Source: a virus. Taken from it: 64,000 nt of DNA. Under the pieces are notes generated by a model. The model saw only the letters and a program-made list of their open reading frames with translations. It searched no databases and was not told where the DNA came from. The translations under genes and the position numbers were made by a program. The DNA lies in IMG/VR virus record IMGVR_UViG_3300017744_000003, positions 1-64,000 of that record; one strand, 5' to 3'. Positions 1-64,000 of this stretch are shown here, piece by piece; position 1 is the first letter of the stretch; every line of letters begins with the position of its first letter.

Positions 1-16
1 TACTCGTTTCTTTAGT

Positions 17-66
17 GTCGCTCTTATATAGTATATATATATAAGACAGAGTCTTATTATAAGAGC
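17..66 (+). promoter_or_regulatory. AT-rich inverted-repeat leader of the packaging/structural gene block (copy A)
   Basis: Begins GTCGCTCTTATATA and holds a 9-bp perfect inverted repeat: GCTCTTATA at 20-28 pairs with TATAAGAGC at 58-66. The space between is almost pure A/T. The Shine-Dalgarno AAGGGAG follows at once, then the first gene. The same arrangement recurs at 40,069 and 55,494, each time at the head of a gene block, so I infer a phage promoter/leader or operator that may also form a 5' UTR hairpin. The transcription start is not visible. Confidence 0.6.
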
Positions 67-79
67 AAGGGAGTTTGTT

Positions 80-568
80 ATGGCGAAGAGTCCAAGCAAG
101 TCAAAAACCAAAGTACCTAAAAAGTATACCTCTGGGCTTTCCAAGAAAGAGAAAGAAGAGAGGGAGGCTCAGATACGCAAGAGGGCCAAGGCTTCTCAGA
201 AGGGTACGCCTAGTTACAAACCGATGGTGGGAGATAAGAAAGCGAAAACCAAACCATCTAAGTACACGCAGCAAGCGAAGAAAAGTGGACTGAAGAAAAA
301 GATAGAAGAAAACATGAACGGTAAGGGTAAGGAGGCTTACCTTAAAGCTGTATCGAAAGCTACGGGTTATCCTTTACCTATTCTCCGTACAGTGCATGAG
401 CGTGGAGCGAGAGCTTGGGCAACGGGGCATAGACCAGGTGCTTCGCAAGTTGCTTGGAGTAGAGCTAGAGTACTTAGTTTTGTACAGGGCGGTAAAACCA
501 CAAAGACAGCCGACAAAGAGATCCATCAGAAAGCTAAAGAGCAGATGAAAAAGAGAAAGAAGAAGTAA
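80..568 (+). CDS. Small very basic phage protein next to terminase (unknown function)
   Basis: This 162-aa protein is dominated by Lys/Arg. The ATG follows a good AAGGGAG ribosome binding site. The first 75 residues are a low-complexity KSK/KEK tail. Residues about 80-135 are a compact domain with GHRPGASQVAWSRAR followed by FVQGGKT, a motif I have seen in uncharacterised phage proteins (I believe the DUF5824 type, from memory). The last 20 residues are again poly-basic. Its charge and its place directly upstream of terminase suggest DNA binding, possibly a small-terminase or head-associated role, but nothing shows that. It ends one base before the terminase GTG, so the two are probably translationally coupled. 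A second basic protein at 54,995 has a comparable 'GAGKIAW...GG' patch. Confidence 0.8.
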   Translation: MAKSPSKSKTKVPKKYTSGLSKKEKEEREAQIRKRAKASQKGTPSYKPMVGDKKAKTKPSKYTQQAKKSGLKKKIEENMNGKGKEAYLKAVSKATGYPLPILRTVHERGARAWATGHRPGASQVAWSRARVLSFVQGGKTTKTADKEIHQKAKEQMKKRKKK

Positions 569-2275
569 GTGACAACCGAGATAAAAAAGCGCAAGCGTAA
601 GCCTAAAGGTCCTAGTCATATTCTATCAAGAGCAGAGTTACTAGACATTGCAGAGAAGTGTTTTCAGTTCTGCATAGAGGCTACCGGAGTGCAACTTTAT
701 CCTTACCAAGAGCAGTTTGCGAGGCGCATTTGTCAGTCGATCATTCTTGAAGATGGTGAGGAGATCACAGCGTTATTTGCGAGACAGTCAGGTAAGACTG
801 AATCGGTGTCTGTGGCAGTAGTTGGTTTAAGTGTTATATTACCAACACTTGCTAAGACAGCAGGTATCAAAGAAGATGATCGTATTAACAAGTATAAAGA
901 CGGTTTATGGGTAGGTATATTTGCGCCAAACTACGAACTTGCAGGTGTCATGCACAGTCGAATGGCGAACCGTATGCAATCGGAGACAATGTTACAAGTA
1001 TTGAAAGACCCAGAGCTAGGCATAGACTTACAGGGTGGACGCAAGGTTTTACGTTTACCTAATGGTTCTTTTGTAGATGCTAACTCAGCAGGTCCTCAGT
1101 CTAATATTGAGGGTAAGACTTATCATTTAATCTTGTGTGAAGAGACCCAGGATATATCTAACTACAAGATTCGTAAGAGTATACACCCTATGGGTGCGAG
1201 TACTAACGCTACGGTGGTAAAGATTGGTACACCTAATGCTCAAAAGAATGAGTTCTTTGACGCTTGTGAGCGTAATCGTAAGAAGACCAACGCGCTAAGT
1301 CCTACAGACTTACCGAGTCACTTTCAGTTCGATTATGAATACCCTGCTAAGTATAACCCTAGATATGGCGCTTACATAGAGAAAGAGATTGAGCGTTTAG
1401 GTTATGACTCAGATGAGTTTAGAATGTCTTATAGACTTCATTGGATGCTTGAGCGAGGTCACTTTATAGCGCCGGAGATCTTTGATTCTTGCGGTATTAA
1501 GAAGACTAACAAGTTAAGGGTCAAGAAGAAGGGTAAGTTTATCCACTTCAAGCGAAACGAGAGTCATTACTACAATGACAACTCGACTGAGAACATGGTT
1601 GCTTCTATTGATATTGGTAGGTCTAACGACTCTACAGTAGTTACCGTGGGTAAAGTATGGTGGGATAACCCAATAATGTTCTCAGGAGAAGACCGTTATC
1701 ATTTACACGTTGTTAACTGGTTGGAGATCCAGGGTGATGATCACGAGACACAGTACCCACAGATCTTGGAGTTTTTAGGTAACTATAATATAGGTTCTAT
1801 AATAGTTGACGCAACGGGGCGTGGTGACCCTATTTTTGATCGTCTTAAAGCAGATCTTTATGAAGATGGTATTATGGTTCACCCTTTCATCTTCTCACAG
1901 CGCAGTAAGCATGAAGGTTACACTATATTGTACCAAGAGATGAAGGTGCAGCGCTTGAGTTATCCTGCAAGTGATCATGCACGTACTTACAAGAGGTGGC
2001 AGAAGTTTGTACGAGAGATGTATGAACTTCAAAAAGATTGGCGCGGTAAGTATATGGACGTTAAGGCCCCTTCTTCTGGAAAGAAGGGTAAGACAGATGG
2101 GCATGATGACTATAGTGACTCTTTAATGATGCTATGTTACCTAGTAAACCGTAAGATGGTTTCAGCGGAGACAGCTAGCAATCCCTTTTTGGGTAATGCT
2201 GTAGCAGATACACGGAGAAGGTATTCTGCTCAGATTAAGGGTGGAAGAGCTAGGAGGAAGTTTGATGGTTGGTAA
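569..2275 (+). CDS. terL: Terminase large subunit (packaging ATPase/nuclease)
   Basis: This is the 568-aa DNA-packaging motor, which pumps DNA through the portal and cuts concatemers. The ATPase domain has Walker A ARQSGKTE at residues 71-78, Walker B HLILCEE at 186-192 and a coupling motif IGTPN at about 219-223. The RNase H-fold nuclease shows its three acidic motifs: SIDIG (D348), VDATGRGD (D414) and GHDDYSDSL (511-519). Length and domain order are normal for the family. The start is GTG immediately after the TAA of the upstream gene; no in-frame ATG would keep the N-terminus, and AAGAGAAAGAAG upstream can serve as binding site. The 3' end overlaps the next small gene by 11 nt. Confidence 0.97.
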   Translation: MTTEIKKRKRKPKGPSHILSRAELLDIAEKCFQFCIEATGVQLYPYQEQFARRICQSIILEDGEEITALFARQSGKTESVSVAVVGLSVILPTLAKTAGIKEDDRINKYKDGLWVGIFAPNYELAGVMHSRMANRMQSETMLQVLKDPELGIDLQGGRKVLRLPNGSFVDANSAGPQSNIEGKTYHLILCEETQDISNYKIRKSIHPMGASTNATVVKIGTPNAQKNEFFDACERNRKKTNALSPTDLPSHFQFDYEYPAKYNPRYGAYIEKEIERLGYDSDEFRMSYRLHWMLERGHFIAPEIFDSCGIKKTNKLRVKKKGKFIHFKRNESHYYNDNSTENMVASIDIGRSNDSTVVTVGKVWWDNPIMFSGEDRYHLHVVNWLEIQGDDHETQYPQILEFLGNYNIGSIIVDATGRGDPIFDRLKADLYEDGIMVHPFIFSQRSKHEGYTILYQEMKVQRLSYPASDHARTYKRWQKFVREMYELQKDWRGKYMDVKAPSSGKKGKTDGHDDYSDSLMMLCYLVNRKMVSAETASNPFLGNAVADTRRRYSAQIKGGRARRKFDGW

Positions 2276-2483
2276 TTTGAGCTTAGAGCAGATATCAGAG
2301 TTGAGTTCTTTATCGACTCGACAGGTGAAGAAGGCTTTATCTAAAGGCGATCTACTAGATCAGTCACCTAAGTGCGTAGGAGAGTGGCTTAATTCTTTAA
2401 TTAAGACTAAAATGAGCGCACCCAAGAATCGTGTTGGTTTGCGTAAAGACCGTGAACCTATAGTTCATAGAAAGTGGGATTGA
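2265..2483 (+). CDS. Small protein with possible helix-turn-helix, between terminase and portal
   Basis: This is a 72-aa protein. I choose the ATG at 2265 because AGGAGG at 2252-2257 sits 7 nt upstream; a GTG at 2241 in the same frame has no such site. Residues 5-30 (LEQISELSSLSTRQVKKAL) read like a short helix-turn-helix, and the C-terminus is basic. Its position between terminase and portal would fit a small accessory packaging factor, but it is much shorter than typical small terminases. The function is unknown. Confidence 0.7.
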   Translation: MVGNLSLEQISELSSLSTRQVKKALSKGDLLDQSPKCVGEWLNSLIKTKMSAPKNRVGLRKDREPIVHRKWD

Positions 2484-2485
2484 GT

Positions 2486-4084
2486 ATGTCATTAATAAGC
2501 AGAGGTATCTTAGCTAACACACCTTATGGGAGTCCTGACTCTAACGTGTACAAACTAGTAACTTCAACTGAGGTAGAACACGCAGAGAGGCTCAAGAGGT
2601 ATCGAGAGTTTATGAGGTTCTACCGAGGCAAGCATTGGGACCACACTAGAGATGTCAATGAGCCTTTTGTGACAATGAACTATTGTAGGAGGTTTGTAGA
2701 TGCAAATGTAAACTTCTTAATGAAGAGCGGTTTTACTGTGACGATACCGGATGACCCTGCGACTGCTGCAAAAGAGGACGAAGACAGGGAGTTTGTGCGT
2801 CTTAAACTTGAAGACACCTGGGCTAAGAACCGTAGAGAACTCGTAGCGTTTGAAATGGCACAAATGGGTGCAATAACAGGCGATGTATTTGTTAGAGTTT
2901 CTTGGGAGGACAGCGATCCTATTGAGTTACCTTATGCAAGGGTAGATGTATTACCTTCTCAGTATGTATTTCCTTCTTTTGGTGGTCCACATGGTGTTGA
3001 TCGTAAGAAGGTAAATAGTGTTCTAGTTTTGTTCCCTCGTTTTAAGAACGGAGACGCTTCTTCAACGAATCGCTTTGGTGATATCCCATCTCACAATGTA
3101 GAGTGGCATGGTGAGCGTTGGTATGCCGACAAGGTGGTTGTCTACTCCCCCCAAGGTGGCGATGTTGAAAGACCTAACCCACTAGGAGAGATCCCTATTG
3201 TGCATATACCAAACTACCCAATAGCGGGTGAGTTTTATGGTAGGGGTGACCTTGCCGACGTTATACAGCTTCAGAGAGAGTATAACGAAAAGTCCACGGA
3301 TATTTCAGATGTGATCAACTATCACGGTTCACCGGTGACAATCGTTAAGGGTGCTAAGTTAACGCAGCTTGAGCGAGGGGCTAACAGAATGTGGGGACTT
3401 CCCGATAATGCTTCTGTTGAGAACCTTTCCTTGAATGGAGAACTTAGTGCTTCTATGGAATATTTAGACCGCATTAAGAAGGCTATGCACGAAATAGGTG
3501 GAGTACCTGAGATTGCGTTAACTTCTAACATTAATAACCGAGAGACAGGTGCTTCTGTATCTATGCGTTATATGCCTATGTTAGAAGCCAGGCAGGTCAA
3601 GGTGCAGACTTACGGTGCAGGTTTACGACTAATTAATCGTTTGATTATGAAGATTACTGCTTTGGCAGATAATGACTTTGGTAGGAAGTTTGATCTTCTT
3701 AACTCTGCTAACAAGTATCGCAATGAGATCGTATTCCCATCACCGCTCCCTAGAGATGAATCGGTTGAGTTGGATAGAGCTACCAAGCGCCTTGATATTG
3801 GTTTGTCTTCTAAGCGTTATGAGATGCAGAAGATGGGCATGTCTCAGAGAGAGATTGAGAAGATCAAAGAAGACATACAGGGGGAGCGAGAAGATCTAGC
3901 TGAGTTAGAGTTTGCTATTGGTCAGAAGTTTATGGACGACACCGAGGTAGAGGACATAGATATTCCTTCACTAGACGATAAACCTAAGAAACCTAGTGGT
4001 AATCCTAATCCGAAAAGACCTAACCCTGACTCTGTAGGAGAGTCTATTTCTAATACTAAGACTTCGGAAATGTTAGATGGCTAG
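2486..4084 (+). CDS. Portal protein (SPP1 gp6-like family)
   Basis: This 532-aa protein forms the dodecameric vertex channel through which DNA enters and to which the neck attaches. The N-terminus has the family pattern RYREFMRFYRGKHW, followed by VTMNYCRRFVDANVNFLM. The region near residues 345-380 (NNRETGASVSMRYMPMLEAR) is the conserved stem and wing segment of the SPP1 gp6 family, and the C-terminus is acidic and Pro/Asn rich as usual. ATG 2486 is preferred over GTG 2474 because GTGGGA lies 8 nt before it and it clears the upstream stop. It lies directly after terminase and overlaps the next gene by 8 nt. Confidence 0.95.
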   Translation: MSLISRGILANTPYGSPDSNVYKLVTSTEVEHAERLKRYREFMRFYRGKHWDHTRDVNEPFVTMNYCRRFVDANVNFLMKSGFTVTIPDDPATAAKEDEDREFVRLKLEDTWAKNRRELVAFEMAQMGAITGDVFVRVSWEDSDPIELPYARVDVLPSQYVFPSFGGPHGVDRKKVNSVLVLFPRFKNGDASSTNRFGDIPSHNVEWHGERWYADKVVVYSPQGGDVERPNPLGEIPIVHIPNYPIAGEFYGRGDLADVIQLQREYNEKSTDISDVINYHGSPVTIVKGAKLTQLERGANRMWGLPDNASVENLSLNGELSASMEYLDRIKKAMHEIGGVPEIALTSNINNRETGASVSMRYMPMLEARQVKVQTYGAGLRLINRLIMKITALADNDFGRKFDLLNSANKYRNEIVFPSPLPRDESVELDRATKRLDIGLSSKRYEMQKMGMSQREIEKIKEDIQGEREDLAELEFAIGQKFMDDTEVEDIDIPSLDDKPKKPSGNPNPKRPNPDSVGESISNTKTSEMLDG

Positions 4085-5048
4085 GAAGAAGTTTAAGCCT
4101 TTAGCGACGACAAGGGGTAGTGGTCTTTTATCGAAGACTCATCGTGTTAAGACTATATCTGGGGGTACCCTTGAGTTAGAAGCGCAACCAGGTAAAGTAC
4201 GTAAGGGCGAACGTAACTACGAGTTAGCAGATGCTAAGAGACGAATATTAAACAGGTTGCCTACCCAAGAGTCTAAGGTAAGGACTCTTATGTTAAAGGG
4301 TATAAGTAGGGCCGAAGCTGCTTATATGCGTTTTGATAAAAGGCGCAACCGTACTACGGGAGAACTTAGAGTTGTTGAAAAGTCTGAGTTAGGTAGGCAA
4401 CTTGAGGGTGTGGTAAGAGATACTATGCGAGATGCCAAAGATCAGATTCTTTCTAACATAGAGGGTTCAGTTAAAACGTATCTTATTGGTCTTCGTAGAT
4501 CTTTAGATGATAAGTCTTTGCTACCTATGTCTACTATAAGAGACATGGCACGTAAGCAGGCTATACAGATCTATAACAAACCTACAGGTAAGGACGGTAT
4601 GAACACTGCTCAAAGACTTGCTACAGCGGGTGGTCGTATGGAGTTAGAACTTCTAAAGCGTATGGACATGGGTATGTTGAAGCGTATAGAAGACCGTAAT
4701 AAGTTAAAGAAGTCTTTAGTAGATCCTAAAGGTTCTAACAAGGCGTGTATATCTAAGACGATTACTCGTATAAATAGAACTGAGCAGAACCGAGCTATGC
4801 ACAAGGCCACCGTAGATACTATGGCATCTATAGGCGTTAATTTATTTTATTGGCGCTTAAGTGCTGCTCATAAAGATTATGGTGGCACAGAAATTTGTGA
4901 AGTTTTGTCTGTTTCTACAGGAGCAGACGTTAATAGTTCATTGCCCTCTGGTTTTAGTAGTTCTACTACAGGTCTATATACTAGTGCTAGTCTACCAGAT
5001 TTGCCACACCCTAACTGCATGTGTAGTATAGAACCTGTATTTGTTTAA
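4077..5048 (+). CDS. Minor head / head morphogenesis protein (SPP1 gp7 / Mu F-like)
   Basis: This 323-aa protein belongs by position and ending to the phage head morphogenesis family: the last 70 residues carry FYWRLSAAHKDYGGTEIC and then DLPHPNCMC, the His-Pro-Asn-Cys ending typical of Mu F / SPP1 gp7 proteins, which are few-copy internal proteins linked to portal incorporation. The N-terminal two thirds are basic and helical. Its start codon is inside the end of the portal gene (8-nt overlap), implying coupled translation. A copy of the dispersed 19-base motif AGTTGTTGAAAAGTCTGAG lies inside it at 4370, giving the peptide VVEKSE. Confidence 0.85.
   Translation: MARKKFKPLATTRGSGLLSKTHRVKTISGGTLELEAQPGKVRKGERNYELADAKRRILNRLPTQESKVRTLMLKGISRAEAAYMRFDKRRNRTTGELRVVEKSELGRQLEGVVRDTMRDAKDQILSNIEGSVKTYLIGLRRSLDDKSLLPMSTIRDMARKQAIQIYNKPTGKDGMNTAQRLATAGGRMELELLKRMDMGMLKRIEDRNKLKKSLVDPKGSNKACISKTITRINRTEQNRAMHKATVDTMASIGVNLFYWRLSAAHKDYGGTEICEVLSVSTGADVNSSLPSGFSSSTTGLYTSASLPDLPHPNCMCSIEPVFV
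4370..4381 (+). repeat. Dispersed 12-mer copy 1 (AGTTGTTGAAAA)
   Basis: First of 12 exact copies of AGTTGTTGAAAA in the window. This copy lies inside the head morphogenesis gene and extends to the 19-mer AGTTGTTGAAAAGTCTGAG, which recurs at 33166 and 39664. The full case is argued in the findings. Confidence 0.85.
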
Positions 5049-5133
5049 CTTTATTTTGACGCATGGGATTTTATATAAGATAATCCATGTGGAAAACTTT
5101 ATTTTTTCTTTTTACAAAGATTGGAGATACATT

Positions 5134-5337
5134 ATGGCTATGTATTCAACACACAACGCGAAGCCTATGAACAGCCCAGGCCAAGACGCAACCACTAAAG
5201 ATCGTGGAATGTCAGATTACTTTGATATGCGTCAGCAGCCTAACAAGGCTAAAGTTCAAGGCGGTCGTCTTGTTATGATGAGTAATGCTCCTGGGCAACA
5301 TGCCCGCAGAGCGCCGAAGTCTGATATCCTCCGCTAA
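5134..5337 (+). CDS. Small protein upstream of scaffold (unknown function)
   Basis: This 67-aa protein begins at the ATG with GGAG 7 nt upstream; the same frame is open further upstream (from 5041) but has no ATG or binding site there. The sequence is Gln/Asn/Pro and Met rich with a basic C-terminal third (RRAPKSDILR), and no domain is recognised. It sits between the head morphogenesis gene and the scaffold, so it is probably a head-related accessory protein. It is followed by a 48-nt gap with nothing notable. Confidence 0.7.
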   Translation: MAMYSTHNAKPMNSPGQDATTKDRGMSDYFDMRQQPNKAKVQGGRLVMMSNAPGQHARRAPKSDILR

Positions 5338-5385
5338 TATTATTCCATTCCGCACCTAGTAAAAGTTAAAAGGGCATATAGATAA

Positions 5386-6123
5386 ATGAGTGACACGCCA
5401 AATACTACACCTACGAACACAGAAGTAAGTCAAGCAAGCGCACAACCAACCCCCGATGTGGAAGCATCTCCTGTTGTTGAAAGTGCTTCTTCTACTAAAG
5501 AAGAGGTCTATACTAAAGAACAGTTACAAGAGATGCTCACGAAGGCTAGGAAAGAAGAAAAGGACAAACTGTACAAGTCTATTGAGAAGGCAAAGACAGA
5601 GAGTCAAGAACTTCAGACCGAGCGTGACAAGGTGCTAGATGATTTAAAACTAGCGAAGGACACACTTCATACATTACAGGACTCTAATATGAGCGACATT
5701 GAGAAGGTAAACAAGCAGATCGAGCTGCTAGCCGAACAAAATCAACTGCTCAAAGGTCAGCTTGAGAATGTTTCCAAGCAGGCTGAAGAGCGAGTTCGTT
5801 TGAGTGAGGTCAAGTCTTATAAGCAAAAGCAGATTGAGCAAGCAGGTTTACTTTTCCCAGAGATGGTAACAGGTTCTTCTCCCGAGGAGATTGATCGTTC
5901 CATTGAAATGCTCAGAGATCGAGAGAAGTCAGTACGACAACAACTAGAAGATCAGATGAGAAGTGAGAGGGCGCAAGACGTACCTCGACCTGTATCTCCT
6001 CAAGCTAATCAACCTACTGTTGGCGAAGGTGACCGCTATCGTATTTCAAAGATGAGTCGTGACGACTACCAAGCGTATCGTCAAAAACTCGTAGCGCAAG
6101 CTATGGATTCGGTTCGTAGATAA
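5386..6123 (+). CDS. Capsid scaffolding protein (GP20-like coiled coil)
   Basis: This 245-aa protein is almost wholly charged and helical. Residues 1-45 are a Thr/Ser/Pro-rich disordered tail, about 45-150 a long coiled coil (KEEKDKLYKSIEKAKTES onward), and the C-terminus is basic (DDYQAYRQKLVAQAMDSVRR), typical of the capsid-interacting end of scaffolds. Its position immediately before the major capsid gene is the standard one. Scaffolds of this kind line the procapsid and leave before or during packaging. No protease gene is seen nearby, so removal without proteolysis is possible. There is a near-copy of the dispersed motif (GTTGTTGAAAG) at about 5473. The ribosome binding site AAAAGGGC is weak and rather distant. 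Confidence 0.85.
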   Translation: MSDTPNTTPTNTEVSQASAQPTPDVEASPVVESASSTKEEVYTKEQLQEMLTKARKEEKDKLYKSIEKAKTESQELQTERDKVLDDLKLAKDTLHTLQDSNMSDIEKVNKQIELLAEQNQLLKGQLENVSKQAEERVRLSEVKSYKQKQIEQAGLLFPEMVTGSSPEEIDRSIEMLRDREKSVRQQLEDQMRSERAQDVPRPVSPQANQPTVGEGDRYRISKMSRDDYQAYRQKLVAQAMDSVRR

Positions 6124-6158
6124 ATAAACTTATTTTAATTTTTAGTTAGGAGTCAATT

Positions 6159-7187
6159 ATGGCTATTCCAGGTATTTCAGGTGTAACAACAGGTGGTGCA
6201 AACGCTCAAGCGATTACTCGCCTTGACCAAGCTCTTTTAGACGTATATAGTTTAGATATTCTTCATAACGCACAAGGTATCATGCGTTTTGAAGAGTTTG
6301 CAGTTCGTAAGCAAGAACTCCTTGCCGCTCCAGGTGAGAATATTAAGTTCACCATTTATAACGACATTGACCGTGTAAATGGTGGTAAGTTAACTGAGCA
6401 TGAATCTCTTTCAGCTAACTCAATGTCTGCCACTCAAAAGACCATCACTATCGAAGAGTGGGGTAACGCTATCAAGGTTTCTGAGAAACTTCTCCGTCTC
6501 TCTTGGGACGACGTTATGGGAGAAGCGGCTACCCTTCTAGGGCGTGACTATGCTGTAGCCCGTGACCTTGCTCTTCGTGACGCATTGTTCAGTGGAGTTT
6601 CTAATAGCCTTACTTCAGCAGGTGACGTTACAGTAGACGCAAGCGGTAATCCTGTAGGTGATGCTACTCTCATCGAGGCGGCGGAAACCTTTAGCATTGA
6701 GCATATCCGTGAAGCGGTAGAGATTCTTCAGACTAATGACGCTCCTAAGTTCTTTGGAGATTATTATGTCTGCTTCCTACACCCACACCAGGCGGCTTAC
6801 CTCCGTCGTGACCCAGATTGGGTTAACGCTCACCAATATGTTGGTACTCGTAATCTCTTCAATGGTGAGATTGGTCGTTGGGAAGACGTTATCTTCATCG
6901 TAACTACTCATGCACCTAATGGCGCAGCGGGTCCTAACGCAGCGGGTTACGACGCAAACCTCGTTGCACCTGTAGCAAACCCTGCCAACGGTCTTGCTGT
7001 AGGTGTTGCAGGTTACAAGGCTTGTATCTTTGCAGACCAGTGCCTCTATATCGCTGACAGCCTCCCTGTAGAGCTTCGTGACAATGGTGTTGAGGACTTC
7101 GGTCGTACACATGGTCTAGCTTGGTACAGTCTCTTTGGTGTAGACGTTCTCAAGCCTGAGTATGGCGTAAGTATCACTACTGCTTAA
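6159..7187 (+). CDS. Major capsid protein (N4 gp56-like family)
   Basis: This 342-aa protein is the main shell subunit. The stretch GGKLTEHESLSANSMSATQ followed by EEWGNAIKVSEKL (residues about 70-115) is the hallmark of the N4 gp56-type major capsid family, with an HK97-like fold. It starts directly with the mature-looking MAIPGISGVTTGG and has no obvious delta domain. AGGAG lies 7 nt upstream of the ATG. Codon use here is strongly biased (CGT, GGT, AAC, GAC), as expected for the most abundant protein. Confidence 0.95.
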   Translation: MAIPGISGVTTGGANAQAITRLDQALLDVYSLDILHNAQGIMRFEEFAVRKQELLAAPGENIKFTIYNDIDRVNGGKLTEHESLSANSMSATQKTITIEEWGNAIKVSEKLLRLSWDDVMGEAATLLGRDYAVARDLALRDALFSGVSNSLTSAGDVTVDASGNPVGDATLIEAAETFSIEHIREAVEILQTNDAPKFFGDYYVCFLHPHQAAYLRRDPDWVNAHQYVGTRNLFNGEIGRWEDVIFIVTTHAPNGAAGPNAAGYDANLVAPVANPANGLAVGVAGYKACIFADQCLYIADSLPVELRDNGVEDFGRTHGLAWYSLFGVDVLKPEYGVSITTA

Positions 7188-7210
7188 TATACTATAGAAG
7201 GTAAAAGAAT

Positions 7211-7531
7211 ATGACACGCAAGAAAAAAGACTCGCAAGAGATTAAAGACAAGGCTAAAGAAATTGCTTCTGTAGTTGTGGTAACTTCTGACGAGGAGTTA
7301 CCTCAAAAAAAAGCTAGTAAAAAGGTTTCTTTAGTACCAGAAGAGCCCAAGGTTGAAGAGGTAGTTGTGCCTTTAGCACGTACTGCTCCTATTCAAAACG
7401 TAAAGATAAAAGCCACTGCCTCTGTGAGTGGTGTTTATGGTAAAATGCGTTATGAGATCAAGGCGGGCGAGACTTACACTTTTCCGGAACCTATGGCTAA
7501 GTGGCTCATTAGTATTGGTAGAGCCTTTTAA
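7211..7531 (+). CDS. Small capsid-region protein (unknown function)
   Basis: This is a 106-aa protein. Residues 1-60 are a charged, low-complexity Lys/Glu tail. Residues 65-106 form a compact domain with YEIKAGETYTFPEPMAKWL and the ending ISIGRAF. A short domain of this kind is common just after phage major capsid genes, where such proteins are usually annotated only as structural. A head completion or decoration role is possible. It is spaced 23 nt from the capsid gene and 17 nt from the next gene. Confidence 0.7.
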   Translation: MTRKKKDSQEIKDKAKEIASVVVVTSDEELPQKKASKKVSLVPEEPKVEEVVVPLARTAPIQNVKIKATASVSGVYGKMRYEIKAGETYTFPEPMAKWLISIGRAF

Positions 7532-7548
7532 GGTATGAGGACACTATT

Positions 7549-8340
7549 ATGGCTGACATTAACTCACTTATTAATCGTATAAGAGCAAGAGTACACGATA
7601 ACGTCAGTCATACTTCGCGAGAAGATGGTCGTCCTTTATATCTTGACGAGTATTATATAGACAGTATTCAAAGCGGTATTGGACGTATAAACCTCGATAT
7701 AGATAGTTCATATACCGTAGCTACGTTACCTGTTAAGTATGAATACTTAGCAGAGTTACGAGCTACCATAAATATGTGTTATGTTCGTGGTGCAGAGGGG
7801 GCTACTTCTGATGTAGAAGACTTCCCCGATGTACCCGACCAAATAGTCACTGTTCCGCAACTGACGGTACAGAGGCAGCAAATGCCACTAGACGGGCCAA
7901 AGTTTTGGTTACGTCTAGCAGAAAAGTTGGAGAATGAATATCTCTCAGCGCTTGCCCGTCTTCAAGATAGGGGTGAAGAGGGAGCAGAAATTCAGCAGTA
8001 TACAATGTCTCGTATGTCTCTAAGGACAGGTAGACGTATGCCTTATGTTTATGACAAGCCAATCACACCTCCGGAGGGTTTTGCTGTAGCTGTCATAGGT
8101 CAGAAGGTCAAGGTGACTTGGGGCGTGGTCTATGATGAATATTTTAACTACTACACATTACAACGTAGTGTAGATCCCGACTTTTCAACAACTCGATCTG
8201 TCTATGCTAGTAGTGATAACCACGACAGTGTGTACTTTGACCAACCGATTGCAGGTCAAGTTTACTACTATCGTTTGGCTATTTATAACTCAAACGACTT
8301 GGTATCTTACACTGAGTCGGCAAGTGTTGAAGTGCAATGA
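7549..8340 (+). CDS. Head-tail connector (adaptor) with C-terminal fibronectin III-like domain
   Basis: This is a 263-aa protein. The first about 160 residues are helical, with the pattern of head-completion adaptors that bind under the portal (DINSLINRIRARVHD, then LAELRATINMCYVRG). Residues about 170-263 form a beta domain that reads as fibronectin type III: PPEGFAVAVIGQKVKVTWG, then YYTLQRSVDPDF and YYYRLAIYNSNDL. Fn3 add-ons in virion proteins are known and thought to help carbohydrate or surface adhesion. The stop overlaps the next start (ATGA). Confidence 0.75.
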   Translation: MADINSLINRIRARVHDNVSHTSREDGRPLYLDEYYIDSIQSGIGRINLDIDSSYTVATLPVKYEYLAELRATINMCYVRGAEGATSDVEDFPDVPDQIVTVPQLTVQRQQMPLDGPKFWLRLAEKLENEYLSALARLQDRGEEGAEIQQYTMSRMSLRTGRRMPYVYDKPITPPEGFAVAVIGQKVKVTWGVVYDEYFNYYTLQRSVDPDFSTTRSVYASSDNHDSVYFDQPIAGQVYYYRLAIYNSNDLVSYTESASVEVQ

Positions 8341-8774
8341 GGGATAGTGTTGAGCGAGGGGCTAAGAGGGCTTTAGTCCGTAACCACCTAAAGTATGGTG
8401 AAACCGTCCGTCTTATTAAGTATACGCCATCAGCCACTGGAGGCATATATCGTCAGCGTAAACGAATTTACGAGTCTCCCTATGAGTTGCAAGCCAAGGT
8501 AGCGCGACACCCTAACCAGGAACGTATAAGTTCTATAGGTGAGGCTTCAGAGAGAAACGCAGAAATAACGATTCCCGTAAGTTTCTTGAGGGACTTATTT
8601 GGTAGTTCTACCGGTTTATCAGAAACGATTACGACAAGCGATCTTATGGTGTTCGACAATCGTGTTTGGCGTATAGTGCAAGCGTCTTTTACAGGCAGAG
8701 TGGGAGACGATCCATTACTAATGTATATTCTTCTTAGAGAGAAACTAGGCGCTAAGGAGGAAGATTATGAGTAG
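8337..8774 (+). CDS. Putative head closure (stopper) protein
   Basis: This 145-aa protein has a basic N-terminus and beta-rich body (GETVRLIKYTPSATGG; DLMVFDNRVWRIVQASFTG), the size and composition of phage neck stopper proteins that follow the adaptor gene. The VFDNRVWRI segment is the strongest resemblance. It overlaps both neighbours (4 and 8 nt). Assignment rests mainly on gene order: adaptor, stopper, tail completion, terminator, sheath. Confidence 0.55.
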   Translation: MRDSVERGAKRALVRNHLKYGETVRLIKYTPSATGGIYRQRKRIYESPYELQAKVARHPNQERISSIGEASERNAEITIPVSFLRDLFGSSTGLSETITTSDLMVFDNRVWRIVQASFTGRVGDDPLLMYILLREKLGAKEEDYE

Positions 8775-9345
8775 AAGAGATTTTGCGGTAAAGACTAGTG
8801 GTATGTTCTTTGGTATTAAGGTTAACACTAGCGGTACGAACTTCGCTAAGATTATGCGTAAGTCTCCTATGGGACGACCTTCTTTCTTAAAGCACATTAT
8901 GCCTTTATTCTCACAGATGATTAGGAAGAAGCGTATTCCTGAACTTCGTAGAAGAATGGTTAACGGTTACAGCGGAGCTATGGGTACTCGACAGTTTGAG
9001 AACACATCACATGGTACGCACAAGCCTCATGAGTTTATACCTAATCCTATTTCACAAATACTCGGTAGTAATAAGTATACCCACTATGGTGTTAAGGTTG
9101 ATGGAGACAAACTATCAATAAGTATGTCACTACGAAACGGCGGTCAAATGCGTTCTAGGGCTATAAACTTTCATATAGATATGGAGCGTATTCCGAGAGT
9201 AGCTACAGTACTAGAGAGGCTAGACGCTACTTGTCTACCATATATTAGAGATGGTCATAGAGACGATATTCTAAAGATATGGTTAAGGTATAGTCAAAAC
9301 ACACTAACGGCCAGGCTTAAAAAGTACATGCGGGAGGGTAAGTAA
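8767..9345 (+). CDS. Putative neck / tail completion protein
   Basis: This 192-aa basic protein starts within the end of the preceding gene; GGAGG lies 6 nt upstream. It has helical ends and a central beta segment (THYGVKVDGDKLSISMSL). By order it occupies the slot of the tail-completion (gp10/HK97-like) protein between stopper and terminator. No motif proves this. Confidence 0.5.
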   Translation: MSRRDFAVKTSGMFFGIKVNTSGTNFAKIMRKSPMGRPSFLKHIMPLFSQMIRKKRIPELRRRMVNGYSGAMGTRQFENTSHGTHKPHEFIPNPISQILGSNKYTHYGVKVDGDKLSISMSLRNGGQMRSRAINFHIDMERIPRVATVLERLDATCLPYIRDGHRDDILKIWLRYSQNTLTARLKKYMREGK

Positions 9346-9346
9346 A

Positions 9347-10066
9347 ATGGCTATACCCTTTTGGAAACTAGAAGAAGCCTTTATGGGCATCTTCACGGGA
9401 AAGGTAATGCAAGATAGGAATGGTCGAAAAGTCGTTGTTCCTGTCTTCATAGACTACCCTGACATTGAGGAGTCACCTGAGCGAAGGTTTCCTTCTATCG
9501 CTGTACTTTTCCAAGGAATGACTCCGGACACCGAAATGTATAACTCCGATATGGACAGAGTGGTAGACGTAGATTATACGACTTCACCTCCTACGTTTGT
9601 TACGAGGCGTATGGCTGAGTTTTACGATATAACGTATGAGGTCACCTCATACACTCTTAGCGCCTGGGAAGATAGAGAACTGACTCGTTGGGTAGAGTCG
9701 CGTCTTTTACCAAGAGACGCTCTTGTCGTAGGTCAAGATTCTTATCATATTTTTAGAGAATCTTTCTCGGTGGCAGACTCTGTTGACGTAGATACAGTGA
9801 TCTATGAGAAGTCTTGGACGTTTAATATTAAGGCAGATATTGAAGATACGGACAACGATAACTACCAAAAGGGTGTAAATGAGGTTAGAATACATTCTAA
9901 CGTAGTCAGAACTGAGACAAAAAAAATAGAATCGAATGGTACATCTCGTACCCAATATGTATATAATGCCCCCAAGTCTGCTGACAATGCAGAAGACGCG
10001 GAAAAATTATTGCACCGCGTCATAGCTTTTGATGACCAAAATTACTGGTTTCCTAATAAAAAGTGA
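9347..10066 (+). CDS. Putative tail terminator protein
   Basis: This 239-aa protein lies immediately before the sheath gene, where contractile phages keep the terminator that caps the tube and sheath. Residues 20-160 alternate strands and helices (RRFPSIAVLFQGM; FYDITYEVTSYTLSAWEDREL), consistent with terminator folds that evaluate input against 'membrane distance' strands. The C-terminal 70 residues are polar and probably extended. Assigned by order and composition, not by a diagnostic motif. Confidence 0.55.
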   Translation: MAIPFWKLEEAFMGIFTGKVMQDRNGRKVVVPVFIDYPDIEESPERRFPSIAVLFQGMTPDTEMYNSDMDRVVDVDYTTSPPTFVTRRMAEFYDITYEVTSYTLSAWEDRELTRWVESRLLPRDALVVGQDSYHIFRESFSVADSVDVDTVIYEKSWTFNIKADIEDTDNDNYQKGVNEVRIHSNVVRTETKKIESNGTSRTQYVYNAPKSADNAEDAEKLLHRVIAFDDQNYWFPNKK

Positions 10067-10074
10067 GGTGAAGT

Positions 10075-11901
10075 ATGGGTTATAACCGCCCAGATGTTTA
10101 CATTGAAGAGATTCTAACTCCCGATACTGCTCCTAGCGGTGTCTCAACAAGTATTGCGGCTTTTGTTGGTGCTGCGCAACGTGGACCAGCTAATACTCCT
10201 ATTTTTATAGATAGTTTTAGTTCGTTTATCCGTATCTTTGGTGCGGCGGTCACTAATGAATCTATGTACTACAGTGTTCGTTCGTTCTTTGAGAACGGCG
10301 GAGCTGCTTGTTACATTGTTCGTGTAGTTGATATTAGCGCTACAGAAGGTGGTGCTCCCGCTGTGATTGCTGCTAACGAGACTATCCCTTCTGCGGCGGG
10401 CGGTGATACACTCAAGTTCTCAGCGGGATATCGAGGTAAGTTTAGTTTCGGTCCCAAGGGGAAAGATCTTAACGTCAAGATTTCTGCCAACGAAAGTTTC
10501 ACCCTAAGCGGTTTAAGCGTTGGTGCGGCAATAGGTGACACTTCCTTAAAACTGACTTCCTCAAATGGTCTTATTGCAGGCGATATTATTAAGGTAGTTG
10601 TTACTGAAGGTGATTTTTACTTAAAGGTAGTAGGTACCAGGACTGTAGTAGAAGCGGGTACTATTGTACGTTATGTAGATCTTGCTTCTCCTATTGAGTC
10701 TGCTTTTACTTCATTAGCCTCGGCGATAACTCTTCTCGCATACGATATTGATGTGATTGAAGACGGAGAGACTCTTGAGTCTTTCTCCCGTTTAACAATG
10801 AACCCCGACTCTGACCAGTACTTTGAGACTGTTATTAACGATGAACAAGTTGGTTCTAGGTTCGTTAAAGTAGAAGACCTCGGACTTGGTCAACTCTTGT
10901 CTAACTCAAAAGAACTAGTAGCCTCGGTTACTTATAGTCTTTCAGATAATGGCGAAGATGAGTTGGCAGGTGTTACGATTGCCGATGATATTCTTGCGGG
11001 TGCTTTACCCTCTCTTGAGGCAAAAAGATCAGTAAACCTTCTATGTGTACCACCTTCACTAAGTGACTCGGGTATCGTTGCGGTTGCTGATATGCCAGTT
11101 CTCCATGCAGGTATGCTTGAGTTCTGTGGTAACCGAATGGACATGTTCGCTATTCTTGACGCTCCAAGAGCACTCACTGCTGACGCTAGCGCATCGGGTA
11201 GTGTTGGTGAGTACCGAAAGAATACTTTGGGCGTGGACACTTATTGGGGAGCACTTTACTTCCCACAGATTCGTGTTCCTTTGAAGTCCGGTAGTACTCA
11301 GTTACTTGATATTCCTCCAAGTGGCGCAGTTGCTGGTCTGTATTCAAGAGTAGATTCTATTCCTGCACCTAGAGGCGGTATTTCTACGGCTCCCGCAGGT
11401 CACGGTGACTTTGGTTCACTTCGTGGCGTGAGCGGTACTTCTCTTGAAGTGAGTGATGCAAAGCATGGTGATCTTAACGTGATTGGTGTTAACTGTATCC
11501 GTGTTGTTGATCGTGCTGAAGGTGCTTTACCAAGCGCACTTGTCTTGGGGTCAAGAACACTTAGCAGTACCCTTGACTTCCGCTACATCAATGTACGTCG
11601 AATGATGACTTTTATCGAGAAGAACGTAAAGTCTATTGGAGAGCAACGACTCTTCCGTAACAATGGCCCACAACTATGGTCAGAGCTTACAGATGAGATT
11701 ACTTCTTTCCTTACGCTCAGGTTTAACTTAGGTGAACTTGCAGGTAATAATCTAAATGAAGCGTTCTTCGTCAAGATTAATTCTGAGACAAACACGGCTG
11801 AAAATATCCGCCAGGGTATCTTGGTGGGTGAGATAGGTATTGCCTTACTTCGCCCTGCGGAATTTGTTATCTTCCGCTTCAGCCAGATTCAATCTAACTA
11901 A
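10075..11901 (+). CDS. Contractile tail sheath protein
   Basis: This 608-aa protein surrounds the tube and contracts to drive infection. The N-terminus (RPDVYIEEILTPDTAPSGV, then TSIAAFVGAAQRGP) and the C-terminus (INVRRMMTFIEKNVKS, then NNLNEAFFVKIN and the ending RPAEFVIFRFSQ) are the most conserved parts of sheath proteins. The middle, about residues 120-300, is a variable beta insertion. Its length is normal to large, and it is followed after 12 nt by the tube gene, as in nearly all contractile systems. Confidence 0.95.
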   Translation: MGYNRPDVYIEEILTPDTAPSGVSTSIAAFVGAAQRGPANTPIFIDSFSSFIRIFGAAVTNESMYYSVRSFFENGGAACYIVRVVDISATEGGAPAVIAANETIPSAAGGDTLKFSAGYRGKFSFGPKGKDLNVKISANESFTLSGLSVGAAIGDTSLKLTSSNGLIAGDIIKVVVTEGDFYLKVVGTRTVVEAGTIVRYVDLASPIESAFTSLASAITLLAYDIDVIEDGETLESFSRLTMNPDSDQYFETVINDEQVGSRFVKVEDLGLGQLLSNSKELVASVTYSLSDNGEDELAGVTIADDILAGALPSLEAKRSVNLLCVPPSLSDSGIVAVADMPVLHAGMLEFCGNRMDMFAILDAPRALTADASASGSVGEYRKNTLGVDTYWGALYFPQIRVPLKSGSTQLLDIPPSGAVAGLYSRVDSIPAPRGGISTAPAGHGDFGSLRGVSGTSLEVSDAKHGDLNVIGVNCIRVVDRAEGALPSALVLGSRTLSSTLDFRYINVRRMMTFIEKNVKSIGEQRLFRNNGPQLWSELTDEITSFLTLRFNLGELAGNNLNEAFFVKINSETNTAENIRQGILVGEIGIALLRPAEFVIFRFSQIQSN

Positions 11902-11913
11902 GGAGTTTAGACA

Positions 11914-12432
11914 ATGGCGATTTTATCAAAAGACGTATATAGAGGCTTTAAGTTCTCAGTAACACTAAGTGGTGGTCCGTTCTCTCTTACGAGAGCCGCC
12001 TTCCAAAAGGTGACTGGTATGAAGTCTGCTGTAGAAGTAGTAGAATATCGTGAAGGTAATATGCCTGACCGTATGGAGAAGATAGCAGGTATGATGACCT
12101 ATGATACCATCACTCTTGAGCGAGGTATCTCTTATGACGATGACTTTAACGCCTGGATGAAACTAGTGTGTGATGGGACTCAAGCAAATGGGGAGATTCC
12201 TGCTTCTAGTCCTACACCGGACGTTGGCGCAAATAGTTATCGTTGTGACGTAGTAGTTCAACTACATGACAAACAAGGTCGTGCTGTAAAGAAGTATACT
12301 CTTCTCGACGCTTGGCCTAGCGAATACACTATTGGTGACTTTGACGCTACATCTAACGATGTCGTTATCTCATCTCTAGTGCTTCAGCACCACGGTATTA
12401 AAGAGGAAGACCTCTTAGAGCAAGACGCATAA
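11914..12432 (+). CDS. Tail tube protein (T4 gp19-like)
   Basis: This 172-aa protein forms the hexameric rings of the inner tube. It shows the family core: FKFSVTLSGGPFSL, FQKVTGMKSAVEVVEYREG, and TITLERGISYDDDFNAWMK, ending in DVVISSLVLQHHGI. Its length is typical. AGGAG stands 10 nt before the ATG. Confidence 0.93.
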   Translation: MAILSKDVYRGFKFSVTLSGGPFSLTRAAFQKVTGMKSAVEVVEYREGNMPDRMEKIAGMMTYDTITLERGISYDDDFNAWMKLVCDGTQANGEIPASSPTPDVGANSYRCDVVVQLHDKQGRAVKKYTLLDAWPSEYTIGDFDATSNDVVISSLVLQHHGIKEEDLLEQDA

Positions 12433-12453
12433 GACATACATACTATAAAATAG

Positions 12454-12465
12454 TTTTCAACAACT
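12454..12465 (-). repeat. Dispersed 12-mer copy 2, intergenic
   Basis: Reverse-strand copy in the 52-nt gap between the tube and tail-chaperone genes. With flanks the reverse complement is AGTTGTTGAAAACTA, identical over 15 nt to the forward copy at 44961. It ends 19 nt before the next start codon. Confidence 0.85.
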
Positions 12466-12484
12466 TATAAAACAAAGGTTAGTC

Positions 12485-13312
12485 ATGATTACTGACAACA
12501 ATAAAGTTATTCTCCCTATCGGTGTCGAAGTTGATGGGGTACGTTATCGAGAAGTTACTTTGGACGAGATGACAGGTATCGACGAAGAAAACTTGTCTTC
12601 TCGCAAAGTGCGTAACAATGGGGCAAAGGCAATCACGCTTCTCCTAAGACGGTGTATACAGTCTATTACAGGTGTTATAGAAACAAAGCGTGACCCTTTG
12701 TCCCTAATAGATGATCGTATTGTTCGCAATATGTTTGTAGCAGACCGAGACTTCTTGGTCTTATGTATTAGAGCACTTAGTGGGAACCCAGAGGTGTTAT
12801 TAACACCTGAATGTCCTGCATGTGGTTCTAGTTGTGAAAGAATGATAGATGTTCGTGAGCTTGATGTTTATGAATGGGAAGATGACGTTCCTGTTGAGTT
12901 AAAGATTGAGTTACCCCGTGGCTTCTATAGCAAGACCACAAGTAAATATCACAAGGATGTAGTTTGGCAGTTTCCTAAAGGCTTGGGACAAGAGCGTATT
13001 GCGTCTATGCCTCAAAATGAGGCGGGGACAAATCTTATCGCTTTAGGTCTTAAAGAAGTAGAAGGTCTTGAGACTTTACCTATGCCGGATGACGTTCGTA
13101 AGTTAAGCGTCCGAGATCGAAATGCTTTTGCTCAAGCTATCTTAGAGAACGCAGTTGGCGTAGATAATAAGGTAGACATTGACTGTCCTAATTGTGGCAA
13201 CGAATTTGAGGTAGAGGTCAACACCGTGGGTTTTTCCAATTTGGGTCAACAACAGACCCAAAAGGAATCAAAGCCTGGGATGAGTGGGCGCAAACTTCGG
13301 AAAAGGCGTTAA
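12485..13312 (+). CDS. Tail assembly chaperone, short (G-like) product, with two zinc ribbons
   Basis: This 275-aa protein lies between tube and tape measure, the position of tail assembly chaperones that coat the tape measure before tube assembly. The N-terminal 110 residues are helical. Two Cys pairs follow: CPACGSSC at about residues 115-122 and CPNCGNEF at about 237-244, which read as two zinc-ribbon knuckles. I recall similar Cys pairs in T4 gp26/gp51-type baseplate assembly proteins, but that link is from memory. A canonical -1 slippery heptamer lies at codons 248-250, and the reading frame ends 26 codons later, so this is the unshifted product. Confidence 0.85.
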   Translation: MITDNNKVILPIGVEVDGVRYREVTLDEMTGIDEENLSSRKVRNNGAKAITLLLRRCIQSITGVIETKRDPLSLIDDRIVRNMFVADRDFLVLCIRALSGNPEVLLTPECPACGSSCERMIDVRELDVYEWEDDVPVELKIELPRGFYSKTTSKYHKDVVWQFPKGLGQERIASMPQNEAGTNLIALGLKEVEGLETLPMPDDVRKLSVRDRNAFAQAILENAVGVDNKVDIDCPNCGNEFEVEVNTVGFSNLGQQQTQKESKPGMSGRKLRKRR

Positions 13313-13455
13313 TAAGAACAGTAGTTGCAGTAGCAGAGCGATGGCGTTGGAACAGATATGATATACTTAGCTTACCTTCTCGACAGAGGGCAATATACTT
13401 AGAGTTATACGAAGAAATTACAGACAAAGAGCGTGAGGCTTCTCGTAGGAGGTAG
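13228..13455 (+). CDS. C-terminal extension of the tail chaperone reached by -1 programmed frameshift (GT-like product 12485-13455)
   Basis: The heptamer G GGT TTT (13228-13234, X XXY YYZ form) lies in the zero frame of the preceding gene. Slipping back one base after GGT TTT continues in a frame that is open for 73 more codons, to TAG at 13453-13455. It would give a 323-aa fusion: residues 1-250 of the short product plus an extension beginning FQFGSTTDPKGIKAWDEW, with a helical WRWNRYDILSLPSRQRA segment and a basic RRR end. The -1 frame has a stop at 13207-13209, just before the slip site, and no start codon of its own, so it is reachable only by shifting. Without it 145 nt before the tape measure would be non-coding. 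The arrangement matches the lambda G/GT system. Confidence 0.88.
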   Translation, partial: GFFQFGSTTDPKGIKAWDEWAQTSEKALIRTVVAVAERWRWNRYDILSLPSRQRAIYLELYEEITDKEREASRRR

Positions 13456-13457
13456 GT

Positions 13458-16400
13458 ATGGCTGATACACAATTAAGTCAGGTGATCAAGCTCCAGATCA
13501 CGGGTACTCAGCAGATTGTTAGTTCTATCCAAGGGGTAGAGAAGTCTTTTGATAAGTACGCTAAAGCGCTCCGACGAACAACAAAGAGTCAAAAGAAAAA
13601 TAAAAACTCGATGCGTAAGTTAAGTGACCAGGGTATCGCTAATATGCAAGCGGGTCTTGTTCAGTTATCTACATATCTCTTGAATATGAATGTTAAGATT
13701 AACAACGTGTTTGAGAATATGACGAAGCGATTCACTGACGCTGAAGACGCAATGACTCAACTTAGAATTACGATGGGTTTAACTAACCTTGAGGCTAGAA
13801 CTGCTACAGAAAAAGAAGGACTTGAAGGTTTAGCAACAAGTTACGATAAGTTTGAAGGCGTAATAGATAGAGTAGCTGCTACTACTGAGTATAGTAAGAA
13901 GCAAGTAGCTAACGCTTTTACTTCTCTTATCCAAAGTGGTCGTTCTGCTGAAGAAGCAATGAGTATGCTCAGACCTGTATTGCAGTTGACTACTGCATCT
14001 GCGGGGCAACTTGGTTTAGCAGAAGCTGTTGATATTGCGACTTTAACAATAGGTACTTTAGGTGGCAAAGTAGAAGATGTTAGAGGCAACTTAAATATGC
14101 TTCTGAGGACTACTCAAAAGACAAAGATTGGTTTTAAAGACCTTCAACATACACTAGGATCACTCAGAGCAGGATTTAGTAAGTTTGCTAAACCTGCTAA
14201 AGAAAGTGGGGAGACGAGAGAGTCACAGTTAATGGCTTTAGCCTCTATTGTTCGTGAAACGGGTTTAGGTCACGCTGAAGCGGGGCAAAAGGTAGACCAA
14301 TTCTCTAAGTCTTTGTCCGGTCTTGGTTCTGCTTTAATGAAGAATGAACTAAGAACATTTTTGGGCAAAGATGGTAAGGGTAGGTTCTCTCAAAAGAGGT
14401 CCGCTTTACTATTAATGTTTGGTATCGACCCTAACGCAGACCTTAGAAAACCCATGCAAGCTCTCTTCAGAAGGAACTCTATCACCAAAGACGAAGCCTT
14501 AGACTTAATGTTACAGTCAAAGTTAGGTAAGGTGAACGACGGTAAAGTTCAGAGGCTTGACTTAGGTCAAACCTTAGATACTCTTACTGGGGAATATGCT
14601 AAGTTAGTAGCCGGTAAAGGTAAAAAGAAGGCTGATGATTTTATCAAGGCTGCAATGGGTCAAGACGCGGCTGTATTCGTATTAAATGCAATTGCACAGA
14701 AGTCTACAAAAGTATTGAAAAATGTAAACGAGCAAGGAGCAAAAGTTTTCTATACAGCGGCTGAAGCGGGGCAAGCCTTTAGATCCGTAAGTAAAGAGTT
14801 AGCAAAAGACCTTAGGGATTTAGAGAACGCAGAAGCGGAAGCTCAGAAGACTCTTTCTTACAAGATGAAAGTTCTTACGGGAGCGCAAGACGCTTTATCT
14901 AATTCAATCTTTAAGCATGACGCTTATGCCCAGGCGGGTGTTGAGACCTATAAAGAGATGATAGTAGCTTCAACTACTTTAATGAATAACAACGAAGGGT
15001 TAGCAACAAGTCTTGGTTTTATGGGTCGAATGATGCAGTTACTGACTGGGTTTGGTACTAATATGGGCTTTATGCTTGTCGCTTCTGCGACGTTTAGTAT
15101 GGGTCTTAAACACGCTCAAGACTTAACAGGTAGGTCAACGAGGAGTCTTGGTGGAACAATGAGAGCGTTCCATACAGCGTTCTTAAGTCCTACTTTATTG
15201 GTTGTAAGACAACTTGCCGGCGGTTTCTTCTTATTAGGTTTATTAGTTGTTTCTACAATGCGTTACATCTCTGGAGCGCAAGTAGGTATAGGTAAGGGTT
15301 TCTCTGACGTTCTAAATACGGTGACACAGTCAGCAAAGGCTTTAGGTGGGTTTATTAATTTGGCCTTCCATAAAGACTATCAAAATAAGTCTGTAAGAAA
15401 ATTGCGTGAGGACTTTGTTAGTCTCACAGAAAAGTCACAAGGTCTTAGGGTTGCATTGGAGAATGCCACACCAGGTACTGATAAATATAAAGAATTAGAA
15501 ACAAACCTTAAAACTGTTAATAGTCAACTAGGGCCGCTACAAAAGGCACTAGGTGATTCGGGAGAAAAAGGTTTACGAGCCCTTGGGGATTCTTCGATTG
15601 CTAAGTCACTTGCTGGACTTGTAGATGTATTAAGATCACTAGGTAACGCTTTGTACATTGTGTTTGAATCAGCTATTAAGCCGGTTATGGGTGGAATTAA
15701 GACTATATTTTTTGTTCTAGGCCAGGCTTTCAAAGGTATATTCTTTGTCTTCAAGAAGTTATCCGACTTCTTAGGTTATACAACAACAGAGACTGGGTTT
15801 TTAACCGAGTCTTTGAAGGTTTTAGGCTACTTTATTGGTACTGTGTTTACAGGCTTTATGATGTTCAAGTCACTTAAAATACTAGTTGGAGTATTAGGTG
15901 GCTTAAAGAATATGTTTGTAAGTGCAGGAACAGGGATTGGTAAGTGGAATAACAATGTTAAGCGCTCAACAAGTTATCTAAATACTCATAAAACTGCACT
16001 ACACCAAAAGGCGACTGCCTTAGATAAACTGAATCTTAAGTATACAGCAGCTACGGGGCAAACTAAAAAATTAGGTGATCAAGTTGCTATATTAAATGAG
16101 AGAACAACCGCCTCAAAAGGTAAACTTGCGACTATGGCAGGTAGCTTAGGTAAGGCGGCTGGTAAAGCGGCCGCCTTCGGAGGTAGTTTAGCCTCTATTG
16201 GTATGCTTGTTTCTATGGCAGGCCCTGGTTATGAGTCTATGGGTAACGGTATCATGCAAGTAGGTATGGCCTTAAGCCTACTCATCGGATTATGGCCTGC
16301 TATCTCAGGATTTTTTGTTTTATTGAAGAGTTTTTCTATTACAACAGGTTTAACAATGCTTGCGGCTTTTTGGCCTGTTTATCTTGCGCTTGCGGCAATT

Positions 16401-16805
16401 GCAGGAATTGGTGCAGCACTCTATTATGCGTTTAGTGATGATGAAGAAACACAGAAAACTAAGGGCGGATCGGGTGCTACTGCGGGTATGGCTAACGCAG
16501 TAGCGCCTATGGCTAGTGCGACAGTCAGTAATACTAGTATACCTACACAGGCTATGGCTAGCTTTACGGCACCTGGTAGCACTCCCCTTAGCCCTAGTAC
16601 AACTCCTATGGTAAATACAACCGCCCAAGGTTTCTCAGGGGCTAATGAGTTTGTTGGACCTCCTAATACCAGACAACAAACCATTAATATTAACCAAAAG
16701 ATTAATATAGAAGAATCTGATAATCCTAGAGAAGTCGCAAAACTCGTTCTAAAGAAAACAAAAGACGCAGTACAGAGTGCAGATTCATTCGCATTCGATT
16801 ATTAA
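13458..16805 (+). CDS. Tail tape measure protein
   Basis: This 1,115-aa protein sets tail length and is expelled during DNA entry. AGGAGG (13448-13453) precedes the ATG, inside the end of the frameshift extension. The N-terminal 500 residues are helical and Ala/Lys/Leu rich. Hydrophobic segments lie at about 527-550, 579-600, 790-810 and 940-995, as in tape measures that reach the inner membrane. The C-terminal 100 residues are Thr/Ser/Pro rich and end with TINI repeats. At the usual about 1.5 Å per residue, a tail tube near 165 nm is expected (inference). Confidence 0.93.
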   Translation: MADTQLSQVIKLQITGTQQIVSSIQGVEKSFDKYAKALRRTTKSQKKNKNSMRKLSDQGIANMQAGLVQLSTYLLNMNVKINNVFENMTKRFTDAEDAMTQLRITMGLTNLEARTATEKEGLEGLATSYDKFEGVIDRVAATTEYSKKQVANAFTSLIQSGRSAEEAMSMLRPVLQLTTASAGQLGLAEAVDIATLTIGTLGGKVEDVRGNLNMLLRTTQKTKIGFKDLQHTLGSLRAGFSKFAKPAKESGETRESQLMALASIVRETGLGHAEAGQKVDQFSKSLSGLGSALMKNELRTFLGKDGKGRFSQKRSALLLMFGIDPNADLRKPMQALFRRNSITKDEALDLMLQSKLGKVNDGKVQRLDLGQTLDTLTGEYAKLVAGKGKKKADDFIKAAMGQDAAVFVLNAIAQKSTKVLKNVNEQGAKVFYTAAEAGQAFRSVSKELAKDLRDLENAEAEAQKTLSYKMKVLTGAQDALSNSIFKHDAYAQAGVETYKEMIVASTTLMNNNEGLATSLGFMGRMMQLLTGFGTNMGFMLVASATFSMGLKHAQDLTGRSTRSLGGTMRAFHTAFLSPTLLVVRQLAGGFFLLGLLVVSTMRYISGAQVGIGKGFSDVLNTVTQSAKALGGFINLAFHKDYQNKSVRKLREDFVSLTEKSQGLRVALENATPGTDKYKELETNLKTVNSQLGPLQKALGDSGEKGLRALGDSSIAKSLAGLVDVLRSLGNALYIVFESAIKPVMGGIKTIFFVLGQAFKGIFFVFKKLSDFLGYTTTETGFLTESLKVLGYFIGTVFTGFMMFKSLKILVGVLGGLKNMFVSAGTGIGKWNNNVKRSTSYLNTHKTALHQKATALDKLNLKYTAATGQTKKLGDQVAILNERTTASKGKLATMAGSLGKAAGKAAAFGGSLASIGMLVSMAGPGYESMGNGIMQVGMALSLLIGLWPAISGFFVLLKSFSITTGLTMLAAFWPVYLALAAIAGIGAALYYAFSDDEETQKTKGGSGATAGMANAVAPMASATVSNTSIPTQAMASFTAPGSTPLSPSTTPMVNTTAQGFSGANEFVGPPNTRQQTININQKINIEESDNPREVAKLVLKKTKDAVQSADSFAFDY

Positions 16806-16816
16806 GGAGAGAAGAA

Positions 16817-17353
16817 ATGATTGCAAAGTCAATAAAAGGCCGTAATACAAAGGGATTTATTCAGTCTATTCTTGCGGTGGGTGTATCTACTCCTATATCT
16901 TTAAACTTCCAGTTTAATCCTACAAAGATACAAGAGACGAGAGCAGTGAAATACAACTTCTCAGAGGCTCAAGGTCAAGTATTACCGCTTGCACAGTTTG
17001 GGATGATAGAACCCACCACCTTAAGTTTTAATCTGTTCTTTCATGCTGACCGTCGTATTAACGATATAGGTCTATCTGAAGAGCTGACCAAACTAAGAAG
17101 TATTATGCTTCCCAGAAAATTATCTAGGCTTACTTACTACGAGCAAGCTCAACCACATAAGTACAAACTATACTTAGGTGGTTATGGGGTTTTTACCGGT
17201 GTAGTGAACTCGTTAGATATATCTACGGTTGAATACCACAAGACTACTTTAGTGCCTATCAATATGACGGCTGCTATGGAGTTTACCATTGTAAGTTCTA
17301 GTTTTGCAGAAGACACTTCTTTCCTAACAGATATGACAGGTGGTAGGGGATGA
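16817..17353 (+). CDS. Tube-initiator / contractile injection system tube-adaptor protein (Afp7/Pvc7 N-terminal-like)
   Basis: This 178-aa protein has the recognisable 'LNFQFNPTKIQETRAVKY' motif near residues 32-50, seen at the N-terminus of CIS_tube (Afp7/Pvc7) proteins that join the inner tube to the central spike. In Afp/PVC this domain is usually fused to LysM; here the LysM part is the next, overlapping gene. It corresponds by position to T4 gp54/gp48-type tube initiation proteins. GGAG lies upstream of the ATG. Confidence 0.75.
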   Translation: MIAKSIKGRNTKGFIQSILAVGVSTPISLNFQFNPTKIQETRAVKYNFSEAQGQVLPLAQFGMIEPTTLSFNLFFHADRRINDIGLSEELTKLRSIMLPRKLSRLTYYEQAQPHKYKLYLGGYGVFTGVVNSLDISTVEYHKTTLVPINMTAAMEFTIVSSSFAEDTSFLTDMTGGRG

Positions 17354-17679
17354 GTTTAACTACAAGAAAAAGTCGATATAAAGAATACGGATTTGTTGTT
17401 TACTACGAGTACGAAGAACACTTTAGAAGCGCAACTTCTCTACCAAAGAAAGAAGTACTCACAACTTTGTTAAGACCTACTTCTTACGAATCTGAACTAG
17501 TTTTAATCAACCATAAAGTCAAACAGGGCGAGACACTACATAAGTTGGCGCTTCATTATTACGGAGACGCTCGATTTTGGTGGTTTATAGCTGACTATAA
17601 TCCTTTATTAACCGCAAACACTATCAAAGAGGGTGACATTGTCATTATCCCTCCTAACACAGAAGTGAACGCTTACTAG
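17350..17679 (+). CDS. LysM-domain baseplate protein (gp53-like)
   Basis: This is a 109-aa protein. Residues 54-105 form one LysM domain: HKVKQGETLHKLALHYYGD, then WWFIADYNPLL and EGDIVIIPP. In contractile phages and Afp-type particles a LysM protein sits at the hub/sheath-initiator interface; it is structural here rather than a secreted lysin. It overlaps the tube-initiator gene by 4 nt (ATGA), and the pair looks like a split form of Afp7. Confidence 0.85.
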   Translation: MSLTTRKSRYKEYGFVVYYEYEEHFRSATSLPKKEVLTTLLRPTSYESELVLINHKVKQGETLHKLALHYYGDARFWWFIADYNPLLTANTIKEGDIVIIPPNTEVNAY

Positions 17680-17688
17680 GAGGTTATT

Positions 17689-20076
17689 ATGGCAGGGCCT
17701 AATCTAAGGAAACCGGCTGAAAAGCGTCAAGAGGGGGTAGACAGAGATGCTCTGTCAAAAGATAACGTTGCGATCGTCCAAGAACCTAGAGAGTTACTAA
17801 GTAACAGTACAGCAAATCCTAAATATACTCCTCGTAAAGTGAGTGCTCAAGTCCAAGAACTTGGAGATAACTCGGTTGACTTACCCTTTCACTCACTTAT
17901 AGGTCACACAGAACTGACTCCCTACTTTTGGATAAGACCAAAGAAAAGACCTATCTCACCCGAGCTTGACTTTGTTAACCCTCTAAGAAAGAACATTAAG
18001 TCGATAAACTTGACAAATACCTACGGTAAGTTCCCTACGGTAGAATTTGAAATGTATATACCGGAGTTTCGACAAATAAGTACTACAATGGTGGTGGGTG
18101 ACACTATAAGAAAGCGTGACCCTGGAAAGATTATAGATTACTTCAAGTTGGGTGAATCTTTTAGTGTAAAGTGGGGTTATGTAAGTAACCATACTGAATG
18201 GTCTAGTTTTAGGGTGATTGATCGACAGGTTAAATTTGAAAACGGCACTGCTCTCTTGACGGTCAAAGGTCGAATAGGATCTCGTTTAAGTGCTACGATT
18301 ACTTCAGACGTATTCTCTGCTTCTTATGGAAAGACCACTTTTGATCAGATAGCAGGTCTTGTTGACATGAAAGTTAACTATAGAGGACTGCTTGACGAAG
18401 AGTATGAACAACTTCTTAAGCAAGAGAATACTGTTTTGTTTTCAGGAGCAAATACACTAGCAATTGGCGCATACTTAGAAGCTACAAAGGCAGACGTTGA
18501 GTTATATTTAGATCCCATAGACAATGAAATGAGGCTTACAACACCCTTTAAATATGAGATGATTAAGAGAGGTACTAAGCCTTACAAGATGACCTATGGT
18601 TACCCTACGTCTAATATTGCTTCAATAGATGTAGAGACCAAATACCCTAAGAAAAAGGGGACGGGGATACGGAAATCTAAACCTTTAAGTCAGAAGCCTA
18701 GTGGAACTGCTATTATAAACCGTAAGGCGGGTACTGCCCAATATGTTCAAGCAGGTGTTATTAAATACACGCTTAATGGCGAAGAGAAGCGGTTTGAAGT
18801 GGGTAACCTTACAGACTATAATAAAAAATCTTTAAACGATAATGGAGACTTTGACTCACTAGTGGGGCTAAAGTCTTTAGAAAATGGACGGTTCCCCCCT
18901 AGTGATGGTTATAAAGTTTATTTTGTAGAACAATCTACCAACAGAGACTACGGAGACTATCTGATTGTAAGAAACATAAGTCTTCCCACAGAGTTAACTT
19001 TAGAGCGACGAAGTGTAACTAATACAGAATATCTATTCTTACTTTCACAAAGTGAACAAAATAAACTATTTGTTTCGACAAATAACGTAATAAATGATGA
19101 CGGTCTTCTTGAGGTTACTGTTTATAAACGTAATGTAGACTCTAGTGTAAATATTCAAGAAGACGTAAAACCAGAAACAGATGAAATGGTCTTTGAAACT
19201 ACCATCATTGAAGCGACACCTAAAGGGGGCGATACAGAAGAAGGTGATGAGTTAGAGGACAAGTGGGTGAGTGTGGCGGGTAAACAAACGTACATTGACG
19301 CTCAACACTACGCATCTAATAAGAATAATACAGGTTTACTTACTAGTAGTAAAGTTACCGCCTTTGAAGAACAAGTAGCCGAACTTAAAAAAGAAGCCCA
19401 AGCTAAGGGAGAGGACTTTCGAGTAAGTAAAAAATCGCTAGGCAGTACACTCCTCTATCAACTAGAGGAGAAGACTCAAGTTAAAGTGCGGACTGATCCT
19501 AGTAATGCAAAAGAAGATGATGACGGGGGCAAGGGTTCTTCGGAAAGTGCAAGTCCTGACGCTAGTACACCTGCACCTCCTTTTAAGCCAATAGCTCAAC
19601 AAAGTGGTGCTCCTCGTAGAGCCCGTAGGCTTAAAACAACTAAGGTTCGTATTCGATTAAAAGCCGGAGACTGGACTATGCGTGTTGGTCGGATTATTGA
19701 GATAGTGGATATTCACAAGAGTCTTAATGGTTTCTACTATGTGTTTTCAGAAGAGCACAATATAGGTACGGATGGTTTTCATACTGAAATAGAATGTCGT
19801 AAAGCATCTAAAAAGGCTGTAAACAGTTACGGTAAAACGATTAGGCGAAAAGATTCTAAGAAGAAAGAAAAGGGAGGGACTCGTAGCGCAAAGTCAGGAG
19901 AGAGTGTAGACGTAAAGAATGCTACTGATAAAACGATAGTTATCGATGTTGATCTACGTGAAAAGAATAGGTTAGATGCCCAAAATAAGGCTAAAGAAAA
20001 GCAAAAAAAATTAGAAATACAAAAAGCTAATAACAATACTATTGAACGCTTTTCAAACATACCGGAGGCAACATGA
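17689..20076 (+). CDS. Baseplate central hub protein (gp27 / phage late control D-like)
   Basis: This 795-aa protein has gpD/gp27-like beta-barrel segments in the first 300 residues (SINLTNTYGKFPTVEFEMYI; GESFSVKWGY; FRVIDRQVKFENGTALLTVKG; TTFDQIAGL) and again at about 640-700 (KVRIRLKAGDWTMRVGRIIEI, YVFSEEHNIGTDGFHTEIEC). Between them is a long polar insertion (about 330-620), and the C-terminus is Lys-rich. This is large for the family; the insertion is probably a surface elaboration. AGGAGG precedes the start, and the stop overlaps the spike gene (ATGA). Confidence 0.85.
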   Translation: MAGPNLRKPAEKRQEGVDRDALSKDNVAIVQEPRELLSNSTANPKYTPRKVSAQVQELGDNSVDLPFHSLIGHTELTPYFWIRPKKRPISPELDFVNPLRKNIKSINLTNTYGKFPTVEFEMYIPEFRQISTTMVVGDTIRKRDPGKIIDYFKLGESFSVKWGYVSNHTEWSSFRVIDRQVKFENGTALLTVKGRIGSRLSATITSDVFSASYGKTTFDQIAGLVDMKVNYRGLLDEEYEQLLKQENTVLFSGANTLAIGAYLEATKADVELYLDPIDNEMRLTTPFKYEMIKRGTKPYKMTYGYPTSNIASIDVETKYPKKKGTGIRKSKPLSQKPSGTAIINRKAGTAQYVQAGVIKYTLNGEEKRFEVGNLTDYNKKSLNDNGDFDSLVGLKSLENGRFPPSDGYKVYFVEQSTNRDYGDYLIVRNISLPTELTLERRSVTNTEYLFLLSQSEQNKLFVSTNNVINDDGLLEVTVYKRNVDSSVNIQEDVKPETDEMVFETTIIEATPKGGDTEEGDELEDKWVSVAGKQTYIDAQHYASNKNNTGLLTSSKVTAFEEQVAELKKEAQAKGEDFRVSKKSLGSTLLYQLEEKTQVKVRTDPSNAKEDDDGGKGSSESASPDASTPAPPFKPIAQQSGAPRRARRLKTTKVRIRLKAGDWTMRVGRIIEIVDIHKSLNGFYYVFSEEHNIGTDGFHTEIECRKASKKAVNSYGKTIRRKDSKKKEKGGTRSAKSGESVDVKNATDKTIVIDVDLREKNRLDAQNKAKEKQKKLEIQKANNNTIERFSNIPEAT

Positions 20077-21464
20077 TAGATTTAGTTGAATATGAACAAA
20101 GATACTTTAACCGTTTCTATGGTAAGAGAAGAGCTAGAGTTATAGAGAACCAGGATCCTGAACGTAGGGGCCGTATAAAGGTTGAGAACACCGAACTTTA
20201 CGGTGTAAGTAATTCACCTTGGGTTATGCCTTGTTTCCCCTTTTATGGCGGTAGGGATTGTGGTTTCTTTTCAGTACCTCCTATTGGATCTTTAGTTTGG
20301 ATTGAGTGTGAAGAAGGATTGGCTGAATACCCTATTTACTCTGGGGGGTTCTTTGACCTTACGACGGGCGGTCATTCTAGCGATGGTTCTCCTATTGAAA
20401 ACAGTAACGAATACCAAGAAGTTTTAAGCGCTGCTCCCGCTCATGCTAGGGGAGACTTAGACGGTTCAGACTTAGGTGGTCTTAAAGGTAGATATGGCGT
20501 ACCTGCTTCTTCTTTTGAAGGTGACTATGGCGAGGTAACTATTTTCCAAACCAAGACAGGTCATAAGTTAGAGTTTGACGATACTGAGGGCGGACAAAGA
20601 ATACATATACACCATTCTAATGGTGCTCACATAGAGATGTTGCCCGATGGTTCTATCAATATAGTCACCGAAGGGAGTGTCCTAACAAGAGGTACGCATA
20701 GGAGAGAGTTTATATCTGATTCTAAACTAGAAGTAGTGGGTGGTAATCGTACTCAAACGATAGAAGGTGATGCGAGTAGCAGTGTACTAGGTTCTGAAAC
20801 AAAGACTGTCCAAGGTTCTTCATCTTTTAGTGCAGATAGCTTAAGTAGTGAGTTTTTTGGAGACTTAAGTGTACAGGCGGGTACCGTAAAAGCAGAATCA
20901 ACAAACTTGTTTGAGTTGTTATCTGGAGGCGATATTTCCTTTAACGCTTTTGGCGATCTCGATCTCCTTACTGCGGGTAAAGGTGTCTTTAGTTGTTCTA
21001 ATGCTGTAACTTTGCCTACAGGATTACCATTTGTTACAGATAGTTTATCTATCTCGGGATTAAACGGTAACGTGAGTATTTCAAGTTCAGATGTAACGAA
21101 TACAGTTAGTTATGGCATGATAGCTAGAGGGGGTCTACTTGCGCCGTTGGGCGGCGAAGTGTTTATAGGAAATACTTCCGTTCCCCAACTTGGTGTTGGT
21201 GGCTTACCTTTACTAAAAGAACCTGCTGTCATGGGTACTCAGATGCAGTTGTTTATGGAAGCGGTCTTAGGCGCTTTGGACGGTTTCTTCTTAGCGACTA
21301 ATACAGGTGGTGTTACACCAGGCTTTGGCGGCCCTAATCCTATCTTGGGTGCTGCTTCTATAGCGGCTCAACTCGCTCTCAATGGCGCAAGAGCTACGTT
21401 CCTAACCCCTACCCCAAACCAACCACTCATACTCTCAGAGTGTGTTTATCTCAGTAAGGCATAA
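20073..21464 (+). CDS. Baseplate spike protein (gp5 / VgrG-like, no lysozyme domain)
   Basis: This 463-aa protein has an N-terminal OB-fold (residues about 18-95: RARVIENQDPERRGRIKV, WVMPCFPFYG, PPIGSLVWIECEEG) of the gp5/VgrG type. It continues with TKTGHKLEFDDTEGG and IHIHHSNGAHIEM, the usual entry to the triple-stranded beta-helix, and about 150 residues of short beta repeats. No lysozyme domain is inserted, unlike T4 gp5. The C-terminal part, after residue 370, is less repetitive. It pairs with the preceding hub gene. Confidence 0.9.
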   Translation: MIDLVEYEQRYFNRFYGKRRARVIENQDPERRGRIKVENTELYGVSNSPWVMPCFPFYGGRDCGFFSVPPIGSLVWIECEEGLAEYPIYSGGFFDLTTGGHSSDGSPIENSNEYQEVLSAAPAHARGDLDGSDLGGLKGRYGVPASSFEGDYGEVTIFQTKTGHKLEFDDTEGGQRIHIHHSNGAHIEMLPDGSINIVTEGSVLTRGTHRREFISDSKLEVVGGNRTQTIEGDASSSVLGSETKTVQGSSSFSADSLSSEFFGDLSVQAGTVKAESTNLFELLSGGDISFNAFGDLDLLTAGKGVFSCSNAVTLPTGLPFVTDSLSISGLNGNVSISSSDVTNTVSYGMIARGGLLAPLGGEVFIGNTSVPQLGVGGLPLLKEPAVMGTQMQLFMEAVLGALDGFFLATNTGGVTPGFGGPNPILGAASIAAQLALNGARATFLTPTPNQPLILSECVYLSKA

Positions 21465-21467
21465 GAC

Positions 21468-21797
21468 ATGGCATTAAACCCCGCACAGTTAGCAACCGCT
21501 TTAGCGCAAGTTGATATAGATCTGATAAATAGTAAGTATAGAGATTCTGATGTTATTCCGCCTGTGATTCCTCAAGCTGTCTTAGACTCTATAAATCTAA
21601 GAGCTACTCAATATGCCCAGGCGATTCATACTTGGATATTGACCGCGACGGTAAACACAAATGTGAACACCACCTCCACTACTACTAACCCCACAGGTAC
21701 TGTTAATGTTATAGGAACAGCAGCCGCCCAAACAAACCCTGCACCTATTGTGGGTACTGCTACAGGCACAGGTACAGGGGTGGGCACACTAAGTTGA
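21468..21797 (+). CDS. Small spike-associated protein with Thr/Asn/Gly-rich tail (unknown)
   Basis: This is a 109-aa protein. Residues 1-65 are helical (NPAQLATALAQVDIDLINSKY). Residues 66-109 are low complexity: alternating Thr, Asn, Val, Gly and Pro with TATGTGTGVG near the end. No PAAR motif is visible, although a PAAR-like tip is expected in this position. It might be a spike-tip or spike-sheathing protein; the function is unknown. Confidence 0.65.
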   Translation: MALNPAQLATALAQVDIDLINSKYRDSDVIPPVIPQAVLDSINLRATQYAQAIHTWILTATVNTNVNTTSTTTNPTGTVNVIGTAAAQTNPAPIVGTATGTGTGVGTLS

Positions 21798-21800
21798 TAC

Positions 21801-21812
21801 TTTTCAACAACT
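21801..21812 (-). repeat. Dispersed 12-mer copy 3, intergenic
   Basis: Reverse-strand copy in the 25-nt gap before the gene at 21823, overlapping the space just upstream of its GAGGAC ribosome binding site. The flanked form is AGTTGTTGAAAAGTATC when read in the motif orientation. Confidence 0.85.
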
Positions 21813-21822
21813 ATGAGGACTT

Positions 21823-22131
21823 ATGGACGAGTTAAACCTAGATAAACTTAATGACTCTTTAGTTAGCCCTTGGGAGGCTAGGGGAGTTAGTGCAGAACTA
21901 TACGCTAACGACTTGTTAGAGCGTTGGCAGACAATTAATGATATAGTCAACAGTGGACGAGGAGACACTTCAATAGTAAAATCAACCTTATCAGACACTT
22001 TAGAATTTATGGTTTGGGCAAGCGCCAAAAAGGAGTTAAGCTCCTGTTTAGCCCTAGTTAAGACACATATGACAAGGCTAAATCATGGTAAACAAAATAT
22101 CAGCGCAGCAACGAGGCTTAATAAGAAGTAA
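21823..22131 (+). CDS. Small helical baseplate-region protein (unknown)
   Basis: This 102-aa, mostly helical, Leu/Ser-rich protein has no recognised domain. GAGGA lies 6 nt upstream of the ATG. It sits between spike and gp25-type genes and its 3' end overlaps the next gene by 47 nt in another frame. Small helical proteins here may be baseplate assembly factors, but that is inference. Confidence 0.65.
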   Translation: MDELNLDKLNDSLVSPWEARGVSAELYANDLLERWQTINDIVNSGRGDTSIVKSTLSDTLEFMVWASAKKELSSCLALVKTHMTRLNHGKQNISAATRLNKK

Positions 22132-23344
22132 GAATTTTGAGGAGTTTCTAAAAGATTCGCCGGAGGGGTTTGAATATAGTTTCGGTTTAGGTTTAAGCGC
22201 TCAAGATATCTTAGAGAACTTAGGTTTAGACTTTGTTGAAGACGCGCTAGAAGGATTAAGCGCTTTTGTGTCTGCTCTTTCGTTGGTCGTAGACCTAATA
22301 GCCACACTTACTGATATAATCGCTTTATCTTTGGGTGTTGCCATTGATACTTTCCAAGCACTAGCTTTGCTGATAAAGCAGACCTTAGAATCAGTAATAG
22401 ACCTTTTTACAGGTGCTTCAATTAGTCCACTTTTTCACTTCCCTCAAACGTACAAATCTAGGCGTACCCCAAGCGAAGTCCTGTATGATGTGGGCATGGC
22501 ATACTTAGACGAACAGGATAGTAATAGGCCCATAACGGTGAGCGAAAACTTTGGTATTGCGGTTGTAGCCTTGTTTAGTGCGCCTAACTTAGAACAACTT
22601 ATGTTGACGTTTGATAACATCACCAAACAGTTTAAGGGTATTGCTTCTTTTGACGATGGGGGCGATAGTTTTGCAAGTAGGTGGAACAGAGTAGACGAAG
22701 CCTTCCCACGGAAAAAATATCTTGTCAAAGGGACTTCCGGTATGGCTCCCGACTTTAGTTACAAGATTGACTTAACTGAGTTTTTATTTGTAGGGCAAAT
22801 CGTGAGAAGTCTTAATAGCTTAGTCCAGCAAATTGAAAAAGGACGAACTTCACTAGATAAGGTGAGTCAGATTATTGACCTAGCGCAAAGAAGAATTTCA
22901 ACGGTTAATACCTTGGCGAACAAAATATTAACAGCAATCAACTCTTTAGCTGCTTTGCTAGCTCTAGGTGACGCAAACACAGTCTTTGTATGTAGTGGAG
23001 TAGGTAAAGATGAGGATTTTGCGAAGGGAATTATTAATGCACCTCTTCACCCAGAGTACCCAAGGTCTACCTTCATAGAAGAGATAAATACGCAAAGTAA
23101 GAGTAGAGGTCTTCCTAATGTTTTGAACCGAGAAATTGGGGAACAAAGTTTATTTAGCGGCGCGTTATTGCTTCATCTACAAACGCCAAGCCCTTCGTCA
23201 GAAACAGAAGAGGCAAGAAAGATCCTTAGGCTATTAAACTTACTTTATAGCCCACAAGAGACACAAGATTCATTCGATCAAAGAGGAGATAGGCTAACAC
23301 AAACAGGCCGGTCTCTATCTAGGTCTGTACAGGGGGGCAACTAA
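22085..23344 (+). CDS. Baseplate-region protein with hydrophobic helices (unknown)
   Basis: This 419-aa protein is recognisable only as structural-region. Residues about 52-100 are strongly hydrophobic (FVSALSLVVDLIATLTDIIALSLGVAIDTF) and could be two membrane or buried helices. The rest is mixed helix with a charged C-terminus. The ATG overlaps the preceding gene by 47 nt; AAGG lies 7 nt upstream. The conserved place before gp25 and its amphipathic N-terminal region suggest a baseplate or DNA-delivery channel role, not shown by any motif. Confidence 0.65.
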   Translation: MVNKISAQQRGLIRSKNFEEFLKDSPEGFEYSFGLGLSAQDILENLGLDFVEDALEGLSAFVSALSLVVDLIATLTDIIALSLGVAIDTFQALALLIKQTLESVIDLFTGASISPLFHFPQTYKSRRTPSEVLYDVGMAYLDEQDSNRPITVSENFGIAVVALFSAPNLEQLMLTFDNITKQFKGIASFDDGGDSFASRWNRVDEAFPRKKYLVKGTSGMAPDFSYKIDLTEFLFVGQIVRSLNSLVQQIEKGRTSLDKVSQIIDLAQRRISTVNTLANKILTAINSLAALLALGDANTVFVCSGVGKDEDFAKGIINAPLHPEYPRSTFIEEINTQSKSRGLPNVLNREIGEQSLFSGALLLHLQTPSPSSETEEARKILRLLNLLYSPQETQDSFDQRGDRLTQTGRSLSRSVQGGN

Positions 23345-23709
23345 TGTCGAAGTTAAAAGGACTATCTTTTCCTATAAAGTTCTCTCCTAGAGGCTCTTTG
23401 TCTACAACAACGGGTATCGATAAAATCAAAGAAAATATCAAAGCGATTGTGTTAACAGCTTTGAATGAAAGAGTAATGAACCCTGGTATCGGAGCTATGG
23501 GTTATCAATATCTGATGAGAAATCTTACGGATCAAGAACGCTCAATCTTAAAGCATGAAATGAGGCTTGGGATTGAAGCGGGAGAAAGCCGTATCGTCAT
23601 TTTAGATATTAAAATTGACCAACCTAGTATAGATGGGAAGCTACTCATCTCTTTAACATTTAAACTAGATAATTCTACTGAGTATGAAGACTTAAGTTTC
23701 TTCGTATAG
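23344..23709 (+). CDS. Baseplate wedge protein gp25-like (GPW_gp25)
   Basis: This 121-aa protein has the family core: FPIKFSPRGSLSTTTG at the N-terminus, KENIKAIVLTALNERVMNPG in the middle (the Glu-Arg of the conserved E-R-x-M-P motif) and a C-terminal beta pair. gp25 nucleates the sheath on the baseplate. Its start overlaps the previous stop by one base. Length is typical. Confidence 0.92.
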   Translation: MSKLKGLSFPIKFSPRGSLSTTTGIDKIKENIKAIVLTALNERVMNPGIGAMGYQYLMRNLTDQERSILKHEMRLGIEAGESRIVILDIKIDQPSIDGKLLISLTFKLDNSTEYEDLSFFV

Positions 23710-23718
23710 GAGTTCGTT

Positions 23719-25617
23719 ATGCCTGTTAGAAACCAAACAACTTCCTTGGGTGGACTCCCAATACAGATTGATTATACTGCAAGAGATTTTGATGCAATTC
23801 GCGCTGAAATGCTGACACTTGCTAATCGTCTAACACCGGAATGGACAGATAGAGAACCTGGAGATATTGGGGTGACTCTTGTAGAGGCAATGGCTTACGT
23901 CTCAGACATTCTGTCTTATCAAATAGATAGGGTGCAGAACGAGTCATATCTAGCCAGTGCTCAAACAAGAGAATCGGTCGTAGATATATTACGGCTAATC
24001 GGTTATGAGTTGTCTCCTGCGAGTCCTGCTACTGTCGGAATGGTAGTGAGAACAGACCAAGACAACGTAACACTTCCCAAAGGTTTTACGGTTAGGACTC
24101 AAGCAAACGCACAAACTTCAGCGCTTCAGTATCAGTTAACAGAAGCTGTTAACTTACCTTTAGCGGGTCTTTATTGTGTTTCATACGAGCAATCAAAAGT
24201 TAGCCGTATCTTCAATGAAAACTCGGTAACAAATGATAGTCTTATCTTCGTTGCAGGTCGACAAGTAGTTGAGGGCGTTGGCGTTAGTGATGGTACACAA
24301 AACCAAACTTTCTTACTAAGTAAATCTCCTGTTTGTTTAAGTGCCGATGGTTTGGCGAATATTAGCGTAACAGTAAACGGGGACGTTTATGAAGCTCGCA
24401 CTTCTTTTATTGGAGCAGACCCTAATGACCTTATTTTCACTTATAAGTTCCTCTCTACTGAAGAAGTCATCATCACATTTGGTGATGGAGTTAACGGTTT
24501 TGTTCCTACCAATAACGGTACTATTATAGCTTCTTATCGCATTGATGGTGGGCAAGTTACCAACCGAGCTGGGGTTGGTAGTATAGATAAGTTTGATACA
24601 ATAGAAGGTCTAGTGTCGGTTTATAATGTTAGCCAACCTTCAGGTGGTTCAGATCCAGAAGACTTATTGACTGCGAAAAGAAATGGACCTCTATCTATAA
24701 GGGCTTTAGATAGGTGTGTTACGCTAGAAGACTTTGAAACAATGGCAAGATTAACTCCTGGGGGGGCGATTAGAAGTGCTAGGGCAGTTGAGGGCGATTC
24801 GCCTCTTACTGTTGATGTTTATATTGCCACTGAAGGCGATAACCCCGTCCCATCGGGTCGTTGGTTCCCTTCTTTACAAAATGGTTATGGACTTATCGGT
24901 TCTGTGGGTCGTTGGTTAAGCCAAAAGAAACCGGTCCCTACTAAGTTAAATATCTTAGCACCTACCGCAGTAAACCCATACTTTGAAGCGACCGTCTTTG
25001 TATACCCAAACTTATTAAGGCAGACTGTAGAGTTTGACGTAGACTTGAGTCTACAGTCTTTATTTAATGAGATCACAAGCGACTTTGGCGAGAGTGTTCC
25101 TTTATCCGCAATAATGCAGGCGATAGAGAATACAAGAGGGGTCGATTATGTCGATGTAGTTTCAAGCCATCGACTGCCAAGTATTCGTTTTGTCTCTGGC
25201 AACGAGTCTGCTTTTGATGGATCTAATCTTTCTATAACAGAACTTAATGAGCAAACGGTTAAGAACAAATATTATGTTGAGTGGCTAAACGCTTCAGAAT
25301 ACCAACTGAGAATAAATGACTTACTTATCGTTGATGAAAGCGGTAATAGTCGAACCTTTAGTGCAGCGCAATCTTTCCTTATCTCCCTTTACAATGACAT
25401 TACTGATCAAAACGAAGCGGCAAGACTTGATCAGTTTAAAATCATTATCGACATAGGCCCTGTACCTCCAAACGCACAAGACAGATGGGTCTTCTCTGTG
25501 GACGATTATCTAGGGAATATTGAAGCAGAAGACTATGAGATCATCGTTGCGCCTATTCAAAACGATGGTCGAATCTCTCAAGAACAATTTGTATTAACAT
25601 TTACTGGGGGTATCTAA
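23719..25617 (+). CDS. Baseplate wedge protein J / gp6-like
   Basis: This is a 632-aa protein. The N-terminus carries the baseplate J signature: IDYTARDFDAIRAEMLTLA, WTDREPGDIGVTLVEAMAYV and DILSYQIDRVQNESYL, then LRLIGYELSPASPA. It forms the iris-like wedge ring that opens at contraction. AGGAG lies upstream of the ATG. It sits between the gp25 and I/gp7 genes in the standard order of contractile systems. Confidence 0.93.
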   Translation: MPVRNQTTSLGGLPIQIDYTARDFDAIRAEMLTLANRLTPEWTDREPGDIGVTLVEAMAYVSDILSYQIDRVQNESYLASAQTRESVVDILRLIGYELSPASPATVGMVVRTDQDNVTLPKGFTVRTQANAQTSALQYQLTEAVNLPLAGLYCVSYEQSKVSRIFNENSVTNDSLIFVAGRQVVEGVGVSDGTQNQTFLLSKSPVCLSADGLANISVTVNGDVYEARTSFIGADPNDLIFTYKFLSTEEVIITFGDGVNGFVPTNNGTIIASYRIDGGQVTNRAGVGSIDKFDTIEGLVSVYNVSQPSGGSDPEDLLTAKRNGPLSIRALDRCVTLEDFETMARLTPGGAIRSARAVEGDSPLTVDVYIATEGDNPVPSGRWFPSLQNGYGLIGSVGRWLSQKKPVPTKLNILAPTAVNPYFEATVFVYPNLLRQTVEFDVDLSLQSLFNEITSDFGESVPLSAIMQAIENTRGVDYVDVVSSHRLPSIRFVSGNESAFDGSNLSITELNEQTVKNKYYVEWLNASEYQLRINDLLIVDESGNSRTFSAAQSFLISLYNDITDQNEAARLDQFKIIIDIGPVPPNAQDRWVFSVDDYLGNIEAEDYEIIVAPIQNDGRISQEQFVLTFTGGI

Positions 25618-27074
25618 TGGCTACCCATGAAAGTTGGCAGTTTTCCTTTGTAAGAGAAATAGGAGAAGGAACTAAATCTGTACCTAACCTTGGGTACAGA
25701 TCCCCTCTAAAGGTAGAGATTAGTGGACTTACTTCGGGGTCTGCTCCTAACGAAGATTTTCCTCAGATAGTAACAAGCTCTGATCACATACGAGTCTCTT
25801 ATTCAATGCCCATTGATCCTCAAGGTTATACGTTAACCGGTCGAGTAAAGATTCTTAAGAAGCCGAAAGAGTTCCCTAGAGGCTACTTAGATTCTTTAGC
25901 CTCCCTGGTAGTAGATGAGGATTATTCTAATGTACTTAACACATTAGACCGTGACGAATATTTCATGTTCATTGATGAACAGGTTACTTCTTCTCGTATC
26001 ATTTGGTACTACACAGTATTCTATGAGGCTACGGATGGTAATGGCGCTACTATTTGGTTGTTCTCGCCTATCAACAGTCACGACCGAGGATTTGCGCTAG
26101 ACTCTGGTTTGTCTGCCTTTGGGCAGCAGATGTTTGACTACTTTCCTAGTGGGATACGGACCAAAGATAAGTCTGAGGGAGAAGACACTCTTTATCGTTT
26201 ATGCCAAATACTAGGCAAGCCGCTTGACGAAATTAAAGAACGCTTAGATCAGTTTAGCGACAAGCGGTTCAAGCCGAACGATGTAGATGCCGCGTTTATA
26301 CCTTATATAGATAACCTACTAGGTTGGCCTACAAACTTTGAGTTAAGAGAAGGTAGGCGACGGTTTGAGACTGAAGACGCGCTGAATGTTTGGAAAGTTA
26401 AGGGGACTAATAACGCCTTTGAGCTTGTCTTACAAAGAATCACGGGGTGGAATGTAGAACTACATGAGGGTTATAACCACATTGTGACTACAGCCACACC
26501 GGAAGATGCGCTTGACGCTAACACTCCGCCTACTGATTGGGTCGAGGCTACTGATGGTGTTTGGGCAGACCAAGTGAACGCTTCACCTTTTAATGGTACA
26601 CCTGACTTATCCAACTCCAACCATAACTACTTCCCTGGTTCACCAAACAATCCCTTTAGAGTGATACACGACAGTTCAACTTGGCTTAATATGTTTGGTG
26701 TTCTTGTTCAGTTAACTTCTCCTCTTAGTGAGGGGTCACCTCTACTTCGTAACTTAGCGCAAGAGAAGATTGACCGCTTGTTAGACTACTTAGCGATCCA
26801 CTATGCTAATTTCAAAGTACAAGTTGCTGATATATACAACGACACTTTAACACTAAACGGACTTGACTCATTCTCTGATGAGAATATCAGAGGGGTCGAT
26901 GAGTCAGGTGAGTTACTTATTACAGAGTCAATTTCAGATGAAACTGAGACAGGTGTACTATATACTTACCCACACGCTGACGCTTTAGAGTCTGCGACGA
27001 ATGTCACATGGAGTTCTTCTGTCGTTGGTAACGTAGGTCGAATCTTCCACAACGCGCTGAACCAAGGGATATAA
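25617..27074 (+). CDS. Baseplate wedge protein, tail protein I / gp7-like (Afp12-like)
   Basis: This 485-aa protein resembles tail protein I/Afp12 in residues about 160-285: FDYFPSGIRTKD, LGKPLDEIKERLDQF, FIPYIDNLLGWP and VWKVKGTNNAFELVLQRITGW. An N-terminal beta domain and a C-terminal domain surround it, larger than P2 gpI and closer to injection-system forms. It starts by 1-nt overlap with the J gene. Confidence 0.85.
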   Translation: MATHESWQFSFVREIGEGTKSVPNLGYRSPLKVEISGLTSGSAPNEDFPQIVTSSDHIRVSYSMPIDPQGYTLTGRVKILKKPKEFPRGYLDSLASLVVDEDYSNVLNTLDRDEYFMFIDEQVTSSRIIWYYTVFYEATDGNGATIWLFSPINSHDRGFALDSGLSAFGQQMFDYFPSGIRTKDKSEGEDTLYRLCQILGKPLDEIKERLDQFSDKRFKPNDVDAAFIPYIDNLLGWPTNFELREGRRRFETEDALNVWKVKGTNNAFELVLQRITGWNVELHEGYNHIVTTATPEDALDANTPPTDWVEATDGVWADQVNASPFNGTPDLSNSNHNYFPGSPNNPFRVIHDSSTWLNMFGVLVQLTSPLSEGSPLLRNLAQEKIDRLLDYLAIHYANFKVQVADIYNDTLTLNGLDSFSDENIRGVDESGELLITESISDETETGVLYTYPHADALESATNVTWSSSVVGNVGRIFHNALNQGI

Positions 27075-27075
27075 T

Positions 27076-27642
27076 ATGAAGTTAATCATGGTAGGGAAGT
27101 TTAAGGACACACTGACATGGCAGTCTCACACAGGCTATAAGCGAACAGAAGAGCGGGGGTGGTCTTTTAATCAAATACAAGACTCTGCTCTTCACCAAGT
27201 TACAGGTTCAATCATAGGTGTCGAGGACACTACCTCTGGACTTTTCAACAACTTTGCGCCGATTCGTTACCTAGCTATAGGGTCAGGTGATTCTTCTTGG
27301 GACGCTGATCCTAATAACGTATCAAAACCTGTCACGCAAACTTCCCTTACTACAGAGTTCACTCGTTTTGCAGTTACCGCAGACGAGTTTGAGTTCTTAG
27401 ATAATAGTGGCGTGTTACTATCTCCTCAATCACTGAGCCCAAGATTCAGACTAACAAGGCTACTAGGGGCGAACGATGCTAATGGAGATCTAAGGGAATT
27501 TGGACTCTTTGGCGGTGACGCAAGTGCAGGTTTTGATACCGGAGTTATGTTCAACTGGATCACACACCCACTAATCCAAAAAGACGCTACGCTTGTTATT
27601 GAGCGCGTCATAGATATTCAGTTCTCAATCAACAGGAGTTAA
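27076..27642 (+). CDS. Baseplate/tail-fibre junction protein (unknown family)
   Basis: This is a 188-aa beta-rich protein. The stretch PIRYLAIGSGDSSWDAD, then TTEFTRFAV resembles the 'iaiGsG ... L..E..R' module often seen in phage proteins that link baseplates and fibres. AAGGGA is 7 nt before the ATG. A reverse-strand copy of the dispersed 12-mer lies inside it (27242), encoding FNNF. Its role is inferred from place and that module only. Confidence 0.6.
   Translation: MKLIMVGKFKDTLTWQSHTGYKRTEERGWSFNQIQDSALHQVTGSIIGVEDTTSGLFNNFAPIRYLAIGSGDSSWDADPNNVSKPVTQTSLTTEFTRFAVTADEFEFLDNSGVLLSPQSLSPRFRLTRLLGANDANGDLREFGLFGGDASAGFDTGVMFNWITHPLIQKDATLVIERVIDIQFSINRS
27242..27253 (-). repeat. Dispersed 12-mer copy 4, inside a coding region
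   Basis: On the reverse strand this reads AGTTGTTGAAAAGTC, identical over 15 nt to the copies at 4370, 33166, 39664 and 58366, although here it is antisense to the gene. Confidence 0.85.
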
Positions 27643-27644
27643 TA

Positions 27645-30600
27645 ATGGCATCGACACCAAATCTTAGTAATCCGAGCCATGAGTTCGATAAGACAAAGCA
27701 GTATAACAAGGTAGTATTCCAACAGGGTAAGCCTATCCTTGACGTAGATCTTAATGACATGAGTGCTGCGCTACAAGCTCAAGCTAACTCAGCGTTGATT
27801 GAGAAGATGGGGTATGGTCCAAGCCAACTCGATTACCGAGATTGGGCGATGACCGCAGTTAGTTCTGTGACACCTACTTCTGACCGTAACAAGGATAACT
27901 TTGCGGTGACACTTGGTCACCTAGACACTAGAAAGGGCGTATTAGATACTTCTTCTTACAGAAGTGCCGACGCTTTGTCTCCAAGTGTTATATTTGACTA
28001 TGGTAAGATCGTTGATCAAACAGCCACAGACGCTAAGGATAGACCTTATGCGAACTACATTTTAAGGGGTGTTGTTGGGGCAAATTCAACAACTACTAAG
28101 GTGTCTGACCAAGAAAAATCCTTTAACAGTAACCATATTCTTACTGAGTACAACTACCTAGAGGCTATAACGCCTAGTTACTCTAACGTATCGTCTACTT
28201 CTAAGTCAGATGAAACTAGAGCGACTAATAACCATGTCGTTCGTTTGCGAGAGGGCGCTTGTCGCATTAGATTTATAACGGGCAATCTAGCCGGCGAAGA
28301 GCGTGATATTGAAGCTATTGCTTCTACGGTATTGAACTTTGCAAGCAACCCTCTAAATTCTGCGCCAGACGTAGGTAGTGAATACGTTGTATTGCCCCCA
28401 AATACCCTTAGTGCATATCGAAACTTATACAATGCGGCAAATACCCAAGATGCGAGTAAAAGTGAAGGACTTTTAGGACTTCCGAAACTTGTAACTTACA
28501 TACAAACTTTTGAAGAAGATATCTCTTCAACAGAAGATAGCGACATTCAATCAAGTTCACTTGGTTTTGAAACCACACATAGAAGTCAACTTCGTTGGTG
28601 TATACGTGTGGCAATGGTCAACTCTTCTATTGACAATGACCCAGGTTACGCAGGTGTTTCTGCTAGTTTGGGTACTGAACATATCTTTGCTCTTTTGACT
28701 GATAATAAGTTTGTTGACTATCAAGTTTTACTTGATTCAACAGACTCCACAGCTTCTCTCCATAATAGTTATGAGCAATCACTTTTCTGGGCTCAAACGG
28801 ACTCAACAGGTGCAAGGACAGATACTCTTTTAGGCGATCAAGAATCGCCTTTTGGTGACCTTGGGTTAACGCCTTCACACTTCTTTAATGCTAACGAGCA
28901 TAAAGTTGACAACATGTTTTGGTCTTTCCTTAAAGGCTTGTTCTTGAAGGTTCATGGTCAGTTCAACGACTTTGTTATCCTTAATGTATTTAATAGTGAG
29001 AGTAAGTCGAGCGACCCTGCAAATGAAACACTAAGTGAGTACTTCGTACCAGGGGCGCAGACAGACACAACTGCTGCCCCAATCGTTCACGCTTTCTTGT
29101 CAACAGGTAGTGCTTTCCAACGTGTAGCAGGAGATGTTAATGCGGTTCCTGCTTCCTTCAAGTCACCTGCTCGTATCTTCAATACACATGCTGACTTGAG
29201 TGCTGACAACATGAAGAGTCGTACTCTACATGGTCTGCGTGGCGGGATTATTTATGGAACAACCGCCGGAGCACCATTGGTGTTCCCGTCTACTAGTTCA
29301 CACCTAGCATTGGTAGACCAAATGCTCTTAGGTATGAGCGGTCTTGGTTCTGCCCAAGGGTCTACTAAAGCAGGTGAGCGTGTTCCTTCTGCGATTGACT
29401 TCACTCTAGCAAACACTACTGCTTCTTTGGCACAATCAGGTACAGGCGTTGGCGCGATCAAGATGATTAGTCCCATATCCGCTTCTACTATTTCTGCGGG
29501 GAGTACAGGTTCTTTCCTTACAGGATCATCTTCTTATCTTCTCCGAGAAAAGGGTAGTAGAGCTTCGCATACTGTAAATGTTGATGACGCTGACTTAGGT
29601 TGGAGTTTATATAAAGCAGAAGAGGGTAACTTAGTAGATCCTACGACTAATCGTAGTGACCTTACTCTTCGTGGTTGGGAAGAAGGTATGGCGCAAGCCG
29701 CTGCCTTCCAACAAGGTATTAACTTCCGTAAGTTGGCGATTAAGACTACTGCACATAAGAGCATGGACTTATTTACTATTAGTGAATCACCTGCTCAAAT
29801 TAACTCTGATATTGGTGCTGCTAGGAACCAAAAGGCATCGAGTCTTGCTTTCATGATACCTCAAGACCAAGTATCAAATATTAATGGTAACTTATTTATA
29901 GACTCTTACAGTGCTTCCGCTAGAGACTTTATAGGCTTAGGGGACCCCACATTAAACGACAATAACTTTACGGCTCACAATTTTATACCCGCAAATGTTG
30001 ACCGATTTGATGTTAAACCTTTATTGCAAAATGCTTACAAAGGTAATGGGGGTGTAAAGGGTTTTGATGCACTTGCGAACCAAGAACGTGATCTTGCTAG
30101 GAACTATGGACCTTGGAATAGGTTTGACGCAGGGAGTATATCTAGTTCCGATAACTTTACAAGTGATGATGGTGACTTAAGTGTAGTCAATGACTTATGG
30201 AGTAACCGTTGTACTGCTATGCGGTTGCGTTATCATGTAGGTGACTTTTACCCAGGTGAGGTAGATGTAAGAGGTGTACCCCGTAACTTGCTTGTAGACT
30301 CTATGAACTTGTTTATGAAGGTAGAACCTTTGAGTCTAGCGCATTGGATGACTATGCCTAAGCACCAACACTCGATTCTTGAGAACTCGGTGTCTTTTGC
30401 CGAAGGTATTGAAGCTCTACTAAAGGTAGCGCATGGTCTTGGTGATACACAAAAACTAGTTAATGGTTCTGATCAGCCTCTGATCCAAAGTAACTCACCC
30501 GCTTTATCAGAAGGTGGGGATTATCAATCTAGGTCAGTTGGTGATGTAGACCCACTTAACTTACCTTTTGAACACTATAAACAGCCTTTTGTTCATTGGT

Positions 30601-32561
30601 ATCACCCCATGATGCACAAGATTAAAGCGCCACACCCCGATGGTACGAATACCACATATACCAACACTAACAATGTAGACTACGATATAACTGTTTACCC
30701 TAAGTTTGGTCGTAGATCTTTGATTGTACCCGCTCTTGTTCCTTCTATATTCGGTACTACCGAACAAACAGACGGGACTAACTTACAATCAATACCTACG
30801 GTACGTGATAGTTTAGATGGGGATTACTTCCCCGTAGAACTAGGTACTTCTAGTGAGAATGATGTTGAGGAAGGATTTACCGTTGATATTAGTGGAGAAA
30901 CCACTGCTGTAAAGATTAAAGACGGTTCGTCTATCTTGCCTTATCCGTATCATGGTACTAATCCTTCTACAGACACGGGTACGACTACTTATAGCGCAGA
31001 TACCGGTTCTATAACTGTTAGAAATAATCAAATAACTTTCCCTGCGATTGGTACACATGGTGACCCTTTAAGTCCTGGACCCGTTTTCCTACCTGCGAGT
31101 AGAGTTTATGCACAACAGGTAGGGTCTACTAACGAATTAGGGTCTACTGGTGAATTAAAAGTAGGCTTTAATCCGCTCATGACGGACTCATTATTTACAC
31201 AATGGAATGACGTATCTTCATTAGAGGACGACAATTTTCCTTATGATGAGAAGCAAACCTACTATGAGTTAGAAGCAGGCGGCGCAGCAGAGTTACCAAT
31301 TGCTTTCCAAAAAGAATATGCTTCTTGGTCTACACCTGTTTTAAGATCCTCTGTTAATACAAACACTGTTGCAGGGATTATTGATCTTGTCCGTACTTCG
31401 TTTGATACAGGGTTAGAAGACCTAACATTAAGTTCTGATTATACGTTTACTATGCCTGCTTCGGCTTCTGTAGGGAACCAAGTACCTGCGATAGGCCCAG
31501 ATAACCCCCTAGACACTTTGTTTGTAGGCGATATGGGTACTGCACTTGGTGGTCTAGGTAATCGAAAGGGTTTCTTAAGTCCATTAACTCTTGGTATTCC
31601 TATGACATATAGTGGTGTTGCACCAAATGACGCTAGTAATACCTACAGAGATTCTTTCCAACTAGCGCGTAATAACTATTTGAGTTCAAGTCTACTAAAC
31701 TTATTTAACGCTATAAACAGTATGGGTTTACAGCAGAAGTTACTTTGGAACTGTTCTTTCCGTGTACTGCACACAAGACCCGGCGGTTTTGAAAATAGTT
31801 CTACTGCACCTAAGAGTCTCACAGAAGTTATCATGGCCCATAATCGTTCTGATGGGTCGATGACCAAGACTGTTTTCCCTTCGATTAATAAAGCGCAGAG
31901 GAAACCGTTTATACACTTAATGTCTACACACCCAAACATGACAGCCGCCTTCCCTAATAAGACTCACTTGGATCATCTATATCCTTTAGTGAGCGATTCT
32001 ACTGGAGGTAGTCATGATGCGACTCTTACAAATAACAGATATGACTACACTGATGAAAAAGTTAGAACATCTTCTATGGGTGATACTTATGCTGTAGACC
32101 CCTTTGATAGTATGATGAACACAGCTATCCTTGGAAACGATAACCCATTAAGGACTACAGAAAACCTATCTACTAATAGCGGTATAGAGATCGACTTGAT
32201 CTCTGAGTTAAGTATGGTTCATACGGACGCAGACGACTATGACTTAAACACTGCTGTTCAGCCTACAGGTAGTACTGACTTTGTTAACCTACAACAGACT
32301 ATGCCTACAGCTAATGAACTAACTTTACCAGGAGATCATGAGTTAGTGTTTGTTCTTTACACAGGTCACTACGGTGCTAAAATGTATGACACGCAGGGTG
32401 TAGTGGACACTGCATATATCCCACCAGTTGCCGGTTGTCACTTGACTGCTACTTTAGAGATCAACCGACCTTCTGAGCGCATTAGTTCTACAGACGCCAA
32501 TCTAAACAACAAGCATTATGGACAACAAGTCACCACTTACGCTATCCCTAGTACTAAATAA
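27645..32561 (+). CDS. Very large baseplate/tail structural protein (1,638 aa)
   Basis: This is the largest gene in the window. The N-terminal 50 residues (YNKVVFQQGKPILDVDLND) match the 'QQG...lD.D.N' motif that I associate with DUF6519/DUF4815-like proteins of contractile tails; this link is from memory. The remainder is long, beta-rich and poor in recognisable repeats, with many Asp/Thr/Ser-rich loops. It begins 3 nt after the previous gene behind AGGAG. Probable role: baseplate-attached platform or long tail fibre/receptor-binding complex. No enzyme motif was seen. Confidence 0.75.
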   Translation: MASTPNLSNPSHEFDKTKQYNKVVFQQGKPILDVDLNDMSAALQAQANSALIEKMGYGPSQLDYRDWAMTAVSSVTPTSDRNKDNFAVTLGHLDTRKGVLDTSSYRSADALSPSVIFDYGKIVDQTATDAKDRPYANYILRGVVGANSTTTKVSDQEKSFNSNHILTEYNYLEAITPSYSNVSSTSKSDETRATNNHVVRLREGACRIRFITGNLAGEERDIEAIASTVLNFASNPLNSAPDVGSEYVVLPPNTLSAYRNLYNAANTQDASKSEGLLGLPKLVTYIQTFEEDISSTEDSDIQSSSLGFETTHRSQLRWCIRVAMVNSSIDNDPGYAGVSASLGTEHIFALLTDNKFVDYQVLLDSTDSTASLHNSYEQSLFWAQTDSTGARTDTLLGDQESPFGDLGLTPSHFFNANEHKVDNMFWSFLKGLFLKVHGQFNDFVILNVFNSESKSSDPANETLSEYFVPGAQTDTTAAPIVHAFLSTGSAFQRVAGDVNAVPASFKSPARIFNTHADLSADNMKSRTLHGLRGGIIYGTTAGAPLVFPSTSSHLALVDQMLLGMSGLGSAQGSTKAGERVPSAIDFTLANTTASLAQSGTGVGAIKMISPISASTISAGSTGSFLTGSSSYLLREKGSRASHTVNVDDADLGWSLYKAEEGNLVDPTTNRSDLTLRGWEEGMAQAAAFQQGINFRKLAIKTTAHKSMDLFTISESPAQINSDIGAARNQKASSLAFMIPQDQVSNINGNLFIDSYSASARDFIGLGDPTLNDNNFTAHNFIPANVDRFDVKPLLQNAYKGNGGVKGFDALANQERDLARNYGPWNRFDAGSISSSDNFTSDDGDLSVVNDLWSNRCTAMRLRYHVGDFYPGEVDVRGVPRNLLVDSMNLFMKVEPLSLAHWMTMPKHQHSILENSVSFAEGIEALLKVAHGLGDTQKLVNGSDQPLIQSNSPALSEGGDYQSRSVGDVDPLNLPFEHYKQPFVHWYHPMMHKIKAPHPDGTNTTYTNTNNVDYDITVYPKFGRRSLIVPALVPSIFGTTEQTDGTNLQSIPTVRDSLDGDYFPVELGTSSENDVEEGFTVDISGETTAVKIKDGSSILPYPYHGTNPSTDTGTTTYSADTGSITVRNNQITFPAIGTHGDPLSPGPVFLPASRVYAQQVGSTNELGSTGELKVGFNPLMTDSLFTQWNDVSSLEDDNFPYDEKQTYYELEAGGAAELPIAFQKEYASWSTPVLRSSVNTNTVAGIIDLVRTSFDTGLEDLTLSSDYTFTMPASASVGNQVPAIGPDNPLDTLFVGDMGTALGGLGNRKGFLSPLTLGIPMTYSGVAPNDASNTYRDSFQLARNNYLSSSLLNLFNAINSMGLQQKLLWNCSFRVLHTRPGGFENSSTAPKSLTEVIMAHNRSDGSMTKTVFPSINKAQRKPFIHLMSTHPNMTAAFPNKTHLDHLYPLVSDSTGGSHDATLTNNRYDYTDEKVRTSSMGDTYAVDPFDSMMNTAILGNDNPLRTTENLSTNSGIEIDLISELSMVHTDADDYDLNTAVQPTGSTDFVNLQQTMPTANELTLPGDHELVFVLYTGHYGAKMYDTQGVVDTAYIPPVAGCHLTATLEINRPSERISSTDANLNNKHYGQQVTTYAIPSTK

Positions 32562-32572
32562 GGAGTCTCATT

Positions 32573-32941
32573 ATGGAAGAGATCGCACAGCATATCATTA
32601 AGGAAGTTATCCCCGTACTTGGGGCTATCTTGACAGCTCTAGCTACTTACGGAGTTTCTTTGCTTACTAAGCGTTATAAGATTCAACTCAACGAGGAGCA
32701 CCATATCCTTATGCGCCTGGCAGTACGTAAGGCTATCAGTGGTGCTGAAGAGTGGGCTCACCGTAAAGCTAAGATAGAAGAGCGTTCTGTAAGGGGTGCT
32801 GAGAAGGCTGTTTGGGTACATGCCCGTATTCAAAGTATGTTCCCCAATCTAGCTTCAGACGAACTTGACACGTTAATCGATGAGGAACTTGGCTCTATAA
32901 AGGGAGTCGGTTCAAGCGGTGACAAGGGTCTTGATGTATGA
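32573..32941 (+). CDS. Putative holin (LLH-type)
   Basis: This 122-aa protein has one clear membrane helix at residues about 11-31 (VIPVLGAILTALATYGVSLL), then a charged helical domain (AVRKAISGAEEWAHRKAKI) and a C-terminal 'LASDELDTLIDEE' element. That is the architecture of LLH-family phage holins (N-terminal helix, then aveG/AE..K motif). It follows the big tail protein by 11 nt with AGGAG, and overlaps the next small membrane protein by 4 nt, giving a lysis-like cluster. Confidence 0.65.
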   Translation: MEEIAQHIIKEVIPVLGAILTALATYGVSLLTKRYKIQLNEEHHILMRLAVRKAISGAEEWAHRKAKIEERSVRGAEKAVWVHARIQSMFPNLASDELDTLIDEELGSIKGVGSSGDKGLDV

Positions 32942-33156
32942 TTACTTTGTTAGGTTCTCTTTTATCTGCACTTATCCCTATTCTATTGAAGACATTATCT
33001 GATAGAATGGAGACTCCGCAGAATAAGGAGAAGCCTAATGCAATTAAAGAATTACACAGGGCGAAAGACAGCATTGGAGTTGCTGTGGCTTGGAAGCGTC
33101 ATGATAATCGCCTTGAGCGGTTGTTGCTTAAAGCCAAGGCCCGCAACCGACCATGA
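32938..33156 (+). CDS. Small membrane protein, possible inner-membrane spanin (Rz-like)
   Basis: This 72-aa protein has a hydrophobic N-terminus (residues 2-20, LLGSLLSALIPILLKTL) followed by a very charged helical tail. The ATG overlaps the holin stop (ATGA). The lipoprotein gene at 33038 starts inside it in another frame, the geometry of Rz/Rz1 spanin pairs. It is short for an i-spanin, so a second holin or antiholin is an alternative. Confidence 0.5.
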   Translation: MITLLGSLLSALIPILLKTLSDRMETPQNKEKPNAIKELHRAKDSIGVAVAWKRHDNRLERLLLKAKARNRP

Positions 33157-33301
33157 TCCTGTCATAGTTGTTGAAAAGTCTGAGATAGTGCAGAACCCTG
33201 ATGGGAGCTACACTGTTTCTGAGGGTTGGATGCTTCAGCGTATGAATATGGAGCAGAACCTTGGCGAGGCTCTAAGTATGTGTGTTGGAGGTGAAGAATG
33301 A
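33038..33301 (+). CDS. Lipoprotein, putative outer-membrane spanin (Rz1-like)
   Basis: This 87-aa protein starts at an ATG with AAGGAG 7 nt upstream, nested in the previous gene in a different frame. Residues 10-28 are a signal peptide ending in the lipobox LSGC, with the lipidated Cys at 29. The mature part is about 59 residues. A lipoprotein embedded in a membrane-protein gene beside a holin is the classic o-spanin arrangement, and implies a Gram-negative host if correct. Its codons 44-49 (VVEKSE) are a copy of the dispersed 19-mer. Confidence 0.6.
   Translation: MQLKNYTGRKTALELLWLGSVMIIALSGCCLKPRPATDHDPVIVVEKSEIVQNPDGSYTVSEGWMLQRMNMEQNLGEALSMCVGGEE
33166..33177 (+). repeat. Dispersed 12-mer copy 5, inside the lipoprotein gene
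   Basis: Extended 19-mer AGTTGTTGAAAAGTCTGAG, identical to copies at 4370 and 39664. It lies just past the end of the small membrane-protein gene. Confidence 0.85.
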
Positions 33302-33651
33302 TCTCTGGTATATATAATATGACGATAGAGCAGGGCAGTACTTTCAAACTAGCTTTGTATTGGAAGAACAGCGCCAATCAACCTGTACCAATGAGCAACT
33401 ATACTGCTAAGATGCAAATAAGAGCATCTACCGGAGCAAGTGTTGTTCTTTTAGAACTAACAAGCGCTGATTCTGATCAGATTCAAATATACGAGAATCA
33501 AGGCGCTATTAATCTTACAATTGGTTATGAGCAGACACAGAACTTACCGCCCTCAGTTTGTGTTTACGACTTAGAGGTAACTTCTCCAGAGAATGTTAGA
33601 ACTAAACTTATAAAAGGTCGATGCCGTATTGAGGGAGAGGTTACACGATGA
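33298..33651 (+). CDS. Small beta-sandwich tail/fibre adaptor protein
   Basis: This 117-aa protein has a pattern common in phage virions: EQGSTFKLALYWKNSA, the YTAKMQIR segment, then YDLEVTSPENVRTKLIKG and the ending GEVTR. Such proteins are usually single beta-sandwich modules next to fibre genes, likely serving as fibre attachment or structural adaptors. It overlaps the lipoprotein gene (ATGA) and the next fibre gene (4 nt). Confidence 0.7.
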   Translation: MISGIYNMTIEQGSTFKLALYWKNSANQPVPMSNYTAKMQIRASTGASVVLLELTSADSDQIQIYENQGAINLTIGYEQTQNLPPSVCVYDLEVTSPENVRTKLIKGRCRIEGEVTR

Positions 33652-36600
33652 AAGTTGACGTATATCCAAATATTACAAATGTTGAAGTTTATGAGAATCC
33701 TATCTCTGTACCTGTAGAGGCTACTTGGGAGAAAGTTACATTCTTGGTAGCTAACCCAGTCGTTAATACTTTTGACCTTGGTCGAGAGGTGGCTACAGAC
33801 CGTGACGGTGACTTTGTTCTTCAAGTCTCTCTAAATGGTGTACAAGCAGAATACGGAGACGACTTCACTTTAGAAGGCAGCGTTATTAATTGGGTAAGTC
33901 AACAGATTGCGCTAGAGTCGGACGAAGAACTTGTTATTTGGTATTCCCCCAAAACCATTTATGGTAGCGTCCCTGGTAGTGGCGAAGTATCAAGTCTAAA
34001 CGACCTTAACGATGTTGTGTTAGCGGGTCCACAAGCAGGCCAAGTACTTGTTAGAGACGGTAATGGGGACTTTGCTAATAAGTTCTTAAATGCCGGAGAC
34101 AACGTAACTATTACTTCAAACGCTAACGGCGTAACCATAGCTGCAAACCCTTTGGCGGGTTCAAGTGATGGGGCTCAAGGAGCAATACAAACTTCAGACG
34201 GCAACAATGGATTTACAGCCGTAAATTGGTCAGTAGCTGATAACCATCTTATCCCTAGTTTAGACAGTCAGTACGACATTGGTTCTGCGGCTAATAAAGT
34301 TAGAGACATATATATGAGTGGTAACACTCTTTATATAGGGGACGGTCAGATATCTGTTAATGGAGATGCTATACAGTTTGCACAAGGACTTCAGACTAAG
34401 ACTTTAGCAACGACTGACGATGTTTCTCCCGACACCTTAGTAGCCTCTAGTACATTTGTGTCTGCTGTTACAGGACCACAAGGACCACAAGGATTAGCGG
34501 GTGCTGATGGCTCTATTGGTCCACAAGGGCCACAGGGTCCACAAGGTGCTCAAGGAGACGTTGGTTCACAAGGTCTACAAGGGGTACAAGGAGTCGCAGG
34601 CCCACAGGGTTTAACAGGCCCTTCGGGTGCAGATGGTGCTGACGGTTCAACAGGACCACAAGGGCCACAAGGTATTCAAGGAGTAGCAGGTGCTGTCGGT
34701 CCTCAAGGGTTAGTAGGAGATACAGGAGCAGATGGCGCAGATGGTGCTGTTGGCCCACAAGGGCCACAAGGGTTACAGGGTGTCCAAGGACCACAAGGTC
34801 CTCAAGGAGACACAGGCGCTGACGGTGCGGTTGGTCCACAAGGTGATGTAGGTCCTCAAGGGTCTCAAGGGTCTCAAGGGCCACAAGGTGAGGTAGGGCC
34901 ACAAGGTGATGTTGGACCACAGGGACCGCAAGGTGTTGCAGGACCACAAGGTCCACAGGGACTTCAAGGAGACGCAGGGGCGCAAGGATCTCAAGGATCT
35001 CAAGGTGTTCAAGGTGTTCAAGGTGTAGCTGGTTCCGGTGTAACATTTAAGGGTTCAGTTTCTAGTGATCCAAGTGGTAGTGGTGTGGTTACACTAACAA
35101 ATGCTGCCACATTTACTCCTTCACAAGGAGATGCCGTACTTAGTCAAGTAGATGACTCTTTATTCATCTATGGTGAAACAGATTGGGTTGATGGCGGTTC
35201 TATCCAAGGCCCCCAAGGTATTCAAGGTGTAGCAGGTCCACAAGGACCACAAGGTGCTCAAGGTATCCAGGGTGTGGCAGGATCTGATGGCGCAGATGGC
35301 GCAGATGGTGCTGTTGGCCCACAAGGCCCCCAAGGTATTCAAGGTGTAGCAGGTCCACAAGGACCACAGGGATCTACGGGTGCAGATGGTGCTGATGGTT
35401 CAACAGGACCACAAGGCCCCCAAGGTATTCAAGGGTTACAAGGAGAAGCAGGAGCTACAGGACCACAAGGTGTAGCAGGTGCAGATGGTGCTGATGGTTC
35501 AACAGGACCACAAGGCCCCCAGGGACTTCAAGGAGACGCAGGACCACAAGGACCACAAGGTGTAGCAGGTGCTGACGGCCCTCAAGGACCCACAGGCGCT
35601 AGTGGAACAGCAGGTGCAAGTGTTACAACTCTAGCAATTTCTAATAATACTGTAGCTACAGCGCTTAGTGATGGTACCAATATCAGCGGTTCTGTTGCTA
35701 TGGACCTTACATCTCTTTCTGATGTAGACATTACAGATACTGCGCACACTTTAAGTGACGGCTATGTACTTACTTATGACTCTACACACAGTCATTGGCA
35801 TCCAGAGTCCCCTACAGAGATTACAGCAGGCGCAATAGCTGTGGGGGATTCTTCAGTAACTATTGCTGACACCGGCACTAACGGAAATATTAACTTTACA
35901 ACTGATGGCACTTCTCGTTGGGACGTAACTTCAGCAGGTCACATCATTCCTGCGACTGACGCAGACTATGATATTGGTAACGCTAGCAATAAGGTTAGGC
36001 ACTTATTTCTAAGTGACAATAGCGTTAAACTTGCCAGTGGTGATATTGGTGCAGATGCTGAAGGTGATCTTACCTATACTAAAACAGGTGAAACTGTTTC
36101 TAAGGTAGCAACGCAAACAGGCAACTTACTCACAGTAAAGGGTGACACAACTAGTGCAGCTATAAAGCTAAACTGCGAAGACAATATTCACGGTATTACG
36201 ATTCAATCGCCTGCCAATTCCGAAGGAGCCTCTTATACGCTTACATTGCCTAGCGACACGGGAACTGCTGATCAAGTCCTAAAGACTGATGGCAATGGTG
36301 CTTTAGGTTGGGTTGATCAAGGAGGAGGTGGCGCATCCGTTGATGGTGGGTTCACTCCTATACCGGGGCCTTTGACCGCTAGCCTTTGGAATGGTCGATA
36401 CACTACCTTCGTTATTTACACACCAAATGGCACTACGAATAATATAGTAGCTACTATGCCATCTCAAGGAGAGCATAACGCTTTGTTAAACCCTAACTAC
36501 TCTAGTTATAAGTTTATTTATAGCTTCATGGTAGTTGGTGGCACAAATGTAAGTTACTTACTAGAACTTCCCAGTATAGTAAGAGTATATGGACTGAGTT

Positions 36601-36719
36601 CATCTGGTTACGTTCAAGGCCCAACTACAGTTGCTTTAGAAAAATATAAAATTTATACTTTTGCGGCTTATAGTAATCGTGGCTGGTATTTAGTCAATGA
36701 AAAGGCTTACTTACCCTAA
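33648..36719 (+). CDS. Tail fibre with collagen-like repeats
   Basis: This is a 1,023-aa fibre protein. The N-terminal 110 residues are a T7-fibre-like/beta attachment region ([42 protein letters not shown]). Two collagen-like Gly-X-Y tracts, dominated by Gly-Pro-Gln, cover about residues 276-463 and 521-657, separated by a 57-residue globular spacer. The C-terminal 365 residues contain repeated '[19 protein letters not shown]' elements (also at about 205) and a final receptor-binding-like domain. Phage collagen tracts form trimeric rods. No His-Ser-Asp protease-like chaperone domain was recognised. Confidence 0.9.
34473..35035 (+). repeat. Collagen-like coding repeat tract 1
   Basis: About 187 consecutive Gly-X-Y codon triplets, mostly GGN-CCA-CAA (Gly-Pro-Gln) interspersed with Gly-Ala-Asp and Gly-Val-Gln. 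The 9-nt periodicity is clear by eye and makes long imperfect direct repeats prone to slippage. Confidence 0.92.
35208..35619 (+). repeat. Collagen-like coding repeat tract 2
   Basis: Second Gly-X-Y tract. It contains near-exact longer duplications: the unit beginning GGCCCCCAAGGTATTCAAGG occurs at 35208 and again at 35326, and GGTGCAGATGGTGCTGATGG occurs at about 35379 and 35478, evidence of recent unequal duplication. Confidence 0.9.
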
Positions 36720-36761
36720 AACTTAAAAATTCACTTAAAAATAAATATAAAGGAGTCTACT

Positions 36762-38096
36762 ATGGCTTTAATTAAAGGCAAACAGTTAGCTGATGCGGCT
36801 ATTGTTGAATCTAAAATTGCGGATAGTGCGGTTACTGCTGATAAACTTTCGGGTAGTATCCCTGCAAGTAAACTAGACCTTGAGGGTATTTTCGATTTTT
36901 CAAGTGGTACTCTTAGTGCTGCTACTCCTACAGCTTCGGGTCATGTGGCTACTAAAGGCTATGTAGATGGTGTTAAGCAATCTCTTGATATTAAAGAGAG
37001 TGTAAGAGTCGCAACTACTTCAGAGTTAGGTGTTACCTACTTAAGCGGTGTGCTTACCGCTACGGCTAATGGCGCGATCTCTATTGATGGCGTTGCACTT
37101 GCTAGTTCAGATCGTATTCTTGTAAAGAACCAAGGTACAGCTAACTCTGCCTCTGAAAATGGTATTTATACTGTTACTACAGTTGGTGATGGTTCAAATG
37201 CTTACGTGCTTACTAGGGCTGACGACTTCAATACGGACGCAGACATTAGTTCAGGCGCTTTCTGCTTTGTCGAACAGGGTACAGACAATGGTGACCAAGG
37301 TTTCGTACTCACTACTAACGAGTCGATTACCTTAGACACTACTGACCTTTCCTTCACTCAGTTCTCAGGCGCTGGGCAGATCTCTGCGGGAAGTGGACTA
37401 CAAAAAGATTCTAATGAACTGTCTATCGTTTTAGACCTAAACTCAGGTCTTTCCGTAAGCGGGAGTGGTCTAAAGATTGATGGGTCAGAACTTGCTGCCG
37501 GTGCATTAGCTGTAGCTAACGATGAAATTCTGTTTATTGATTCGGACGGTGGCACTAAACGAGAGTCTGTTGCTGACTTATCAACAGCTATGGCAGGTAA
37601 CGGTATCTCTGCGAATGCGGGTGTTCTAGCCGCAGACTTAAAAGCAACGGGTGGTCTTGAGATTGACTCTGCTGAAATCTCTGTAAAGAAGGCTGACTCT
37701 TCGGTTAGCAGTGACGCTACCGGTCTTAAAGTTAATCTTAATGCAGAAGGTTCTATTGCTATTAAAGGTAATGCAGGACTAAGCGCACCCATTATGGCAA
37801 CTGCTGATCTTGGTAAAGCACCTGGGGCTGTATCTGCTGATGGTACCGACACTACTATTAATATCACAAATACACCTGCGGCTGATGGTGCCGTTCGTAT
37901 CTTTGTTAATGGTATTGGTGCGGAGCTTGGAGATGGCGTTAAGACTAAAGACTGCTACTTTAGCGATGATGGTGGTACGACTGCTCGATCTATCGCAGAC
38001 ATTACTGCCGCTGATGACCTTTTCTGGAATGGCGCTTCTGTTTACGCTCTTGATAACACTGATGTTATCGACATTGTGTACGCTTTCATTAACTAA
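36762..38096 (+). CDS. Tail fibre protein
   Basis: This is a 444-aa protein. The N-terminus ALIKGKQLADAAIVESKIAD, then VTADKLSGSIPASKL and HVATKGYVDG is a recurrent phage fibre pattern (repeated ADKL helices then the 'ATKGYVD' element). The module DRILVKNQGTANSASENGIY is also widely shared among fibres, and the C-terminal 240 residues are short beta repeats. AAGGAG lies upstream of the ATG. It shares its first-residue style with the next gene (MKVKGKQLEDTL), suggesting the two are paralogous fibre parts. Confidence 0.8.
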   Translation: MALIKGKQLADAAIVESKIADSAVTADKLSGSIPASKLDLEGIFDFSSGTLSAATPTASGHVATKGYVDGVKQSLDIKESVRVATTSELGVTYLSGVLTATANGAISIDGVALASSDRILVKNQGTANSASENGIYTVTTVGDGSNAYVLTRADDFNTDADISSGAFCFVEQGTDNGDQGFVLTTNESITLDTTDLSFTQFSGAGQISAGSGLQKDSNELSIVLDLNSGLSVSGSGLKIDGSELAAGALAVANDEILFIDSDGGTKRESVADLSTAMAGNGISANAGVLAADLKATGGLEIDSAEISVKKADSSVSSDATGLKVNLNAEGSIAIKGNAGLSAPIMATADLGKAPGAVSADGTDTTINITNTPAADGAVRIFVNGIGAELGDGVKTKDCYFSDDGGTTARSIADITAADDLFWNGASVYALDNTDVIDIVYAFIN

Positions 38097-38153
38097 GTTT
38101 CTTTAGGCAGCTTACTGCCTATAAAATAAAACAACGTTTATGTTTGACTACTT

Positions 38154-38191
38154 AGGGCAGGTCTACCAAGATGGAGGCTCTGCCCTTTTTT
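38154..38191 (+). terminator. Rho-independent terminator candidate between fibre genes
   Basis: AGGGCAG at 38154-38160 pairs with CTGCCCT at 38180-38186, leaving a 19-nt loop, and six T follow. It ends 16 nt before the next start codon, so it would attenuate rather than fully isolate the following fibre gene. Confidence 0.7.
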
Positions 38192-38207
38192 ATTGGAGAA
38201 ATATGTT

Positions 38208-39290
38208 ATGAAAGTAAAAGGAAAGCAACTAGAGGATACTTTACGTAGCTCAGAAGCACCCTTCGCCGCTGTATATGCCACAGAATTTATTGGTGGCATG
38301 GACGGTTCGATACGCTTTAAGTGTAAGAATGCTGAGTCTGACGCTCTTGCTAAAGGTGAAGTAGTTTACATTAGCGGCGTTAGTGGTGATGTGCCAGAAG
38401 TACAAAGAGCAGACGCTGACGGTGCGGGGACTATGCCTGCTGTAGGGTTATGCGAATCTTCCGCCAATGCGAGTGCGGAAGTGTACATTGTAAGTTTTGG
38501 TAACTTAACCGGCATGAATACAAGCGCTTTGAATACGACTTCACCTTCCGTAAGTATTGTGGGTAGATCTGTTTACGTGAGCACAACATCTGGTGAGTTA
38601 ACGATAGACCCTCCCGCAGGTTCTACAGCTAAACTACAAAACATTGGGCAGATTGTACGAGAACATAGTTCAGAGGGTATTATAAAAGTAGGAGGAGCAG
38701 GACGTACCGCAGCTACTCCCAATCTTGATGAAGGTCATTTTTTCGTAGGTGATGCTAATAACAAGAGCATTGAGAGCGCTTATCAGCTACCGCTGACTGT
38801 AGGTACAAGTGGGCAAGTATTAACGTCAAACGGTACGAATGTGACTTTTCAGGATGCAACCGGCGCAAGTGCGCCCACATCACTAACAGCAAGCGTTGCT
38901 GTAGGAGATTTCACACCCACACATTGGATCACAGATCCTTCTAACACAACAGTCTTTACAATTAATCTGCCGACAACTCGTTATCAAATGACACAGGCTT
39001 TTTCAAATGACGGAGAAACATTCATTATAGAAAATCCGAGTAAAGCTGTTGTGACATTGAGAATTTCAGATGCTCAACAATACATCAATAGTGAGTATTA
39101 TCAGTCATTCATACGTCATGAGGGCGATTATGACGACCAGGGTGTTGGCACAGGTGAGCCCCTCACGTATAATATTCAACCTCTTACAAATGTTAAAGTT
39201 CACATAAAAAAAGAGTACGAGGTGGACGGTACTCCATACAGTTTCAATATAAATCGCGTTGTTTATCATGTAGTTGTGGGAGGTCTTTAA
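38208..39290 (+). CDS. Tail fibre / distal tail structural protein
   Basis: This 360-aa protein starts at the ATG with GGAG about 9 nt upstream; a TTG at 38193 in frame has no site. The N-terminal KGKQLEDTLRSSEAPF echoes the previous fibre. Residues 35-170 include LAKGEVVYISGVSGDVPEV and AVGLCESSANASAEVYIVSFG, a module of virion surface proteins. Residues about 180-230 have HFFVGDANNKSIE and TSGQVLTSNGTNVTF, typical fibre repeats. The C-terminus is a beta domain. Likely part of the receptor-binding complex. Confidence 0.75.
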   Translation: MKVKGKQLEDTLRSSEAPFAAVYATEFIGGMDGSIRFKCKNAESDALAKGEVVYISGVSGDVPEVQRADADGAGTMPAVGLCESSANASAEVYIVSFGNLTGMNTSALNTTSPSVSIVGRSVYVSTTSGELTIDPPAGSTAKLQNIGQIVREHSSEGIIKVGGAGRTAATPNLDEGHFFVGDANNKSIESAYQLPLTVGTSGQVLTSNGTNVTFQDATGASAPTSLTASVAVGDFTPTHWITDPSNTTVFTINLPTTRYQMTQAFSNDGETFIIENPSKAVVTLRISDAQQYINSEYYQSFIRHEGDYDDQGVGTGEPLTYNIQPLTNVKVHIKKEYEVDGTPYSFNINRVVYHVVVGGL

Positions 39291-39379
39291 TCTTTTATAT
39301 ATAGTACCCTATCATTGACTTAGTTAACTCTGGTGTTCTTCAACTAACCATATAACTCTTAAATTAAAACGGATAAATA

Positions 39380-39691
39380 ATGAAAGCAATAAAAGCAAAA
39401 TCTAGTAAAAAAGACCCTTTTGACAGCCATAAACGAACAAAAGAGTCTAACTTGCCTTTTGTTAAAGCAAGTAGGACTCTTTACATGAACAAAAGTGCTT
39501 ATGCGGTATTAGGTACCGAGGGGTTCAAATATAATGGTGAAAACCAGTTAGACCGTGAATCTGAAGTTAAAGAGGGTGAAGGTTACTTAGATGTAGAAAC
39601 CGTAATTAATGTTCTAATACATGAACTTATGGTAACTAAGTCGGATCTACTTAAACTCAAAAAAGTTGTTGAAAAGTCTGAGGTAGTGTAG
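39380..39691 (+). CDS. Small charged protein (unknown)
   Basis: This 103-aa protein is Lys/Glu rich with no recognised domain. It is separated from the fibre gene by 89 nt of AT-rich sequence that I could not assign. Its last codons (VVEKSEVV) contain the dispersed 19-mer at 39664. The stop shares one base with the next start. Confidence 0.6.
   Translation: MKAIKAKSSKKDPFDSHKRTKESNLPFVKASRTLYMNKSAYAVLGTEGFKYNGENQLDRESEVKEGEGYLDVETVINVLIHELMVTKSDLLKLKKVVEKSEVV
39664..39675 (+). repeat. Dispersed 12-mer copy 6, at the 3' end of a small gene
   Basis: Third occurrence of the extended AGTTGTTGAAAAGTCTGAG, again read as VVEKSE. Confidence 0.85.
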
Positions 39692-40053
39692 TGAGCCTGC
39701 ATGATTACAAACCTTTGTTTTTTGAGAATAGCCGTGTACCTATTTGGTTAAGCAAAGTAACACCTATAGAGATTAACGCGATCACTTTGTTTTGTTTCGT
39801 ATTTTCTAGGGGAGAGATATCCGATCAGACCAAACGACATGAGACTATACACTTCCAGCAGTTCTTAGAGACGGGGGTTATTGGCTTTATTGTCTTGTAC
39901 TACCTGGACTATGCTTATCGTTACTTGAAGTACAGAGACGGTAAGAAGGCTTACCGTATGATCTGCTTTGAACAAGAGGCACACGACAACGATCACCTAG
40001 AAGATTACTTATCTAATCGTAAGCGTTATGCTTGGACAGGGCTGAGACGTTAA
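39691..40053 (+). CDS. HExxH-type putative metallopeptidase, membrane-associated
   Basis: This 120-aa protein shows HETIHFQQ at about residues 50-57 (a zinc-binding H-E-x-x-H) and FEQEAHDND at about 91-99, whose Glu is a plausible third ligand. Between them is a hydrophobic segment (TGVIGFIVLYYLDYAYRYL) that may be a membrane helix. Small phage proteins with this H-E-x-x-H ... F-E-x-E-A layout recur, but I know no proven function. GTG start overlaps the previous stop by one base; the only nearby ATG is out of frame. It is the last gene before the replication block leader. Confidence 0.6.
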   Translation: MSLHDYKPLFFENSRVPIWLSKVTPIEINAITLFCFVFSRGEISDQTKRHETIHFQQFLETGVIGFIVLYYLDYAYRYLKYRDGKKAYRMICFEQEAHDNDHLEDYLSNRKRYAWTGLRR

Positions 40054-40068
40054 GTTCTTAAACAAGTC

Positions 40069-40116
40069 GCTCTTATATATAGTATATAATATAAGATACA
40101 GTATATATATAAGAGC
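40069..40116 (+). promoter_or_regulatory. AT-rich inverted-repeat leader of the replication gene block (copy B)
   Basis: Starts with GTCGCTCTTATATATA (40066). A 13-bp perfect inverted repeat, GCTCTTATATATA (40069-40081) and TATATATAAGAGC (40104-40116), encloses an AT-rich loop. AGGAG directly follows and then the ATG at 40128. It is the most perfect of the three leaders. Confidence 0.65.
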
Positions 40117-40127
40117 AGGAGCTTACG

Positions 40128-40397
40128 ATGTTGGATAAGATGAGTGACGATGAGTTATTGGCTAGGTCTATCGAATACTCAGCAGCGGGTATTAAGGATC
40201 GTTTTGAAGAAGACTATCAGGTAGCCTTAGTATCAGCGACTTCTAGTGTTGATTTGGATATGAGTTCTGATAAAGGTTGTATCATTGTTCACATGAAAGG
40301 TGGAGACGCTTTACCTTATCGAAAAGGCGATTGGGTGCAGGTTAGAGAGGCTAAAGGATCTATGTTTTCAGTAGGTGTGTATAAAAAACATCGATAA
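40128..40397 (+). CDS. Small acidic protein, first gene of the replication block (unknown)
   Basis: This 89-aa protein is acidic at the N-terminus (MSDDELLARSIEYS) with a small beta C-terminal half (GDALPYRKGDWVQVREAKG) that could be an SH3-like barrel. Being first after the leader it may be an early or regulatory product. The stop codon overlaps an iteron-like site CGATAAAATCTAT at 40392. Confidence 0.65.
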   Translation: MLDKMSDDELLARSIEYSAAGIKDRFEEDYQVALVSATSSVDLDMSSDKGCIIVHMKGGDALPYRKGDWVQVREAKGSMFSVGVYKKHR

Positions 40398-40465
40398 AAT
40401 CTATTGACGTTTTAGAGGCAACCGCTTAAGACTTTGTTTATCAAGGCAGATACAAAGGAGATAAC

Positions 40466-40681
40466 ATGGTTCGCCTAGACGGAAAGAAAAACAAGTTGTT
40501 GATCGACTTGAAGCACCCCACCGGTCAGCAACTTGCTGAAATGATTCTACAAGCAGTCTTTCTCTATGGAGCAGAGACAGATCAAGACCGAGCTATCCTG
40601 CGTCAAATGGCACGTATGGTTAAAGGTGAAGAGCCTAAAGCTAATATTGATCTTAAAGACTACTTGAAGGGATCAAAATGA
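40466..40681 (+). CDS. Small protein upstream of replication initiator (unknown)
   Basis: This is a 71-aa, helical, basic N-terminal protein (KKNKLLIDLKHPTGQQLAEMI). AAGGAG lies upstream of the ATG. It overlaps the next gene by 4 nt (ATGA), implying coupling with the replication protein. The 68 nt before it hold nothing beyond the iteron-like site. Confidence 0.65.
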   Translation: MVRLDGKKNKLLIDLKHPTGQQLAEMILQAVFLYGAETDQDRAILRQMARMVKGEEPKANIDLKDYLKGSK

Positions 40682-41538
40682 TTGAGTTCACAAACCTTTC
40701 TCAAGAAGGCTTTATGCCCATCAGTAGAGTGTTTTTAACTAACTACAGAAAGTTAAATATCACGATGGAAGAGGCAATGTTGGTACTTCATTTATTAGAT
40801 CATTCTTGGTTTGGTAATCGTGAATTCCCTAGTGCCGAATACTTTGCAAAGAAGAGTGGTAAGAGTGGACAGACTGTTAGAGCTTACCTTAGATCACTGA
40901 GTCATAAAGGTTATCTAGTCCCCATTCGTACCGAAACCGGAGACAAGACTTATGACTACACACCACTCCTTGGGTCTCTAAAAGACCTGGCGGGTGTTCC
41001 TGTGGCAGAGGAGGAGGTGGTTCAGCCTATACACGACCAAGACAGTAAGGTTGAACCCGACCCCCTAAAGACTTTGATTGACGCTTCTTTAGACATGGCT
41101 AAAGACAAGTCTAAAAAAAGAACTCCAATACAAACAAAACCACAGCATTGGAGAAGGCTTCAAGCCTTTAACGATAAGACTCCGGAGCAGTACAACGCTA
41201 AAGACATTGAGTTTGTTTTAGCTCTTGAGTGGAGAGAGAAGTGGAAGTCACCTCCTCCAAAGTTTTTTGGACGAGACTTGAAACACGCAAAAGACCTAAT
41301 CAGTATCTACTCTCCCGAGGTCGTTACTAGCGTGGTAAAGCAGTGTGTTAAAGAATGGGAAACAATCGCTCCACAGTTCAATATCAAGGGTTATCCTAGT
41401 ATGCCCATATTTTGGGGTTTTCGTAACTCCATATTCCCTTTAATCATAGATGGTGCTCTCCAAACAAAAGCGACTTGGGGTACCCAGTTTGACTCAAACA
41501 CAGATAGCCGCCCAGAAGGTGGTGAGATAGGTTGGTAA
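40678..41538 (+). CDS. Winged-helix replication protein (replisome organiser / DnaD-like candidate)
   Basis: This is a 286-aa protein. Residues about 28-85 form a winged helix (EEAMLVLHLLDHSW; FPSAEYFAKKSGKSGQTVRAYLRSL; KGYLVPIRTETGD). A linker rich in Lys/Glu follows, then a C-terminal helical domain (about 155-275). Winged helix plus C-terminal domain just before a DnaC-like loader and a DnaB-like helicase is the layout of phage replication initiators. It may be the protein that binds the origin or iterons. No DnaD C-terminal YxxxIxxxW motif was confirmed. Confidence 0.65.
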   Translation: MIEFTNLSQEGFMPISRVFLTNYRKLNITMEEAMLVLHLLDHSWFGNREFPSAEYFAKKSGKSGQTVRAYLRSLSHKGYLVPIRTETGDKTYDYTPLLGSLKDLAGVPVAEEEVVQPIHDQDSKVEPDPLKTLIDASLDMAKDKSKKRTPIQTKPQHWRRLQAFNDKTPEQYNAKDIEFVLALEWREKWKSPPPKFFGRDLKHAKDLISIYSPEVVTSVVKQCVKEWETIAPQFNIKGYPSMPIFWGFRNSIFPLIIDGALQTKATWGTQFDSNTDSRPEGGEIGW

Positions 41539-41539
41539 C

Positions 41540-41827
41540 ATGAGCTACACAGACGAACAAAAGATTGGTTCTACTCCTAAAGGCAACTACGATAATCAGT
41601 TAGATCGTTTATATGCCATGAAGATTTCAATAGGATCGCCTCACAGTACGATTTACGTTTATGACGCAGTAAGAGGCGGCAAAAGAGCAACGCTAAGAAG
41701 AGAAAAGGTACATACAAACGACACCGCAAGACAAGCAAGACAGTTAGCCTTAAAGTTTAAGATTCTCCGACAAAGTATTGAGGTACATTATGAGAACGGT
41801 AAACCCAAAACCAAGACAGTTAAGTGA
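41540..41827 (+). CDS. Small basic protein in the replication operon (unknown)
   Basis: This 95-aa basic protein has ATG one base after the previous stop. It looks like a small beta/alpha domain (STIYVYDAVRGGKRATLRREK; DTARQARQLALKFKIL). The 3' end overlaps the loader gene by 38 nt in another frame. Confidence 0.65.
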   Translation: MSYTDEQKIGSTPKGNYDNQLDRLYAMKISIGSPHSTIYVYDAVRGGKRATLRREKVHTNDTARQARQLALKFKILRQSIEVHYENGKPKTKTVK

Positions 41828-42413
41828 AGAAACGCTACAGCGTATGAACATTGGTCGGCGCTTTTGGAGCGCTGATATGACTCAAGTAGATGAGTCAACG
41901 TCAAAGGCTATCTTTAGGCGTTATGTTATGGAACTAAAGTCAAACTACGATCAAGGCTGGGGCATCTTCTTGTACGGCGGTAATGGTGTTGGTAAGACCC
42001 ATGCTTCTTGCGCTATGTTAAAAGAGATACAGAAGAGAGGTTATTCCACTTACTGTGTATTAGCTGACGTTCTTAAAGTGGCGTACATTGATGGGCAGCG
42101 GTTTGATCAAGACAACTCTGTAGTACAGAGAGTAGAATCAGTAGACTTCCTTCTGTTAGAAGATCTCGGTAAAGAATATTCCGGTAAGGGCAGTGGGTTC
42201 GCTGAACTCTGTTTTGAGAATATGCTGCGTAAACGCTCTAGGGAGTGCTTACCTACGATTGTGACTACCAACCTATCTCCTAATGCTTTTAAGGAGCGTT
42301 ACAAGCAATCTGCGGCTTCCTTAGCTATGGAGTGTATGGTTGCGTGTGAGATGAAGGGTGAAGATCGCAGAAGAGGGCTTGGGAGCATTAAGACCCAGGA
42401 GATGCTTAAATGA
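41790..42413 (+). CDS. DnaC/IstB-like AAA+ helicase loader
   Basis: This 207-aa AAA+ protein loads the replicative helicase on DNA. Walker A LYGGNGVGKTHA at about residues 62-73, Walker B FLLLEDLG at about 120-127, sensor 1 'PTIVTTNLSP' at about 152-161. I chose the ATG at 41790 with GAGG 6 nt upstream over an upstream TTG at 41778. It overlaps both neighbours. Confidence 0.9.
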   Translation: MRTVNPKPRQLSEETLQRMNIGRRFWSADMTQVDESTSKAIFRRYVMELKSNYDQGWGIFLYGGNGVGKTHASCAMLKEIQKRGYSTYCVLADVLKVAYIDGQRFDQDNSVVQRVESVDFLLLEDLGKEYSGKGSGFAELCFENMLRKRSRECLPTIVTTNLSPNAFKERYKQSAASLAMECMVACEMKGEDRRRGLGSIKTQEMLK

Positions 42414-42760
42414 TGAGGGGGCAGATAGCTAACACAGTAAGTCCTACTCTTTGGATTCATTCAGATTGTATTTTAGAATACAAGGGTAGAAGGTGGTTTA
42501 TTGGTACGAAGCAGTTCTCATTAAAGAATGAGAGTTGGCTCTGGGGTGTAAGTTATCTTCTTAGACCTGTGATCGTTTATATAGATGAACCTCCAAATAC
42601 CTTGTTAAGAGAATATGACCATTTAACTTTCGACACTTTTGCTAGTTGTCGAGAAGCGCTTAGGCGCAATCACCGAGCGGTAGAAATGGTAGTTAACGAC
42701 AGAAGTCTCGTTACTGACTGTACCGTACTTTTCACCTCAAGCCTCAGAAGATATTGCTAA
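42410..42760 (+). CDS. Small protein between loader and helicase (unknown)
   Basis: This 116-aa protein starts in an ATGATG overlapping the loader's stop. It is mixed alpha/beta with several Trp and Arg residues (YKGRRWFIGTKQF; WLWGVSYLLRPVIVYID). No domain is recognised; the location suggests a role in replication. Confidence 0.65.
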   Translation: MMRGQIANTVSPTLWIHSDCILEYKGRRWFIGTKQFSLKNESWLWGVSYLLRPVIVYIDEPPNTLLREYDHLTFDTFASCREALRRNHRAVEMVVNDRSLVTDCTVLFTSSLRRYC

Positions 42761-42763
42761 GAC

Positions 42764-43990
42764 ATGGACATTGAAAAAAAGATAATAGACAAGTGCGCTG
42801 AGAGCCCAATCCTCTACGCAGAAGCCATAGACCAAGCGGTCATTCCCGAGATGTTTAGCGGTCAGTCTAAAGACATTTGGGAATACGCTATAAAACACAT
42901 GAAAGCACATGGTAGTGGACCTACCGACGAAGCAATTACTGTACAGTTCCCTGAGTACGTTTGGGACTTCCCTGCTTCAGAACCTTTATCTTACTATGTT
43001 GAGCAGTTGAAGCGTAAACATGCTTTCAACTTAACCTTGGTAGGTATTCAGAGTGCTTACGATAATCTTAACAAGCGTGAAGTGGAATCCGCTGTTGATG
43101 ATCTAAGAGACGCACTAAGGAAGATAGAGGACGCTACAGCAAGCGAAGCAGACCTCGATTGGGGAACTACAGCAGAAGATCGTTATAACGATTATCTTGA
43201 TATACAGAATAAAGGTGGAATTGATGGGTATAGAACACCTTTTGATACCTTAGACCAGGCTACCCAGGGTTGGCATGATGGTGAGTTTATCCTTGTTGTA
43301 GCACGACAGGGTGTGGGTAAGACTTGGTTGACCAACATCATGGCGCATAAGAACTACAAAGACGGTTTGAAAGTTCTTTATTTCACCAAAGAGATGCCTA
43401 GTAAGCAGGTTGCTAGACGTTTTGATGCTCTTGAGTACGAACTGCCCTACCAAGATCTTCGCTCAGGTCAGTTAAACTCTTTCAAAGAAGCAGAATGGAG
43501 GCAGAAGGTACAAGAAGGTTTACCAAAGGGGCAGCTTGTTATTGTGGGTGAGGAAACCGGAGGTGTGTCACAAGTTGCTGCAAAGATAGAAAGACATAAG
43601 CCCGACATTATCTTTATTGACGGTATGTATCTTATGGACGACGACCAAAGAGCTAGAGATAACTGGCTTAAGATCAGTAATATCAGTCGTGATATGAAGA
43701 GACTGAGCAAGAGAGTTATGATCCCTATAATCGCTACTGTTCAGTTTAATAGGAGCGCAGACAATTCAAAGGGTGACGCAAGCAATATTGCCTATGGTGA
43801 TATAGCTAAAGACGCTGATATTATCTTAGGATTGTTTCAAGACGAAGACCAAAGACTTGATAAGCGTATGACCTTACGTGTGTTAAAACAGCGTGAAGGC
43901 GCAAGACCTGAGATCGAACTTGATTGGGACATGGCCAACATGAAGTTCAATGAGGTTCAAGATAGTAGTGTGGGTACGGTGAACTTCTGA
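42764..43990 (+). CDS. Replicative DNA helicase (DnaB-like)
   Basis: This 408-aa hexameric helicase has an N-terminal DnaB-like helical domain (residues 1-110) and a RecA-fold ATPase: Walker A VARQGVGKTWL at about 179-189, Walker B DIIFIDGMYLM at about 281-291, and IIATVQFNRS (sensor) near 324-333. Shorter than bacterial DnaB (about 470 aa) but normal for phages. The stop overlaps the primase start, supporting a coupled helicase-primase unit. Confidence 0.93.
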   Translation: MDIEKKIIDKCAESPILYAEAIDQAVIPEMFSGQSKDIWEYAIKHMKAHGSGPTDEAITVQFPEYVWDFPASEPLSYYVEQLKRKHAFNLTLVGIQSAYDNLNKREVESAVDDLRDALRKIEDATASEADLDWGTTAEDRYNDYLDIQNKGGIDGYRTPFDTLDQATQGWHDGEFILVVARQGVGKTWLTNIMAHKNYKDGLKVLYFTKEMPSKQVARRFDALEYELPYQDLRSGQLNSFKEAEWRQKVQEGLPKGQLVIVGEETGGVSQVAAKIERHKPDIIFIDGMYLMDDDQRARDNWLKISNISRDMKRLSKRVMIPIIATVQFNRSADNSKGDASNIAYGDIAKDADIILGLFQDEDQRLDKRMTLRVLKQREGARPEIELDWDMANMKFNEVQDSSVGTVNF

Positions 43991-44958
43991 TGGATAAAGA
44001 GCAAGCAATCCTAGATATCCTACAAAAGTGCAATTTTAAGCCCCGAAGAGGATCTCAGAACCTATCTATCCCTTGCCCTCTTGCACCCTATACGCCTTTA
44101 CATAAAAACAACTGGGATAGCCATCCTTCTATGGGCATAAAAGTAACAGATGGCTCTGTTTTAGTTAACTGCTTCACCTGTCACTTTAAGAGTGGTCAAC
44201 TGAGTTATCTCTTCCATCGTCTCAACTCACATGATCGTAAATGGGGTGAAGCTCTTAATGCTGTCGTGGAACTAGAGTCTAAGTATCTATCTCAGGGCCT
44301 CGATAACCTCAAGTCTATGGGATTGTATGTAGACAAGAATAAGAAGTCGTCAGAACCTTTAAGTGAGGATCTCTTTAGCCCGTTCTCTCGACAGTTTGCC
44401 CCTTACCTAGAGAGAAGAGGCATAAGTATAGATACCGGCAAAAGATGGGGTGTGGGTGTCGATGTAAAACAAAAGAGAGCCGTTATCCCTGTGAGAGACT
44501 TTAGTGGTGCTTTATGGGGTGCGGTAGGTAGGAGTTATATTAACCAAAACCCCAAGTATATGAACTATTGGGAGATGAAAAAGGGAACCCAACTACTAGG
44601 CGCTCATCTCATAAAACAGTCTAAGACTACTATTGTCGTTGAAGGTAGTTTAGACGCTCTACTTACAGACCAGGCGTTGAGGTCTTTAGAACTTGAGGAC
44701 CAATACAACGTAGTGAGTATATTGGGTGCTAGTCTCAGTGAGAAGCAGGCAAACCTTCTAGTTCGTTGCTCTAATGATGTTATTGTAGCATTAGACGCAG
44801 ATGAAGCAGGACAGAGAGGTTTATTAAGAGCTAAAGAACTATTATCTACCCGATTACTCTCTAAAAAAGCCGACATAAGTACGGTCGGTAAAAAGGATTT
44901 TGGCGAATGCAGTTCTCAAGAGATCTTGGAAGTGATAAGCAACTCCGTCTTATTGTAA
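43990..44958 (+). CDS. DNA primase (TOPRIM, DnaG-like)
   Basis: This is a 322-aa primase that makes RNA primers. The N-terminus has a CHC2-like zinc site: IPCPLAP with following His residues, then VNCFTCHFKSG at about 57-67. The TOPRIM domain is clear: IVVEGSLDALL at about 215-225 (catalytic Glu) and VIVALDADEAGQRGL at about 264-278. Small for DnaG but similar to phage primases. It follows helicase without a gap. Confidence 0.92.
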   Translation: MDKEQAILDILQKCNFKPRRGSQNLSIPCPLAPYTPLHKNNWDSHPSMGIKVTDGSVLVNCFTCHFKSGQLSYLFHRLNSHDRKWGEALNAVVELESKYLSQGLDNLKSMGLYVDKNKKSSEPLSEDLFSPFSRQFAPYLERRGISIDTGKRWGVGVDVKQKRAVIPVRDFSGALWGAVGRSYINQNPKYMNYWEMKKGTQLLGAHLIKQSKTTIVVEGSLDALLTDQALRSLELEDQYNVVSILGASLSEKQANLLVRCSNDVIVALDADEAGQRGLLRAKELLSTRLLSKKADISTVGKKDFGECSSQEILEVISNSVLL

Positions 44959-44960
44959 AT

Positions 44961-44972
44961 AGTTGTTGAAAA
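44961..44972 (+). repeat. Dispersed 12-mer copy 7, intergenic
   Basis: Forward copy 2 nt after the primase stop, in the 81-nt gap before SSB. Read as AGTTGTTGAAAACTA it is the exact inverted 15-mer of copy 2. Confidence 0.85.
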
Positions 44973-45039
44973 CTATTGTACGTGACTAAGTTTTGTCTTA
45001 TAAATATATCACCCAACATAGTTGATGAAAGGATCACAG

Positions 45040-45798
45040 ATGAGTTGGTATAATAACGATTCGGGCTTTGCCCAAAACAGTTCTAAAAACTATACAAGAC
45101 GTTTTTGGATGCCCAATAACACAGAGAAACTAATCACCTTCGTTGATACACCTATGGTTAACTTCGACGGTATTCAAGTTCAAACCCCCTTCAAGTATAA
45201 CGAGTATCAGTTACAAATGAATGGGAGTTGGAGAAACTGGTTTACACAGCCAATAGACCCAAGTGAAGACGTTCTTAAAGAGATGGGTTACAGAGCTTCT
45301 AAAGTTGCTGTTTTAACGGTCATTGACCATTCTCAATGGGAAGACCGTAATGGTACTGTACATAAAGATGAGTTGAGTCTTTATGTTGTAAAGCGGTCTT
45401 CACAGGTATGGAAGCAGATTGAGAAGTTTATGGCGAGAGGAGATGACCTCAGTGGTAAAACATACAACGTACACCGGATGGGTGACAAGTCACCTGGCAG
45501 TGGTTCAATGCTAGAGAAGTATGAGCAAAACTTCCAACTAGACCCTAACGTACACGTACCCTTCAACTATCTTGAGATCTTAAAACCAAAGTCTAAAGAA
45601 GAGATTGAAGCGTTGTTTAACCAAGGTAATGAAGACCCTTTTAACAGCCAACAAAACAATACGCAATCAGACGCAGCATGGGGCGCTCAAAAGCCTATAC
45701 AGTCTTGGGGTAGTAGTTCGCAGTCCAATACGCAAGGCGAGAGTCGAGTATTTGGCGCTACGTCTAGTAGCGGTGGTTCTGACCCTATACCCTTCTAA
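45040..45798 (+). CDS. ssb: Single-stranded DNA-binding protein
   Basis: This is a 252-aa protein. ATG 45040 has AAAGGA 6 nt upstream; the in-frame TTG/ATG at 45022-45025 are too close to the site to be used well. The body (residues 15-180) is a beta-rich OB-like domain, followed by a Gln/Ser/Asn-rich flexible tail ending SDPIPF. Bacterial SSB ends DDDIPF and uses this tip to recruit partners, so the ending strongly supports an SSB and suggests mimicry of host interactions. It sits between primase and polymerase. Confidence 0.8.
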   Translation: MSWYNNDSGFAQNSSKNYTRRFWMPNNTEKLITFVDTPMVNFDGIQVQTPFKYNEYQLQMNGSWRNWFTQPIDPSEDVLKEMGYRASKVAVLTVIDHSQWEDRNGTVHKDELSLYVVKRSSQVWKQIEKFMARGDDLSGKTYNVHRMGDKSPGSGSMLEKYEQNFQLDPNVHVPFNYLEILKPKSKEEIEALFNQGNEDPFNSQQNNTQSDAAWGAQKPIQSWGSSSQSNTQGESRVFGATSSSGGSDPIPF

Positions 45799-45874
45799 GT
45801 TACTTATAAAAATAGGTTTTCCAAACCGAAGAGATAACAGGGCGTTGTAAACTATACATATAACCCTTATCTTT

Positions 45875-45892
45875 AGCCCTTCGGGGCTTTTA
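45875..45892 (+). terminator. Rho-independent terminator after SSB
   Basis: AGCCC (45875-45879), UUCG tetraloop, GGGCT (45884-45888), then TTTTA. Short but stable; lies 77 nt after the SSB stop and 17 nt before the polymerase start. Confidence 0.65.
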
Positions 45893-45908
45893 CCATTTAA
45901 GGACCATC

Positions 45909-47735
45909 ATGCAGAGTTCTATACTCACAAGCCATAAGCATATAGAAGAAGTTCTTTCTTTCATATCAGATTACAATGAGTTTTCTTTTGATACAGAAAC
46001 CGACGGTCTATCGTTTGATAGGAAGTGTATTGGGTTTTCTTTCGGTATCAAGTGTAGAGGGGACTATATAGGCTGGTACGTACCTTTAAGACATGAAAGA
46101 GGAGAAGACCTCTTTTCAGTCGAACCAAGCAACGCTCCAATGTTAGAGTCGCGTAAGATAATCGACTATATTTTTAGCGAAGGGAAAACAGTCTACATAC
46201 ACAACGCTAAGTTTGACCTAAAAGTACTTCGTAATGAATCTTTTGATATAAGTAATTTTAAGGCAGAAGTCATAGATACAATAGCTGTTTCTTGGTTATT
46301 GAATCCGGAGCGAGAGGGAGGTCACGGCTTAAAAAACCTTGTTCCTTCTCTTTTAAGTAAGGAGATGGGTAACTTCAATCAGTTTAAGATGTACGCTAAA
46401 AACGCCTATGCACCCGTAGGTTCTATGGGTAAGTACGCCATCGATGACGCAGTGTTTCTGTTAGAATTAGCACACGTTATGTCTGCTGAAATGAGTGACC
46501 AACAGAAGAAGATTCTTTGTGAACTTGAAATGCCTATGATGTGGATTGTCGAGGAGATGGAGCATTATGGCTTCAAGGTAGATACCAAGACTCTTCAAAA
46601 AGCGGGTATGGCCCTAAAGAAAGAAACAGAGCACTTACAGGAGAACTTTAAGAAGATGTTTGGCGCTAGGGCTCTTATAGGTTCTACACAGTGGTTATCA
46701 GATAATCTTGTAGGTAAAATTTGGGGTAAACAAGGTAAGAAGGGAAAGAATGGTTGTTACTCTACAGGTAAAGATTCTTTGGAATCTTGGTCTTCAGGAG
46801 AGGCCCCAGGAACAACTGAAGTGGGTAAGCAGGTAGCAAAAGACGTTCTTAGGTATCGTAAAGTTTCAAAGCTATATTCTACCTACTGTAAGAAGTTAGT
46901 AGAGTCAGCAGATAAACAGGGAAGAGTTCATGGCTCTTTCAATCAATGGGGTACAGGTACAGGTCGTTTTAGTAGCTCTAATCCTAATCTACAGAATATA
47001 CCATCATCTCGTACTGAAGAAGGCGATTTGATTCGCAAGTCTTTTATAGCAGCAGAAGGGTACAAGTTGATTGTGGCAGATTATTCTCAAGTAGAACTGA
47101 GAGTCACTGCTCATCTATCCGGTGACCCCATCATGACAGAGATCTACAGAAATAATGGAGACATTCACCAGATGACTGCGGATGCTTGTAAATGCGCTCG
47201 TTTTGACGCTAAGGCTATTAACTTCGGCCTTATCTATAAGATGGGAGCAAAGACCCTTGCAAAGGCTATCAATAAAACCGAGCAAGAAGCGCAAGATTAC
47301 ATTGATAAGTATTTCCAAAACTATCAAGGTGTTGCTACGTTCCAAGATCAGTTAGTTGCTAAGTGCCGACGTAAAGGATTTACTTGGACGATCACAGGTC
47401 GTCATAGACCTTTACCCAATATTAATAGTAGCAACTTCGGGTTAAAGAATGGCGATGAGCGGAAAGCTATTAATACGCAAGTTCAAGGATCAGCCGCAGA
47501 CATTATCAAGATAGGCATGAGGAACTTCTATAAGGAGCTTAGGTGCCAGGGATATACTTCACATGACTTTAGAGTTATCGGTCAAGTACACGATGAGGTA
47601 GTGGTAGAGGCTAGAGAAGACATTGCTCAGAAGATTAGTGACACCCTGAGAGATAGTATGGAAAATTGTGTGGAACTCAATGTGCCTCTTATCGCTGAAC
47701 CATGTATTGCTGACTCTTGGGGAGAAGCAAAGTGA
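45909..47735 (+). CDS. polA: DNA polymerase I (family A) with 3'-5' exonuclease
   Basis: This is the 608-aa replicative polymerase. The exonuclease domain has FSFDTETDG (D28, E30) and NAKFDL at about 98-103. The polymerase domain shows motif A ADYSQVELR at about 390-398, motif B DAKAINFGLIYK at about 433-444 and motif C QVHDEVVVE at about 559-567. No 5'-3' exonuclease domain. The position equivalent to E. coli 762 is Phe (in INFGLIY). The base after the motif B Tyr is Lys instead of the usual Gly, an oddity. AAGGA precedes the ATG. Confidence 0.96.
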   Translation: MQSSILTSHKHIEEVLSFISDYNEFSFDTETDGLSFDRKCIGFSFGIKCRGDYIGWYVPLRHERGEDLFSVEPSNAPMLESRKIIDYIFSEGKTVYIHNAKFDLKVLRNESFDISNFKAEVIDTIAVSWLLNPEREGGHGLKNLVPSLLSKEMGNFNQFKMYAKNAYAPVGSMGKYAIDDAVFLLELAHVMSAEMSDQQKKILCELEMPMMWIVEEMEHYGFKVDTKTLQKAGMALKKETEHLQENFKKMFGARALIGSTQWLSDNLVGKIWGKQGKKGKNGCYSTGKDSLESWSSGEAPGTTEVGKQVAKDVLRYRKVSKLYSTYCKKLVESADKQGRVHGSFNQWGTGTGRFSSSNPNLQNIPSSRTEEGDLIRKSFIAAEGYKLIVADYSQVELRVTAHLSGDPIMTEIYRNNGDIHQMTADACKCARFDAKAINFGLIYKMGAKTLAKAINKTEQEAQDYIDKYFQNYQGVATFQDQLVAKCRRKGFTWTITGRHRPLPNINSSNFGLKNGDERKAINTQVQGSAADIIKIGMRNFYKELRCQGYTSHDFRVIGQVHDEVVVEAREDIAQKISDTLRDSMENCVELNVPLIAEPCIADSWGEAK

Positions 47736-49000
47736 ATGGCTGGTCGTTAAAAAAAGACGGATTTCTTCTTGATAAAGAAGCTCTTACTTTTGGTGAGGGA
47801 GACTTTAGGTGTGAAGTATACAAAGAATGTGAAGAAGGTCTACTTGTCCCTAGAGGTTACCAAGATTTTTCCCATGCTGATGATAGTGTTTCTCTAGGTG
47901 AACCTCTCTCCGAAATGACCCCTATCTCTCTTAGAGAAGAACAAGTACCCGCTGTCCAAGCCATCATGGACTTTTTGGACCGCCCAGGTAAGGGTGCTAT
48001 CTTGTTTGCCCCCTGTGGTAAAGGTAAGACAGTCATGGGACTTGAGATGATTAGGAGACTTGAGCGAAAGGCTCTCGTACTCGTTCATAAGTCTTTCTTA
48101 GTTGATCAGTGGATTGAACGTATATGCATGTTCCTACCTGATGCTAAAGTAGGTTTATGGCAAAGAGACAAGGTTCCTGTTGGTGATGAAGATATAGTAG
48201 TGGGCATGGTACAATCTATTATTAACACTAAAAGAGAATACCCCTCTCATTTCTATGAATCGTTTGGGACTATTGTGGCTGACGAGACTCATCGTTATGC
48301 AGCACCCCTTTGGCAAGAGGCTATTAGTCGGTTCACTGCTTCTTATCGTATAGGTCTTACTGCAACGCCAGAGCGTAAAGATGGCTTACACCATGTCTTC
48401 TATGCACACATAGGGCCTATCGTGTATTGGATGGAAGGTCATAAACGTCAACCATTGATATGGAGGATAGATACAGATACGACTTTTAATCTGCGTTCGT
48501 ATCTTCTTTATAATGGTGAAGTAAACACTTCTAAACTAGTTACTATGATCTCTAAAGATGAAAGTAGAACTGACCGCATAGTTGACTTTGCTTTTAGAGC
48601 TTTAAAGAAGGGTAGAAAGGTTCTTATACTATCTGAGCGCGTGGCGCATACTAAAGAGATGGTGGACTTGTTGAAAACAAAAGTAAGTGATGACTTTCAA
48701 TGTGCTCTTTATATCGGCGGTATGAAACAATCTCAGAGAGAAAGCGCTTCTCATGCTGATGTGATATGTGGGACTTACGCAATGGCACAAGAAGGTTTAG
48801 ATATCCCTACTTTGGATACCTTAATATTAGCCACACCTAAGACTAGTATCACTCAGAGTGTTGGGCGTATTCTAAGAGATTCTCCCGATAAAAAAGATCC
48901 GGTTGTGGTCGATTTTGTCGATCCTTTAATACCTATAATGAACGGTTATTGGGGAGCACGTAAGAGAACCTATACACAACTTGGTTATCTTTTCGTTTGA
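47732..49000 (+). CDS. SF2 DNA helicase (UvsW/XPB-like)
   Basis: This is a 422-aa helicase for branch migration or recombination. Q-motif-like LREEQVPAVQAI, Walker A APCGKGKTVM at about 93-102, DETH box (VADETHRYAAPLW) near 183, motif III GLTATPERKDG near 207, and motif VI SVGRILRD near 376. GTG 47732 overlaps the polymerase stop; GGGGAG is 7 nt upstream. T4 UvsW and Rad25-type helicases are its closest kind by motif style. Confidence 0.88.
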   Translation: MNGWSLKKDGFLLDKEALTFGEGDFRCEVYKECEEGLLVPRGYQDFSHADDSVSLGEPLSEMTPISLREEQVPAVQAIMDFLDRPGKGAILFAPCGKGKTVMGLEMIRRLERKALVLVHKSFLVDQWIERICMFLPDAKVGLWQRDKVPVGDEDIVVGMVQSIINTKREYPSHFYESFGTIVADETHRYAAPLWQEAISRFTASYRIGLTATPERKDGLHHVFYAHIGPIVYWMEGHKRQPLIWRIDTDTTFNLRSYLLYNGEVNTSKLVTMISKDESRTDRIVDFAFRALKKGRKVLILSERVAHTKEMVDLLKTKVSDDFQCALYIGGMKQSQRESASHADVICGTYAMAQEGLDIPTLDTLILATPKTSITQSVGRILRDSPDKKDPVVVDFVDPLIPIMNGYWGARKRTYTQLGYLFV

Positions 49001-49044
49001 CATACTTCTCTAGGTGCCTTACTTTGGTTTTCAAGGAGGTTCTA

Positions 49045-49407
49045 ATGACTCTAAGAGAACTAGTGATTGAATATCACAAAACATTGCAAGATATTAAAAG
49101 TCTTGAAACAAGGAAAAAAGACCTAAAGTCTCGTATTGACTTGTCTTTATCTACACAAGATACTAACAAGTACCAAGACAGCCAGTATTCAGCAATCTTG
49201 TCTGAACATCAAAGAGTAAAGTATGACCTAGAAGGTATTGAGCACCTTCTTCTACATAAGGGTATACCTACTGCTAGGTTTTTAGAAAGCAAGGTTGACT
49301 TGAAGCGTGTAGAAGAACTTATTGCCGAAGGTTCTGTGGATGCTCAAGAAATTGCGGAGTATGCAGAGGTCAAGACCATAAAAACACTTACCGTGAAGGG
49401 ATCATAA
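49045..49407 (+). CDS. Coiled-coil protein (unknown)
   Basis: This is a 120-aa protein. ATG 49045 has AAGGAGG 5 nt upstream. Residues 3-95 are heptad-rich helix (YHKTLQDIKSLETRKKDL; LSEHQRVKYDLEGIEHLL). No domain recognised. The next gene starts on its last base. Confidence 0.7.
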   Translation: MTLRELVIEYHKTLQDIKSLETRKKDLKSRIDLSLSTQDTNKYQDSQYSAILSEHQRVKYDLEGIEHLLLHKGIPTARFLESKVDLKRVEELIAEGSVDAQEIAEYAEVKTIKTLTVKGS

Positions 49408-49979
49408 TGTCTGAGGACACAAAAAAAGTAAAGAGCCGTTCCAGTTATCAGCGTGAGTATTACTTAAAGAACAAAGAACGTATAAAGAACGCTCGTAGTA
49501 AGCGTTATGAAAACGATCACGAGTTTAGAGATCGTATCAACTTACAACGCAGAAAATCTCGCAACTTAAAAAGTATGGATAGCTATCAGTCGATAGGAAC
49601 TGTCAAGGAAGAAGAGGTAGATGTTTTGGAAGATTGCATGATGAAGGTTATGTCTGCGGATCGGAGTAAGAGTCACATATGCAAAATGTATTCAATCACC
49701 GGAGTGGCAATGCGTGTACGTGTTGATAAGAAGCGTTTAGAACATCTAATATACCAAGGTAAAGTACCTAGAGCCCGATACCGAAATATTAAAGGTTGGC
49801 GAGTGTACACTGAGTACGAACTTAAGGTTTTAATGAAGGCGTTTGCCCGATTTAGGAAGAAAGCAACTTTGAACAACTACAAGTTTAGATTCACTAAAGA
49901 AATGGCAGACTACATAAACCTTAAGTTCTCTAAACTTGTAGGTGGTATTCCAACCGATATGTACACAGACGAAGGATAA
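49407..49979 (+). CDS. Putative DNA-binding protein (basic N-terminus plus MerR-like HTH)
   Basis: This is a 190-aa protein. The first 55 residues are Lys/Arg/Tyr rich (YQREYYLKNKERIKNARSK), a motif common at the N-terminus of phage HNH endonucleases. Residues about 94-140 look like an HTH/excisionase-like fold (RVDKKRLEHLIYQGKVP then RYRNIKGWRVYTEYEL). No HNH nuclease core is visible, so a regulator or truncated homing-type protein is possible. Confidence 0.6.
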   Translation: MSEDTKKVKSRSSYQREYYLKNKERIKNARSKRYENDHEFRDRINLQRRKSRNLKSMDSYQSIGTVKEEEVDVLEDCMMKVMSADRSKSHICKMYSITGVAMRVRVDKKRLEHLIYQGKVPRARYRNIKGWRVYTEYELKVLMKAFARFRKKATLNNYKFRFTKEMADYINLKFSKLVGGIPTDMYTDEG

Positions 49980-49983
49980 AGAC

Positions 49984-50196
49984 ATGAATGACGATAAAGC
50001 AAAAGTTAAAGCATACGCTTCTCTCAAGATTAACCTTGGTAACTATGAGAGCGCAGGGATTGAAGCGGGTATCGAGCTTCCTTGCAATGTAGAAGATGTT
50101 CCAAAAGAGTTTGAACGCGCCTGGGCAGAAGTTTACCGCCAACTTGACTTAAAGGCGGAAGAGATACGTCAAGGACTGCAAGGTCGTAAGCCATGA
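49984..50196 (+). CDS. Small protein upstream of RecA (unknown)
   Basis: This 70-aa, acidic, helical protein has ATG with GAAGGA 7 nt upstream. It contains NLGNYESAGIEAGIELP and a helical C-terminus (FERAWAEVYRQLDLKAEEI). Such short proteins often lie beside phage recA genes. Its stop overlaps the RecA ATG. Confidence 0.65.
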   Translation: MNDDKAKVKAYASLKINLGNYESAGIEAGIELPCNVEDVPKEFERAWAEVYRQLDLKAEEIRQGLQGRKP

Positions 50197-51323
50197 GTCT
50201 TGAAGACCTAATAAAGAAGATTAATAAGAGTTATGGAGACGATTGCTTTGTACAAGCGTCGAAGTCTGAAAAGTTGAATGTTCGGAAACGGATTGAAACA
50301 GGCATATTAAGTTTTGACTTAGCTTTGGGTGGAGGTATTCCGTTAGGAACTGTTCTTACACTTAAAGGTGAGTATTCTAGCGGTAAGTCTGCTTTGGCTC
50401 ATCGTATAGGTGCAAGTTTTCAACGTACTTGTCGAAACTGTGGCGGTTCACTTGTGTTGTGGAATGAAATTGTACAAGACGGTGCTGAAGTAGCTTGCTG
50501 CGACGCACCGGAACCCATGAGGGTTGTATGGTTTGACGCAGAAGGTTCTTATCAAAACTCTTGGGCAGAGCGTCTTGGTATGCGCTCTGATAAGACTTAT
50601 GTGATTCGTACTGAGTTTGCAGAGCAGGGTATAGATATAGCTGACTCTGTTATTAGGAGTGGTGAATGTGACCTACTTGTTGTCGACAGTGTTGCTCACT
50701 TAACTCCTAGTGTAGAGATTGAACAGAGTTCAGAGAAGTGGCAGGTTGGTGTACATGCTCGATTGATGAACAAAGCAATGCGTAAGTGGGTAAGCGCACA
50801 AAACGCTGTGGGTATGACCAAAGTAGTTCCGCCCACAATTCTACTGATCAATCAAATAAGAATGAAAGTAGGTGTTATCTATGGTTCGCCTGAGACCTCC
50901 CCAGGGGGGAAAGGAATGGACTTCGCTTCAAGTGTCATCTGTAAGGTAAAGCGTAAAGGCTTTATTGAGGACAAAGCGGGGAGCGCACCTTTCGGTCAGA
51001 ATATGGAAGTAACCATACAAAAGAACAAGACAGCGCCACCCAATAGGTCTTGCTTATTCAGTCTGTTCTTTAGAGACTCTATGCCTTATGTAGCGGGTGC
51101 TTCTAATATTGCAGAACAGATTGTTGCTGTTGGTGAATATTGGGGTCTAGTCAAGAAGACTGGAGCTTGGTATGAGTTACCTAATGGTGAAAAGTATCAA
51201 GGTCTTTTGAAGACTGCGGAAGCGCTATCCAATGACGAACCTGCTTTCTTTGACATGAAAGATGAGATATGGCGCAAAGAAGTAGATTGGATGGACGGGG
51301 ACATTTACGATGAAGACACCTAG
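50193..51323 (+). CDS. Recombinase RecA/UvsX-like with cysteine-rich insertion
   Basis: This 376-aa recombinase promotes strand exchange. Walker A GEYSSGKS at residues 59-66, Walker B LLVVDSVAH near 158, and INQIRMKVGV (L2 region) near 221. Between the Walker A helix and the next strand is an insertion with CRNC (C80, C83) and CC (C102, C103) that reads as a zinc ribbon, absent from bacterial RecA. Upstream and downstream genes overlap (4 and 14 nt). Confidence 0.92.
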   Translation: MSLEDLIKKINKSYGDDCFVQASKSEKLNVRKRIETGILSFDLALGGGIPLGTVLTLKGEYSSGKSALAHRIGASFQRTCRNCGGSLVLWNEIVQDGAEVACCDAPEPMRVVWFDAEGSYQNSWAERLGMRSDKTYVIRTEFAEQGIDIADSVIRSGECDLLVVDSVAHLTPSVEIEQSSEKWQVGVHARLMNKAMRKWVSAQNAVGMTKVVPPTILLINQIRMKVGVIYGSPETSPGGKGMDFASSVICKVKRKGFIEDKAGSAPFGQNMEVTIQKNKTAPPNRSCLFSLFFRDSMPYVAGASNIAEQIVAVGEYWGLVKKTGAWYELPNGEKYQGLLKTAEALSNDEPAFFDMKDEIWRKEVDWMDGDIYDEDT

Positions 51324-51708
51324 TCTAGGTGGAAAACGACCACGGCCTAATGCTTTTGACGACACTACTCCTAAGTGTAACAAGAGTAGGTCTGTTGTAC
51401 ATGAAGACCGATTGCAAGGTGTATTGAGGAGCAAAGCGACACCTAACAGTGGTGCTTTACCCGAAATCAGTTACAAAGGTGATCTGCAAGATGGTCTATT
51501 TGTTTGGCAGGCTAAACTAACTGATAAAGATCGTTTTACGATTACGTCAGATGTGCTAGTAGAATTAAAGAGACAAGCGTCTCTAAACTCAAAGTGGCCA
51601 GGTGTCGCTTTAACCTTGGAAGGGTTACCTAGTCATATGGAGAAAGATTGGGTTATGTTACCCGCCAGTGTATTCGGTGAACTTATTGACGAATACACTA
51701 AACACTAA
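51310..51708 (+). CDS. Nuclease-like protein (PD-(D/E)xK / Holliday junction resolvase-like candidate)
   Basis: This is a 132-aa protein. The core SGALPEISYKGDLQDG then FVWQAKLT resembles phage resolvase-like PD-(D/E)xK nucleases, where a Gly-Asp is followed by Glu-x-Lys. Here the Glu position is Gln (WQAK), which could impair metal binding. C-terminal WVMLPASVFGELI also fits that family. It overlaps the end of recA, so it belongs to the recombination set. Activity is uncertain. Confidence 0.55.
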   Translation: MKTPSLGGKRPRPNAFDDTTPKCNKSRSVVHEDRLQGVLRSKATPNSGALPEISYKGDLQDGLFVWQAKLTDKDRFTITSDVLVELKRQASLNSKWPGVALTLEGLPSHMEKDWVMLPASVFGELIDEYTKH

Positions 51709-51714
51709 CTTTAC

Positions 51715-51726
51715 TTTTCAACAACT
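51715..51726 (-). repeat. Dispersed 12-mer copy 8, just upstream of the ParB-like gene
   Basis: Reverse-strand copy in the 31-nt gap, ending 13 nt before the ATG of the ParB-like gene and touching its AAGGAA binding site. Confidence 0.88.
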
Positions 51727-51739
51727 TAAGGAAAAAGAC

Positions 51740-52645
51740 ATGGAAATCAAAAACATAAATATTGAAGACATTGACTATAGTTACATTGAAAACTGCCGTA
51801 CCTCTATAGAGGTTGAAGACCTTCGTGAGTCTATTGAAGCCACCGGTCTACAGACACCTATTGGTGTTGTTTTACAGGGTGAAGGTAAGTTTGGTTTGGT
51901 TTATGGTTTTCGTAGACTAAACGCTTGTTCTAGTTTGGGTTGGATTACTATACCTGCAAGTATTGTTTCAGCAGACAACCAAGCAGACTTGTTGGTCATG
52001 AACTTACAAGAGAACGTCAGTAGGCAGAGTTTAACTCCAATGGAAGAGGCTTATGCGATCAAACGGATTATGGACGCAGGTAAAGACGTTGATGAGTTTA
52101 GGGCAGCACTGGGTTGGTCTAAAACACTAATCACACAAAGACTTGGGCTTTTAGACTTAAGTCTTGAGATTCAAGAAGCACTTGAAGAGGATAAGATCTC
52201 CGTCAACCAGGCAAGAGCTATCGACGAAGCAGAGCATGAGCACCACGGGTCTTTGATTGTATTAGCGGAAGAAGGGACTACTGTTAAGGCTCTAAAAGAA
52301 GAGATTGAACAACTCAACCGAGTTGTTGGTCCCGACGATGAAGTGACTCTAGTCCTCGATGAGGATAATGATTTATTGCTAGATGAAGAAGAGGATTATG
52401 ATTCTTCCAAAGAAGACGCTAAGGCTTTAGCGGAGGCTAACTCCAACTTGGTAAAAGCTACTTTGTTGGACTGTGGTGCAAAGGTGCTTACAGGAGATTC
52501 TTCTTGGTGGGCTTACCAAGTTGCTATTTCAAGTATCGACTTTAGTCGATTACCCTCCGGAGAGTTAGCTGCTCTTGTAAATGCCATACAAAACCTTGCG
52601 GGGGATCATGGTCTTGACGCTTGGGGCGAAGGTTCTAAGAGATGA
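51740..52645 (+). CDS. ParB-like DNA-binding protein
   Basis: This 301-aa protein has a ParB N-terminal domain (residues about 10-110: RESIEATGLQTPIGVV, the LVYGFRRLNACSSLG motif equivalent to G-E-R-R, and NLQENVSRQSLTP) and the central HTH (about 118-140: AALGWSKTLITQRLGLLDLS). The C-terminal 120 residues are acidic and unlike ParB dimerisation domains. No parA is seen. The family includes CTP-dependent clamps for DNA segregation, transcription factors and nucleases; I see no nuclease-specific change. AAGGAA precedes the ATG. A copy of the dispersed motif abuts the start, compatible with autoregulation. Confidence 0.88.
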   Translation: MEIKNINIEDIDYSYIENCRTSIEVEDLRESIEATGLQTPIGVVLQGEGKFGLVYGFRRLNACSSLGWITIPASIVSADNQADLLVMNLQENVSRQSLTPMEEAYAIKRIMDAGKDVDEFRAALGWSKTLITQRLGLLDLSLEIQEALEEDKISVNQARAIDEAEHEHHGSLIVLAEEGTTVKALKEEIEQLNRVVGPDDEVTLVLDEDNDLLLDEEEDYDSSKEDAKALAEANSNLVKATLLDCGAKVLTGDSSWWAYQVAISSIDFSRLPSGELAALVNAIQNLAGDHGLDAWGEGSKR

Positions 52646-53469
52646 GTCTGACTAGTCTCATAAAGAACCTACATAAAGCAGGTGGTAACCCTTCGTTATC
52701 CGCAGAGATAGAAAAGCATTTTATCCGAAAAGCAAACGAGTTTGACTTAGAAAAGTTTGAAGATCGTTTAACGCGATTCCACCCTAGTCAAGTTAGTTAT
52801 TGGGGTGTCTGCCCTAGAGCTTACTATCTTACGATGAAGAGAGAAGAGTTGGGCATTGCCTTAAATAAGCCAAAGCCACATGAGACTTCTTTACTAAGAA
52901 TATTTGAGCATGGTCATTCTATTCACGCTTTATATCAAGACAAGATACTTGGCCCCGCAGGTGTTCTATATGGTAAATGGGAGTTAAATGGGGTCACCCA
53001 GGAGGGTTTCCAACCTTCACCAGAGTGGAAGTATGTTGAACCACGCTTGTGGTGGACTGAAAAGCGCATTAGTGGGTACTGCGATGGGTTTCTTAAACTA
53101 AATAATAAGTGGTACTTATTGGAGATTAAGTCATCTAACGATATGTCTTTTAGGTATTTGAAGCGAAGCGGTCAACCAAGAGAGTATCATTCAAGGCAAG
53201 CGCAGATCTATATGCAAGCGCCCCATGACCTTTCTGTGAAGCCCACTATTCAAGGAGCATTTATACTGTATGTGAATAAGGACACAGGCGAGGAACTTGA
53301 TCTTTTTATTGAGAATGACCCAAGCCGTATTGAGCCTATAATGCAGCAAATAGATATAGCTATAGACTCGCTAGATAGTCCGGTTGTTCCCATGCGGGTA
53401 GATGACTGTAAGAGTAACCGAAGCAAACGTGCAAAAGATTGCGTTGCTTGTAGTGTCTGTTTTACATGA
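52642..53469 (+). CDS. RecB/Cas4-like PD-(D/E)xK exonuclease with Cys cluster
   Basis: This 275-aa nuclease has the RecB-type core: H90/H92/H95 (FEHGHSIH), D148 (GYCDGF), E161-x-K163 (YLLEIKSS) and Q186 (RQAQIY). C57 in GVCPRAYY together with C267-x2-C270-x2-C273 at the C-terminus (with C256) is the AddB/Cas4-type 4Fe-4S arrangement. It probably degrades or processes DNA ends in recombination. It overlaps the ParB-like gene by 4 nt. Confidence 0.85.
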   Translation: MSLTSLIKNLHKAGGNPSLSAEIEKHFIRKANEFDLEKFEDRLTRFHPSQVSYWGVCPRAYYLTMKREELGIALNKPKPHETSLLRIFEHGHSIHALYQDKILGPAGVLYGKWELNGVTQEGFQPSPEWKYVEPRLWWTEKRISGYCDGFLKLNNKWYLLEIKSSNDMSFRYLKRSGQPREYHSRQAQIYMQAPHDLSVKPTIQGAFILYVNKDTGEELDLFIENDPSRIEPIMQQIDIAIDSLDSPVVPMRVDDCKSNRSKRAKDCVACSVCFT

Positions 53470-53476
53470 GGTTATG

Positions 53477-53941
53477 ATGGTTGATCAAAAAGTAGTAGAC
53501 TTTGGACTTCACACTAGAAAACTGATCATGGCGCTTGGACTTACTGCTCCTGCTTCCCCTACGGTAGAACTAGTATTCCCAAATGACCTAAGTAAACTAG
53601 CAGACCAGGAACTTGCCCAACACTTGAGTTATTGGGCTTCGATGACCGCCTACGCTCATCAGAAGGTAGCGGTTCTTGAAGGAGCCCTGGTTCATTCTAA
53701 GAATGAATACGAGCAAGAATATGACTTAAGATTGTATAACAAGTCGGGAAATAGTATATCAGAACGTAAGATAGCACTTGGTGCTTCAAAGGTGTTGAGG
53801 GATATGAAAGTTCGGCTAACTACCATTGAAGCGGATCTTAAAGTGTTAAAATCTATCCTCATAGGTTATGATCTCAAGAACTCTGCGGTTAGTAGAGAAA
53901 TAACAAGAAGACATAATGAGAGGAATCTTAGAGATGGATAA
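53477..53941 (+). CDS. Helical protein in recombination operon (unknown)
   Basis: This is a 154-aa, mostly alpha-helical protein (LSYWASMTAYAHQKVAVLEGAL; KVLRDMKVRLTTIEADLKVL). Two adjacent ATGs lie at 53474 and 53477; GAGG at 53468 favours the second. The reading frame is open further upstream over the nuclease gene but with no site. No known domain is seen. Confidence 0.65.
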   Translation: MVDQKVVDFGLHTRKLIMALGLTAPASPTVELVFPNDLSKLADQELAQHLSYWASMTAYAHQKVAVLEGALVHSKNEYEQEYDLRLYNKSGNSISERKIALGASKVLRDMKVRLTTIEADLKVLKSILIGYDLKNSAVSREITRRHNERNLRDG

Positions 53942-54209
53942 TGACAAGTTAATCAATTTGAAAGTAGCAGGACGCTCTGACCCTTCATCTGTAGCAGGTA
54001 GCGTAGTAAAGAATATTAATGAAGATAGAACCGTGACACTTACCGCCATTGGCGCGGGAGCGGTTAACCAAATGCTTAAAGCCGTAACAATTGCTAGATC
54101 TATGTCGGCAAGTAGTGGACTTGACTTATTTTTTACTAGCGGGTTTTCTACAGAGATCATCAATGGAGAAGAGAAGACAGCTATGCGGATATTTGTAAAG
54201 CAAAGATAA
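53934..54209 (+). CDS. spoVS: SpoVS family protein
   Basis: This 91-aa protein aligns by eye over its full length to stage V sporulation protein S: LKVAGRSDPSSVAGSVV, AIGAGAVNQMLKAVTIARS and GEEKTAMRIFV. SpoVS is a small DNA/RNA-binding alpha/beta protein of the Alba-like superfamily, found in spore formers, Deinococcus-Thermus and others. In a phage it may bind DNA or modulate host development or nucleoid state (inference). I prefer ATG 53934 with AGAGGA upstream; ATG 53916 is also in frame and would add six residues. Neighbours overlap by 8 and 1 nt. Confidence 0.85.
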   Translation: MDNDKLINLKVAGRSDPSSVAGSVVKNINEDRTVTLTAIGAGAVNQMLKAVTIARSMSASSGLDLFFTSGFSTEIINGEEKTAMRIFVKQR

Positions 54210-54532
54210 TGTTTACGATCACCTATAATATGCAAATGCCTTCGGGTATTTTAATGTTTGAAATTGAGTTGATGGTTTCTGATCTTAACGAAGGTGAGGC
54301 ATGTAGCGCACCTAAGTTGAAAGAAGCACTGATCAGTTGGTGGGAAGACCCTGAAGCACCAAGAAGAACACCGGAAGAGGCTTGCCTTGGTGCTTGGGCG
54401 TGTTTAACTGATTACCTAGTCGCTCAAAGAGAGCACAACCGAGTTCAATGTTCCAAAGTAAGCCTAGAAACTTCTGGGCATAAAGTAAGATTCATACCAA
54501 CAGAAGATACATGGAGTAAAGTTTATGTCTGA
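54209..54532 (+). CDS. Small protein (unknown)
   Basis: This 107-aa protein starts on the last base of the SpoVS stop. It has an N-terminal hydrophobic-beta half and a Trp/Glu-rich helical half (ALISWWEDPEAPRRTPEEACLGAW). No domain recognised. The next gene overlaps its end by 8 nt. Confidence 0.65.
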   Translation: MFTITYNMQMPSGILMFEIELMVSDLNEGEACSAPKLKEALISWWEDPEAPRRTPEEACLGAWACLTDYLVAQREHNRVQCSKVSLETSGHKVRFIPTEDTWSKVYV

Positions 54533-54950
54533 GTATAGAGAAAACCAAGACAACTTCGTAGAAGATACAGTAAAAGAAGAGCAGCCCTCTGTTGAGGAAG
54601 CATCTACCAAGGTAGATCCTGAAACAGAGTTCAACCCATCTAATCCAGATCTAAAAGACAATCAGATTGATGAGGATATCGTCACCGCAGTTTTGTTGAT
54701 CAAGAACAGACAAGGAGCGGTATTACCCGTGACGAATCTTGACTCTTTGAAGATGGATAGACAGGCAAATGCACATGAGGTTCTACGTATGTGTGCAGAT
54801 GTTCAAGACCAAATTGGTGCGATTCGTATCGTTGGTGAACTCGCGCAAATCTTCCAACACCTAAATCAGTCTTCTTTAAAGAGTATTGCAGACTTGATGA
54901 ACGTGAAGATGAATCAGAATGTGACAGGAACTACCGACTCTGATAGTTGA
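54525..54950 (+). CDS. Acidic protein with C-terminal helical domain (unknown)
   Basis: This is a 141-aa protein. Residues 1-50 are Asp/Glu-rich and disordered. Residues 50-125 form a compact domain (AVLLIKNRQGAVLPVTNLD; LRMCADVQDQIGAIRIVGELA) that I have seen in uncharacterised phage proteins. The function is unknown. Confidence 0.65.
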   Translation: MSEYRENQDNFVEDTVKEEQPSVEEASTKVDPETEFNPSNPDLKDNQIDEDIVTAVLLIKNRQGAVLPVTNLDSLKMDRQANAHEVLRMCADVQDQIGAIRIVGELAQIFQHLNQSSLKSIADLMNVKMNQNVTGTTDSDS

Positions 54951-54961
54951 ATGTGTTATGT

Positions 54962-54997
54962 CATAATGTAATACTTTAAACAGGAGGTTACATTATG
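54962..54997 (+). promoter_or_regulatory. Perfect 10-bp hairpin enclosing the ribosome binding site and start codon
   Basis: CATAATGTAA (54962-54971) is the exact reverse complement of TTACATTATG (54988-54997), whose last three bases are the ATG of the next gene. The 16-nt loop holds the strong AGGAGG (54982-54987). In mRNA this stem would bury the start codon and present the binding site in a loop, suggesting translational control or a protein-binding operator. Confidence 0.6.
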
Positions 54998-55375
54998 GCT
55001 AAGAAATACAATGATCAATGGTTCGTTCCGCCAAAAGGTGTCCAAAAGGCAGCAGAGCGGGGTCTAAAAGATCGTAAGAAGTACGGTCGCGGTGGCTTAA
55101 CAAACAAGCAAGCCTCAGAACAAGGTATTGGTTCTGGGGTGCAACGTGCGGTTAATCTGAAGAATGGTAACAAGGTATCGCCTCAAACCATTAAGCGTAT
55201 GAAGAGCTTCTTTGCTAGGCATGAGAAGAACAAAAACTCTCGCAAACCTAATGGAGAACCTGGTGCCGGTAAAATCGCTTGGGACTTGTGGGGGGGTGAC
55301 GCAGGTAAAAGGTGGGCTGAGTCTACTGCTAAAAAAATGGAACGCGCAGACGAGTTGGATAAAAAAAGACGTTAA
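54995..55375 (+). CDS. Basic phage protein with IAW-x2-WGGDAG motif (unknown)
   Basis: This is a 126-aa Lys/Arg-rich protein with KYGRGGLTNKQASEQGIGSG near residue 30-50 and IAWDLWGGDAGKRWAEST at the end. This pair of motifs recurs in uncharacterised phage proteins from memory. DNA binding is likely from charge. AGGAGG precedes the ATG, inside the loop of a perfect hairpin. It is the last gene before the iteron array. Confidence 0.75.
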   Translation: MAKKYNDQWFVPPKGVQKAAERGLKDRKKYGRGGLTNKQASEQGIGSGVQRAVNLKNGNKVSPQTIKRMKSFFARHEKNKNSRKPNGEPGAGKIAWDLWGGDAGKRWAESTAKKMERADELDKKRR

Positions 55376-55491
55376 AATCTATCGATAAAATCTATCGATA
55401 AAATCTATCGTAAAAAAGTACGGTAAAATCTATCGATAAAATCCCGATGAAAGAGTGTGTTTGTATAAAATCTATCGATAGATTTTATACA
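55373..55491 (+). repeat. Iteron array and 30-bp perfect palindrome (origin or operator candidate)
   Basis: TAAAATCTATCG occurs at 55373, 55386 and 55399 with exact 13-bp spacing, again at 55424, degenerates at 55437, and forms the arm of a 30-bp perfect palindrome at 55462-55491 (left half TGTATAAAATCTATC). An AT-rich run follows directly. Tandem iterons plus palindrome plus AT-rich tract is typical of replication origins or repressor operators. The repeats begin 2 nt before the stop of the upstream gene and lie just before leader C. Confidence 0.8.
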
Positions 55492-55493
55492 TC

Positions 55494-55522
55494 GCTCTTA
55501 TATATATATATATAACTAAGAG
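55494..55522 (+). promoter_or_regulatory. AT-rich leader of the nucleotide-metabolism block (copy C)
   Basis: CGCTCTTATATATATA followed by TAAGAG at 55517-55522 repeats the start of leaders A and B, with a shorter 6-bp inverted repeat. It is joined directly to the palindrome on its left; the first gene starts 22 nt later with only a weak binding site. Confidence 0.5.
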
Positions 55523-55543
55523 ATACTATATAAGTGAGATGAG

Positions 55544-56926
55544 ATGAGAGTCTGTTTAAGTGGAGTTGTTAGAGAAGAGCGCCTAGATAAAATATTGGAA
55601 GCTAAGGTTAGGAGTGTTGTTTTAGATTACTCGGTTGTTAAAGATCTCAGCCTAGATTGGTTTGAAGATAACCGTGACCAGTTTGATTGTATTATGTTGG
55701 AGTACGATCTAACTGGTGCGTGGTCTAGGATGAAGTACCTTTGGGGAGGCGAAACAGATCGTGTTCTCAGAGCTATAGAAAAGCATGGTAGTTTGTCAAA
55801 TGCGAAAGAACACCTTCTTTCTAAGCTAGATCAACGAGTGACTAGTTATCTAAGTTTCTGTAATAATATTGAAGGCTTGATTGATGTTATTTGGCTTCCT
55901 TTCCTACCTAATATGGGTTGTTCTAGGTGGGAAAAGTTGTTGAAAAGTACCAAGATAGGTTACACCTTATGGTCTTTCAACGAGATCGATACTATTATTC
56001 ATAACTATTCTTACGTAGGTATACCGAGTTCGTTTGATACCGAAGTCGTGAAGGTTGAAATGAAGCCTTATATTGCCTCTCTAAAGTCGTTTGGTATTAA
56101 AACGCATAGGTGGGGTAGGGTAGACAAGGAAACGCTCCTTACGGGCTTATTCTGGAGTGCTTCAAGTTCTAACTGGTTAAGTGGTTCTAAATACGGAGTC
56201 ACTTTTGAATACGTAGGAAACCTAAAACTTGTTACACATCATGGGTCTAAAGGCTCAGGTAAGTCAGTAAGAAACAAGCTCAAGTCTAAATGTGAAACTT
56301 TATCCCTTGACCATTGTCTATTGATGAGCGATGACCGTAGGACTGTTGACCTGTGGAATCTCTCTCAGTGGGAAGCCTACTCAACAGAAGCAAACCGAGT
56401 AGGTGGTTACTGGACAAAGAGGGAGGCAGCAGTGAGTAAAGATCAGTTACCTGTAGTTAACAATCAGACAGAATCAAGCCTTGCAACTTCTAGTCAGTTT
56501 GGTTCATACTTACGGACTTGTAATTCATGTTACCTCAGTGCAAATTGCCCTGCATTTGAGCCCGACAATAACTGTAGAATATCGACAACCCCCAAGGTGG
56601 ACACGCCCGAAGACGTTCAGCAACTTATCAACAAAGTTATTCAGATACAGGGTGAGAGAGTCTTGTTCGCTTCTATGTCCGAAAGGATTCAGAACGCAGG
56701 ACTCAACCCCGAGGTATCTTCTGAGATGGAGACTTTGACGAAGTTAATGAAGGACGCCAGGGAAATTGCTTCGCCTATAGGTGAGGACGAGGTTTTAATA
56801 AAAGCTAAGGGATCTGGAGTGATCTCGCGTTTATTCGGCGGTTATGGAAGATCGGGTGGAGGTTCTAAACCATCTACGTCAGAGAGAATCATAGATATCT
56901 CTCCTATGGAGTCAGAAGATGACTAA
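55544..56926 (+). CDS. TIM-barrel-like protein with C-terminal Cys cluster (possible tRNA-guanine transglycosylase-like / DpdA-like)
   Basis: This is a 460-aa protein. Residues 1-290 alternate strands and helices with a GIPSSF motif (about 164-169) and GIKTHRWGRVDKETL followed by the SSSNWLSGSKYG segment, reminiscent of TGT/DpdA-like phage enzymes that put 7-deazaguanine in DNA; this is a tentative reading. No queuosine-pathway genes are in the window. Residues about 325-350 have C-x2-C-x5-C-x7-C (CNSCYLSANCPAF...C), and the C-terminus ends IKAKGSGVISRLFGG, a module I recall in separate phage proteins. It may thus be a fusion. It overlaps RNR by 8 nt. Confidence 0.6.
   Translation: MRVCLSGVVREERLDKILEAKVRSVVLDYSVVKDLSLDWFEDNRDQFDCIMLEYDLTGAWSRMKYLWGGETDRVLRAIEKHGSLSNAKEHLLSKLDQRVTSYLSFCNNIEGLIDVIWLPFLPNMGCSRWEKLLKSTKIGYTLWSFNEIDTIIHNYSYVGIPSSFDTEVVKVEMKPYIASLKSFGIKTHRWGRVDKETLLTGLFWSASSSNWLSGSKYGVTFEYVGNLKLVTHHGSKGSGKSVRNKLKSKCETLSLDHCLLMSDDRRTVDLWNLSQWEAYSTEANRVGGYWTKREAAVSKDQLPVVNNQTESSLATSSQFGSYLRTCNSCYLSANCPAFEPDNNCRISTTPKVDTPEDVQQLINKVIQIQGERVLFASMSERIQNAGLNPEVSSEMETLTKLMKDAREIASPIGEDEVLIKAKGSGVISRLFGGYGRSGGGSKPSTSERIIDISPMESEDD
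55935..55946 (+). repeat. Dispersed 12-mer copy 9, inside a coding region (Leu-Leu-Lys frame)
   Basis: Here the motif is read as E K L L K S, a different frame from copies 1, 5 and 6. The flank continues GTACC. Confidence 0.85.
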
Positions 56927-58844
56927 ATACTTTAATAATGAACTCGGTGAACTTGTGTACCTACGGTCTTACGCTAGGTGGTTAGAGGAAGAAAACCGAA
57001 GAGAAACCTGGGACGAAACCGTTGATCGGGTCATGGGTTTTCTCTTTGAAGACTCACCTATTGATGAGCATAAGAAAGATCTTATTTCTCAGATGATGTT
57101 AGACCAAAAGGTCATGCCTTCTATGCGTTCACTTTGGGCGAGTGGGGGGTTTGCTAAAACAGATAATACAGCTATCTATAACTGTTCTTTCCTACCCATT
57201 GATAACCTTAAAGCGTTCTCAGAACTAATATATATCCTCATGCAAGGAACAGGGGTAGGTTTCTCCGTAGAGAGTAAGTTTGTTAGTAAGTTACCTACTG
57301 TCGCTAAGTTGACCGACGCTATTGCGGAGTACCAGGTCGAAGATAGCGCAGTTGGTTGGGCTGACGCTGTTTTCTTTGCTGTTACTAACGCATGGAAAGG
57401 GTATGGGAACCTTAATTTTGATTATTCGTTAGTACGACCTAGAGGATCTCGGTTGAAAACAAAAGGGGGCCGAGCAAGTGGACCGGAGCCTCTACAAAAG
57501 GCTCTATCTTTTATTACTGAAACAATTTTCAAAGCGGAAGGTAGACAACTAACCACCTTAGAGGTCTATGATATCTGCTGCGCTTTGGCAGAAGTAGTAG
57601 TTGTCGGTGGTGTGCGTAGGTCTGCGATGATCTCTTTTAGTGACCCTAACGATGATTCTATGCGACACGCTAAGGATTGGAAGCGTGGCAACTTCCCTAT
57701 TAAGCGTTATATGAGTAATAACAGTGCTTACTTTGAGGGAAGACCTAGTAAAGAGGTATTTGATAGAGAGTGGAAGCAACTAGCAGAGTCGGGTAGCGGT
57801 GAGCGTGGATTGTCTATAGATAACTGGCATAAGTACGCTCCTAGACCTCAAGGTGAAACACGCTCAAATCCATGTCATGAGATAGGACTAAGATTCAAAG
57901 AATCGAATGATCCTTGGACAGGTGAAGGGGGTGGCGGTCAGTTCTGTAATCTTAGTGCGGTTGTTGTTAGACCTGAAGACACATTAGAAACTTTAAAAGT
58001 TAAAGTTGAACTCGCTACTATCATTGGTTGTACACAAGCTCAGTTTACACATTTCCCATACTTAAGACCTGCTTGGAAAGAACTTTGCCAAGAGGATCGA
58101 CTCATAGGTGTAGACCTTACGGGCCAGTGTGATAATCCTAAGTTATTAGATGACCTAGAAAACCTATCTATATTAAACCAGGTTGCAGTAACCACTGCTA
58201 AGAAGATGAGTGACCTTTTAGGAATCAATATGCCCGCTGCTATTACTTGCGGTAAGCCGAGTGGGAACACTTCTCAAATGGTTGACTGCGCCAGTGGGTT
58301 TCACCCTAGATATAGTGATTATTACTTCCGACATGTGCGCGTCAGTGCCGACGACCCTTTGTCAGAGTTGTTGAAAAGTCAAGGGGTCCCTATGTTTCCG
58401 GAAGTAGGTCAAGAAGATTTTGAAGAACAAGACGTAAAGACTTGGGTTGCTCGTTTCCCTATCAAGTCACCTGAAGGTTCGATGACAAGAGACGATGAGG
58501 ATTCTTTCCAACAGATGGAGCGCTACTTAACCATTATGAAGGGTTGGTGTAAGGAGCGCGGTCATAACCAGAGTGCTACCATCTACGTCAAAGAAGGCGA
58601 TTGGGATAAAGTAGGGCAGTGGGTTTGGGACAACTTTGACGACATTGTAGGTCTAAGTTTCTTACCTTATGATGGAGGAAACTATAAGTTAGCGCCTTAC
58701 GAAGAGATCAGCCAAGAAGAATATGAAGACTCTATCCAAGACTTCCCACAAATTGACTACACAATGTTGTCTGATTTTGAAAAGTTTGATCAAGGACAGG
58801 GCTCAAGCGAGATCGCTTGTACAGGTGGCGCTTGTGAAATCTAG
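56919..58844 (+). CDS. nrdJ: Class II (adenosylcobalamin-dependent) ribonucleotide reductase, monomeric type
   Basis: This 641-aa enzyme makes deoxyribonucleotides for phage DNA. C89 (NCSFLPIDN) is the first redox Cys, FSELIYILMQGTGVGFSVE is conserved substrate-site sequence, NPCHEIG at about 316-322 holds the radical-site Cys and Glu, and the C-terminus ends CTGGACEI, the shuttle Cys pair. The absence of a small (NrdB) or activase gene nearby and the match to the monomeric RTPR layout indicate class II, which needs vitamin B12 from the host. Overlaps the preceding gene. Confidence 0.93.
   Translation: MTKYFNNELGELVYLRSYARWLEEENRRETWDETVDRVMGFLFEDSPIDEHKKDLISQMMLDQKVMPSMRSLWASGGFAKTDNTAIYNCSFLPIDNLKAFSELIYILMQGTGVGFSVESKFVSKLPTVAKLTDAIAEYQVEDSAVGWADAVFFAVTNAWKGYGNLNFDYSLVRPRGSRLKTKGGRASGPEPLQKALSFITETIFKAEGRQLTTLEVYDICCALAEVVVVGGVRRSAMISFSDPNDDSMRHAKDWKRGNFPIKRYMSNNSAYFEGRPSKEVFDREWKQLAESGSGERGLSIDNWHKYAPRPQGETRSNPCHEIGLRFKESNDPWTGEGGGGQFCNLSAVVVRPEDTLETLKVKVELATIIGCTQAQFTHFPYLRPAWKELCQEDRLIGVDLTGQCDNPKLLDDLENLSILNQVAVTTAKKMSDLLGINMPAAITCGKPSGNTSQMVDCASGFHPRYSDYYFRHVRVSADDPLSELLKSQGVPMFPEVGQEDFEEQDVKTWVARFPIKSPEGSMTRDDEDSFQQMERYLTIMKGWCKERGHNQSATIYVKEGDWDKVGQWVWDNFDDIVGLSFLPYDGGNYKLAPYEEISQEEYEDSIQDFPQIDYTMLSDFEKFDQGQGSSEIACTGGACEI
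58366..58377 (+). repeat. Dispersed 12-mer copy 10, inside the RNR gene
   Basis: Read as E L L K S Q. Extended form AGTTGTTGAAAAGTC shares 15 nt with four other copies. Confidence 0.85.
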
Positions 58845-58867
58845 CATAGCCAAGTGATCTCAGTTAT

Positions 58868-58900
58868 TATGCACACATTATATTATATAAGAGGTGCATA
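58868..58900 (+). promoter_or_regulatory. Inverted repeat overlapping the ribosome binding site of the HTH-phosphoesterase gene
   Basis: TATGCAC (58868-58874) pairs with GTGCATA (58894-58900). The Shine-Dalgarno GAGGTG (58891-58896) is partly inside the right arm, and the ATG follows 2 nt later. Possible RBS-occluding hairpin or operator. Confidence 0.4.
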
Positions 58901-58902
58901 TA

Positions 58903-60330
58903 ATGAGATGGTTAAGAAGAAGTGAAGCAGCCGAAGCTCTAGGTATCAAAAGACGCGCAGTACGAACTCTAGCAGACAAGGGCGAAATACCCACTAGGTA
59001 TGAAGGCAGGATAAAACTGTACTGCATATCAGACGATATGCTGAATAAGCCTGTTAAAGAAGTAGATGAGTTTTTTGAACAAAGTTCGGATAAGTATATC
59101 TTTGATCCTGTTAAAGACACTTACTTATTTTTTGGTCTACCTAATCAACCTCCCATAGTAAAAGTACCCAGAACTAGAATAGACTCTTTGATCAGTGATT
59201 ATTCAAACGAAGCGGGCGGCGCAACTGTCAATCAGTTATCTGTTCGTTATGAGCTTTCAAGAGCTACGATAAAAGCCATACTTAATTGGTTAGGTAAAAC
59301 CCATGACTCAGCGCCTTTCTCTGATGAAACACTAGAGCATAGTAATGAAGAAGACTTAGCCTCATCTGTGTTAAGAGCTAAAGAGCAGCGAGTCTTAGTT
59401 AAAGCTCAGAAAAAAAGACTTAATCGCCATGAAAACTATCTTAATCAAGTAGACCTTGTTAAACACTATATTAATGAAGTGTATTCTATCGTTGGGGATA
59501 TAGACTTAAAGGGTTCTAAGCCTAAGAAGCGCAAACTTGCTAAAGAAGCCAAGGAATATGTAGCCGTGTTAGGTTTGACGGACTTGCACATAGGTAAACG
59601 AGGAGTAGACGGTTACAACTCAGAAGTAGCTTCTAAAAGAGCGATAAACACCGTCACCAAAGCAACTGCTTTAGCCCAAGGTTCATGGGGTATACCTGAT
59701 TATTGGGTCATCACTTGTGGTTCCGATATGCTTCATGTGGATAACTACCAGGGTACTACTCAAAAGGGTACGCCGATGGACACTGACGTAGACCCTGTAG
59801 AAATGATGGCGATCGCTTATAGAACTATGGAGACTATCGTCTTACTACTTCAAGAGACTGCTCCTGTGAAAGTGGTGGCAATGACGGGTAACCATGACCG
59901 TATGCTGAGTGCTCTACTAGGTATGATGATAGACGCAAGATTCAACGACGACCCAAGAATAGAAGTTGTTGATGGTAGCCGAGGTAGCGCTTACATTAGG
60001 TATGGCGCTAGTTTGTTAGGCTTTAATCATGGTGACTCTATAAAGCCAGATAAGTTACCTAGTATAATGTCTGCGGAAAGACCGGAAGATTGGGGTGCTT
60101 GTAAAGGTAACTGGGATTGGTTTTGTGGTCATCTTCACTCTTTGATCTTAAAAGTGAGTGAACATAACGGTTGTAGAGTATGGACTATGCCTGCGCTCAG
60201 TGGTACGGATAGATGGCACAAGTTAAACGGCTATGCTTTTAATAGGAAACAACTAGCAATGTTTAGGGTAGAGCCTAACAATGGTGTAGTAGCAGTAGAA
60301 CTAATCGAGGGTAAAGATAAAGATGGATAA
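58903..60330 (+). CDS. HTH-linked metallophosphoesterase (calcineurin-like)
   Basis: This is a 475-aa protein. Residues 1-45 form an excisionase/MerR-like HTH (LRRSEAAEALGIKRRAVRTLAD), residues 60-110 a second possible HTH (SVRYELSRATIKAILNWLG). From about 222 a metallophosphoesterase: TDLHIGK, ITCGSDMLHVDN, MTGNHDRM near 326-333, NHGD, and GHLHS near 408. Such enzymes cut phosphodiesters (Mre11/SbcD type) or proteins' phosphates; the DNA-binding head suggests nucleic acid. ATG 58903 has GAGGTG upstream; a GTG at 58894 is in frame but overlaps that site. Confidence 0.85.
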   Translation: MRWLRRSEAAEALGIKRRAVRTLADKGEIPTRYEGRIKLYCISDDMLNKPVKEVDEFFEQSSDKYIFDPVKDTYLFFGLPNQPPIVKVPRTRIDSLISDYSNEAGGATVNQLSVRYELSRATIKAILNWLGKTHDSAPFSDETLEHSNEEDLASSVLRAKEQRVLVKAQKKRLNRHENYLNQVDLVKHYINEVYSIVGDIDLKGSKPKKRKLAKEAKEYVAVLGLTDLHIGKRGVDGYNSEVASKRAINTVTKATALAQGSWGIPDYWVITCGSDMLHVDNYQGTTQKGTPMDTDVDPVEMMAIAYRTMETIVLLLQETAPVKVVAMTGNHDRMLSALLGMMIDARFNDDPRIEVVDGSRGSAYIRYGASLLGFNHGDSIKPDKLPSIMSAERPEDWGACKGNWDWFCGHLHSLILKVSEHNGCRVWTMPALSGTDRWHKLNGYAFNRKQLAMFRVEPNNGVVAVELIEGKDKDG

Positions 60331-60970
60331 AACAGTTTTAGACAAAGGCTTTGTACGCTTAGTAGACGTTATGGGTTCTGATATGAGTGTTGTTAACTCT
60401 GCTCGTATTAGCTTCGCCAAAGAAGTGACGGATATAGGTGATCGAGATGAGAAGCTAATAAAGTACTTATGGGAACATCGTCATACGAGCCCCTTTAGGC
60501 ATGCTACCTTGCAGTTCCATGTTAAAGCGCCTCTATTTGTTCTTAGACAGTGGATGAAGCACCAAATAGGTTGTTCTTGGAACGAAGTGTCCGGCAGGTA
60601 TGTAAAGTTTGATAATGCTGACTTTTATATGCCTAGCGTATGGCGAGAACAGCATGAATCAAATAAACAAGGTTCAAAGGGTTCTATTGAGAGTCAAGAG
60701 AGTGCAAATCTTTTTTACCAGGACTCTATGCGGCTAGCTGTTACTCGTTATAAAAACTTACTTGACCTTGGGGTGTGTAAAGAGCAAGCGCGTATGGTTT
60801 TGCCTCTTTCCATGTATACTGAGTGTTATTGGACAGCTAGTCTTCAAGCGATCATGCACTTCTTAGAATTAAGAGAAGACTCCCATTCACAATGGGAAAT
60901 CCAACAATACGCAGTAGCAATAAGAGAACTTGCTTTAGAACATTTCCCTATTAGTTTAAGTCTACACTAG
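60323..60970 (+). CDS. thyX: Flavin-dependent thymidylate synthase ThyX
   Basis: This is a 215-aa enzyme making dTMP from dUMP with FAD and methylenetetrahydrofolate. It shows HTSPFRHATLQFHVKAPLFV and the signature WMKHQIGCSWNEVSGRY; the classical R-H-R-x7-S appears here as K-H-Q-x(4)-S. It continues with LPLSMYTECYWTASLQAIMHFL, the conserved C-terminal helix. Length is normal. The start overlaps the stop of the phosphoesterase gene by 8 nt. Confidence 0.95.
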   Translation: MDKTVLDKGFVRLVDVMGSDMSVVNSARISFAKEVTDIGDRDEKLIKYLWEHRHTSPFRHATLQFHVKAPLFVLRQWMKHQIGCSWNEVSGRYVKFDNADFYMPSVWREQHESNKQGSKGSIESQESANLFYQDSMRLAVTRYKNLLDLGVCKEQARMVLPLSMYTECYWTASLQAIMHFLELREDSHSQWEIQQYAVAIRELALEHFPISLSLH

Positions 60971-60988
60971 TCTTATTTCTGCTAAAAT

Positions 60989-61010
60989 CTCTCGTACCAA
61001 ATAACGAGAG
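60989..61010 (+). promoter_or_regulatory. Hairpin in front of phoH
   Basis: CTCTCGT (60989-60995) pairs with ACGAGAG (61004-61010) across an 8-nt loop, and the ribosome binding site GAGAGGGG merges with the right arm 8 nt before the ATG. The left side TAAAATCTCTCG also matches the 55.4-kb iteron at 11 of 12 bases. Confidence 0.45.
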
Positions 61011-61018
61011 GGGATTAT

Positions 61019-61882
61019 ATGTTTGATCTAGCAAAACTGACAGTTGAGCCTAGAGATATTGACCTATTTTATAAGCAAGGATTCTTAGAAAATGAGGAGG
61101 CGCAGAAGTTATCAAACTACTTCTTTTGCCTTAAGACAGAGAGTGGACAGCAAAGCGCATTAGGTTATTACAATGATGAGAAAGATTGCTTAGAGTTGTT
61201 GAAAACAAAGGACTTAGTGTATCAAGGATTCAAGCCAAAAGATGGTGCTCAAGCGTGTATGTTTTGGGCATTAAAGCACTTAGATCTTGTGGTTGCTCTT
61301 GGTGCTGCGGGTACCGGCAAAACGACCGTTGCTTTAGCTTATGCCCTTAACGAAGTCTTCCGTAATGGGAAGGATCTTGTTTTGTGTAAACCTACTACTT
61401 TTGTTGGACAAAAGAGTAATGCGATAGCAGCTATACCTGGGGACCACAGAGAAAAGTTAGAAGGCTACATGGATTCTTACTTTACTGCGATGAAGAAGAT
61501 CATCGGTGAGACGTTTGAACACCACCTCTTTCAGCTAGAAGAAGAGGGGCGTATCCAGTTTAAGCCCTTTGAGTTACTAAGAGGTCAACACTTTGAGAAT
61601 GCTATTGTTATTATTGACGAAGCGCAAAATACAACGCCTCATGAGTTGTTAACCGCTATTAGTCGTGTAGGCAATCACTGTACTCTTATCATTATGGGAG
61701 ATCCCGACCAAGTAGACTCAGGGCTTGCCCATGATGAGACCGGTCTTTGGGAACTGATAAACAGTCATGCTTTCTTAGATTGTCCTTTTGCAGTAGGTGT
61801 TAAGTTAACCGCTCAGTATCGAGGCCCAATGGCGCAACTAGCTCAAGAGGTTATCGAGGAACTTAGAGACCGAGAAAAATAA
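61019..61882 (+). CDS. phoH: PhoH-like ATPase
   Basis: This is a 287-aa protein with Walker A LGAAGTGKTTVAL at about 93-105, Walker B IVIIDEAQNTTPHEL near 196-210 and MGDPDQVDSG near 235-244. PhoH is widespread in marine and other phages, function unclear, perhaps RNA or phosphate stress related. Residues 1-80 are an extra N-terminal part. Copy 11 of the dispersed motif is inside it. Confidence 0.92.
   Translation: MFDLAKLTVEPRDIDLFYKQGFLENEEAQKLSNYFFCLKTESGQQSALGYYNDEKDCLELLKTKDLVYQGFKPKDGAQACMFWALKHLDLVVALGAAGTGKTTVALAYALNEVFRNGKDLVLCKPTTFVGQKSNAIAAIPGDHREKLEGYMDSYFTAMKKIIGETFEHHLFQLEEEGRIQFKPFELLRGQHFENAIVIIDEAQNTTPHELLTAISRVGNHCTLIIMGDPDQVDSGLAHDETGLWELINSHAFLDCPFAVGVKLTAQYRGPMAQLAQEVIEELRDREK
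61194..61205 (+). repeat. Dispersed 12-mer copy 11, inside phoH
   Basis: Read as E L L K T K; flank AGTTGTTGAAAACAAAGG. A shorter relative, CTTGTTGAAAACAAAAG, lies at 48667 in the SF2 helicase gene. Confidence 0.82.
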
Positions 61883-61889
61883 TTAAAAT

Positions 61890-61901
61890 AGTTGTTGAAA
61901 A
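61890..61901 (+). repeat. Dispersed 12-mer copy 12, intergenic
   Basis: Forward copy in the 36-nt gap after phoH, 18 nt before the next start codon; flank AGTTGTTGAAAACTTG. Confidence 0.85.
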
Positions 61902-61918
61902 CTTGTTTAAGGTAGGTT

Positions 61919-62332
61919 ATGTATGGTTGGTCAATAAGGACGCGCCATAAGACTTTTGAGTCAGAAACGAGAAGATACATGAAATACTTACCTTACCAAA
62001 AACAAGAAATAGAGACTATTGCACTTCGTCTTTCTCATGTTGATCACAAGATTTCGGCAACCCGCTGTAATCACCATGATAAAGAGATGCTTCTTCGTAA
62101 ACTTTGGGACACAGACACCGCACTAAGCGGGATTGACATTGAAGAAGTCATTGAAAACCACATGAACTTGATTGATATATACGCGATTGACTACGTCGTT
62201 GAATACGGAGCGGGTGAAGAAACTTTTGAATGGGTGGAGACTTTCGCTAAAATGAGTCACTGTTTAATCTTCGGCGTAAAGCGTGACCTCGGTCTTTGGC
62301 GCTGTGTTTCTAAAGGATATAATGAGGTTTAA
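61919..62332 (+). CDS. Unknown protein after phoH
   Basis: This 137-aa protein has ATG with AAGGTAGG upstream. It is helical with several His and Cys (SHVDHKISATRCNHHDKE; MSHCLIFGVKRDLGLWRCV). No domain recognised. Confidence 0.65.
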   Translation: MYGWSIRTRHKTFESETRRYMKYLPYQKQEIETIALRLSHVDHKISATRCNHHDKEMLLRKLWDTDTALSGIDIEEVIENHMNLIDIYAIDYVVEYGAGEETFEWVETFAKMSHCLIFGVKRDLGLWRCVSKGYNEV

Positions 62333-62333
62333 A

Positions 62334-62720
62334 ATGAAAAACCCATACCCAATGGTTGTTCCCTCTGGGTTCTCAGTAGAGAAGAAGAGAGAGTATTACC
62401 TAAATATTCTTTCTGAGTTTACTGAAGAGCAAAGAAAAGAGTGGGACTCTATTGTTCTTGAGAACAAGGTTACTGATACTTCTTCTAACTTTTGGTGTTC
62501 TTTAATACTCTACTATAAAATTACGATGAGTGTATTAAAAGATATTCAATCACTTCACATCGAGTTTGATGGCGAGTTAGAAGACGTTAGAGGTCATGTC
62601 AATTGGTCACCTGATACTAACTGGAGAGAGCGATGGATTAAAGCCAACGGTATTCTCATGCAAGACATTGATCGTTTTAACCTACACAGAGATACATACT
62701 CAGATAAGGACTGGTATTGA
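62334..62720 (+). CDS. Unknown protein
   Basis: This is a 128-aa protein with Pro/Tyr-rich start and several Trp. ATG 62334 has GAGG 6 nt upstream; an ATG at 62322 in frame, with AAAGGA upstream, would add four residues and overlap the previous gene. I cannot decide firmly. No known domain. Confidence 0.6.
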   Translation: MKNPYPMVVPSGFSVEKKREYYLNILSEFTEEQRKEWDSIVLENKVTDTSSNFWCSLILYYKITMSVLKDIQSLHIEFDGELEDVRGHVNWSPDTNWRERWIKANGILMQDIDRFNLHRDTYSDKDWY

Positions 62721-62723
62721 TAC

Positions 62724-62909
62724 ATGGTATATGAACAAGCACTAAAGTTCATAAACAAAGAAGTATTTGGCATAACTAAAGATCAGCTTGTTATAAGAGG
62801 TAGGCTAACTGAGGTAAATAAAGACGGTTACGCCATCATAGTTGTTCATAACACAATCCCTGTTAGGGAATATAAGACGCATATAAAATATGTGTTCCCG
62901 CAGAAATGA
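62724..62909 (+). CDS. Small protein preceding the methyltransferase (unknown)
   Basis: This 61-aa protein begins 3 nt after the previous stop; the nearest AAGGA is 14 nt upstream, so the binding site is weak. It is a plausible small alpha/beta domain (ALKFINKEVFGITKDQLVI; YAIIVVHNTIPV). The stop overlaps the methyltransferase ATG (ATGA). Confidence 0.55.
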   Translation: MVYEQALKFINKEVFGITKDQLVIRGRLTEVNKDGYAIIVVHNTIPVREYKTHIKYVFPQK

Positions 62910-64000
62910 CTAGAAAGAAAATTAATGTGGATACTACCAAAAACCTTACCCATATTTCCCTCTGTGCAGGATACGGGGGGATTGATCTCGGACTTTCAAG
63001 AGCTATCGGAGCAGTTAGAACAGTCTGTTTTGTGGAGATCGAAGCCTTCGTCATCGAAAACTTGGTCGCGAAGATTGAAGCGGGACTGCTCGACACCTCG
63101 CCTATTTTCACAGATCTTAAAGCCTTCCCTTGGGAACTCTATAATGGAAAAGTGGATATCCTCAGTGGAGGGTTCCCTTGCCAACCATTTAGTGCCGCAG
63201 GAAGACGTAAAGGAAGCGAAGATCCTCGACACTTGTGGCCTTACATCACAGACGGAATCAAGCGCCTTGGAAGACCTTCCATTGTTTTCTTTGAAAACGT
63301 CGAGGGAATCATCTCCTCAAAACTCAAGGGAGACGATTGGGCAGATCCGGAAGGAACGTCTGTTCTGCACCATGTCCTTAAAGAGTTGGAACGCTTGGGT
63401 TACAAAGCAACGGCGGGAGTATTCAGTGCGCGTGAAGTTGGCGCGCCACACCAAAGAAAGCGAGTTTTTATTCTTGGTGTCAGAGATGACTTCGGAGAGT
63501 CGGGATTGGAATTTATATCGTCAATGCTCAGAGGTACAGGAACAGATGCGAAATTGGCCTACCCCGCATCAAGAGGCGCAGAACAGTACGCATGGGAGCC
63601 AAGGAGAGTTACAGTGGGCAACGCCGGCACAAGCAGATCACAAACTGTATCACATGAGCATCGAAGCTATGACAGTGAGATTAAATACAAAGAGACAGTT
63701 GGGTCTGCCAGGTCATGTGCATCAAACAGAACAGAAGCGTTGGAGGCGATCAGTTTCGATAGATCGGAAAGGCCCTTGTCCGAAAGCACCGCAAGAACAA
63801 AAGGAAGTAAACTGGGCAACGCCGATGGCGGGGACAAAGGATCACATGGGGTCGAGTTTAGAATATTACCAACGCAGGTCACAAATAGGGAAGCAAGTGG
63901 ACTTGAATGGACAGGTGATGTTGGAGAAGGATTGGACCACACCAATCAGCAGGGATTGTTACGAGATTGTGATGAACCACCAAATACCAATCCGAAAAGA
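62906..64000 (+). CDS. DNA cytosine-C5 methyltransferase (partial, cut by the window edge)
   Basis: At least 365 codons, continuing past 64000. Motif I SLCAGYGGIDLGL (18-30), motif IV GGFPCQPFS with catalytic C92, motif VI FFENVEGI (128-135) and motif VIII QRKRVFILG (183-191) are all present, so catalysis is likely. Residues after 191 would be the target-recognition region (LAYPASRGAEQ, LGNADGGDKG, LDHTNQQGL). Motifs IX-X would lie outside. Codon choice changes here: Gly GGA and CTC/GCG codons are frequent, unlike the GGT-rich genes upstream, hinting at recent acquisition. C5 methylation may protect phage DNA against host restriction (inference). Confidence 0.9.
   Translation, partial: MTRKKINVDTTKNLTHISLCAGYGGIDLGLSRAIGAVRTVCFVEIEAFVIENLVAKIEAGLLDTSPIFTDLKAFPWELYNGKVDILSGGFPCQPFSAAGRRKGSEDPRHLWPYITDGIKRLGRPSIVFFENVEGIISSKLKGDDWADPEGTSVLHHVLKELERLGYKATAGVFSAREVGAPHQRKRVFILGVRDDFGESGLEFISSMLRGTGTDAKLAYPASRGAEQYAWEPRRVTVGNAGTSRSQTVSHEHRSYDSEIKYKETVGSARSCASNRTEALEAISFDRSERPLSESTARTKGSKLGNADGGDKGSHGVEFRILPTQVTNREASGLEWTGDVGEGLDHTNQQGLLRDCDEPPNTNPKR
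63144..64000 (+). CDS. Overlapping +1-frame reading frame with W-[PA]-T-P repeats (possible second coding frame, partial)
   Basis: The frame one base downstream of the methyltransferase is open from 62910 to the window edge (363 codons). From ATG 63144 it would read MEKWISSVEGSLANHLVPQ, later LPLFSLKTSRESS, SWNAWVTKQRREYSVRVKLA, then NWPTPHQEAQ, QWATPAQADH, NWATPMAGTKDH and DWTTPISRD. Repeated W-x-T-P proteins with a W..WVT..R..YS.R.KLA region are, from memory, a real phage family found near C5 methyltransferases. The start has no clear ribosome binding site. It may be a true overlapping gene, the second half of a frameshifted methyltransferase, or a consequence of the repeat motif. Confidence 0.4.
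   Translation, partial: MEKWISSVEGSLANHLVPQEDVKEAKILDTCGLTSQTESSALEDLPLFSLKTSRESSPQNSRETIGQIRKERLFCTMSLKSWNAWVTKQRREYSVRVKLARHTKESEFLFLVSEMTSESRDWNLYRQCSEVQEQMRNWPTPHQEAQNSTHGSQGELQWATPAQADHKLYHMSIEAMTVRLNTKRQLGLPGHVHQTEQKRWRRSVSIDRKGPCPKAPQEQKEVNWATPMAGTKDHMGSSLEYYQRRSQIGKQVDLNGQVMLEKDWTTPISRDCYEIVMNHQIPIRK

Follow-up and report, generated by a model that had tools for sequence, protein, structure and literature searches.

The window analysed here, positions 1 to 64,000 of the IMG/VR virus record IMGVR_UViG_3300017744_000003, is a 64,000-nucleotide part of a 73-kb virus contig that carries a tailed phage gene set including terminase and portal. The replication set is full and consists of DnaD-like, DnaC-like and DnaB-like proteins, a primase, a DNA polymerase, a UvsX-like recombinase, ribonucleotide reductase, ThyX and PhoH. 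A repeat array with a palindrome is situated between two open reading frames of the + strand. Upstream is a gene for a 126 aa phage protein (phrog_2859, 54995–55375). Downstream is a TGT/DpdA-like gene (55544–56926), where the similarity is confined to the C-terminal part; it stands first, ahead of ribonucleotide reductase, exonuclease, ThyX and PhoH. No close cultured relative of this phage lineage was found. A near-identity search of phage records showed no match, nor did a tblastn search with the DnaD-like protein, and bacterial genomes scanned with the upstream gene gave no relative. S-CBS4 and DC31 contain a homologue of the upstream gene, but it sits near head and packaging genes and these phages are thus uninformative for the array.

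Exact copies of the sequence TAAAATCTATCG begin at positions 55373, 55386, 55399 and 55424, and both arms of a palindrome at 55462–55491 contain it as well, the unit at 55479 in reverse orientation. The palindrome (TGTATAAAATCTATC/GATAGATTTTATACA) is 30 bp long and perfect. All of these positions, as well as the palindrome, agree with a preliminary description made from the letters of the DNA. The same description gave the spacing as exact, but the intervals are 13, 13, 25 and 42 bp and thus unequal. It also gave the region as non-coding, which holds for most of it, since it is largely intergenic, but not for the first three bases of the first repeat, which are the stop codon of the upstream open reading frame. 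Degenerate units in the same register are found at 55360, inside the end of that open reading frame, and at 55411. The run of 13- and 12-bp units extends over 55360–55449 (+ strand), beginning inside the 3′ end of ORF 54995–55375, and reads TAAAAAAAGACGT, TAAAATCTATCGA twice, TAAAATCTATCG, TAAAAAAGTACGG, TAAAATCTATCGA and TAAAATCCCGATG.

Both the repeats and the palindrome are genuine features, well beyond chance expectation. The longest perfect palindrome in each of 20 Markov-simulated genomes was 12–20 bp, compared with 30 bp here. A 22-bp site pattern is matched seven times in the window, compared with 0.01 times in shuffled sequences, a count that measures rarity only and is not an independent test, because the pattern was written from these same sites.

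Two syntenic viral contigs, IMGVR_UViG_3300028388_002189 (G001) and IMGVR_UViG_3300020455_000008 (G002), have the array in the intergenic gap that holds it in the present genome (G000), with 62–70% protein identity at the adjacent gene. Conservation in relatives, the main check proposed in the preliminary description, is thus seen in the two closest genomes. What is conserved in all three consists of three near-palindromic sites, TAAAANNNATC|GATNNNTTTTA, centred on ATC|GAT. In the present genome these are O1 (55386–55407, centre 55396.5), O2 (55424–55445, centre 55434.5) and O3, the perfect palindrome (55462–55491, centre 55476.5); none is assigned a strand. The distance between the centres of O1 and O2 is 38 bp in each of the three genomes, and that between O2 and O3 is 42 bp here and 41 bp in both relatives. 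An extra strong unit, O0 (55373–55394, likewise unstranded), is found 13 bp before O1 and is weaker in the relatives. The 13-bp register, which is common to the three genomes, is occupied by weaker units in either the forward (TAAAATCTATCGA) or the reverse (TAGATTTTATCGA) orientation, and the orientation interchanges between relatives; TAAAAAACATCGA is a recurrent variant half-site. A scan of viral contigs for the exact tandem 13-mers gave no match, and a scan for the exact palindrome gave only these two relatives. The exact tandem 13-mers are mainly the version of a conserved site array that is displayed by this genome.

A transcript of 55373–55491 folds better than shuffled sequences (z −4.9). 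Palindrome and repeats could act as RNA in a read-through transcript, as a terminator, a processing signal or a translation signal. However, such a fold follows from the near-palindromic form of the repeats, a terminator-like stem with a T-run is absent, and an Rfam search of the window gave no RNA family match. The interchange of direct and inverted units between relatives is also easier to reconcile with DNA binding than with a fixed RNA fold, and a role as RNA is highly improbable.

Two more distant genomes (G004 and G005) contain the same flanking genes with only about 32 bp between them, and display neither the array nor the AT-rich element described below at this locus. In two further contigs (L055 and L056) the upstream gene is present and no array follows it. 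In the genomes seen, array and AT-rich element are either both present or both absent.

The AT-rich element, TCGCTCTTATATA...TATATAAG, occupies 55491–55543 (+ strand), in the stretch that separates O3 from the start codon of ORF 55544. An AT run with a leader after the palindrome had been described previously, and both are indeed found, at 55496–55515. The element is, however, not peculiar to the array. The same AT-rich inverted repeat recurs in this genome at 17–66 and 40066–40117, and G001 and G002 also have three copies each, at the same three operon starts. It lies close behind O3 in all three genomes, and no array is found alongside the other two operon starts (17 and 40066). Of its three copies here, two fold as hairpins. 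The presence of the element at three operon starts per genome ties it to transcription units and not to the array; it is promoter- or leader-like, a candidate phage promoter or leader. An AT-rich unwinding element specific to an origin is thus not what is found here; an AT run beside repeats, by itself, is no evidence for an origin.

Outside the array there is a single other copy of the site in the genome, TAAAAAACATCGATAAAATCTA, at 40382–40403 (no strand assigned), which overlaps the stop codon of ORF 40128–40397. In all three array-bearing genomes the site is restricted to two loci, both of which precede operons, and the reversed motif, used as a control, has no match in these genomes. The second copy is identical in G001 (32572–32593), slightly changed in G002 (22282–22303), and still recognisable in the more distant G003 (8730–8751) and G005 (35941–35962); in G004 it has drifted far from the consensus. 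Part of the site codes for the last codons of ORF 40128–40397, which may explain some of the conservation in G000–G003. Directly adjoining it is the hexamer TTGACG (40404–40409, + strand), a putative −35 element judged by its sequence, and TTGAC[GA] directly follows the second site in six of six genomes. A sigma-70 scan showed no standard promoter at either the array or the second locus. We infer a promoter at the second site from position and conservation, since no standard −10 is evident and the promoter scan gave no match there.

The genes that follow, all on the + strand, begin with one for a 71 aa protein (40466–40681), for which a beta-beta-alpha-alpha model was obtained with no confident match in the PDB. 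Next are a DnaD-like winged-helix protein (40678–41538), which is a candidate initiator, a DnaC-like helicase loader (41778–42413) and a DnaB-like replicative helicase (42764–43990). The winged-helix assignment of the protein at 40678 was made earlier and is borne out: it is DnaD-like by domain, PDB sequence and fold matches, the fold match coming from a low-confidence model. In G004 and G005 the sequence upstream of the replication operon contains, once per contig, an inverted repeat of alternating purines and pyrimidines, CTCACGTACGTG...CACGTACGTGAG, with an AT-rich core (G004 28601–28790, L045; G005 35531–35670, L048), a candidate origin or promoter.

These genes bring to mind a replication origin of the SPP1/lambda type, in which the DnaD-like protein would bind the array, the AT run would melt and the DnaC-like protein would place the DnaB-like helicase. 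SPP1 has two origins about 12–13 kb apart, with direct repeats and an AT-rich region, both of which are bound by gp38 (PMC6316719; PMC3485210). As in SPP1 oriL/oriR, genes for initiator, loader and DnaB-like helicase stand in a row and in the SPP1 order, and two distant loci, here 15 kb apart, have repeats in common, of which one locus is close to the initiator gene while the other lies in a non-coding gap. Direct repeats adjoin an AT-rich tract in both systems, and a search of the initiator gene itself found no iterons inside it. The copy at 40.39 kb could then be a site of autoregulation or the second of two origins, as oriL and oriR are in SPP1. However, the second locus lacks an AT-rich melting tract and consists of a single site at a −35-like hexamer, not of an iteron cluster inside the initiator gene as in SPP1. 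Also in contrast to SPP1, two other operon starts have the AT run without an array. Distant relatives with the same replication genes carry no array at this place. A GC-skew inflection near 55.4 kb had been proposed as a check, and none is present: cumulative GC skew rises smoothly, neither GC nor third-position skew changes sign at the array in this genome, and no sign change is consistent in the three genomes. This is weak evidence against an origin, because skew in phages follows the coding strand. An origin at the array is the main rival of the operator reading given below, possible but less probable, and it could coexist with an operator because replication initiators can control their own genes.

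Plasmid-like origins had also been suggested as a likeness. The iteron period of such origins is about 17–22 bp, while that of the array is 13 bp and the orientation of its units flips between relatives. Iteron plasmid origins of the RepA/RepE/pi type (PMC4980987) resemble the present arrangement in combining tandem direct repeats with an inverted form of the same half-site, and in having a further site close to the initiator gene promoter. On the other hand, no Rep-type protein is seen here, the candidate initiator being DnaD-like, and the perfect palindrome is beside the array instead of at the initiator promoter.

Three candidate DNA-binding proteins are encoded: the DnaD-like protein (40678), a ParB/Noc-like protein (51668–52645, + strand) and ORF 49407. 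The last of these shows a weak match to a transcriptional-regulator family and, by eye, a helix-turn-helix-like stretch. No clear covariation links any regulator to the site, and the sequence does not single out any of the three. The DnaD-like initiator is the leading candidate for the protein that binds the array.

The ParB/Noc-like protein is an alternative candidate binder. It has HTH_ParB and ParB_N domains, its nearest solved relatives are Noc and Spo0J, and its gene is situated 3 kb away from the array. The sites could serve for clamp loading or for long-range repression without ParA, as in KorB or Noc. A palindrome with a central CG is shared with parS, NBS and OB (PMC7383237), the sites of ParB, Noc and KorB. 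Sites similar to parS/NBS occur in the window at chance level, and the recognition helix of the protein has diverged (GWSK versus GKSR/Q), which would be consistent with another target. However, the array differs from parS, NBS and OB in sequence as well as in length, and tandem 13-bp units are unlike isolated 16-bp palindromes. G004 and G005, in which this locus has no array, also encode the ParB/Noc-like protein, and no ParA match (PF13614) was found in five genomes, whose contigs may be incomplete. A dispersed 14-bp motif, described next, is a competing candidate target of the protein. Overall, a ParB-type site is improbable.

The dispersed motif, AGTTGTTGAAAAST, has 13 copies in the window versus 0.13 expected, at positions 4370, 8180, 12452, 21799, 27240, 33166, 39664, 44961, 51713, 55935, 58366, 61194 and 61890. 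With a 12-bp core and one mismatch allowed, 18 are found on the contig; there are 21 in G001, many of them at matching gene positions, and 16–17 in G004 and G005. Genes and intergenic regions both contain copies, at intervals of roughly 4 kb; most are on the minus strand at 8–27 kb and on the plus strand at 33–71 kb. These are possibly sites of the ParB/Noc-like protein or are stoperator-like.

The region had been described as either an origin or a multi-site operator. Of the two, the operator is favoured, the origin being weakened by the skew, by the recurrence of the AT element and by the absence of the array in two distant relatives. The explanation that appears best is a multi-site operator at which a phage DNA-binding protein would act, the same protein also controlling the replication operon, and we place its probability at roughly one half. 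Near-palindromic sites stand at more than one operon start and are conserved in relatives, as is expected of such an operator, the promoters being assigned by position. The same is suggested by the position of the second site, directly next to the −35-like hexamer of the replication operon, and by the presence of the AT run at other operon starts. G004 and G005 lack array, gap and AT element together, which fits a single unit made up of array and promoter.

We infer that a phage-encoded and probably dimeric protein would recognise the near-palindromic site of approximately 22 bp, several copies of which are directly upstream of the promoter-like AT element; the three strong ones are spaced by about four helical turns. 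The array would then control the operon of the TGT-like protein, ribonucleotide reductase, exonuclease, ThyX and PhoH, with cooperative occupancy setting its output. At the copy abutting the −35-like hexamer, occupancy may repress or gate the DnaD/DnaC/DnaB operon, and replication and precursor supply could thereby be tuned together. Lambda OL/OR is a multi-operator phage control region of this type. There too, three near-palindromic sites at fixed spacing precede an operon and a related site is found at the replication operon; unlike lambda, the present phage has a tandem 13-bp register and shows no sign of lysogeny, as no tyrosine integrase match was obtained. With four to seven units over approximately 130 bp, the array is larger than most operators require and would also suit the loading of an initiator. 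The sigma-70 scan, which gave no standard promoter at either locus, and the far drift of the second site in G004 count against the operator as well.

Operator and origin could also be joined in one protein. The DnaD-like initiator would then use one type of site, with interchangeable half-sites in a 13-bp register, both to start replication at the remote array and to control its own and the nucleotide operons. This is unlikely; if true, an uncultured phage lineage would possess an initiator-regulator circuit. A precise and conserved cis-element here links replication and nucleotide-metabolism genes in a lineage for which no close cultured relative was found, and the candidate proteins are few.

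Two smaller repeats are found elsewhere. Before PhoH, 60983–61012 carries TAAAATCTCTCGTACCAAATAACGAGAG, a small inverted repeat, and TAAAATCTCTCGTA is also found at 10876 in G001 and 43909 in G002. The half-site at 60983 is part of this small inverted repeat and matches only by half, and it was not counted among the sites. In contig L007, C-rich unit repeats, CATAAAAAATACCAACCCCC...GGGGTGGGGGTGAGC, occupy the last 120 bases at the right contig end.
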